Positions 1 through 33,915 of a stretch of DNA of 33,915 nucleotides are shown piece by piece. The stretch comes from Prochlorococcus sp. AG-363-G03. Its GTDB lineage: Bacteria > Cyanobacteriota > Cyanobacteriia > PCC-6307 > Cyanobiaceae. Position 1 is the stretch's first letter. Every line of letters begins with the position of its first letter. Position numbers and translations under genes: made by a program. The stretch lies in the NCBI GenBank assembly GCA_003280265.1, contig QCFJ01000014.1, forward strand, positions 1 to 33,915, in the 5' to 3' direction. A model generated the notes under the pieces. It was given only the letters and a program-made list of their open reading frames with translations. It was not told the DNA's origin and searched no databases.

Positions 1-255
1 AAACTTTTTATAAAACTGATTTTCTGATAATTCAATCTCAAAACAAACTACATTATCAAAGTCACCATTACTATGCATACTAGACATATGATCTTTGATT
101 TCTATATTATCGAGAACCAATCCAAAATCTCTATAATACTTAGACAATATTTTCTTTGCTGAATCGTGATCGGTAAGAAACCGCTAACATAGCTCTGACA
201 GATTTTCCTCATTCAAATTATTAATCATTTTCTGAAAATCATTAAAGCCTTTCAT
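1..255 (-). pseudogene. Partial hypothetical gene with an in-frame stop, running off the left edge
   Basis: On the minus strand an ATG at 255 opens a frame beginning MKGFNDFQKM. It meets a TAG at 186-184 after 23 codons. The same frame then stays open for 61 codons to base 1, with a coding-like composition (RFLTDHDSAKK, later SSMHSNGDFDNVV). This suggests one gene interrupted by a nonsense mutation, or a short ORF followed by a gene with a downstream start. I recognise no family. It lies outside the leftmost ychF-end repeat, so it belongs either to the backbone beyond the island or to another module. Confidence 0.3.
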
Positions 256-451
256 TTGATTTTCTAAGAAGTCGAAGTTATGTATTCATAATTTCTTTTC
301 ATAACTTCTTCACAGCAAATATTGCTTTAGTTAAGTAATCAAATATTCATCATGGTGTAACTTTGATTTAATTAGAGTGCATATATCTATCAAATTCACT
401 TCTAAGAGGCTAAAAGCTCTATTGGAGAATACTGGAACCCCTACTATGAAA

Positions 452-479
452 AGTCTGCTATACGTTGAATAAAAACTCC
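452..479 (-). repeat. ychF 3'-end direct repeat, copy A (att-like)
   Basis: These 28 bases match 5637-5664 perfectly, including the last codons and stop of ychF (core GCTATACGTTGAATAAAAAC on the plus strand). There is no ychF gene body here, only its end. Weaker similarity continues left of the core (shared AACCC and AGTCTG words). It is best explained as an attachment-site duplicate left by an element that integrates at the ychF 3' end. Strand is given as that of ychF. Confidence 0.75.
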
Positions 480-631
480 CTGCAGAAGTTATACCAATTG
501 ATTACGAGCAAAAATCCGTGTTAGACCAAATCGCCAATTTGCCAGAACAAGTTAGAACAGCTTTGCAGAGTTATCTTGAGAACTGCTTAGACAAATCAGA
601 TTTGGAAGACCTATCAAGACACCTCTTCTAG
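473..631 (+). pseudogene. C-terminal fragment of an unknown gene abutting repeat A
   Basis: A plus-strand frame is open from 473, just after an in-frame TAA formed by the repeat, to a TAG at 629-631, giving 52 codons. It reads like the acidic, helical end of a real protein (VIPIDYEQKSVLDQI, then DLEDLSRHLF at the C-terminus). There is no start codon with a plausible upstream region, because its left edge lies in repeat A. A diverged, shorter copy follows repeat B near 2939-2963 (VAPVDYS then stop). I infer that the same gene end was carried next to both repeats. Family unknown. Confidence 0.35.
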
Positions 632-678
632 CGAATATGGAAACTATTTTTCCAAACCAAAAAATTAAATTAGAAAAA

Positions 679-1119
679 CTAATTCACCTCAGTGACTTCT
701 GATAATGCTGCTTTAATGGGCAAAACATATTCTTTGTTGTCAAAATCAAGTATCGCAACTTTTCTATCATCAAATTCATCTTTATAGACGATAGTGAAAA
801 TATGCTGATGTTCTATTTTGGTAAATAATAATCCAATAATTCCAATTCTCGCTGCAAGAGCAGAATTCATTTTTCTTAAACTTGTATCAGAATAATTCCA
901 ATGGACAATGTTTGAATATCTTATTTTATTTGATCTTCCAGAACTTGGAAAATTAAGCTTCATAAATTTATTATAAAAACTAACATTACAAGGGTATTTT
1001 GTATTTATATCTGAAAGGCATTGTAAATCTAAATACTCCTCAGCGGATCTCATATTAGGAATAAAAATTGCATTGAATGCAATTAAAATTGTTGTAATAA
1101 GTGTTTTTTTCATTTTCAT
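679..1119 (-). CDS. Small secreted protein, related to the 2096-2566 product
   Basis: The 146-residue product begins MKMKKTLITTILIAFNAIF, a basic then hydrophobic stretch typical of a signal peptide, so export is likely. The mature part has a pair of cysteines (CLSDINTKYPC), a short hydrophobic GIIGLLF segment, then an alternating beta-like stretch (HIFTIVYKDEF). The same order of elements occurs in the protein at 2096-2566, which I take as a diverged paralogue. It is the last gene of a three-gene minus-strand set, 25 bases after the lipoprotein gene, so co-transcription is likely. The paired cysteines could form a disulphide in the periplasm. No known family was recognised and no function is proposed. 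Confidence 0.7.
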   Translation of the reverse strand: MKMKKTLITTILIAFNAIFIPNMRSAEEYLDLQCLSDINTKYPCNVSFYNKFMKLNFPSSGRSNKIRYSNIVHWNYSDTSLRKMNSALAARIGIIGLLFTKIEHQHIFTIVYKDEFDDRKVAILDFDNKEYVLPIKAALSEVTEVN

Positions 1120-1144
1120 TTGCTGAATTATTATTTTTAAATAT

Positions 1145-2011
1145 TTAAAGCATTTTATCTTCTAAAAATTCTACAATTTTATCTATGGTGTCATAAAAGG
1201 CAATTCTAGTCTGATCAGATTGAGAACCACCACTAAAAATACTTGATCCAGTTATACCATCTAATACATTGGCCCTATCTTTACTAACCAAAGCACTTCT
1301 TCCAGAGAAAGTTTTTGATGCAATAATATCTTCTTCTCTTGTACTAATAATATCAATTTTCAAATCAATCTCAGCATTACTTGTAGTTTTAGTTGATCCT
1401 GCTAAACCACCAAAACCAAGAGCAAGTCCAACTGGGTTATACGAAGTCTTTGTATTACTATTGCTTGAAGATTTCAAAATAACTGGTCTAACTACATAAC
1501 AAGCTGAAAAATCTTTTGCGACTTGAATAACTTCATTTAAATTTTCATCATTAACTATGGAACTTTGTTGACCATACATATTCATCATCATTTGCTGCTG
1601 ATTATTATTTTGGCTAGCTAATAATTCTTTAAGTTTCTTAGATACCTTAAACCAGGCAACTGTTTTAATCCCCTCATTTCTAAAAGATTGATTCATAATC
1701 TCAGTAGCAAAACCTGAAAGGTCAGCACCTGCGCCTGGGACGGGGACTCCATAAGGAGATGCCGCAGAACCAGAGGCACTTGTTACTGGCATCAATACAA
1801 CTTTTCTTTTGGTGTGATACCTAATACCTCTTAGCGTCTCCTTCGAGCCTTCACTAATTGCTTTAGCTTTAAGTAAAACTTCCGATGCCTCCGCTTCACA
1901 AGGATCTCTTTCTACAACCTTAGGAGTCGATGTACAACCAAAAACAAGAGGGGAAAAAGCAAATAACAATGCTAAAGAAATAGCTTTTCTTCTAGTATTC
2001 ACGTGTTTCAA
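1145..2011 (-). CDS. Envelope lipoprotein, CsgG/LpoB-like fold suspected
   Basis: The 288-residue product has a basic N-terminus, a hydrophobic stretch and a lipobox LVFGC with Cys26, so it should be a lipid-anchored envelope protein. The body starts with a beta strand KVVLMPVTSA, then a region like the 'make a complete set, find the N-terminal part of an enzyme' layout of CsgG, LpoB and GNA1162-type proteins (helix ATEIMNQSFRNEG, strand, helix). A low-complexity stretch (NNNQQQMMMNMYGQQ) lies near the middle. A glycine-rich GLALGFGGLAG segment and an amphipathic C-terminal helix follow. The annotated start is TTG at 2011; a GTG at 2002 is an equally good start and still leaves a full signal. 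It sits between two related small secreted proteins, which may be partners. The fold assignment is inference. Confidence 0.65.
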   Translation of the reverse strand: MKHVNTRRKAISLALLFAFSPLVFGCTSTPKVVERDPCEAEASEVLLKAKAISEGSKETLRGIRYHTKRKVVLMPVTSASGSAASPYGVPVPGAGADLSGFATEIMNQSFRNEGIKTVAWFKVSKKLKELLASQNNNQQQMMMNMYGQQSSIVNDENLNEVIQVAKDFSACYVVRPVILKSSSNSNTKTSYNPVGLALGFGGLAGSTKTTSNAEIDLKIDIISTREEDIIASKTFSGRSALVSKDRANVLDGITGSSIFSGGSQSDQTRIAFYDTIDKIVEFLEDKML

Positions 2012-2095
2012 TTTGGATTTACGAAAGGATACAACATCAGGTATTAAGAATAAGGTTCATAAAAAATATATTGAAAAAATAGATATAGTTAGAGA

Positions 2096-2566
2096 TTAAT
2101 CTGAAGAAATATTTTCTAAAAGAACAGGTAACTCTTGTCCTAGTTTAGCGGCTGCTTTCATATTTTTGAATCTTATAAAAGCAGTTTTTTTTCGGCCGCG
2201 ATCATTCTCAAAAGATACACCATAATCAATAGTACCTGATTTTTTTTTAACTAAAAATCCAAGCAAACCAACAGGTCCTAAAAGAAGTGTAGAAACGGTT
2301 CCTACAACAAGATTTGATGATTTTCCAAGATCTTCGTAAACCTTTAAATCAAGAAAGTTTGTTTCATCAACATATAAATAATCAGTAGGAAGATTTGCCT
2401 CAATATGTGTATCAGAAATAGTAACTCTACAAGGATGATAATCAGTATAAAAAGAACATATTGCTTTATGTGTTCCTGCGTTTAACTTTTTAGGTAATCC
2501 ATAGAAAGAGAAAACCAAAAGTATTGAAGTTGAAATTAATAGTCTTAGCTTATTCCGTAATTTCAT
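2096..2566 (-). CDS. Small secreted protein, paralogue of the 679-1119 product
   Basis: The 156-residue product has a signal peptide (MKLRNKLRLLISTSILLVF) followed by a two-cysteine motif CSFYTDYHPCRV. A hydrophobic glycine-rich segment LLLGPVGLLGFLVKKK follows, then a beta-like stretch with a basic patch (GRKKTAFIRFKN) and an acidic helical end. The 679-1119 protein shows the same plan: C-x9-C, GIIGLLF, then a similar strand pattern. It is first in the minus-strand set, 84 bases ahead of the lipoprotein. No known family was recognised. The hydrophobic segment could insert into or lie on a membrane. Function is unknown. Confidence 0.7.
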   Translation of the reverse strand: MKLRNKLRLLISTSILLVFSFYGLPKKLNAGTHKAICSFYTDYHPCRVTISDTHIEANLPTDYLYVDETNFLDLKVYEDLGKSSNLVVGTVSTLLLGPVGLLGFLVKKKSGTIDYGVSFENDRGRKKTAFIRFKNMKAAAKLGQELPVLLENISSD

Positions 2567-2902
2567 AAATAAATTAAATTTAAATAACTAATGATACCAA
2601 GCAATAAGCTAGTAAAAGTAGTTTGGGTAGCAAATTTAATAATTAGGATTTAGCAGTGAAGTTAAATAGTTATTTTTTTAACTAATAGCTAGAGGAATTT
2701 AATGATCTTCGAGGGTTAATCCTTTTGACTAAGCATTAAGTTTTCAATAGCGATGAGAAGCCTCTAAATTAAAAGACAAAAACTGATCTACTCAGTCTCA
2801 AGTGTCTTACGGGTCCACGCAAAAGTACTAAAAACGAGTAAATTGTTAGAAAAAAAATTAGAATTTGTTCTAACACGATTCTTGAGAACCCTTGCTATTA
2901 CT

Positions 2903-2930
2903 AATCTGCTATACGTTGAATAAAAACTCC
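2903..2930 (-). repeat. ychF 3'-end direct repeat, copy B (att-like)
   Basis: These 28 bases match the true ychF end (5637-5664) with one difference, A for G at 2904. Similarity to copy C extends both ways, roughly 2876-2938 against 5609-5673. It includes AACCCTT to the left and AT-ACGTC to the right, so it covers about ten ychF codons plus 3' flank. It separates the lipoprotein module from the metal-responsive module. Confidence 0.75.
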
Positions 2931-3000
2931 ATCACGTCCAGTTGCACCAGTTGATTACAGCTAAAAAATAGGGTTAGACATAAACGCTAAAAAGTTAGAC

Positions 3001-3028
3001 AAAGTTAGACAACCAGACGAGCCATCTT
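3001..3028 (+). repeat. 28-base direct repeat, left end of module 2
   Basis: The stretch starting AAAGTTAGACAACCAGACGA and ending CATCTT recurs at 5531-5558 with one difference in 28 bases. The two copies bracket the three-gene operon in the same orientation. Further GTTAGAC words lie immediately left of this copy. They could be recombinase arm sites or transposon-like ends; the sequence alone does not decide. Confidence 0.7.
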
Positions 3029-3085
3029 GAGATTCCAATAAGTCTTTGAACTGAACTATCATTAAAATTCTTTCGGAAAGAAAGG

Positions 3086-3799
3086 TTACGCGAACCCTCG
3101 CCCTCTGGATTTAGTGACATCACCCACCGTTAAGAAGTGAGTCTGATCACTGCCAACGTCATAAAGAGTGTAATTAGCCCCTGCTCCAATTCCTATCACT
3201 GCACGTTTAGGAAGAGTATGTTCCTGGTTTCGTTTTCCATTTAAATCTTTTACTTTTGAGTCAACTACAGCATCAGTCAACTCAAGATGAAATTGCTGTT
3301 TACTTCTAGCTGTGAATAATCTATTCACATTAAGGCGGGTAATTCGATCAAGAAGAGTAAGTGGAGGTGTTTGCATTGTCAGAATGTCTCCTACATCTTT
3401 TGAGCTTCCATGAATCAAACCACAATCAAGTTCTACAAATCCAAATTGTAGTGATGATATCCATCCCAAATAATATGGATCTACAGCATTCATAAGAGCA
3501 TTGACAACATCGTCTCCTTTATTGAGTCGTAAAGCATCTGCCTTTCTCTCCCCACGGTAACCTGATTCTGCCAATAATTGTTCCTCCCACCAGCCATAGA
3601 TACAGTGAGGTTTCAAATCACCACGATGAGGATTTACTAATCTATTTAAAAGTGCATCACAATTCTTATCTGGTCCTACAACGTCTCCTAAAACAAAAAG
3701 AGTTATATCTCCGCGAGTATTTTTTAAATCTTTTTGAATCAATTCATAGGTCTCAAGATCTCCCATAAGACCACTTAAAAGTGCCCAACGTTCAATCAT
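3086..3799 (-). CDS. Degenerate calcineurin-like phosphoesterase paralogue, probable pseudoenzyme
   Basis: The 237-residue product aligns along its length with its neighbour at 3796-4611 and so belongs to the metallophosphoesterase superfamily. The catalytic motifs are mostly lost. The usual SDxHG reads SGLMGD (residues 9-14), GNHD reads GWWE (69-72), and GHTH is replaced by a segment reading TARSKQ. Only LGD at 37-39 and an IHG remain. I infer no hydrolase activity and suggest a regulatory or partner role, perhaps as a heterodimer. The ATG at 3799 overlaps the upstream stop as ATGA, implying translational coupling; a GTG at 3808 is less likely. The frame is intact and ends with a basic RGRGFA tail, so it appears maintained rather than decaying. 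It is last in a three-gene operon. Confidence 0.75.
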   Translation of the reverse strand: MIERWALLSGLMGDLETYELIQKDLKNTRGDITLFVLGDVVGPDKNCDALLNRLVNPHRGDLKPHCIYGWWEEQLLAESGYRGERKADALRLNKGDDVVNALMNAVDPYYLGWISSLQFGFVELDCGLIHGSSKDVGDILTMQTPPLTLLDRITRLNVNRLFTARSKQQFHLELTDAVVDSKVKDLNGKRNQEHTLPKRAVIGIGAGANYTLYDVGSDQTHFLTVGDVTKSRGRGFA

Positions 3800-4611
3800 C
3801 GTTCGCACACGTGGCTAGCATCTTCAGCCAGTTCAGCAAACTCAAAACCGTTGCTCAAACGCCATGCAAACACATGGGGTAGACCAGCCTCAATAATTGC
3901 CTCACATGTTCGATCAATGTCGTAAGCAACTTCTCTAATCTCAACATCATTCTTTATATCGTCATGAATAACATAGGTAGCATTTACTCCTCCATGACGA
4001 GGTTCTCCGACAGATCCAGCATTTACAATTCTTCTAATAGGTAAAGTCATTTTCATATCTTCTCTTTCACGATCGGAAGCATTTTTAATATTTACGCGAA
4101 TTGATCCATTCCCTAATTCACGAACATATGGGAGATGAGTATGACCGCAAAACAAAGTATCGGCTCCGCTCATTTCAACTCGTTCTAATGCAGCGAATGC
4201 ATCCATATCTGGAAGCAGATACTCATGCTGACTGTTGGGACTTCCATGTACGAATAACGATCTACCTCTTCTAATCGAGGTTGGGAGACTAGCTAGAAAT
4301 TCTTTGTTTTCATCAGTCAACTTCTCCGTTGTCCATTGATGAGCCATATGCCCTCGCCTTTCTGCAAGCTGAGATGGATAGCTGCAATCACAAGCATCAA
4401 GACCATCAATTATGTCTTCATCCCAGCAACCCTGACAGGTTTCTATCTTCCTATCTCTAATAAGCTCAACAACTTCATTTGGCTGAGGACCATAGCCAAC
4501 AAGATCGCCAAGACATGTAATGGTCTCAATTCCTTGCCGATCAATATCACCTAGCACAGCTTGCACTGCTGAGAGATTGGCATGTAAACAAGAAATTACT
4601 GCGTGTTTCAT
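3796..4611 (-). CDS. Metallophosphoesterase with Cys at two metal-ligand positions
   Basis: The 271-residue product has the order of motifs of calcineurin-like phosphoesterases of the YfcE/COG0639 kind: LHANLSAV, LGDLVGYGPQPN (34-45), FVHGSP (120-125), GHTHLP (156-161) and NAGSVGEPR near the end. Two motifs are altered. The usual SDIHGN reads SCLHAN, with Cys8 where the Asp ligand belongs. The usual GNHD reads GCWD, with Cys62 for the Asn ligand and Trp63 for the catalytic His. A CDC motif follows at 74-76. I chose the ATG at 4611, five bases after the upstream stop, since the residues before it do not fit the family. It overlaps the next gene by four bases. It probably binds metal, with zinc favoured by the Cys substitutions and the operon promoter. 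Activity is uncertain. Confidence 0.8.
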   Translation of the reverse strand: MKHAVISCLHANLSAVQAVLGDIDRQGIETITCLGDLVGYGPQPNEVVELIRDRKIETCQGCWDEDIIDGLDACDCSYPSQLAERRGHMAHQWTTEKLTDENKEFLASLPTSIRRGRSLFVHGSPNSQHEYLLPDMDAFAALERVEMSGADTLFCGHTHLPYVRELGNGSIRVNIKNASDREREDMKMTLPIRRIVNAGSVGEPRHGGVNATYVIHDDIKNDVEIREVAYDIDRTCEAIIEAGLPHVFAWRLSNGFEFAELAEDASHVCER

Positions 4612-4615
4612 ATCA

Positions 4616-5404
4616 TCAAGTTGAATAACTAGGCTGCATTTGTGTATCTCTAAGAGGGGCTTGATGAAGCTCCAAAACTGAATCATTCAAGAGACAAAGC
4701 TGAATAGTTGATTCAATTCGTGCGGAGTCAAGATTTTTCCCTTGAACAACGAGTTCAGATATTCTTGTAGGTCTACCACTAGGAGGTGAGACAGTATTAA
4801 GAGGTAAAAATTGCGAACCTTTTTGGCTAACAATCCAGTTAAAGAACATAGATCTACCATCGGGGATATTCATCAAGGCTTTAGCTCTATAAACATCTCC
4901 ATAAGCACCATTAACCAGCTCGAACCAAAAGGTATTCAGACTAGGTGGATCCCAAACATTCCGATGAAGCTTGAACCTGCATGATTCAATTTGATTGAAA
5001 TTTAATGTGTCATTAATGGGTAATTCCCTATCACGTCCAAAATGAAGGTATTTATCTGGTTCGAGGTTTAAAGTTGCAAGTTGTTTGATTACGCGCGGAT
5101 CAATTCCAGCCAAACCAAGCTCTTTAGGAATTCTAAACTGAGGAAGCTCAATCAATATAAAAGAATCATCTTGATGCGAAATAGAGTCTGCACTGGACCT
5201 TGATAAATCTATTAATTGAGGAATTTGATCTTTAAGAAAGGCATAGTCAATATCTGTAGAAGCTACTTGCTGTAGATCAATATCTCCGTAACCAGATAGA
5301 CGCAAAAAACCACAACGACCTTTGTGTGACTTGAGATTATGAAGAATCCAATTCGTTTTGCCACAGCCTGGCGATCCTGAAATCAGCCACGTATTGCTGC
5401 CCAT
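4616..5404 (-). CDS. Divergent CobW/COG0523-type P-loop protein
   Basis: The 262-residue product starts with a strand and Walker A loop, WLISGSPGCGKTNW (loop at residues 10-17). It has a Walker B-like strand FILIELPQ, and a C-terminal part resembling the CobW C-terminal domain (VNGAYGDVYRAKALMNI, then a strand with FFNWIVSQ). COG0523 proteins are G3E GTPases that handle metals, often zinc, under Zur control. Two hallmarks are missing: no CxCC metal motif follows the P-loop and no NKxD base-specificity motif is seen. It is also shorter than the usual 300-400 residues. I prefer the ATG at 5404 over a GTG at 5413, since it places the P-loop as in relatives. It is first in the operon, directly behind the Fur/Zur-type box. 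A role as a metal chaperone or sensor for the two downstream proteins is inference. Confidence 0.65.
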   Translation of the reverse strand: MGSNTWLISGSPGCGKTNWILHNLKSHKGRCGFLRLSGYGDIDLQQVASTDIDYAFLKDQIPQLIDLSRSSADSISHQDDSFILIELPQFRIPKELGLAGIDPRVIKQLATLNLEPDKYLHFGRDRELPINDTLNFNQIESCRFKLHRNVWDPPSLNTFWFELVNGAYGDVYRAKALMNIPDGRSMFFNWIVSQKGSQFLPLNTVSPPSGRPTRISELVVQGKNLDSARIESTIQLCLLNDSVLELHQAPLRDTQMQPSYST

Positions 5405-5420
5405 ACAGCACACAAATCAA

Positions 5421-5436
5421 TGTATAAGAATATACA
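5421..5436 (-). promoter_or_regulatory. Perfect inverted repeat covering the -10 region of the module 2 operon
   Basis: TGTATA-N4-TATACA is a perfect palindrome. On the minus strand it contains TATATT (5434-5429), a good -10 hexamer about 25 bases ahead of the ATG at 5404. It could simply be an AT-rich promoter core or a second operator beside the Fur/Zur-type box. Confidence 0.4.
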
Positions 5437-5449
5437 CTGGATATGAAAA

Positions 5450-5464
5450 CGATAATCATTATTG
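5450..5464 (-). promoter_or_regulatory. Fur/Zur-type operator ahead of the COG0523-phosphoesterase operon
   Basis: The stretch CGATAATCATTATTG is a near-perfect 7-1-7 palindrome and agrees at twelve of the fourteen arm positions or nearly so with the general Fur-family consensus TGATAAT-N-ATTATCA. It covers the -35 position for a -10 TATATT at 5434-5429 on the minus strand, where a bound repressor would block transcription. COG0523 genes are classic Zur targets, so Zur is preferred over Fur or PerR, but the sequence alone cannot separate them. Confidence 0.6.
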
Positions 5465-5530
5465 TTTTATTACCTAGATATTTGATTATTTAGACGCCCT
5501 GTCTCAAAAAAACAACCTTTCGCGTCTCAA

Positions 5531-5558
5531 AAAGTTAGACAACCAGACGAGACATCTT
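5531..5558 (+). repeat. 28-base direct repeat, right end of module 2
   Basis: This copy matches 3001-3028 at 27 of 28 bases (A for C near the end). More GTTAGAC words follow at 5578-5584 and 5591-5597, between it and ychF-end repeat C. The repeats therefore sit just inside both ends of the three-gene module. Confidence 0.7.
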
Positions 5559-5636
5559 TAAGAAAAACAGCGAAAAAGTTAGACAAAAAAGTTAGACAAG
5601 GCTATAATTGAATCGCTGAAAACCCTTGGTATAACT

Positions 5637-5664
5637 AGTCTGCTATACGTTGAATAAAAACTCC
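5637..5664 (-). repeat. ychF 3'-end direct repeat, copy C (native gene end)
   Basis: This copy is part of the intact ychF gene. It covers the codons for the last residues (EFLFNV), the TAG at 5645-5643 and six bases of 3' flank. Copies A and B to the left repeat it without the rest of the gene. Integration here leaves ychF whole, as is usual for integrases that target gene 3' ends. Confidence 0.75.
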
Positions 5665-6734
5665 ATAACGTCTCCTTCATTCACAATATATTCTTTACCT
5701 TCACTTCTCAACCAACCTTTGTTTCGAGCTTCCGCTAAAGATCCTGCTTCTAATAGTTTTTTATATGAAATGGTTTGAGCTCGAATAAACCCCTTCTCAA
5801 AATCCGTGTGAATCACCCCAGCAGCCTGAGGAGCTGTCATCCCATCAGAAATAGTCCAAGCCTTTGTTTCTTTTTCACCAGTAGTAAAATATGTGCTTAA
5901 ACCTAGCAATCGATATGTAGCCTTAATAAGGCTAATTAAACCTCCTTCCTTTACACCTAATCCATTCAGATAATCATCTCTTTCCTCCGCACCTAATTCA
6001 ATCAACTCTGATTCAACCTGCGCTGAAATCTTCACACATTCAGAACCTTCTTTCGTTGCCAGTATATTTACTTCTTCTGAAAAGGAATTACCATTGGCAA
6101 GTTCTTCTTCTCCAAGATTAGTTGCATAAATAATTGGTTTTTCCGTTAGTAAGCCTAATGGTTTAATTAATATTTTTTCTTCATCAGTTAACGAAACACT
6201 TCTAACTGCATTTTCATTTTCCAGAGCTTCACTTAATTTTCCCAATACCTCATCTTCTAACTTTGCTTCCTTATTGGTACTTATCTGTTTTTTTAATCTA
6301 GTTCTACGTTTTTCTATTTGATTTAAATCAGACAATGCTAATTCTAAATTTATTATCTCAATATCTCTTGATGGGTCTACTGATCCAGAAACATGAACAA
6401 CATCATCATCGCTAAAACACCTAATTACATGAACTATTGCATCCACCTCCCTTATATTTGCTAAGAATTTATTACCCAGTCCTTCCCCTTTACTTGCACC
6501 CTTAACAAGACCAGCAATATCAACAAACTCCATCCTAGTTGGAATAATTTGCTTACTGTTGCTCAGTTCGCCAAGAAGCTTCAAACGTTGATCCGGTACT
6601 GAAACAGAGCCAACATTGGGTTCAATCGTACAAAAAGGGAAGTTTGCTGCTTGAGCTTTTGCATTCGCGACAAGAGCATTAAACAAAGTGGACTTTCCAA
6701 CATTTGGGAGTCCTACAATTCCGGCCTTGAGCAT
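5643..6734 (-). CDS. ychF: YchF/OLA1-family ribosome-binding ATPase
   Basis: The 363-residue product is full length for the family. It starts with [17 protein letters not shown] (Walker A/G1 at about residues 7-17), followed by [17 protein letters not shown] (G3) and a G4-like YATNLGEEE. The NxxE form of G4 is the YchF signature linked to ATP rather than GTP preference. A coiled-coil insertion lies in the middle ([16 protein letters not shown]) and the C-terminal TGS domain ends [10 protein letters not shown]. YchF binds ribosomes and is implicated in stress and redox responses. The start is the ATG at 6734. It is transcribed away from the HlyD gene on its right. Its last codons and stop are duplicated at 2903-2930 and 452-479, which makes this gene end the likely integration site for the left-hand island. 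Confidence 0.97.
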
Positions 6735-6898
6735 TGAAATGGGTCTTTGAAAAGACGCCAGCTGATTAATTTGCCTAAATTAAACCCAATAGTGCCCTTT
6801 AACAGCGAAAATATAGTTATAAATCTCCAAAGGAAAGTTTTTAAGCTTTTCTTGCATCATTCAAATTCTAAAACTCTTGAGTACTTGATTTTCACAAA

Positions 6899-7972
6899 AT
6901 GATTTGGACAATCTTAAAAAAGAAAAAATTTTTAGGCTTAATTGCACTTTCGGTATTAGGTGTTGGTGGAATTAGTTTTAAACTTTCACAAGGAGATAGA
7001 TCTAATAAAGACATAACTAAATTTACAATTGCAGCTGAAAGCGGAAGCTTACCTGGCTTAATAACAGCAAGTGGTGAATTAAAAGCCAATAAAAGCGTCA
7101 ATGTAAGTCCAAAGAGACAAGGAATACTTGATGAAATTTTTGTAGAGGAAGGTGATCAGGTCAATAAAGGAGATCTAATTGCAAAAATGGATTTTGGAGA
7201 CTTGGAATTTAGAATTGAAGAAATAAAGGCAAATTATCAGACTCAAAAAGCGAGTTATCAGAGAAGAAAAATGCTCTTCAATGAAGGTGCCATAAGTGCA
7301 GAGGAGTATGAAGAATATAAAAATAGATTTTTAAGAAGCGAAGCTAAATTTAAACAAATAGAGGTGGAAGAGAATGAGACAAGCATAAGAGCACCATTTA
7401 AAGGAGTAATAACGAGCAGATACGCAGTACCTGGAGCATTCGTAACACCCACGACCTCTGCTTCTTCATCAAGAGAAGGAGGATCTACAAGCTCATCAAT
7501 AGTCAAACTCTCTCAAGGTCTTGAAATAGTTGCGAAAGTGCCTGAAAGCGATATTGGAAGAATAAAAACTGGTCAAGAAGCGACAATTAGAGTAGATGCT
7601 TTTCCTGATAAGCGTTTTAGAGCAGTTGTTTCCAAAATCTCACCGAGTGCAATCAAGAATAACAACGTAACCTCATTTGAAGTTACGTTGTTGTTGAGCA
7701 AGAAGGCTGATGATCTGCGCCTAGGCATGACATCTGACATCAACTTTCAAACCGGCGCAACAAAACTTAGTACACTTATACCTACCGTTGCGATTGTCAC
7801 GGAAGAAGGAAAAGCTGGAGTGCTTGTAGTTGGGAATAACAATCAACCAACATTTAAAAAAGTTGAGTTAGGGACAAGTAGTGGTAGTAAGACTGCAATA
7901 ATATCTGGATTACAACCTGGCGAGAAAGTTTTTATTGATCTTCCTCCTTGGGCTAAAAAAAGGAACAATTAA
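6899..7972 (+). CDS. HlyD/MacA-type periplasmic adaptor protein
   Basis: The 357-residue product has one N-terminal membrane anchor (FLGLIALSVLGVGGI) and then the layout of membrane fusion proteins. A first lipoyl half-motif (GILDEIFVEEGDQVNKGDLI) comes first, then a short helical hairpin (about residues 100-155, many Gln/Lys/Glu). The second lipoyl half (IRAPFKGVITSRYAVPGAFV), a beta-barrel (VAKVPESDIGRIKTGQEA) and a membrane-proximal domain ending GLQPGEKVFIDLP complete it. A serine-rich loop follows the second lipoyl half. Such adaptors connect an inner-membrane ABC or RND pump to the outer membrane or shape periplasmic export. No pump gene adjoins it; polA follows 34 bases later. The substrate is unknown. 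Its promoter must lie in the 164-base gap shared with divergent ychF. Confidence 0.88.
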   Translation: MIWTILKKKKFLGLIALSVLGVGGISFKLSQGDRSNKDITKFTIAAESGSLPGLITASGELKANKSVNVSPKRQGILDEIFVEEGDQVNKGDLIAKMDFGDLEFRIEEIKANYQTQKASYQRRKMLFNEGAISAEEYEEYKNRFLRSEAKFKQIEVEENETSIRAPFKGVITSRYAVPGAFVTPTTSASSSREGGSTSSSIVKLSQGLEIVAKVPESDIGRIKTGQEATIRVDAFPDKRFRAVVSKISPSAIKNNNVTSFEVTLLLSKKADDLRLGMTSDINFQTGATKLSTLIPTVAIVTEEGKAGVLVVGNNNQPTFKKVELGTSSGSKTAIISGLQPGEKVFIDLPPWAKKRNN

Positions 7973-8006
7973 TAAATCAATTAATTAATCTCATCATTAA
8001 TAATTA

Positions 8007-10967
8007 ATGAAAGAAATAAAAAAGCCAACTTTATTATTGATTGATGGCCATTCTTTGGCTTTTAGAAGTTTTTATGCTTTTAGCAAAGGAGGGGAAGGAG
8101 GACTTGCCACAAAAGACGGATTCCCTACGAGTGTTACCTATGGTTTTTTAAAAAGTCTTTTAGATAATTGCAAAACTATCGAACCTAAAGGAATCACAAT
8201 TGCTTTTGATACTGCTGAACCAACATTTCGCCATAAGGAAGATCCAAACTACAAAGCCAATCGAGATGTAGCACCAGAAATATTTTTTCAAGATTTAGAC
8301 AAGCTTGAAGAGATTCTCAAAGACAGTCTGAATCTTTCAATATGCAAAGCCCCAGGATATGAGGCTGATGATGTCTTAGGAACACTTGCCAATGATGCCG
8401 CTGATAAAGGATGGAGTGTCAGAATCCTTTCTGGAGATAGAGACCTATTTCAATTAGTTGATGACAAAAGGGATATCGCAGTCTTGTACATGGGTGGAGG
8501 TCCTTATGCAAAAAGCGGAAATCCCAAACTGATTAATGAAGAGGGAGTTAAGGAGAAACTTGGCGTCAATCCAAACAAAGTCATAGATCTGAAGGCTTTA
8601 ACTGGTGATAGCTCAGATAATATTCCTGGCGTCAAAGGAGTTGGTCCAAAAACAGCAATAAATCTATTAAACGAAAACAATGATCTTGATGGAGTATATA
8701 AATCACTCCAAGAGCTAGAGAAAGAAGGCGAAAAAGCTAAACGAGGCGCCATAAAAGGAGCAGTAAGATTAAAGCTAAAAGCAGACAAAGATAATGCATA
8801 TCTTTCAAGAAAACTTGCAGAAATATTAATTAAAATCCCTATAAATCCAAAAATAGATCATAACTTAGAAGGTATTAATGAATCAAAACTAACTGAAAAC
8901 CTTGAAAAACTTGAATTACACAGTTTATTAAAACAAGTTTCAACTTTTAAAGCTCTATTTTCTAAAGAAGGATTATCAGAACAAGACAATACTCGCTCAT
9001 CAAAAGAAAGTAAGATAGTTAATAATAAGAGCAAGAATATTGAACTAACTAATCCTAGTGAGACAAAAGATATTCCTCAGATAGAGCCTAAGATTATAAA
9101 CAATCTAGAAGAACTTAATAATTTTGTTGCACAAATAATGAAATATACAGATAAAAATAAACCAATAGCTATTGATACCGAAACAACCAATTTGAATCCT
9201 TTTAAAGCTGAACTTGTTGGCTTGGGATTTTGTTTTGGTGAATCATTAAAAGATATAGTTTATATACCAATAGGACATCAAACGGAAGAAGCCGATTTAA
9301 TAGAAATTAATAATATAAATCAATTAAAAATTGAAGAAGTTATCTATGCACTTCAGGATTGGTTCTCTAGCAAGGAAAATCCTAAAACCCTACAGAATGC
9401 AAAATACGACAGACTGATATTGCTAAGACATGGAATTATATTAAATGGCGTTGTAATTGATACTTTACTTGCAGACTATATATGTGATGCAACTCTTAAG
9501 CATAGTTTAGATGAAATTGCCTATAGAGAATTTGGCTTTAAGCCCAAAAGTTTTTCTGATGTTGTCAAAAAAGGAGAAGACTTTTCTTCTGTGGACATTA
9601 AGTCTGCAAGTATATACTGCGGAATGGACGTTTATTTAACAAGAAAATTAGCAATCATTTATATTGAAAGGTTAAAAAGTACAAGTTCAAAATTAATAAA
9701 ATTACTCAAAGAAGTTGAACAACCACTTGAGCAGGTTTTAGCGGAAATTGAATCTACAGGTATAATTATTGATACACCTTATCTAAAAGATTTATCCTTA
9801 GAGCTAACAAACACATTAAGAACTATCGAGGAGGAAGTTTATAAGATTGCAGGAAATGAGTTTAACCTTTCATCACCTAAACAATTAGGTGAATTACTTT
9901 TTGAGAAACTTGATTTAGATAAGAAAAAATCAAGAAAAACAAAAACAGGATGGAGTACAGATGCAGGTGTATTGGAAAAGCTAGAATCAGACCATCCAAT
10001 AATAAAAATGATTATTGAACATCGCACTATAAGTAAGTTGCTTAATACTTATGTAGATGCTTTGCCTCAGCTTATTGAAAAAGAAACGGGAAGAGTACAT
10101 ACTGATTTCAATCAAGCCGTAACCGCTACTGGAAGGTTAAGTAGCAGCAATCCAAATCTCCAAAATATCCCTGTCAGAACTGAATTTAGTAGACGAATAA
10201 GAAAAGCTTTTCTTCCGCAAAAAGATTGGAAACTTCTAAGCGCAGACTATTCACAAATTGAACTTCGTATACTCACACATCTTTCAGGTGAAGAAGTACT
10301 AAAAAATGCTTATTTAAAAAATGAGGATGTCCACTCTTTAACTGCAAAAATTTTATTTGAAAAAGAGGCTATTGACGCCGATGAAAGAAGAATAGGAAAA
10401 ACAATAAATTTTGGGGTTATTTATGGTATGGGGGCTCAAAGGTTTGCAAGATCAACGGGCGTTTCATTAATAGAAGCAAAATATTTTTTAAGTAAATTCA
10501 AAGAACGTTATCCAGCTGTTTTTAAATTTTTAGAATATCAAGAAAGACTTGCCCTAAGCCAAGGGTTTGTTGAAACATTGCTAGGGAGAAGACGTTATTT
10601 TCATTTCAATAAAAATGGGCTTGGAAGACTTCTGGGAACTCCACCAAATGAAATTGATTTAACTACGGCCAGAAGAGCAGGGATGGAAGCACAACAATTA
10701 AGAGCCGCAGCAAACGCACCGATTCAAGGCTCAAGTGCAGACATAATTAAGCTAGCAATGATTCAATTGCATTCAGCTTTAAGAAAGACTGGATTAGCAG
10801 CGAGAATTCTACTTCAAGTGCATGATGAACTCGTGCTAGAAGTTGATCCCAAAGATTTGGAGGAAACAAAACTCCTTGTTCGAAACACGATGGAAAATGC
10901 TGTAAAACTTAGCGTCCCTCTTATAGTTGAAACTGGCGTTGGAGTAAATTGGATGGAGGCAAAATAG
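8007..10967 (+). CDS. polA: DNA polymerase I
   Basis: The 986-residue product has all three classical domains. The 5'-3' exonuclease (residues 1 to about 310) begins LLLIDGHSLAFRSFYAF and has GYEADDVLGTLA and TGDSSDNIPGVKGVGPKTA. The 3'-5' proofreading domain keeps its acidic residues: Exo I IAIDTETTNL (Asp390, Glu392), Exo II NAKYDRL and Exo III YCGMDVYLT. The polymerase domain has TATGRLSSSNPNLQNIPVR, motif A DYSQIELR (Asp747), the O-helix RRIGKTINFGVIYGMG and motif C VHDELVLE (Asp940). It therefore looks fully active in all three functions: gap filling, primer removal and proofreading. A charged low-complexity linker joins the first two domains. It lies between the adaptor gene and cysS, all on the plus strand. 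Confidence 0.98.
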   Translation: MKEIKKPTLLLIDGHSLAFRSFYAFSKGGEGGLATKDGFPTSVTYGFLKSLLDNCKTIEPKGITIAFDTAEPTFRHKEDPNYKANRDVAPEIFFQDLDKLEEILKDSLNLSICKAPGYEADDVLGTLANDAADKGWSVRILSGDRDLFQLVDDKRDIAVLYMGGGPYAKSGNPKLINEEGVKEKLGVNPNKVIDLKALTGDSSDNIPGVKGVGPKTAINLLNENNDLDGVYKSLQELEKEGEKAKRGAIKGAVRLKLKADKDNAYLSRKLAEILIKIPINPKIDHNLEGINESKLTENLEKLELHSLLKQVSTFKALFSKEGLSEQDNTRSSKESKIVNNKSKNIELTNPSETKDIPQIEPKIINNLEELNNFVAQIMKYTDKNKPIAIDTETTNLNPFKAELVGLGFCFGESLKDIVYIPIGHQTEEADLIEINNINQLKIEEVIYALQDWFSSKENPKTLQNAKYDRLILLRHGIILNGVVIDTLLADYICDATLKHSLDEIAYREFGFKPKSFSDVVKKGEDFSSVDIKSASIYCGMDVYLTRKLAIIYIERLKSTSSKLIKLLKEVEQPLEQVLAEIESTGIIIDTPYLKDLSLELTNTLRTIEEEVYKIAGNEFNLSSPKQLGELLFEKLDLDKKKSRKTKTGWSTDAGVLEKLESDHPIIKMIIEHRTISKLLNTYVDALPQLIEKETGRVHTDFNQAVTATGRLSSSNPNLQNIPVRTEFSRRIRKAFLPQKDWKLLSADYSQIELRILTHLSGEEVLKNAYLKNEDVHSLTAKILFEKEAIDADERRIGKTINFGVIYGMGAQRFARSTGVSLIEAKYFLSKFKERYPAVFKFLEYQERLALSQGFVETLLGRRRYFHFNKNGLGRLLGTPPNEIDLTTARRAGMEAQQLRAAANAPIQGSSADIIKLAMIQLHSALRKTGLAARILLQVHDELVLEVDPKDLEETKLLVRNTMENAVKLSVPLIVETGVGVNWMEAK

Positions 10968-11010
10968 TTGCTGACAAATTCAATAATTTCTCACATTTTC
11001 ATCTAAGAAA

Positions 11011-12513
11011 TTGTCCTTAAAATTCACAAACACTTTATCCAATAAGAAAGAGGATTTTATTACAATAAATCCTAATCAAGTTAAAATATATTGTTGCGGT
11101 GTAACTGTTTATGATCTTTGTCATCTTGGTCATGCAAGAAGTTATCTTAATTGGGATGTATTAAGACGGTTTTTAATTTGGAAAGGATTTGAAGTTAAAT
11201 TTGTGCAAAACTTCACGGATATTGATGACAAAATTATTAATAGAGCAAAGGAAGAAGGATGTTCTACTGATGAATTAAGTGAAAGAAATATTGATGAATT
11301 CTATAAAGATATGGATACTCTTTCAATTCTCAGACCAAATAGTATGCCTAGAGCTACAAAATGCCTCCATCAAATTATTACTTTTATAGAAAAATTAGAA
11401 CAGAAGAAAGTAGCTTACTCCTCAAATGGTGATGTTTATTTTTCAGTAGATAAACATAAAAATTATGGGAAGCTTAGTGGAAGAGAAATTGAGAATCAAA
11501 TCGATAATGCAGCTGGACGTTTAAAAACTAATCAAGAAAAAAATAAAAAGAGTTCACTTGATTTTGCCCTTTGGAAAAAGTCTAGATCAGGTGAGGTGAG
11601 TTATTCTTCTCCTTGGGGACAGGGCAGGCCAGGTTGGCATATTGAATGTTCAGCAATGGTTAAAGACGAATTAGGAGAAAGTATTGATATTCACCTAGGT
11701 GGATCAGATCTGATATTTCCTCATCATGAGAATGAAATAGCTCAATCTGAAGCCTGCAATGGAAAAGAGTTAGCGAGATACTGGCTTCACAATGGAATGG
11801 TTAATGTTGGAGGTGTAAAGATGAGTAAATCACTAGGGAATTTTACAACCATTAGATCTTTATTAGAAGAAGGTATTTCAGCTATGACTTTGAGATTTTT
11901 TGTCTTACAAACTAATTATCGTAAGCCCCTAGATTTTACTGAAGAAGCACTAAAAGCAGCTTCAAAAGGATGGGAAAGATTAAATAAATGCCTTTCTTTT
12001 GGTCATATTTATAAAATAAAAGACCAAGGTACAAACGAAATTAAGCTAGATAAAGCTATAAGAAAGTCTATTAATAGAGAACTTGATGAAAACTCATTTA
12101 AATTATTATCAGACTTTGAAAAATATATGGATGATGATTTAAATACATCAGGAGCTTTATCTATTCTTTTTGAACTATCTCAACCAATTAAGAAATTCAT
12201 AAATTTCTTAAAAGAAAAAGATATTAATGACGTTAACAAAGCTGAATTAAATCAAGTTTTTAATCAATGGCAACTACTCTCTGAATTAGCAGGAGTTCTG
12301 GGCTTAAAAGTAAATTTAAATCAAGAAGAGCCAAAAAACGATACTGAACTTGACACTAATAAAATTGAAGAACTTATCAAGAATAGATCTTTAGCAAAAG
12401 CTAATAAAGACTTTTTACTAGCTGACAAAATAAGAGCTGATTTAAAAAATATTGGAATTGAATTAATTGATAAACCTAAAGGGGTTACTGAATGGAAACA
12501 ACTTTCAGATTAA
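11011..12513 (+). CDS. cysS: Cysteinyl-tRNA synthetase
   Basis: The 500-residue class I synthetase charges tRNA-Cys. The start is TTG at 11011 giving MSLKFTNTLS, which fits the family N-terminus; no ATG is near. The HIGH motif appears as HLGHARSY. KMSKS is exact at about residue 270 (VKMSKSLGNF). The zinc-site residues that select cysteine are present: CCGVTVYD near the start, GWHIECSAM in the middle and HHENEIAQSEA after it. The helical anticodon-binding C-terminal part is intact (ANKDFLLADKIRADL). It follows polA by 43 bases. Its TAA overlaps the convergent transporter stop by four bases, so no room remains for a dedicated terminator. Confidence 0.98.
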   Translation: MSLKFTNTLSNKKEDFITINPNQVKIYCCGVTVYDLCHLGHARSYLNWDVLRRFLIWKGFEVKFVQNFTDIDDKIINRAKEEGCSTDELSERNIDEFYKDMDTLSILRPNSMPRATKCLHQIITFIEKLEQKKVAYSSNGDVYFSVDKHKNYGKLSGREIENQIDNAAGRLKTNQEKNKKSSLDFALWKKSRSGEVSYSSPWGQGRPGWHIECSAMVKDELGESIDIHLGGSDLIFPHHENEIAQSEACNGKELARYWLHNGMVNVGGVKMSKSLGNFTTIRSLLEEGISAMTLRFFVLQTNYRKPLDFTEEALKAASKGWERLNKCLSFGHIYKIKDQGTNEIKLDKAIRKSINRELDENSFKLLSDFEKYMDDDLNTSGALSILFELSQPIKKFINFLKEKDINDVNKAELNQVFNQWQLLSELAGVLGLKVNLNQEEPKNDTELDTNKIEELIKNRSLAKANKDFLLADKIRADLKNIGIELIDKPKGVTEWKQLSD

Positions 12514-13835
12514 GCAAATGTTTCTATTGTAGATAAGACTGTTAAATAAAGTCCTATAGCAATAACTGGTGGAGACACCCAGCGCAGCATAAACTTTAGA
12601 TACCTTCTAACTCTTAAATTAGCATTAGAATTTGCAAGATCCTCATCATAACGATTTGGAACAATCCAACCCAAAAGAATTGAAATTAGAAGACCACCTA
12701 ATATCAAAAGTGTATTACAGATAGCATCGGACTTGCCTAAAAAGTCTGTAGAAATAGCAGACGGTATTCCAATCAAGAAAATCAATAATGTTGAAGTCCA
12801 AACGGCCTTCTTCCTACTCCAATTCAACCTGTCCATCAAAGAAGATACTGGTACTTCCATTAATGAAATAGAAGAAGTAATAGCAGCTATAAAGGCCAAT
12901 CCGAAGAAAACGGCAGCAATCAATCTCCCAAACAACCCAAGATTTGCAAATCCAGTTGGAAGAGCAATAAATAAAGTCCCAACAGTTGATTCACTGATAA
13001 CATCTTTCAAACCAAAACTCATAACGACAGGAAATGTAATCAGCCCGGCGAGTAAACCCACTGCAGTATCCAAAGTTGCAACTCTCAAAGCTTCTTTAGG
13101 AAGATGGTTTTTACGGTTTAGATATGAAGAATAGGCAACCATAATTCCAATACCCAAACTTAAAGAAAAGAAAGCTTGTTTAAATGCATTACTTATTGTG
13201 TTTTTATCAAAAAGTTGAGATGAATCCCATTTAAGTAAAAATGATGTATATCCTTCCCAAGCCCCAGATAAAGTTGCAGCCCATATAGCTAACAACAAAA
13301 GGAGTCCAAATAAAAATGGCATTGCCCATTTTGTTAGTTTTTCTATACCTCCACGAACGCCAGCAACAACAACAAAAGCAGTTAACAATAAGCTGATTAT
13401 TTGACCTACAAATACACTATTACCACTGCTAATTTTACCAAAAAATTCTCCCGCCTCAGTCATATCTGAGGGTAGGCCAATAAATAAGGAATGGAAGAAA
13501 GTATCAATTGTCCATCCCATTATCACTGCGTAATAAGAAAGAATTCCACAAGAAGCTATTGCAAATAGCCAACCTAGAGGCTTCCAATTCTCTCCAGCAG
13601 CTTTGATTGGAGCAAGGAAAGGACTACTTGCAGTGCTTCTCCCCAAGACCATCTCTGCAACTAAGACAGGTAGGCAAACAACTAAAACAACTAATACATA
13701 AAGGATAAGAAAAGCAAGTCCACCGCCTTGAGATGACCTATAAGCAAAGCCCCAAAGATTTCCAAGGCCTACAGCACTACCTGCCGCAGCGAGTGCGAAT
13801 CCCAGTCCTGATCTCCATTGTTCCCTTTCTTGCAT
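12510..13835 (-). CDS. Sodium-dependent NSS/SNF-family transporter
   Basis: The 441-residue product is a polytopic inner-membrane protein of the neurotransmitter:sodium symporter family, with the LeuT fold. The N-terminus has the family signature WRSGLGFALAAAGSAVGLGN followed by LWGFAYRSSQGGGLAFL, where the unwound TM1 binds sodium and substrate. About eleven hydrophobic segments follow, as in many bacterial members. Substrates in the family are amino acids or related small solutes; the residues visible here do not fix which. It reads convergently with cysS, overlapping it by four bases, and divergently from dxr, with a 92-base gap for both promoters. Confidence 0.92.
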   Translation of the reverse strand: MQEREQWRSGLGFALAAAGSAVGLGNLWGFAYRSSQGGGLAFLILYVLVVLVVCLPVLVAEMVLGRSTASSPFLAPIKAAGENWKPLGWLFAIASCGILSYYAVIMGWTIDTFFHSLFIGLPSDMTEAGEFFGKISSGNSVFVGQIISLLLTAFVVVAGVRGGIEKLTKWAMPFLFGLLLLLAIWAATLSGAWEGYTSFLLKWDSSQLFDKNTISNAFKQAFFSLSLGIGIMVAYSSYLNRKNHLPKEALRVATLDTAVGLLAGLITFPVVMSFGLKDVISESTVGTLFIALPTGFANLGLFGRLIAAVFFGLAFIAAITSSISLMEVPVSSLMDRLNWSRKKAVWTSTLLIFLIGIPSAISTDFLGKSDAICNTLLILGGLLISILLGWIVPNRYDEDLANSNANLRVRRYLKFMLRWVSPPVIAIGLYLTVLSTIETFA

Positions 13836-13927
13836 AATAAATCTCTATTAAAATCCAGAAGAAACTGGTAAATATATAACTGGGTTATACCTTTAAATGG
13901 GAGACTGGTCATACTTGACTTCACAAT

Positions 13928-15166
13928 GTGAAAGCCATAAGCGTTTTAGGCTCAACGGGATCTATTGGGACTCAAACCCTTCAAATTGCAGAAGAGTTTC
14001 CTGATCAATTCAAAATTGTTGCACTCACAGCAGGAAAGAATCTTGATTTAGTAATCAAACAAATTGAAACTCATCAACCTGAAGTCGTTTCACTAGCCGA
14101 TGAGTCTCTTTTGCCAGAACTATCTAGGCGAATAAATAGTCTTATTGAAAATTCAAAAATATTCAATAAGCCCCTATTGATGGCGGGAGCCGAAGGACTT
14201 AATACTGCTGCAGCTTGGGAAAGTGCAGATCTTGTCGTAACTGGAATAGTTGGCTGTGCTGGCCTCTTACCAACACTTGCAGCTATTGAAGCAGGAAAGG
14301 ACCTAGCTCTAGCAAATAAAGAAACTTTGATTGCAGCAGGACCAGTTGTCATTCCTGCTTTAAAAAAAAGTGGAAGTAGGCTCTTGCCTGCTGATTCTGA
14401 ACACTCAGCGATATTTCAATGTCTCCAAGGAACGCCATGGGCTGACAATGCAAGACTCTCAACTGGGGTTCCTACTCCAGGATTTAAATCCATACAATTA
14501 ACTGCATCAGGAGGAGCATTTAGAGATTGGAAAGCAGAAGATTTAGTGAAAGCAACTGTTGAGGATGCTACTAGCCATCCTAATTGGAGCATGGGAAAGA
14601 AAATAACTGTAGATTCTGCAACCCTTATGAACAAGGGACTCGAAGTAATTGAAGCGCATTATCTTTTCGGCCTTTCATATGATCAAATCGAAATCATTAT
14701 CCATCCACAAAGCATAATTCATTCGATGGTTGAATTAGATGATTCTTCCGTTTTAGCTCAATTGGGATGGCCAGATATGAAGCTCCCTATTTTGTATTGC
14801 TTAAGTTGGCCTAGACGACTTAAAACACCGTGGCCAAGATTAAAGCTTACTGAAATAGGCAATTTAACTTTTAAAGAACCAGATACTAAAAAATATCCAT
14901 GTATGGAACTTGCTTACAGCGCAGGAAAATTAGGGGGCACAATGCCAGCAGTGCTTAATGCCGCTAATGAAAAAGCAGTAGAACTATTTCTAGAAGAAAG
15001 GTTTAAATTTATCGATATTCCAAAAGTAATTGAAGCGATTTGCGAGAAACATAAATGCGACCTAAATCTAAATCCAAGCCTCAGTGAAATTCTTGAAGTT
15101 GATAGCTGGGCCAGAGAAGAAGTCTTAGATTATTCAGAGAAAAATATTACAAAAATGCAGTTTTAG
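13928..15166 (+). CDS. dxr: 1-deoxy-D-xylulose 5-phosphate reductoisomerase
   Basis: The 412-residue enzyme makes 2-C-methyl-D-erythritol 4-phosphate, the first committed step of the MEP isoprenoid pathway that feeds carotenoids, phytol and quinones. The NADPH-binding loop [13 protein letters not shown] is at the N-terminus. [11 protein letters not shown] and the metal site [11 protein letters not shown] (Asp156, Glu158) follow. Next are [29 protein letters not shown] and [11 protein letters not shown], then the helical C-terminal domain with the catalytic flexible loop before it. The start is GTG at 13928, giving MKAISVLG; an overlapping ATG two bases upstream is out of frame. It reads alone on this strand between two minus-strand genes. 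Its stop is ten bases from that of the convergent hydrolase. Confidence 0.98.
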
Positions 15167-15168
15167 AT

Positions 15169-15198
15169 TAAATGGTTTACAAAGATAAAAACCATTTA
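15169..15198. terminator. Ten-base-pair hairpin between converging dxr and hydrolase genes
   Basis: TAAATGGTTT (15169-15178) and AAACCATTTA (15189-15198) form a perfect stem with a ten-base loop. It lies right after the dxr stop and reaches into the last codons of the hydrolase. There is no long T run on either side, so it may act as a weak terminator or an mRNA 3'-end stabiliser for dxr. Confidence 0.35.
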
Positions 15199-16268
15199 GA
15201 AACAACTTGATCACCCCAACAACCTTGAACCCCATGAAATCCATTGTGTCCTCCTTTTTCAGTAAAAATAAATTTATTAAAATTTTGATCTTTAGAAAAT
15301 TTCATTTTTTCCATTAGTCTTTCAGCCGCTAAAAAAGGCACCCAAGGATCATCTTTAGATTGAATAAATAATGTTTTAGGAATAGGCTTTTCATTATTAA
15401 TAAGAGAGAAGAATGGAGATGCTTTCGCATAATATTCCTCAACATTTTCATATCCCCACCTGGGAGCAGTTATAAAATTATCAAATGATCTAATATCATT
15501 TATTTTTCTTTTTTTATCTTTTTTATTTATTACTAACGCATTCTTTTCAGTTTCTTCTATCCCAAAAGGATCTTCTAAAGTTTGCCTAATTAAACGATTT
15601 AACAACCATTTCTGATAAATAAAATTTCTCGGTCTTTCAATAGATGAACTACATTCATTCAAATCCAAAGGACTACTAATACATACCAATCCATCTAATA
15701 AAGACTCATCACTGATACAAGCATTTAAAAGAATAGTTCCACCCAAAGAAATCCCAGCACCAAAAAGAGGAATGTTTTTTGAACAGTTATAGTCATTAGT
15801 TAATTGGTATGAAATCTCTCTAGCACGCCTTAATACAGGAACCAAATCACTATTGCACTCAGCAGCATAGGTACCATCAACATAATTTCTACAAGGATCT
15901 GAACCTCTCAGATTAAGTTTCAAAACGGCGAAGTTTGATTGCACTAAAGCACTAGCCATCCTAGTCAACCCTCTTCTACGAGTAGAACCACCAAGTCCAT
16001 GCAGAAGTAGAACCAAACCATTGATGCGCAAGGAACTTGTTGGTTTATCCAAATACGCAACTAATGAACCTCCTCCTGTTTTTCTACTTTTTAGTGGTGG
16101 AACATTGATACGAATCTCTGATGAGTTGACATCAGGCAATTCATCCGAAGCGAATGTATCTCTTAGGGTCTGAAGGTCAGGACCAATCCAGGGAATACGC
16201 TCTTTAAAAGGACTTATTCCTAAATCTGAGAGTAAACATTGTCTTTTAAAATTATCCTTTACTGCCAA
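15177..16268 (-). CDS. YheT-type alpha/beta hydrolase (COG0429)
   Basis: The 363-residue product has the alpha/beta-hydrolase plan of the YheT/ABHD group. An oxyanion segment LVLLLHGLGGSTRRR comes first, followed by LRGSDPCRNYVDGTY. The nucleophile elbow is FGAGISLGGTILLN with serine in GISLG. SKDDPWVPF carries the acidic residue, and GGHNGFHG carries the histidine. Members hydrolyse esters, but the substrate here is unknown. The TTG at 16268 is favoured because AAGGAG (16281-16276) stands seven bases ahead of it; a TTG at 16274 is too close to that site. The gene starts inside the 3' end of pntB, overlapping it by 17 bases, so it is probably co-transcribed with the transhydrogenase genes. 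That linkage may be positional rather than functional. Confidence 0.85.
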   Translation of the reverse strand: MAVKDNFKRQCLLSDLGISPFKERIPWIGPDLQTLRDTFASDELPDVNSSEIRINVPPLKSRKTGGGSLVAYLDKPTSSLRINGLVLLLHGLGGSTRRRGLTRMASALVQSNFAVLKLNLRGSDPCRNYVDGTYAAECNSDLVPVLRRAREISYQLTNDYNCSKNIPLFGAGISLGGTILLNACISDESLLDGLVCISSPLDLNECSSSIERPRNFIYQKWLLNRLIRQTLEDPFGIEETEKNALVINKKDKKRKINDIRSFDNFITAPRWGYENVEEYYAKASPFFSLINNEKPIPKTLFIQSKDDPWVPFLAAERLMEKMKFSKDQNFNKFIFTEKGGHNGFHGVQGCWGDQVVSKWFLSL

Positions 16269-17691
16269 CTCCAAGCTCCTTTAATTCCAACAAAAGATCT
16301 CCAAGAACTTTTTTTGCATCTCCAAAGACCATAGAAGTATTTTGCAAATCAAAAAGATCATTTTTTATTCCTGAATATCCAGCACTCATTCCTCTTTTAA
16401 CAACAAATACTGTTCTAGCTTCTTGAACATCTAAAACTGGCATACCATAAAGAGGTGAAGTCTGATCATTCTTGGCCTGAGGATTAACCACATCATTCGC
16501 TCCTAGAACTAGTACAACATCCGTAGCAGGAAATTCAGGATTAATTACATCCATTTCTTTTAATTGCTCATATGGAACATCTGCTTCTGCCAAAAGAACG
16601 TTCATATGACCAGGCATTCTTCCTGCAACAGGATGTATGGCATACGTGACTTCAATGTCGGCACTCTCTAAAACTCTGGTGACCTCTCTTAGGGTGTGCT
16701 GAGCCTGGGCTACGGCAAGACCATAGCCTGGAACAATCACAACTCTCTCTGCAGCTTCGAGCGTGAGTGCACATTCTTCTGGACTGCAACTAGTTATATT
16801 TGTATACTCTCCTCCTCCACCTCCTGATGTGACTGAGCTAGCGCCAAGTGCACCTCCAAACAAAACAGAAACCAAAGATCTGTTCATACCATCACACATG
16901 ACTTGTGTAAGGATCAGTCCAGCAGCTCCAACCATTGCACCGGCGACAATCAAAAGTTGACTACCAACAACAAAACCTGCCGCTGCTGCAGCAACTCCTG
17001 AGTAGCTATTTAGCAAGGATATAACTACTGGCATATCTGCACCGCCAATAGGAAGGGTAACTCCAATACCAAGCAAAGATGAAGCAACTACAATAAGGAA
17101 AAGACCATTTTGTCCATCTATTGAAAGATAGATCCCGCCAATCAAAGCAATAGCAGCACACAATATATTAAAGAAATGCCTAGCTTTACTTTGTGTCCAC
17201 GAAGGTGTCGACAGCCATCCCTGAAGCTTGGCCATTGCAACTATTGATCCAGAGAAAGTAATCGCTCCAACAAAAAGTGAAACTACTATTGAAAAATTCC
17301 TGACAAGCTCGCTGGCAACTTCATCAGAGCCTTCTGAAGATGGAAATAATGCAACACCAAGTGCAACCAACAGTGATGACATTCCTCCACAACCATTAAA
17401 CAAAGCCACTATTTCTGGCATTGCAGTCATTGGAACTTTTTTAGCTGTAATGGCTCCTAAAAGCCCACCAATCAAGGTTCCACTAATTATCCAAACCCAA
17501 GAGTTAATAGAAATCCCTATGGTTCCTTGAGAGTTAAGCAGCACTCCAAAAGCAGCCAATATCATGGCAATAGCGGCAAGTCTATTTGCCTCTCTTGCTG
17601 ATCTAACTTTTGAAAGGCCTTTAATACCTAAAGCAAGCAATAAAACTGCCAGTAGATCAATGGCAAACTTAACGGGAGCAATAAAAGTCAT
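16252..17691 (-). CDS. pntB: NAD(P) transhydrogenase subunit beta
   Basis: The 479-residue product combines the membrane domain and the NADP(H)-binding domain III of proton-translocating transhydrogenase, which couples hydride transfer between NADH and NADP+ to the proton gradient. About nine hydrophobic segments fill residues 1-280. A glycine-rich turn (SVTSGGGGGEYTN) leads to domain III with VVIVPGYGLAVAQAQHTL, the HPVAGRMPGHMNVLLAEA stretch, LVLGANDVVNP and VKRGMSAGYSGI, all typical NADP-site motifs. It is third in the order pntAa-pntAb-pntB, 11 bases after pntAb. This split alpha subunit is the usual cyanobacterial form. Confidence 0.97.
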   Translation of the reverse strand: MTFIAPVKFAIDLLAVLLLALGIKGLSKVRSAREANRLAAIAMILAAFGVLLNSQGTIGISINSWVWIISGTLIGGLLGAITAKKVPMTAMPEIVALFNGCGGMSSLLVALGVALFPSSEGSDEVASELVRNFSIVVSLFVGAITFSGSIVAMAKLQGWLSTPSWTQSKARHFFNILCAAIALIGGIYLSIDGQNGLFLIVVASSLLGIGVTLPIGGADMPVVISLLNSYSGVAAAAAGFVVGSQLLIVAGAMVGAAGLILTQVMCDGMNRSLVSVLFGGALGASSVTSGGGGGEYTNITSCSPEECALTLEAAERVVIVPGYGLAVAQAQHTLREVTRVLESADIEVTYAIHPVAGRMPGHMNVLLAEADVPYEQLKEMDVINPEFPATDVVLVLGANDVVNPQAKNDQTSPLYGMPVLDVQEARTVFVVKRGMSAGYSGIKNDLFDLQNTSMVFGDAKKVLGDLLLELKELGVGSKG

Positions 17692-17702
17692 AAGAGATGA
17701 TC

Positions 17703-17996
17703 CTATTTACGAGTTTTTTTACGACTAAACATTGCAAGCATCCTGTCTGTAACTAGGAAACCGCCAATCACATTAAACAAAGCAAATCCAAGAGATATTG
17801 ATCCAATTATTAGTAAAGGTAAATTGTCTCCTGATTTTATTATTAATGTTAAAGCTGCAAGCATCGTTATACCTGATATTGCATTAGCCCCACTCATCAG
17901 TGGAGTGTGCAAAGTGGGAGGAACTTTACCTATAAGCTCCAACCCCAAAAGGCTTCCAAGGAGAAGCACCCAAAGAGCTTCACTAAAAAAACTCAT
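17703..17996 (-). CDS. pntAb: NAD(P) transhydrogenase subunit alpha part 2
   Basis: The 97-residue product is the small membrane part of the alpha subunit, separate from its NAD-binding part in this organism. It has three hydrophobic segments: LWVLLLGSLLGLELIG, then ISGITMLAALTLI and IIGSISLGFALFNVIGGFLV. The conserved PPTLHTPLMSGANAISG loop and a basic C-terminus ending RKKTRK are present. Its ATG at 17996 overlaps the pntAa stop by four bases, which implies translational coupling and balanced synthesis. With PntB it forms the proton channel in the membrane. Confidence 0.96.
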   Translation of the reverse strand: MSFFSEALWVLLLGSLLGLELIGKVPPTLHTPLMSGANAISGITMLAALTLIIKSGDNLPLLIIGSISLGFALFNVIGGFLVTDRMLAMFSRKKTRK

Positions 17997-19138
17997 GAAC
18001 TAGTTCCTCCATTCTCAAGAATCTCTGATTTGAGTATTACTCCATCCTTACTAATCAAAGAACCAGCAATAAGCTCATCATCGTTATCAATTAGAAACTT
18101 ACCCTCTGTGAACATTGGCTGAAGAAGAGACAATAAATTTCTCGAATATAGGGAACTGGCATGATTCGGTATTGAACAAGGCAGATTAGAAGCACCAACA
18201 ATCTTTACCCCTTTTCTAACAATAGTCTCTCCTGGTTTTGAACATGCACAATTACCTCCACTAAGAACAGCAAGATCAACCACTACCGAACCAAAACGCA
18301 TATTATCCAACATATTCTCATCAATAAGTTTAGGGGCTTTTTTACCAGGCACCTGAGCAGTACAAATTGCCACGTCAGCTTCAGATAGTTGTTTTGCCAA
18401 TTCTTTTCTCTGCGCAATAAGAAATTCATCGGAGACTTGATTTGCATATCCACCAGATTCTGATGGGGTTTCATCAATCTTTGGAAGCTCAATAAATCTT
18501 GCTCCTAAAGATTCAACTTGCTCCTTTACCGCCTCTCGAATATCACTCACATAAACGACAGCTCCCAGTCTTTTTGCTGTTGCAATAGCTTGCAGCCCTG
18601 CCACCCCAGCTCCTAAAACAACAATTTTTGAAGGCTGAATAGTACCAGCAGCGGTCATTAACATTGGGAAATATCTATCGAGGGCACTAGCCGCTAAAAG
18701 TACAGCTTTATATCCAGCTATATTTGCTTGAGAAGATAATGCATCTGATGATTGTGCTCTACTAATTCTTGGAAGCAACTCCAAAGATATTGCAGAAATT
18801 TTTTGAGATTTTAATATTTCCGCTAATAATTTGTTCCCGTAAGGATTCAATAATCCCACAAGAAAACAGCCCGATTTTAATTTTGAAAGAAATTTTTCTT
18901 CAGGAGGTTGAACACAGAGAACAATATCAACAATCTTTTTTACCTCATTATTTTCCTTTTCAATTAATTCAGCGCCAGCATCCACATAAGAATTATCTAA
19001 AAAACCAGCAGCCTGACCTGCACCTTTTTCAACAAATACTTTACAACCCAGGTCCAAAAACTTTTTAACAGTCTCTGGAGTAGCTGAAACGCGAGTTTCC
19101 TCAAAAGCTGATTCGAAAGGAATTAAAAAACTAACCAA
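17993..19138 (-). CDS. pntAa: NAD(P) transhydrogenase subunit alpha part 1
   Basis: The 381-residue product is the soluble NAD(H)-binding domain I. It is related to alanine dehydrogenase. Visible are the N-terminal FESAFEETRVSATPETV, the QSSDALSSQANIAGYKAVL stretch, and the Rossmann loop VVLGAGVAGLQAIATAKRLGA ending in the acidic YVSDIR. AICTAQVPGKKAPKLI and VVDLAVLSGGNC are also conserved. The first possible start in frame is TTG at 19138. A strong AAGGAGG stands about 16 bases upstream of it, which is farther than usual, so initiation may be unusual or regulated. It is the first gene of the transhydrogenase operon, divergent from the 199-residue protein with a 114-base gap. Confidence 0.96.
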   Translation of the reverse strand: MVSFLIPFESAFEETRVSATPETVKKFLDLGCKVFVEKGAGQAAGFLDNSYVDAGAELIEKENNEVKKIVDIVLCVQPPEEKFLSKLKSGCFLVGLLNPYGNKLLAEILKSQKISAISLELLPRISRAQSSDALSSQANIAGYKAVLLAASALDRYFPMLMTAAGTIQPSKIVVLGAGVAGLQAIATAKRLGAVVYVSDIREAVKEQVESLGARFIELPKIDETPSESGGYANQVSDEFLIAQRKELAKQLSEADVAICTAQVPGKKAPKLIDENMLDNMRFGSVVVDLAVLSGGNCACSKPGETIVRKGVKIVGASNLPCSIPNHASSLYSRNLLSLLQPMFTEGKFLIDNDDELIAGSLISKDGVILKSEILENGGTSS

Positions 19139-19252
19139 AAGTAAAAAAATTGATCCTCCTTAAGATTAGGAGAGGAAACGTTTGAATACCACCATTTTTA
19201 GTTAAGAAAGGTTTTCCTAATAATTTTTCTTAGCTATGAAGGAAATGAGAAA

Positions 19253-19852
19253 ATGTTATCGATCAAAAAAAAAATGAGCCTCACCGCGATCGAATGTCCT
19301 GATGGTGTATGTCATAGCCATCACGGTGGGCATGCTGTTCCAAGAACAGCCATGCAAAAAAATCTTCAAAGTCACGGAAAAGAGTGGTGTGAGCGACTAG
19401 CAGAACGAATTTATGAAATGTCTGTAGACACTTTTTCTCAGACAGTAATGCCAAGTCTTCACTCCTCCGGATGGCAAAGGAAACATCTTGATTGGGAATT
19501 CAAACTTGCAAATAAAGAATCTGAACCAGATGAAGCCTTGGTTGAAGGCATCATCAATGCAACCGAAAGTTTTTTAAGAAGTAGCGAAGTTCACCGATTA
19601 TTTATACAAGAACTTGTGCAAGGAACATTTGCTGAAGCCAAAGATGACAGATTGCCATCTAAAGCTGTTAGAAAAGTAATAGAAAATGAAATAATTGTAA
19701 TGATTGAAGAAAGAAAAGAAGAGTTAACTAATAAGATTGCTAAGGCATTGGAAGAGGAGGCCAATGGAGATTATGAGCTAGCCAAAAATGCAGCAGTTGA
19801 AGGTATAAATGATGTTGAAAAATTATTAATCAACCATACAGAAGCCGTGTAG
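19253..19852 (+). CDS. Conserved cyanobacterial-type protein, function unknown
   Basis: The product has 199 residues, or 192 if it starts at the ATG at 19274 (MSLTAIECPDGVC), which looks like the more natural N-terminus. The beginning is rich in Cys and His (CPDGVCHSHHGGH), a possible metal-binding patch. The remainder is predicted helical and very acidic, with runs such as FAEAKDDRLPSKAVRKVIEN and KALEEEANGDYELAKNA. No membrane segment or signal is seen. A purine-rich AAGGAA stands nine bases ahead of 19253, which supports that start instead. I do not recognise a characterised family. It diverges from the transhydrogenase operon. Confidence 0.75.
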   Translation: MLSIKKKMSLTAIECPDGVCHSHHGGHAVPRTAMQKNLQSHGKEWCERLAERIYEMSVDTFSQTVMPSLHSSGWQRKHLDWEFKLANKESEPDEALVEGIINATESFLRSSEVHRLFIQELVQGTFAEAKDDRLPSKAVRKVIENEIIVMIEERKEELTNKIAKALEEEANGDYELAKNAAVEGINDVEKLLINHTEAV

Positions 19853-20014
19853 GATTACGAGGATTAATTACAAAATAAAAGCTTGAATGAATAATCAATA
19901 AAATAAAGAAACAACAGAAATATTCTTTCCATCTAAAATATAAAGAGAATCTAAAATCTTAAGTTATAATTTCGTTTTCCCGACAAAACGCAAATTTGTA
20001 CCAAAAAACACAAG

Positions 20015-20058
20015 TTAATCTCCCTTTGGCATGTCAAGGTAAGTTCGTTGGGGATTAA
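20015..20058 (+). promoter_or_regulatory. Hairpin at the start of the 20061-20291 message
   Basis: TTAATCTCC (20015-20023) pairs with GGGGATTAA (20050-20058), nine pairs with one G-U. A smaller stem inside it uses CCTTTG and CAAGG around GCATGT. The right arm contains the only purine-rich stretch before the ATG at 20061, so folding would hide the ribosome-binding region. It may be a translational switch or a structured leader; chance pairing is possible. Confidence 0.35.
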
Positions 20059-20060
20059 TT

Positions 20061-20291
20061 ATGAATGCTTCTTTCAACAAGAGAATAAGTATCGCAAGCT
20101 GTTGGGCTGCAAGCAGAATTGCTTTACTTGATAGCGTGGAAAGATATGAAGATAGCTACGCTATCAGCCAGGAATTCTGTGAATGGATTACTTGTATAAA
20201 TACTTATCCCGAGGGATTAAAAGCTTCAACCTTAAAAGTGCCTCACTTTCAAAAAGAAAATTTTGACGCCGACGAACTTCTTGAGCTTTGA
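20061..20291 (+). CDS. Small conserved-type protein, function unknown
   Basis: The 76-residue product has no signal peptide and no membrane segment. It contains an alanine/serine helix (SIASCWAASRIALLDS), three cysteines, an acidic-aromatic middle (ERYEDSYAISQEFCEWI) and an acidic C-terminus ending DADELLEL. The ATG at 20061 follows a potential leader hairpin. The gene stands alone between the 199-residue protein and the NTRC gene, with about 100 to 200 bases on each side. I do not recognise the family. Confidence 0.7.
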   Translation: MNASFNKRISIASCWAASRIALLDSVERYEDSYAISQEFCEWITCINTYPEGLKASTLKVPHFQKENFDADELLEL

Positions 20292-20360
20292 TTTTTAATC
20301 AATTAATGGTTTAGAAGTAATCCACTTTTTTAGGCTTTAGATACACTTTAAAGATTTTTT

Positions 20361-20375
20361 CTTATATCGTATAAG
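20361..20375 (+). promoter_or_regulatory. Perfect palindrome in the NTRC promoter region
   Basis: CTTATA-TCG-TATAAG is a perfect 6-3-6 inverted repeat, 20 bases before the NTRC start codon. It could be the -10 region (TATAAG or TTATAT) or an operator overlapping it. No transcription factor consensus was assigned. Confidence 0.35.
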
Positions 20376-20395
20376 TCAGTCTGATTTGGTATCCC

Positions 20396-21772
20396 ATGGC
20401 AGCTGAAAGTAAAGAATTAAAAAATGAGAATTTAGTAATCATAGGCTCAGGACCAGCTGGATACACTGCAGCAATTTACGCTGCAAGAGCGAATCTGCAA
20501 CCATTGCTCATTACTGGTTTTAAACAAGGTGGAATCCCAGGAGGACAATTAATGACAACTACATTTGTAGAGAATTTCCCTGGTTTTCCTAATGGGGTTA
20601 AGGGGCCGGAGTTGATGGATTTAATAAAAGCTCAAGCTTTGAGATGGGGAACAAAGTTAATTGAAGAAGATGCAATATCAATTGATTTAAGCAAAAGACC
20701 CTTTACTATTCTAACTAATACTCAAAAAATCAAATCACACTCCTTAATTATTTCAACAGGAGCAAGTGCTAATCGTCTGGGGCTTAAGAACGAAAAATCT
20801 TTTTGGAGTAAAGGTATAAGCGCCTGTGCAATCTGTGACGGTGCAACTCCTCAATTCAGGAATGAAGAACTTGCAGTAGTCGGAGGGGGAGACTCAGCTT
20901 GCGAAGAAGCTGAATATCTAACTAAATATGGAAGCCATGTACATTTGTTAGTCAGATCAAACAAGTTAAAGGCCTCTGCAGCAATGGCCGATCGAGTAGC
21001 CGCAAACTCTAACGTTACTATTCATTGGGAGACTGAGCTTTTAGATGTTTCAGGTAACGAATGGTTGGAGAAATTAAAAGTCAAACGAAAGAATACAAAC
21101 CAGCAAGATGAGATTTTTGCTAAAGGCCTTTTTTATGCAATTGGGCATACTCCAAACACCTCTTTGTTCACCAATCAGTTAGATACAGATGCAAAAGGTT
21201 ATTTATTAACAGAGCCTGGAAGGCCCGAAACTTCCTTGGAAGGTGTTTATGCAGCAGGAGATGTCGCTGATTCGGAATGGCGTCAAGGAGTTACTGCTGC
21301 TGGAAGTGGTTGCAAAGCAGCTCTAGCCGCTGAAAGATGGCTATCAAAAAATAATCTGGCAACTCTTATTAAACGAGATGATTTAGAGCCATCAAAGGCT
21401 GAGACGACAAAAACTTTAGAAGTTAGTAACAAAGAAAATTTTGACCCTGACAAGACATGGCAAAAGGGAAGTTATGCATTGAGGAAGTTGTACCATGAGA
21501 CAGAGAAACCTCTTTTCGTCATATATACATCCAGCAGCTGTGGCCCTTGTCACATACTCAAGCCCCAACTTCAAAGAGTCCTTAAAGAATCACAAGGAAA
21601 AGCTATGGGCGTTGAAATTGATATAGAAAGCGATCAAGAAATTGCAAAGCAAGCAGATGTGAGTGGAACTCCCACGGTTCATCTTTTCAAAAATAAAGAA
21701 TTAAAAGAACAATGGAAAGGTGTCAAAGCAAGAAGTGAATATAAATCTGCATTAGAGTCACTAGTTGATTAG
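20396..21772 (+). CDS. ntrC-type trxB: NADPH-thioredoxin reductase C (reductase-thioredoxin fusion)
   Basis: The 458-residue product fuses a thioredoxin reductase with a thioredoxin. The FAD loop [19 protein letters not shown] is at the N-terminus. The redox motif is CAIC (Cys144, Cys147) in ACAICDGA, the NADPH loop is [15 protein letters not shown], and [13 protein letters not shown] closes the reductase. A linker near residues 325-355 leads to the thioredoxin domain with CGPC (Cys382, Cys385) and the cis-proline [12 protein letters not shown] enzymes, found in cyanobacteria and plastids, use NADPH to reduce 2-Cys peroxiredoxins and so defend against peroxide in low light or dark. The gene is monocistronic and converges on infA. 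Confidence 0.96.
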
Positions 21773-21783
21773 TTATTAAAGGC

Positions 21784-22053
21784 TTATCTTTTTCTTGGTC
21801 CACCTGGCCTATTTCCACCTTGTCTTCCTCCACCGGGGCCTACATTTCGCTCCCTGTATGTGATTCGACCACGTGTCAGATCATAAGGACTGATTTCAAC
21901 TAGAACTTTGTCTCCTGCAAGCAATTTTATTCTAAATTTTGTTAATTTTCCTGCGGCCCTACACAAGCATTGATGTCCAGCGGGCTGCTCAAGAGTTACA
22001 AGATAGAATCCATTGCCTTGCTCTTTTTCAATAACGCCGGATGTTTCAATCAT
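21784..22053 (-). CDS. infA: Translation initiation factor IF-1 homologue with a Gly/Arg tail
   Basis: The 89-residue product is one S1/OB-fold domain: SGVIEKEQGNGFYLVTLE, then a core ending DKVLVEISPYDLTRGRITYR, which matches IF-1. IF-1 binds the ribosomal A site and helps IF-2 and IF-3 in initiation. Unlike typical 72-residue IF-1, the protein begins with a shorter start and ends with about 20 residues rich in Gly, Arg and Pro (VGPGGGRQGGNRPGGPRKR), resembling an RNA-binding tail. CLCRAAGK has two extra cysteines. It may instead be a cyanobacterial IF-1-like paralogue; whether another infA exists outside the window cannot be seen. It converges on NTRC with an 11-base gap. Confidence 0.85.
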   Translation of the reverse strand: MIETSGVIEKEQGNGFYLVTLEQPAGHQCLCRAAGKLTKFRIKLLAGDKVLVEISPYDLTRGRITYRERNVGPGGGRQGGNRPGGPRKR

Positions 22054-22129
22054 GTGTTTTTTTTTGCATCACTAATTAACTAAAATAATTGTATTCTAAA
22101 AAGTCTTTGATTAACCAATAAATGTATAT

Positions 22130-22345
22130 TTAACTAAAAATCTCTTGCAACTCTCTAGCAGTTTGAAATTGTCCATAATAATAATTTGCAGAAGCTCTTA
22201 TACCTGCATCATCTAAACCATCAAAAGCCTCAAAACCAATACTTTTCCATAACTCATTACCACATAATTTATCTAACTCGGAAGAGGCTTCTTTAGATAG
22301 ATTTTCCAATCTTCTATTAAGGTTTTTGATTTGACTAATGGACAT
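22130..22345 (-). CDS. Small helical protein, function unknown
   Basis: The 71-residue product begins MSISQIKNLNRRLENLSKEA, a charged helix that could form a coiled coil. It continues with a short acidic middle and a C-terminal ANYYYGQFQTARELQEIFS. The ATG at 22345 is chosen over a TTG at 22366, since the added residues do not resemble the rest and a TTG is weaker. It has no membrane segment or signal. It sits between infA and ycf39 on the same strand with gaps of about 50 to 75 bases. I do not recognise the family. Confidence 0.65.
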   Translation of the reverse strand: MSISQIKNLNRRLENLSKEASSELDKLCGNELWKSIGFEAFDGLDDAGIRASANYYYGQFQTARELQEIFS

Positions 22346-22397
22346 TACAAATAAAAGTTTTTCCAATAGTACATATTAACTACAACTTTGCAACAGC

Positions 22398-23372
22398 TTA
22401 AATGGGGAATTTCTTTTTCTCTTCAATATCAAGGTCAACTCCAATATCTTTAAGTCTTTTCAAAATAACACCGTAATACTCTTTTATGTATCCCTCCATT
22501 GTTGTTGAATCGGCTTGATCAAGACCAAAAGCAGTGTAAGTATCATCCATAGGAGCATCTAATTTCCCTCCATTACCACTCAATTCGGAGAAAGAGAGCC
22601 TTTCAGCAACATTTAAGGTCGATTCGAAAAACGATACAACTGATTGAGCAATAGAAATTATGGTTGGAGAAACTTTTAATACTCTCGCTCTTTTTTCACT
22701 GAATTTTTCACATAAACCAACCAATTCTTTTGCACTCCATGCTTTAGGACCAACTATGGGAAATCTTCCTTTTATGGTTTGAGGCCTGTCTAAGGCTCCA
22801 ACAGCAAATCGAGCTATGTCCTGCGTATTCATGTAAGCAATTTCGGTTGGATTTCCACTTATCCAAACCGGTTCATTATTCAAGATTGGAATAGCAAATT
22901 GACCTATTACCCCTTGCATGAAAGCTACACATTGCAAGATGGTGTAATCCAAAGATGAACTAACCAATAATTCTTCAGTGCAATATTTTATGTCCATTAA
23001 TGGGATTTGCCTGTATTTTTCTGCTCCCAATAAAGAAAGGAATACTACTCTTTTTACATTTTTTTCTTCACAAGCGTTATATAGATTTAATTTTCCATCC
23101 CAATCTATCTCGTAAACGCTGCGTGAATCATCAGGTCGACTAGTGGCTGCATCAATAACAGCGTCTACACCATCAAGGGCATACTCAATATCTTCTTTAT
23201 TTATTAAATTGCCACGTGTTAACTCACAGCCCCACTCTTGAAGAAATGAAGCTGCTTTTGGTTTCCTAACCATGCAACGCACTTTATGCCCTGCATCTAT
23301 GGCATTTTTGGCTATTTGGCGACCAAGAGTTCCTGTGCCACCAATCACCAGAACTTGCATAGTTGAATTCAT
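22398..23372 (-). CDS. ycf39: Ycf39-type atypical SDR protein
   Basis: The 324-residue product is an atypical short-chain dehydrogenase/NmrA-type protein. The N-terminal dinucleotide loop is LVIGGTGTLGRQIAKNA, followed by VRCMVRKPKAASFLQ, the GVDAVIDAATSRP strand and VVFLSLLGAEKY. Ycf39 in cyanobacteria binds pigments with high-light-inducible proteins and chlorophyll synthase and helps deliver chlorophyll to newly made D1. It has the typical length. Either the ATG at 23372 or the one at 23360 (MQVLVIGG) could start it; the second gives the usual N-terminus. It lies 43 bases downstream of petM on the same strand, so they may be co-transcribed, both serving thylakoid complex assembly. Confidence 0.92.
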   Translation of the reverse strand: MNSTMQVLVIGGTGTLGRQIAKNAIDAGHKVRCMVRKPKAASFLQEWGCELTRGNLINKEDIEYALDGVDAVIDAATSRPDDSRSVYEIDWDGKLNLYNACEEKNVKRVVFLSLLGAEKYRQIPLMDIKYCTEELLVSSSLDYTILQCVAFMQGVIGQFAIPILNNEPVWISGNPTEIAYMNTQDIARFAVGALDRPQTIKGRFPIVGPKAWSAKELVGLCEKFSEKRARVLKVSPTIISIAQSVVSFFESTLNVAERLSFSELSGNGGKLDAPMDDTYTAFGLDQADSTTMEGYIKEYYGVILKRLKDIGVDLDIEEKKKFPI

Positions 23373-23415
23373 TACAAGATTGGAGCTTAAATGGGCAAAC
23401 TATGAATTGTGGAAA

Positions 23416-23514
23416 TCAATCACCTTGAAGTTTCAAAAGAAGAACACCTCCTAAAAGCCCAACGGGAATTAAAACCCAAAAGACTGCAGCGATTCCAAAA
23501 ATTTCTGATGCCAT
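23416..23514 (-). CDS. petM: Cytochrome b6f complex subunit PetM
   Basis: This 32-residue ORF reads [20 protein letters not shown], then [12 protein letters not shown]. It is one transmembrane helix with a short acidic end, the known form of PetM (subunit VII), which stabilises the cytochrome b6f complex in the thylakoid membrane. It is too short for usual ORF cut-offs but intact, from the ATG at 23514 to the TGA at 23416-23418. It is transcribed toward ycf39 and divergently from the hydrolase at 23659, whose promoter shares the 144-base gap. Confidence 0.93.
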
Positions 23515-23658
23515 TTAGATAATTTAACTCATCTTCTATTAAAACCTAAAGCCCTGTCATTCAGACAGCAATAGAAAATCATAAGCAAATTTTTAAAATA
23601 AACTTAAAATGAAATTTAAAAATTATAAAACTCAAAGTCAAAGTAGGTTTTCAACCAA

Positions 23659-24630
23659 ATGCAGCAAAATATTTTTAATAGAAAGCCTTTCATTGGATCC
23701 CCAGATTGGGGTGAGTCTAAATATTGGAACTATAAAAATTGTAGGGTTCACTTCAGGGTAACTGGAGAGGCCTCAAATCCTCCCATTGTTCTAATTCATG
23801 GGTTTGGAGCCAGCTGCGATCACTGGAGAAACAATGCAGAAATATTTGCATCAGAAGGTTATAGGGTATTCGGTATAGATTTGTTAGGTTTTGGGAAATC
23901 AGAGCAAAATCTTAAAAGCAAAATAAAATATTTAGACAATCAAATTTGGGCAGCACAATTAGCTTCTTTTCTTGATGAAATTGTCGACATTCAAAAGAAT
24001 AGAAAGGTTATTTTGATTGGAAATTCATTAGGAGCTTTAACAGCACTCACAACCCTCTCTGAAAGGGCAGCGCAGATAAAAACAGTTATCGCAGCTCCAC
24101 TACCAGAGCCAGTTTTTATAAATCCAATTAAATTTTCCTTTCCGAGTTCGTTGGAAAAACTCAAAAGTTTTCTGATAAAACTTTTTTTTCATTTATTTCC
24201 ACTTAAAATTTTAGTAAATTTAATATCTAGAACAAAATTAATTACTTTTGCGCTTCAAAGTGCGTATTTTCGCTCAATTTCAAATGACATTCCATTAAGA
24301 AGAATAGTTACCGTTCCTGCCAGGAGGGTAAATGCATCAAAAGCTCTTAGAGCCATGTGCATTGGAATGATCAACAGGCCAAACTTTGCAAAAGGTCCAT
24401 CTATCATTAAAAAAATTCAAACTCTTCCAAATCGCCCACCAATTTTATTGATTTGGGGTAAGCAAGATAAATTGATACCTATATTTTTAGCAAAAAAACT
24501 TATAAAGCTCCATCCTTGGCTTAAATTAACTGTGATTAATGAAGCTGGCCATTGCCTCCACGATGAATTACCTAAACATTTCAATCAAATTGTTCTGAAA
24601 TGGCTGAGGAACTTAAAAACTTCTAAGTAA
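23659..24630 (+). CDS. Alpha/beta hydrolase, substrate unknown
   Basis: The 323-residue product follows the alpha/beta-hydrolase plan. It has [17 protein letters not shown] (oxyanion region), [16 protein letters not shown], the nucleophile elbow [28 protein letters not shown] (acid) and [13 protein letters not shown] (histidine), so the triad is complete. A lid-like insertion of about residues 150-215 is hydrophobic and basic. It resembles cyanobacterial and plastid hydrolases sometimes linked to chlorophyll or lipid turnover, but nothing visible fixes the substrate. It precedes ilvH by only four bases, so the two are probably co-transcribed, although no metabolic link is evident. Confidence 0.85.
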
Positions 24631-24634
24631 AAAT

Positions 24635-25144
24635 ATGAAGCACACACTTTCAGTTTTAGTTGAAGATGAGTCTGGAGCATTAAGCAGGATTGCAGGCCTT
24701 TTTGCAAGAAGAGGATTTAACATTGATAGCTTGGCTGTCGGCCCTGCAGAATCCAAAGGAATATCAAGATTAACAATGGTCGTTCAAGGGGACGAATCAA
24801 CACTTCAACAAATGACAAAACAGCTAAACAAATTAATAAATGTTTTAGAAGTTCTTGATTTAACAACATTACCAGCTGTAGAAAGAGAGTTAATGCTCTT
24901 GAAGGTTTCAGCATCATCAGAAAACAGAGGAAAAATTTTAGACCTTGTTCAAGTTTTTAGATCAAAAGTTGTAGATGTTTCTGACAATGCGATGACACTT
25001 GAAGTCGTTGGAGATCCAGGTAAACTTGTCGCTCTAGAGAACCTATTGAAACAATATGGAATTTTAGAAATTGCCAGGACGGGAAAAGTTGCTCTTAAAA
25101 GGGCATCAGGAGTAAACACAGAAATGTTAAAAGCTAAAAAATAA
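24635..25144 (+). CDS. ilvH: Acetolactate synthase small (regulatory) subunit
   Basis: The 169-residue product is the regulatory subunit of acetohydroxyacid synthase, the first common enzyme of valine, leucine and isoleucine synthesis. The N-terminal ACT domain is plain: [20 protein letters not shown], then [15 protein letters not shown], where branched-chain amino acids bind for feedback control. [15 protein letters not shown], followed by a second ACT-like C-terminal domain ([15 protein letters not shown]), completes it. The length is normal. It follows the hydrolase by four bases and converges on the cyclophilin gene with nine bases between stops. Confidence 0.97.
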
Positions 25145-25153
25145 TATTTTTAT

Positions 25154-25870
25154 TCAGGAATCGACTCTTTTTGCTTCAATTATAAAATCTTCTTCCTCGA
25201 TTAAATCAACTATATTCATACCACTAATCACTTTTCCAAAGACAGAATATCTTCCATCTAGTTCTGGTAAAGATTTTAATAATATATAAAACTGAGAACT
25301 TCCTGAATTAAGATTTTTAGATCTTGCCATTGATAAATATGATCTCTTATGCTTAAGTTCAATATTATTTATTTGACTAGAATCGTATATTTCTTTCCCG
25401 TATATTGGTAAATATTTTGTTCTTAGCTTTATCTCTAAAGGAATATATCTTTTTTTCCCTGTTTTAACGTCTATAAACTTATTTTTATTTTCTTTTAAAA
25501 TACTTTCTCCACCTCTAATTAGAAAAGGGTAAGGCTTTTTAATAACCCTATTAAAAATAGTGTTATTATAGGCGCCTTTTTCTACGAAATCAAGAAAATT
25601 TCCTACAGTTATCGGAGCTGATTGGCCATAAAGCTCTATTTTTATCTTTCCTCTATTTGTAATCAACAAAACATATACATTTGAATTATGGCAGGGAAGT
25701 ATTGTAGTAGAACATATATTAATATCCTCTTTTTTCTTTAAATTTGAACATCCAGATATAAAAATCGAATTAAGAATTAAAAAGATAAAAACTGGTTGAA
25801 GAAATTGATCAGTGAAAGTTTTATTATTTAAAATATTTGTGCTTTTATTATCCTTTTTAAATTCCTTCAA
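25154..25870 (-). CDS. Cyclophilin-type peptidyl-prolyl isomerase, lipoprotein
   Basis: The 238-residue product has a basic N-terminus, a hydrophobic stretch and a lipobox ending SGC at Cys41, so it should be anchored in the envelope or thylakoid lumen face. The cyclophilin domain follows: [17 protein letters not shown], then [10 protein letters not shown] with the catalytic-position Arg. [17 protein letters not shown] and [15 protein letters not shown] come next. The usual His of LDGKHTVFG is Tyr here, and the usual QGGD reads RGGE, so activity may be reduced or specialised. The only available start is TTG at 25870, inside the ycf4 3' end with a 14-base overlap, which implies coupling to ycf4. 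A role in folding photosystem proteins is inference from that pairing. Confidence 0.88.
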
Positions 25871-26432
25871 GATTAACCTCTAAAAACCTCGCAATTTCAG
25901 CACCTTCATTTTCTAAATCCAATAATGGTTTAGGAGATCCAACTCTAGATATAGGTAAATCCTTTCTACCTTTAATTCTCAAAGATACTCTTCTAAGAGG
26001 ATTAAAACCTTCTCTTACCTCTAATTTCACAGCTTTAATCTCATCAATTGGAATTTCTATTTCTATATTTTTCAACAAGCCTCTCCTAGACAAAGATAAA
26101 ACTCCTTTGTTTTTATCAAATCTATTAACGCCAGACCCATAATCGATGCTTATTAGTCTCCAAAAATAAAGAGCTAGTAAAAAAGCCGCTACTCCGTAGA
26201 GACCCATAACCAAGCCTTGAGGAACAAAAATTAGCGTTGAAGGGTTTCCAAGTGGTAAAAAGTCTCTTCCAAAATAACTAGAGATTGAAGCCAACAAAAA
26301 TCCAACACCGCCAATACTAAGCATCGAAGCAACTATGTAGTTCGAAACCTGACGAGAACCTTTAATTTTCTGTTCTAGAACCAAATCAGATAACTCTTTA
26401 TCTGATTGGCTTAACTTTGATTCAGATGACAT
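25857..26432 (-). CDS. ycf4: Photosystem I assembly protein Ycf4
   Basis: The 191-residue product matches Ycf4 in length and layout. An N-terminal segment precedes two transmembrane helices ([20 protein letters not shown] and [20 protein letters not shown]). A soluble, mostly beta C-terminal part follows ([37 protein letters not shown]). Ycf4 helps assemble photosystem I in the thylakoid membrane. It diverges from psbD, with a 200-base gap holding both promoters. The cyclophilin gene overlaps its 3' end. Confidence 0.93.
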
Positions 26433-26632
26433 AAGCTCATAAAATTGGGAAGCACATCCCTTTCAAAACATTATAGAGACTAAGTTTTTGACATTTAATA
26501 AGAAGAAATAAAAAACATTTCTTTTATCTCAATTCAATACAAGGGATTTCATCAAGTTAAAGATTTACCCACAAACCCCGTCATCGTTGTTAAAGTCCTC
26601 GACGTATACAAAAGCTCAGCAACGCTCCTCCC

Positions 26633-27709
26633 ATGACGATCGCTGTTGGAAGCGCAACAGAACGAGGTTGGTTTGACGCCCTCGATGACTGGTTAAAGCG
26701 CGACCGATTCGTATTTGTTGGTTGGTCTGGACTACTTCTCTTCCCTACGGCTTTCCTAGCTATTGGTGGATGGTTTACAGGTACAACCTTCGTTTCTTCC
26801 TGGTACACCCATGGTGTAGCCAGTTCTTATCTTGAGGGATGTAATTTCCTCACTGCCGCTGTAAGTACTCCTGGCGATGCCATGGGTCATAGTCTTCTAT
26901 TCCTTTGGGGACCAGAAGCTCAGGGCGATTTAACTCGCTGGTTCCAACTTGGTGGCCTATGGAATTTCGTTGCTCTTCACGGCGCATTTAGTCTTATTGG
27001 CTTCATGCTTCGTCAATTCGAAATTGCAAGACTAGTTGGTATCCGTCCATATAACGCACTTGCTTTCTCAGCAGTTATTGCAGTATTTACTGCTTGCTTC
27101 CTTATTTATCCATTAGGGCAGCATAGTTGGTTTTTCGCTCCTTCATTTGGAGTTGCAGCAATATTCCGTTTCATTCTCTTCATTCAAGGATTTCACAATA
27201 TTACTCTAAACCCATTCCACATGATGGGAGTAGCTGGAATTCTTGGTGGTGCTCTACTTTGTGCTATTCACGGTGCAACAGTTCAGAACACCCTTTACGA
27301 AGATTCAAGTCAGTATTCTGATGGTAAAGCTCAAAGTTCTACCTTCAGAGGTTTCGATCCAGTTCAAGAAGAAGAAACTTACTCATTTATTACTGCTAAC
27401 CGTTTCTGGAGTCAGATTTTCGGTATTGCTTTCTCAAATAAGCGTTTCCTTCATTTCTTGATGCTCTTTGTGCCAGTAACAGGCATGTGGGCTGCATCTA
27501 TTGGAATCGTTGGACTAGCTCTAAACCTTCGTGCTTATGACTTCGTTAGCCAAGAAATCAGAGCTGCTGAAGATCCTGAATTCGAAACTTTTTACACTAA
27601 AAACATCCTTCTTAATGAAGGTATGCGTGCATGGATGTCTTCTGTAGACCAACCACACGAAAACTTTGTATTCCCTGAGGAGGTACTCCCACGTGGAAAC
27701 GCCCTTTAA
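26633..27709 (+). CDS. psbD: Photosystem II D2 protein
   Basis: The 358-residue D2 protein pairs with D1 to form the photosystem II reaction centre and binds the primary quinone. The start is [15 protein letters not shown], with five transmembrane helices. Visible signatures are [37 protein letters not shown], the P680/iron-ligand helices with [15 protein letters not shown] and [16 protein letters not shown], and [16 protein letters not shown] with a conserved His. [12 protein letters not shown] follows. Codon choice is less AT-biased than in neighbouring genes, as expected of a highly expressed gene. No clear Shine-Dalgarno sequence precedes the ATG. Its last 17 bases overlap psbC. Confidence 0.99.
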
Positions 27710-29075
27710 TAGTTTACTTAAAGCCCCTAATCAAAGTCTTGAAGAGACTGGTTACGCCTGGTATGTAGGAAATGCAAGGCTAATCAATCTTTCTGGAAGA
27801 TTATTAGGAGCTCACATTGCTCACGCAGGACTAATTGTGTTCTGGGCTGGCGCGATGATGCTTTTCGAAGTAAGTCATTTCACCATGGATAAACCCATGT
27901 GGGAACAGGGCTTAATTTGTATGCCTCATGTAGCCATGTTCGGATATGGCATTGGTCCTGGTGGAGAAGTCACAGACGTTTGGCCATTCTTCATTGCTGG
28001 TGTTATTCACCTAGTTGCATCTGGAATTCTTGGCTTTGGAGGTGTTTTTCACTCCCTTGCTGGCCCAGAAAAACTAGAAGAAGATTTCCCATTCTTCTCA
28101 ACTGACTGGAGAGACAAAAATCAAATGACCAATATTCTTGGTTTTCATTTGGTTGTTCTTGGAGTTGGTGCTCTTCTATGGTCCATTAATTGGATGTACA
28201 TAGGTGGTGCATACGACACTTGGGCTCCTGGCGGTGGAGAAGTTAGGTTGATCAACCCAACACTCGATCCAAGAATTATTTTTGGATATCTTCTATCTAC
28301 CCCTTGGGGTGGTGGAGGTTGGATGGTTGGTGTCAACTCAATGGAAGATATTGTCGGAGGACATGTTTATCTGGGTGTGATTGAAATAATTGGCGGTCTT
28401 TTCCATATCTTCACTCAGCCCTATGGCTGGGCAAGAAGAGCCTTTATCTGGAACGGTGAAGGACTTCTAAGTTATGCATTAGGTGGAATCTGTGTCGCAA
28501 GTTTTGTTGCTTCATGTTTCATCTGGTTCAACAACACAGCTTATCCATCTGAGTTCTACGGTCCAACAAACGCCGAAGCCTCTCAGGCCCAAAGTTTTAC
28601 ATTCCTCGTTCGTGACCAACGCATTGGTGCAAATGTAGGTTCAACAATGGGTCCAACTGGTTTAGGTAAATACCTAATGCGTTCTCCAACTGGTGAAATT
28701 ATCTTTGGAGGAGAGACTATGCGTTTTTGGGATTTCCGAGGACCATGGCTTGAGCCACTTAGAGGACCAAATGGTCTTAGCCTTGAGAAGATTCAAAATG
28801 ATATTCAGCCTTGGCAAGTACGCCGTGCTGCTGAATACATGACACATGCTCCTAACGCTTCAATCAACTCTGTTGGTGGAATCATTACCGAGCCTAATGC
28901 AGTTAACTTTGTTAATTTGCGCCAATGGCTTGCAGGTGCTCAGTTCTTCCTAGGTTGGTTTACTTTTGTAGGTCACCTTTGGCATGCTGGCCGTGCAAGA
29001 GCTGCTGCTGCAGGATTTGAAAAAGGTATCAGTCGTTCACAAGAGCCTGCTCTTTCAATGCCTGATCTAGATTAG
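27693..29075 (+). CDS. psbC: Photosystem II CP43 antenna protein
   Basis: The 460-residue chlorophyll-binding core antenna CP43 has six transmembrane helices. The start is GTG at 27693 ([13 protein letters not shown]), not the TTG further up. A strong TGAGGAGGT (27676-27684) stands eight bases before it, inside psbD, and the 17-base overlap with psbD is the arrangement known from plastids and cyanobacteria. Conserved parts include [20 protein letters not shown], the [13 protein letters not shown] stretch, [19 protein letters not shown], and the lumenal loop with [20 protein letters not shown], whose Glu and Arg contact the manganese cluster. Ribosomes finishing psbD can restart here, matching D2 and CP43 synthesis. 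Confidence 0.99.
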
Positions 29076-29090
29076 ATCCCAAAATAAATA

Positions 29091-29121
29091 AAAAAAGCCC
29101 TCTACTAAGAGGGCTTTTTTT
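29091..29121. terminator. Bidirectional intrinsic terminator after psbC
   Basis: GCCCTCT (29097-29103) and AGAGGGC (29108-29114) form a seven-pair GC-rich stem with loop ACTA. It is flanked by A6 on the left and a T run on the right, so it can end psbDC transcripts rightward and maf transcripts leftward. It begins 15 bases after the psbC stop. Confidence 0.93.
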
Positions 29122-29146
29122 ATGCTTAAAATATTTATCTGAATTT

Positions 29147-29782
29147 TTATACCTTTATAAGCAAATCAGATAAGCCGAATTTTTCTAGATTAGTTTTTAA
29201 CCACGGCAAGCTAAGTCCAATAACGTTGCTAAAACATCCATCTATTTTTTTTATAAATATTCCTCCGTAGCCTTCGATAGCAAACCCTCCAGCGCAATTG
29301 TATGGTTCAGCAATTGAAGCATATTTCAGGATTTCCATATTTGATAAACTCATAAATTCAATTTTGGTGCTAACAACTCCTTCACAGCATTTATTCAATG
29401 AAATACTTTTCATATCTGATTTGAAATTATCTAGTGAAATCAAACAATGTCCTGTATGCAAAAATCCAGATTTTCCAGACATCCTTTTCCATCTAGATAT
29501 CAATTGCTCTTTATTAATTGGCTTTTCGAAAATTTCCTCTTCAAACTCAAACAATGAATCACAGCCTAATAAAGCTTTAAAAGTATTTAAGGCTTTATTT
29601 TTCTTGATCAACTTTTTTAATGCACTTTCAGCCTTGCATTTAGCTAATAATTTAACCTTTAAGATTGGATCTGATTCTTGAAGCTGTGTCTCATCAAAAT
29701 CACTTACAATAACTTTGTGTTTCAAAGCTATTTGATCAAGTAATTTTTGACGTGCTTTGGATGCAGAGGCAAGCACAAACAT
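29147..29782 (-). CDS. maf: Maf-like nucleotide pyrophosphatase
   Basis: The 211-residue product belongs to the Maf/HAM1-like family, which hydrolyses non-canonical or house-cleaning nucleoside triphosphates. The N-terminus FVLASASKARQKLLDQI has the family signature, with KAR for the common PRR. DFDETQ follows. LLGCDSLFEFEEEIFEKP holds the catalytic Asp in GCDSL. SGKSGFLHTGHCLI and EPYNCAGGFAIEGYGG close the fold near the nucleotide. It is full length. It reads toward psbC and shares the bidirectional terminator. The 72-base gap to the plus-strand gene at 29855 carries both promoters. Confidence 0.9.
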   Translation of the reverse strand: MFVLASASKARQKLLDQIALKHKVIVSDFDETQLQESDPILKVKLLAKCKAESALKKLIKKNKALNTFKALLGCDSLFEFEEEIFEKPINKEQLISRWKRMSGKSGFLHTGHCLISLDNFKSDMKSISLNKCCEGVVSTKIEFMSLSNMEILKYASIAEPYNCAGGFAIEGYGGIFIKKIDGCFSNVIGLSLPWLKTNLEKFGLSDLLIKV

Positions 29783-29854
29783 AGAAAACTAAATTTTTTA
29801 ATCATTATTAGTATCATTATTGATCTTCTATTAAAAATAAATCCATTTAATTAA

Positions 29855-30229
29855 ATGTTGCTGATTGACCAAAAAATCTTTAGAAGAGCAAAAAAAGGGA
29901 TAAAAAACTGTCCCTTTAACTCTTTTCTTTTTCAAAGTCTTCAAAAAGAGAGCCTCTGTGCCCAAAATGTTTTTGAGAATAAATCAAAATATTTGAACCA
30001 AAAATTTATGTTTATCAAGAGTTCTTCATTCATAGAAAATGAATTTCTTAAATTAATTAAAATAGGGGTTTTAAGAAGAGAAGTTGATGGCCAAGGTCTT
30101 ACATCAAAAGTTCGTATTACGCCAATAGGCAGAAAAGTCCTAGAGGTCGATTCTGATTTATTTACTAAAAAAATATCACTTATAAAAAAATTAATTACAT
30201 GCATAAAATACCAATTATCACAAAGATGA
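29855..30229 (+). CDS. Small conserved protein upstream of cobQ, possible winged-helix
   Basis: The 124-residue basic product has an N-terminal helical part (FRRAKKGIKNCPFNSFLFQS) and a C-terminal stretch that looks like a wing and helix (IGVLRREVDGQGLTSKVRIT, then PIGRKVLEVD). This reminds me of the cyanobacterial Npun_F0494-type family, but that match is from memory and unverified. No signal or membrane segment is seen. Its TGA overlaps the cobQ ATG as ATGA, so translation is probably coupled. That placement hints at a shared transcript with cobalamin synthesis, though function is unknown. Confidence 0.7.
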   Translation: MLLIDQKIFRRAKKGIKNCPFNSFLFQSLQKESLCAQNVFENKSKYLNQKFMFIKSSSFIENEFLKLIKIGVLRREVDGQGLTSKVRITPIGRKVLEVDSDLFTKKISLIKKLITCIKYQLSQR

Positions 30230-31734
30230 CTATAGAAATAAAACACACTCCTTTAATGGTCTTAGGAACATCAAGCGGTGCGGGTAAATCTCTCATAGCC
30301 ACTGCTATTTGTCGATATTTAAAAAGGAAAGGGGAACAGCCAATACCTTTTAAGGGGCAAAATATGAGTAATAACGCTTGGGTTGATATGAAGGGAAGAG
30401 AAATGGCATATTCTCAAGCCCTTCAATCTTGGTCTGCAGGATTAGAGCCATGTGCTGAAATGAATCCTGTACTTCTAAAACCAAAGGGGGACTGTACAAG
30501 TGAAGTCATTCACCTAGGCAAAAGCGTCGGCACTTCTAAAGCCATAAATTATTACGAAGACTGGTTCGATCAAGGGTGGGAAGCTATCAAAAAAGGCCTA
30601 GCAATATTATTAAAAAAAGACGGAAGAATGATTCTTGAGGGAGCTGGAAGTCCCGTAGAGGTGAATTTGCAACATAAAGATCTTACAAATTTGAAATTAG
30701 CAAAATTTTTAAATGCAAATTGCATTTTAGTTGCAGATATTGAAAGAGGAGGAGTTTTTGCTCAAATTATTGGAACAATTGCATTGATGAAACCTGATGA
30801 GAAAAGATTAATTAAAGGAATAATTATTAATAGGTTCAGAGGCGATAAAACCTTATTTGAATCAGGAGTTACATGGATAGAGAAAGAAACAGGAATACCA
30901 GTTTTAGGAATATTACCTTGGCTAAAAGAAATATTTCCACCTGAAGATTCCCTTGACCTACTTGAAAGGAAACAAATAAATAAAAGTGCAGAAATAGAAA
31001 TAGCAATCATAAAATTACCCAGAATTAGCAATTTTTCTGATCTAGACCCTTTCTTTAGTGATTCAAGTATTCAAATGCGATGGGTAGAACCTGGCCAAGA
31101 GCTTGGGGAACCAGATGTATTAATAATTCCTGGAAGCAAACAAACCATCAAAGATTTAAAGATTTTAAATAAAAGTGGCTTGAGCAATCAAATAAAAGAT
31201 TATGCCAAAAATGGGGGAAATGTTTTTGGCATATGTGGAGGATTACAAATGCTAGGAAAATCATTAGAAGACCCACATCAGCAGGAAAGTATTAATGAAC
31301 TAAGTTCATTTTTAAATATTGGAATGAACATTCTTCCTATAAAAACAACTTTTGGAGAAATAAAGCACACCTCGCAAAGAAAAGAAAGAGTTTCATGGCC
31401 AAATTCACAGCATATAAAAGGATTTGAGATGCATTACGGGGAAAGTTATTTGATCAATAATAAAGATTCCTATATTATTTCTCTATTTAAAAACAGTAAT
31501 TTAGGGTGGGTAATTGAAAAAGAAGATAAAAGCTTTATTGGAGGAACTTATTTACATGGAATTTTTGAAAACGATGAATGGCGCATGCAATGGATAAATA
31601 AAATCAGACAGAACAAAGGATTAAAGAAAGTAAATGCTCACGAAGAAAAGAATCATGATAAAAGAGAGAAGTTATTAGATTTACTAACTGACGCATTCGA
31701 AGAAAATATAAATATGAATCTCCTGATTAAATAA
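30226..31734 (+). CDS. cobQ: Cobyric acid synthase
   Basis: The 502-residue glutamine-dependent enzyme amidates four side chains of adenosylcobyrinic acid a,c-diamide in cobalamin synthesis. The ATG at 30226 (MTIEIKHTPLMVLGTSSGAG) is preferred to that at 30199, since it forms the ATGA overlap with the gene before. The ATP-binding loop GTSSGAGKSLIATAI starts the synthetase domain; KGQNMSNNAW and the ERGGVFAQIIGT stretch are conserved. The C-terminal glutaminase domain has the catalytic Cys in FGICGGLQMLG and the His in GTYLHGIFEND. Picocyanobacteria make pseudocobalamin, for methionine synthase and ribonucleotide reductase. The ferredoxin gene follows eight bases later. Confidence 0.97.
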   Translation: MTIEIKHTPLMVLGTSSGAGKSLIATAICRYLKRKGEQPIPFKGQNMSNNAWVDMKGREMAYSQALQSWSAGLEPCAEMNPVLLKPKGDCTSEVIHLGKSVGTSKAINYYEDWFDQGWEAIKKGLAILLKKDGRMILEGAGSPVEVNLQHKDLTNLKLAKFLNANCILVADIERGGVFAQIIGTIALMKPDEKRLIKGIIINRFRGDKTLFESGVTWIEKETGIPVLGILPWLKEIFPPEDSLDLLERKQINKSAEIEIAIIKLPRISNFSDLDPFFSDSSIQMRWVEPGQELGEPDVLIIPGSKQTIKDLKILNKSGLSNQIKDYAKNGGNVFGICGGLQMLGKSLEDPHQQESINELSSFLNIGMNILPIKTTFGEIKHTSQRKERVSWPNSQHIKGFEMHYGESYLINNKDSYIISLFKNSNLGWVIEKEDKSFIGGTYLHGIFENDEWRMQWINKIRQNKGLKKVNAHEEKNHDKREKLLDLLTDAFEENINMNLLIK

Positions 31735-31742
31735 TTTGAATA

Positions 31743-31976
31743 ATGAAAACTGTAAAAATAAATTGGCCTAATAAGAAATCAAGCAATTGCACTCCAGGCG
31801 CTGAATGGTTGAAAGCTGCATATGACGCAAATATCGAGATTCCTACTGGTTGCCTTGGAGGCAGCTGCGGTGCATGCGAAATAGAAGTAGATGGAGAAGT
31901 CATTCGTGCTTGCATCGCCTCAGTACCGAATAAAAAAGAACTTACTGTTGAATTCTTTAGTGATCCTTATTGGTGA
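31743..31976 (+). CDS. Small 2Fe-2S ferredoxin
   Basis: The 77-residue product is a compact plant-type ferredoxin-like protein. The four cluster cysteines are Cys37, Cys42, Cys45 and Cys57 in C-x4-C-x2-C-x11-C, seen in IPTGCLGGSCGACEIEVDGE and the following RAC. The spacing before the last Cys is shorter than in photosynthetic PetF (about 29), as in the short 2Fe-2S proteins. An extra Cys16 lies outside the motif. It follows cobQ by eight bases and may be co-transcribed. An electron-transfer partner in cobalamin metabolism is possible but not shown. Confidence 0.88.
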   Translation: MKTVKINWPNKKSSNCTPGAEWLKAAYDANIEIPTGCLGGSCGACEIEVDGEVIRACIASVPNKKELTVEFFSDPYW

Positions 31977-32002
31977 TAATAAGTAATAAAGTTATTTGAT
32001 AA

Positions 32003-32644
32003 TTAATAATATTTCTCTGCTCTTCGAATGGCTTTGATAGACCCTTTATAGTCTCCGCTTTTGTACTTTGATTTACTTATTAACTCCAATTTCTTTATAA
32101 TTTCCTCTTTTCTTTTCTTACTTATTACTTTTTTATAATCTGCAATTAAATCATATTTACTTTTTCGTATTTTTGAAACTTGAATCAATGCAAAATATTT
32201 AGGTTCAAGATCTTTTTTTATAAAAGTGCCTAGTAAAATATTTCTATAATCAATTTTGATATTATTATATTCCTGAGATTTATCAGTTTCTAATTTTTTT
32301 ATATTTATTGCTTTTATTTTATCCTCTATTGCGCCTTTATAATCTCCATTTTTATACCTAGAATTACTTCTCCCACTAAATGAAATATCTTTAGACCTTT
32401 GATTGATAATATCTAATTTGGCTTCTAAATAAATTGACTTCGAGAAGTCATCTATAGCAGAAAGATTATCTCCCAATTTATCATTCAAAAAGCCACAAAT
32501 TAAATAGGCTAAAGCAATATCATCTTGATTCTCAAAACAATTAATACCGTTTCTCATAGATTTAATAGCACTCTCATAATCATCTAAATAAACAAATTTA
32601 ATTGCTTCATCGTAAAAAGATGAAGACTCATCGATGTTTTTCAA
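32003..32644 (-). CDS. TPR-repeat protein
   Basis: The 213-residue product contains tetratricopeptide-like helical repeats: YLDDYESAIKSMRNGIN near residue 18, LGDNLSAIDDFSKSIYLEA near 57, YKNGDYKGAIEDKIKAINI near 96 and YKSGDYKGSIKAIRRAEKYY at the C-terminus. TPRs mediate protein-protein contacts. No signal peptide or membrane segment is visible and the protein is Lys-rich. The only start in frame is TTG at 32644, so the true start is uncertain. The second and last repeats share the unit YK-GDYKG. It sits at the boundary between the cobQ region and decayed sequence. Confidence 0.75.
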   Translation of the reverse strand: MKNIDESSSFYDEAIKFVYLDDYESAIKSMRNGINCFENQDDIALAYLICGFLNDKLGDNLSAIDDFSKSIYLEAKLDIINQRSKDISFSGRSNSRYKNGDYKGAIEDKIKAINIKKLETDKSQEYNNIKIDYRNILLGTFIKKDLEPKYFALIQVSKIRKSKYDLIADYKKVISKKRKEEIIKKLELISKSKYKSGDYKGSIKAIRRAEKYY

Positions 32645-32991
32645 ATCATTTTTTTCTCTTATTTATTTTAAACACATTGAAGACAATCAGTTTAAAAGTT
32701 TTAAGAACTTATGTAAGCGGAAAGCAGCTTTTAATCAATACGGAGAAGCAGTACTTCAACTTGCACACTGTAGAACAAGCATAAACAAGTGTAAGTAGGT
32801 GATTTAGAAGAATCGGAGATTTTCCGCCAACAGTTCCGCCAACATTAGGAATTAATCTTCCCATACATAATAATAGTCCAGATTTTTTTTGAATAGATCT
32901 ATAAAGCGAGATCGAATTAGGTGCGTTATGGATTAAGAAGAAGGTACTTTTTTATATATACGTTACTGTCACCAGTTATAAGCGACCCTAA
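32645..32991. other. Gene-free stretch of about 350 bases
   Basis: No supported gene is seen. A 54-codon plus-strand ORF (32634-32798) overlaps the TPR start antisense and has no recognisable content. A tandem of the 11-mer TTCCGCCAACA occurs at 32822-32832 and 32834-32844. The rest is AT-rich with many stops in all frames. Confidence 0.5.
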
Positions 32992-33178
32992 TTAACTCCT
33001 GTAAATACTTTTCAGTTTTAACCTGTACTTCTTGGCAAGTTCCTCAAGCAAACCCCAGATGTAGCTTGTCTAATTTTGGATGTTGAATCTTGTCTTTAAT
33101 TAATAGTTGTATCCGAGATCTTGTTGGATTTCCTGAAAACCATAGATATGAATGCTTTCTCCTGGAATCGAGATTGTT
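32992..33178 (-). pseudogene. Frameshifted gene remnant
   Basis: On the minus strand a frame from 33178 to the TGA at 33044-33046 reads coding-like sequence (RRKHSYLWFSGNPTRSRIQL, then HPKLDKLHL). A second frame beginning within the same bases continues GLLEELAKKYRLKLKSIYRS to a TAA at 32992-32994. Joining them near 33050-33058 gives about 60 residues of plausible protein. There is no start codon, so this is a decayed fragment. The family is not recognised. Confidence 0.35.
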
Positions 33179-33677
33179 TTAATTCGACCGTTCTAAATTC
33201 TTGTTGGATTTTTGCCCTGATTTCGACTTTTTGTTCCTATGTCTTCCCTGATCTGCCCTCCTTAACACAAATCGACTGACACCCTCTCCGTACCAAAATG
33301 TCTCTAAAAGGTAGTTATAGAATTGGATTTTCCCCTTTGGATTTTTAAAGTCTAATTCCTTTTTCTTTTTATTGTTTTTTGCATCCAGAATTATCAATTC
33401 CCCAAGGTAATTTGGTTTTGCAAAGTATTGCTTTTTTTTAATTATTCCTTTCATATACTCTATTTCTAAATCTGCCCCAGATAAATCTACATTTATTAAG
33501 AGAGCATTCAGAACAATTCCGAGTGAGTTGGAGCTTTTCTTGATTTTTTTCTGACCCAATAACTTCACCAGATATTAAAATTGATATTCCTAGAAATAAA
33601 AAATGTTTTTTAACCCTTAATCGAATCTCACCCCTCTCCGTATCTTTTACGTGTCGGGTATTATCAAGACTCGTCAT
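33179..33677 (-). pseudogene. Frameshifted secreted pentapeptide-type gene
   Basis: Two overlapping minus-strand frames appear to be one gene broken by a single-base shift near 33485-33500. The upstream frame (from ATG 33677) encodes a signal peptide (VKKHFLFLGISILISGEVIG) and LTRNCSECSLNK. The downstream frame continues NVDLSGADLEIEYMKG, a pentapeptide-type pattern, and runs to a TAA at 33179-33181. Joined, CSECSLNK-VDLSGADLE resembles the short secreted pentapeptide proteins common in Prochlorococcus. The C-terminus is Lys/Arg-rich. It may be a pseudogene or a sequencing error; a start nearer 33620 is possible. Confidence 0.5.
33271..33294. repeat. Degenerate short repeat, copy 1
   Basis: The sequence beginning ATCGACTGACACCCTCTCCG resembles 33833-33856 (GTCGACGGACACCTCTCTGC) and, more loosely, 33619-33644. 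Copy 1 lies in the 3' part of the broken pentapeptide-type gene. The copies are in the same orientation. Confidence 0.35.
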
Positions 33678-33915
33678 AAATAATAGAAATTTTTCTATGA
33701 CAGGGTTTTAGACCTTTTTGCTTATCCAGAGGTATTCAGGATAAGTCATTAAATCTTTGTAGGTAGTCGGGATATTTCTTTAAAAACACCTATTTCTTTG
33801 TCATAGTTGTTCATGACTAGTCTCTATAATATGAGTCGACGGACACCTCTCTGCATTTTTTGTGTTCCCAGGTGATCACATATATGCCCAAGTCGTTCGT
33901 TATCAGATCAGGACA
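33678..33915. other. Gene-free right edge of the window
   Basis: Nothing coding was found here. It contains the third copy of the short degenerate repeat (33833-33856) and otherwise unremarkable sequence with many stops. Any gene it belongs to lies beyond the window. Confidence 0.4.

Follow-up and report, generated by a model that had tools for sequence, protein, structure and literature searches.

A candidate cell-envelope gene trio carried in a 2.4-kb, probably exchangeable cassette at the 3' end of ychF in Prochlorococcus

Prochlorococcus combines a streamlined genome with a very large stock of variable genes, and the carriers described for these genes are the tRNA-targeted tycheposons. 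Small cassettes are also known from integrons, where arrays without an integrase are called CALIN, and the attC site of such cassettes has a RYYYAAC box, a GTTRRRY box and a strong hairpin. In the part of the published account considered here, tycheposons are elements of 4-200 kb linked to 7 tRNA genes and to a tyrosine recombinase (PMC10872708). Partial accounts also cover additive flexible genomic islands in which the 3' end of a tRNA is repeated, namely fGI-2 of 'Ca. Methylopumilus' and fGI1 of 'Ca. Actinomarinales' (PMC10872708; PMC7771536), and these islands are the nearest known kind to the locus described below. Regarding arrays anchored at ychF in Prochlorococcus, none appears among the literature matches listed, as judged from titles and the first lines of abstracts, the original tycheposon paper lying outside this comparison.

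The window, that is, the whole stretch of 33,915 nucleotides analysed from Prochlorococcus sp. AG-363-G03, contains a 363-aa ORF, which we take from its sequence to be ychF, and two cassettes next to its 3' end, with the following features.

435..479, minus strand: distal copy of the ychF 3'-end site, at the end of the trio cassette (repeat search)
480..2883, minus strand: trio cassette P3-LP-P1, 2,404 bp between its flanking sites
486..506, minus strand: conserved right-end motif of the trio cassette, TGTAATCRRYTGGTATRACTG, with 2 mismatches (motif match)
679..1119, minus strand: P1, 146-aa secreted-looking two-cysteine protein with a predicted PH-like fold (ORF, family alignment, AF2 model, PDB matches)
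1145..2011, minus strand: LP, 288-aa putative lipoprotein with a predicted CsgG/PelC/LpoB/TolB-N fold (TTG start, lipobox, AF2 model, PDB matches)
2096..2566, minus strand: P3, 156-aa secreted-looking two-cysteine protein, homologue of P1 (ORF, profile comparison, family)
2884..2938, minus strand: middle ychF 3'-end copy, where both cassettes meet (repeat match 2883-2938)
2939..2959, minus strand: right-end motif of the ychF-proximal cassette, with 2 mismatches (motif match)
2939..5617, minus strand: ychF-proximal cassette of type C1, with a metallophosphatase, a CobW-C-like protein and a 240-aa neighbour
3086..3808, minus strand: 240-aa ORF of cassette C1, without a Pfam match
3796..4686, minus strand: 296-aa metallophosphatase of cassette C1 (PF12850, 1.3e-20)
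4616..5413, minus strand: 265-aa protein of cassette C1 with a CobW_C-like end (PF07683, 1.3e-4)
5618..5672, minus strand: anchor site, comprising the final codons of ychF and the 25 nt downstream (repeat match 5617-5672)
5643..6734, minus strand: ychF, an intact housekeeping gene for a GTPase of 363 aa and anchor of the array

The initial annotation had described the trio as cargo between att-like repeats, and these repeats are real: they are copies of the ychF 3' end, with three matches found against 0.00 expected from shuffles, two of them bounding the trio and the third lying at ychF itself. The trio thereby forms one 2.4-kb cassette, beside another cassette whose ends are built alike, and no tRNA is present in the window. 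Orthologs of ychF are 72-79% identical in 16 of the 18 genomes of other genera. Cassette type C1 is present in 8 other genomes, and the trio cassette was seen intact between sites in the window only, the trio having other locations in other genomes.

Across the genus, two or more ychF 3'-end matches occur in 24 of 41 genomes, one in 7 and none in 10, and all 23 matches of the six single-contig genomes fall within 10 kb of ychF. At 21 loci, 89 sites bound 68 cassettes with a median length of 2.2 kb, and the orientation of the sites is uniform at each locus (mixed in 0/21). Type C1 recurs 9 times (2,622-2,680 bp), at positions 1, 3 and 4, counted from ychF, in the 7 loci holding this gene, and type C2 recurs 6 times (3,672-3,708 bp), at positions 1, 2 and 3. 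The recurring copies are 93-99% identical and their similarity breaks at the sites, ending in all 51 pairs 30-173 nt beyond the cassette end, with at least 505 nt available, and 46-132 nt before the cassette start, except where both copies abut ychF. The 3' end of ychF therefore bears tandem cassette arrays of one orientation, in which recurring cassettes end at the sites. In other genera (16 genomes), ychF-end repeats are clear in G007 (E 1e-9 and 4e-4) and G001 (E 9e-6) and weak in G166 and G276 (E 0.003); 12 of the 16 have none in the forward orientation at or below E 0.01, and the reverse-orientation matches in G276 (E 0.003) and G010 (E 0.009) set the background level of this search. A weak junction-like match (E 0.0036) is all that G033 shows. 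The exact junction and core patterns gave no match in IMG/VR, nor did the junction in phage records. As to cargo, another array cassette encodes a nuclease-like protein with MrcB_N/NucS_C domains, and the assignment of a 189-aa protein from a single-gene cassette as ribbon-helix-helix was dropped, as it has no Pfam match.

The anatomy of the sites was compared over 69 junctions, 39 of which contain the exact core. The right-end arm TTGGTATGACT is found in 57 of the 69 junctions versus 0 of 18 ychF sites, and the right arm AGTCATACCAA in 48. TCTAAC/GTTAGA arms reach 1.73 and 2.19 per 150 nt at cassette ends, compared to 0.07 in the interior, as measured in 64 cassettes of 700 bp or more, which makes them about 25-30 times denser at the ends. 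A RYYYAAC box stands at fixed positions, -41 in 53/69 and +17 in 57/69 junctions, and no GTTRRRY box holds a fixed place in any of them. Hairpin folding falls below a z of -2 in 21/69 junctions and in 0/18 ychF sites, with a median z of -1.3, so that the sites resemble attC-like hairpins partly at most. The cassette ends were also considered as matched, co-evolving inverted repeats, a reading that was discarded because 834 of 1000 shuffles were as good.

Within what the consulted parts of the sources describe, the ychF array is similar to additive flexible genomic islands in its serial insertion at one target, its direct repeats of the target end and its occurrence in streamlined aquatic bacteria. 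It differs from those islands, as far as these excerpts go, in targeting a protein gene instead of a tRNA, in its repeat of about 55 nt with a conserved right-end motif and phased boxes, and in the sharp ends of its cassettes, copies of which lie at differing positions. With tycheposons, as portrayed in the same partial account, it has in common the organism, the carriage of cargo and a gene end as target; however, its median unit length is 2.2 kb, the target is ychF, and PF00589 integrases are absent from the arrays tested. Similar to CALIN, the cassettes are small, tandem and of one orientation, each with a site bearing RYYYAAC at fixed positions, whereas the junctions lack a fixed GTTRRRY, the hairpin is weak and the primary site is the end of a housekeeping gene. 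The locus also departs from integrons in that the integron integrase was not found among the 10 recombinases scanned, out of 19, where TIGR02249 scored at best 27.6 bits, below its cut-off of 265. A search of the arrays in 8 genomes found no tyrosine integrase (PF00589, E up to 0.01) within them, and a 386-aa integrase present in all 8 was rejected as array-specific, since it is a near-universal core gene of the family (106/121).

We infer that a recombinase acts on the cassettes in trans. A tyrosine-type enzyme would use the shared core GGAGTTTTTATTCAACGT to join the cassette to the ychF 3' end, with the RYYYAAC/TCTAAC arms around this core possibly serving as its binding sites. The incoming cassette would carry its own copy of the last ychF codons, so that ychF stays whole, and older cassettes would be displaced outward by new insertions. 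A rather improbable alternative is that homologous recombination between short ychF-end repeats is the main means of cassette movement, the repeats then being scars of past insertions. That the 8 genomes searched have no PF00589 recombinase in their arrays, and that the site copies diverge, as seen in the limited share of junctions with an exact core, agrees with such exchange, and natural mixing of strains would reshuffle cassettes as well; however, homologous recombination needs neither arm motifs nor RYYYAAC boxes at a fixed distance from the core, both of which the cassette ends bear, and it is also opposed by the break of similarity at the sites in 51/51 pairs and by the single orientation that the 89 sites keep at each locus. 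Returning to recombination in trans at the sites, it is tentatively proposed that low-light-type Prochlorococcus may possess a cassette system that is integron-like but unrelated to integrons, in which recombinase-less cassettes with ychF-mimicking sites and phased arm boxes would be stacked in one orientation behind a housekeeping gene and moved in trans, envelope modules being among the functions traded. For the window itself, it is probable that a conserved cell-envelope trio is carried as one exchangeable 2.4-kb cassette, its mobility and function included. Against this reading weigh the sighting of the intact trio cassette in the window only, the absence of a recombinase from the arrays searched, the limited shares of junctions with the exact core and with the right arm AGTCATACCAA, the unmatched cassette ends, the modest confidence of the LP model and the variable lipobox of LP.

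Considering the small proteins, the N-terminus of P1 appears by eye to be signal-peptide-like, and the cysteine pair is C34-x9-C44 in P1 and C37-x8-C46 in P3. Both cysteines are invariant among the family members (12 sequences for P1 and 11 for P3), followed by a hydrophobic glycine-rich stretch (IGIIGLLF; VVGTVSTLLLGPVGLLGFLV) and then by a basic beta-rich stretch. The residue before the cysteine varies, as relatives have ICN, LCN, MCN and others in place of 'PC'. Of the shared plan first proposed for these proteins, the cysteines and the glycine-rich and basic beta stretches are present, and the 'PC' is not invariant among relatives. Neither P1 nor P3 has a Pfam match at E up to 1, and P1 has no NCBIfam match. 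Profile-profile comparison of P1 with P3 gave a probability of 80 and E 1.3e-5, in line with the kinship claimed by the initial annotation, and each of them is nearer to a further paralogue (probability 93 and 95) than to the other; by their profiles, P1, P3 and the frequent fourth neighbour P4 are paralogues. Structure prediction, which had been suggested as a check, was applied to P1 among the small proteins, and the AF2 model (pLDDT 76) has seven strands of at least 3 residues and a C-terminal helix. Its best eight PDB rows are PH-like folds with Z 11-12 over 90-101 residues, such as MTMR6 (Z 12.0, rmsd 2.0, 90 aligned) and SSRP1-N (Z 11.6, rmsd 2.2, 94 aligned), so P1 is predicted to be a seven-stranded PH-like barrel capped by the C-terminal helix. 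PH-like domains include bacterial PH domains as well as the eukaryotic PH and SSRP1-N domains, whose fold the P1 model has in common; P1 is unlike the known ones in being secreted-looking, in its two invariant cysteines and hydrophobic glycine-rich insertion, and in matching no Pfam or NCBIfam entry.

The lipobox claimed for LP was found in the window protein as LVFGC, and its cysteine is also present in LP of L071, L072, L073 and L079, the start of the latter being lost at a contig edge. At least 8 of 16 LP sequences have, as seen by eye, a signal-peptide-like start without the lipobox cysteine. The CsgG/LpoB-like body that had been proposed is likewise borne out, for the modelled fold, by Foldseek and by structural Z scores, and in sequence the CsgG likeness shows through some orthologs. 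The window LP alone has no CsgG match in Pfam, and PF03783 matches 7 of 16 LP family members at E up to 1 (best 4.6e-5), reaching 23.3 bits in G019, above the cut-off of 20.8, and 19.4, below it, in G197. A PDB sequence search with the LP profile gave no match. The top PDB match of the LP model (pLDDT 64.7, a modest confidence) by Foldseek is CsgG 4uv2 (E 2.2e-6), and the model aligns with CsgG (Z 10.8, rmsd 5.7, 154 aligned), LpoB (Z 10.1, rmsd 2.5, 114 aligned) and the TolB N-domain (Z 10.4, rmsd 2.9, 121 aligned), with DUF330, CT253, FlgT and PelC equal to or exceeding CsgG by Z. LP is thus predicted to have the CsgG/PelC/LpoB/TolB-N fold at Z 10-12. It resembles these lipoproteins in its modelled fold and, in the clade of the window protein, in its lipobox, and differs from them in the missing Pfam CsgG match of the window protein and in its partner P1 with a predicted PH fold; none of the genes noticed at the trio locus belongs to curli, Pel or Tol.

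Regarding conservation, LP is present in 16 and the P1 family in 20 of 400 same-family genomes, and both occur, adjacent, in 16/16 LP genomes (hypergeometric 3e-25), so that the concern that these genes are never found together elsewhere falls away. P3 was found in 10/16 LP genomes by single-sequence search and in 5 further ones through position, BLAST clustering or profile, the sixth (G333) ending at a contig edge. In the 12 named loci of Prochlorococcus, LP has P1 as a neighbour 12 times, P3 11 times and P4 6 times, the sole miss of P3 (L089) being cut by the contig end. Gene order is identical in the 14 loci with tabulated coordinates of the three genes, and the strand of the small genes relative to LP is equal in 5 and opposite in 9, suggesting that the trio is more than one inherited operon. 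Three genes in fixed order therefore co-occur in other picocyanobacteria as a conserved module, probably of the cell envelope. Three other genus genomes with LP (G146, G233 and G333) have no site on the stretch covered, the contigs of G233 and G333 being short, and in G146 the trio is about 36 kb from the C1 cassette of the array. No direct repeats at E 0.01 lie beside the trio in L072, L081 and L071. In L080, repeats occur in an 8.8-9.8 kb stretch, inside a TPR-like frame, and in L075 one repeat family is found on both flanks of the trio. In the window, a scan of 430-3000 gave 7 promoter-like sites, compared to 11.1 in shuffles, and no terminators, and positions 1-7000 have no Rfam match at the gathering threshold.

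As for function, LP would be exported to the inner side of the outer membrane, with a lipid anchor in the clade of the window protein, and could build a ring or scaffold there. P1, P3 and, in the loci that have it, P4 may act as its disulfide-bonded periplasmic partners of PH fold, and their hydrophobic glycine-rich loops, together with the hydrophobic tip of the long LP hairpin (170-223), might touch or enter the membrane. It is unlikely that LP is instead a CsgG-like secretion pore exporting P1 and P3 as a minimal curli-like system. CsgG has two membrane hairpins, which form its barrel, and the LP model has a single long one (strands 170-191 and 205-223, second hairpin absent, at the same pLDDT); the PF03783 matches of LP orthologs, the top Foldseek match to CsgG and the two secreted-looking proteins encoded beside LP would fit such a pore, but DUF330, CT253, FlgT and PelC fit the model equally or better by Z, many LP relatives lack the lipid anchor by eye, and P1 and P3, having no Pfam match, contain no curlin repeat expected of its substrates. 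Still more doubtful is a helper of peptidoglycan synthase or of Tol-Pal type, LpoB- or TolB-N-like, with P1 and P3 regulating cell-wall growth: the tight fit of the LP model to LpoB and the TolB N-domain speaks for it, but wall helpers are usually core genes and this module is patchy (16/400 genomes), and among the adjoining frames nothing was noticed that links it to wall synthesis. It is very improbable that the trio is an anti-phage system or cargo borne by phages, despite the MrcB_N/NucS_C nuclease-like protein in the variable array around the trio, as PADLOC gave no match for 9 proteins and, contrary to the phage carriage first envisaged, no relative of LP, P1 or P3 was found in IMG/VR viral contigs or phage records.

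With the trio read as a membrane-associated envelope module, a group of unnamed secreted proteins becomes testable through a fold-based hypothesis. The ychF-end sites, in turn, give exact cassette ends to seek in metagenomes. The ychF arrays point to a little-described way of swapping genes in a streamlined ocean cyanobacterium and, if true, a second route, anchored at a protein gene and with a defined site, would explain part of the variability of Prochlorococcus.

The minus-strand genes for P1 (146 aa), the lipoprotein LP (288 aa) and P3 (156 aa) adjoin one another, separated by 25 and 84 nt. The window is one entire contig (C14) from a genome that is 57% complete; its organism is very likely a Prochlorococcus and, judging from G+C and genome size, would belong to a low-light ecotype. 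Taken individually, the three proteins yield no significant hit in Pfam or NCBIfam, LP being the only one with weak, sub-threshold Pfam matches. Of 400 same-family genomes searched, 16 have LP, 20 have P1 and 38 have P3, the last count including many weak matches. P1 is present in all 16 LP genomes (chance 3e-25), and the trio genes adjoin one another in the fetched stretches of LP genomes; of the 20 P1-positive genomes, four lack LP: in G224 P1 survives as a broken remnant, and the other three give weak matches situated within frames of more than 1,300 codons. All 12 named LP relatives come from GTDB contigs recorded as Prochlorococcus, and beside LP at these loci occur P1 (12/12), P3 (11/12) and a frequent fourth neighbour, P4 (6/12). 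Gene order is identical in 14/14 tabulated loci (14 of 16, excluding L079, truncated by its contig, and L081, whose P3 only a profile search recovered), with P1 and P3 on the same strand as LP in five and on the opposite strand in nine. As the genes stay together yet flip strand, the trio is a conserved module, beyond common operon inheritance.

In the window, this module lies between copies of the 3' end of ychF, a housekeeping GTPase gene, arranged as follows:

435-479, segment repeated at the two further sites
480-2883, trio cassette (minus-strand genes), whose two ends carry TCTAAC-type arms; right-end motif at 486-506
2883-2938, second copy of the segment
2939-5617, cassette of the recurring type C1, adjoining the trio cassette
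5617-5672, third copy, consisting of the ychF end and 25 nt past it
5643-6734, minus strand, ychF

In the gap separating P1 from the distal site, plus-strand positions 521-631 translate into what looks like an orphaned C-terminal peptide, LDQIANLPEQVRTALQSYLENCLDKSDLEDLSRHLF, possibly the relic of a gene end.

Matches to the ychF end occur in 31/41 genomes of the genus, with two to eight matches in 24/41, some of these multiple matches being on other contigs of draft genomes; in six single-contig genomes, 23/23 lie no more than 10 kb from ychF. A survey of 20 stretches around such matches plus the window (21 loci) gave 89 sites, uniformly oriented within each locus. These enclose 68 complete cassettes, whose lengths range from 61 to 6,343 bp around a median of 2.2 kb; the trio cassette has no second copy among them. 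C1, which carries a metallophosphatase, a CobW-C-like protein and one neighbour, was seen nine times, and at the seven loci with ychF it occupies position 1 (five times), 3 or 4. The second recurring type, C2 (CP_ATPgrasp, Alpha-E and transglutaminase), was seen six times, at positions 1 to 3; it stands directly against ychF at L184 and L195, while another cassette separates the two at L192 and L196, as expected if insertion occurs at ychF. A domain scan of 20 proteins, 19 of them from array stretches (a few of these past the outermost site), revealed further cargo: TPR proteins, carbamoyltransferase, SNase and nucleoside phosphorylase, as well as pentapeptide, RTX-like and nuclease-like proteins. 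One array-cassette protein (L191, 1903-2814) combines MrcB_N and NucS_C domains and is encoded beside a 356-aa secreted-looking protein. A 189-aa family of 12 members (L184, 7821-8387, and relatives), with no Pfam match, provides the only sizeable cassette gene at several loci and could be part of the transfer machinery.

Following the direction of ychF, a junction between cassettes runs from the right-end motif TGTAATCRRYTGGTATRACTG through the core, which contains GGAGTTTTTATTCAACGT, and AGTCATACCAAGGGTTCTC into the arms of the adjoining cassette, whereas at the ychF site the ychF coding sequence takes the place of the right-end motif. The exact core is found in 39/69 junctions and 17/18 ychF sites, and the arm TTGGTATGACT (at least 9/11 matching) in 57/69 and 0/18, respectively, two of the 71 junctions being omitted because they run off the available stretch. 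TCTAAC/GTTAGA reaches a 25- to 30-fold higher density at the ends of cassettes than in their interior (64 cassettes), RYYYAAC boxes stand at fixed positions -41 and +17, and in 51/51 pairs of C1 or C2 copies the similarity stops near the sites, except where ychF neighbours both. In eight genomes, the right-end motif occurs at 20 places, 17 in arrays and three elsewhere, and its reversed pattern at none. By eye, the motif was also noticed in G086 (near C1:763003, L273) beside an apparent tRNA 3' part, with two close copies, hinting that tRNA-targeting elements have site arms in common with the ychF cassettes.

The simplest reading is that cassettes enter by site-specific insertion restoring the end of the target gene. 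A search of eight genomes found no tyrosine integrase inside their arrays, so that, if this reading is right, the enzyme would act in trans. The one integrase common to all eight, a 386-aa tyrosine recombinase (L214, 820-1977, G000:C20), is a near-universal core gene, present in 106/121 family genomes; NCBIfam has no match for its ortholog, L207. An integron-type recombinase as the mover was not supported by the recombinase scan.

Streamlined bacteria are known to carry additive islands marked by repeated tRNA ends (PMC10872708; PMC7771536). The window array differs from them in that the ychF end is repeated and the cassette ends are defined and phased, features not found among the literature matches listed, whose coverage does not extend to the original tycheposon paper. 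Within that coverage, additive insertion with repeated tRNA ends is already known, while the ychF anchor and the defined, phased ends appear to be new.

The trio module resides in the ychF array but is not confined to it, since the trio lies outside the array in G146 and behind another gene, which we take to be guaA, in AG-402-N08. G224 has a P4-like gene between two sites, with its broken P1 just past the second, and G233 has two P3-like genes past the final site in its array stretch. In G065, of another genus (L075), a different repeat of 110-170 nt flanks the trio on both sides (5967-6126, 10347-10516 and 10855-10965), and the trio is again next to C1-type genes.

Profile comparisons relate P1 to P3 (probability 80, E 1.3e-5), P1 to P4 (93, 2.7e-7) and P3 to P4 (95, 5.6e-8), and two cysteines are invariant within each set. 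The predicted structure of P1, modelled from an alignment of P1 and P4 rows of the window and named loci, has a PH-like fold (mean pLDDT 76), with a Foldseek match to 3voq (E 3.3e-4) and similarity to MTMR6 (Z 12.0, 90 residues, 2.0 A) and SSRP1-N (Z 11.6, 94 residues, 2.2 A). The P4 of G146 (L071, 6712-7659) is a two-cysteine domain fused to a Ysc84/SYLF domain (PF04366, 2.4e-8), and another P4 (L057, 251-1129) shows, by eye, a glycine-zipper-like stretch. Regarding LP, the top Foldseek match of its model (pLDDT 64.7) is CsgG (4uv2, E 2.2e-6); by Z, DUF330, CT253, FlgT, PelC, LPHT ring, CsgG, TolB and LpoB are approximately equal (Z 10-12), and the Pfam CsgG family is matched by 7/16 LP members, with one clearing the cut-off. 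Because of this near equality across folds and the single member above the cut-off, LP is, as modelled, a CsgG/PelC/LpoB-fold lipoprotein, not a CsgG channel. Taken from their predicted folds, signals and loops, the trio proteins may form a putative membrane-facing envelope complex.
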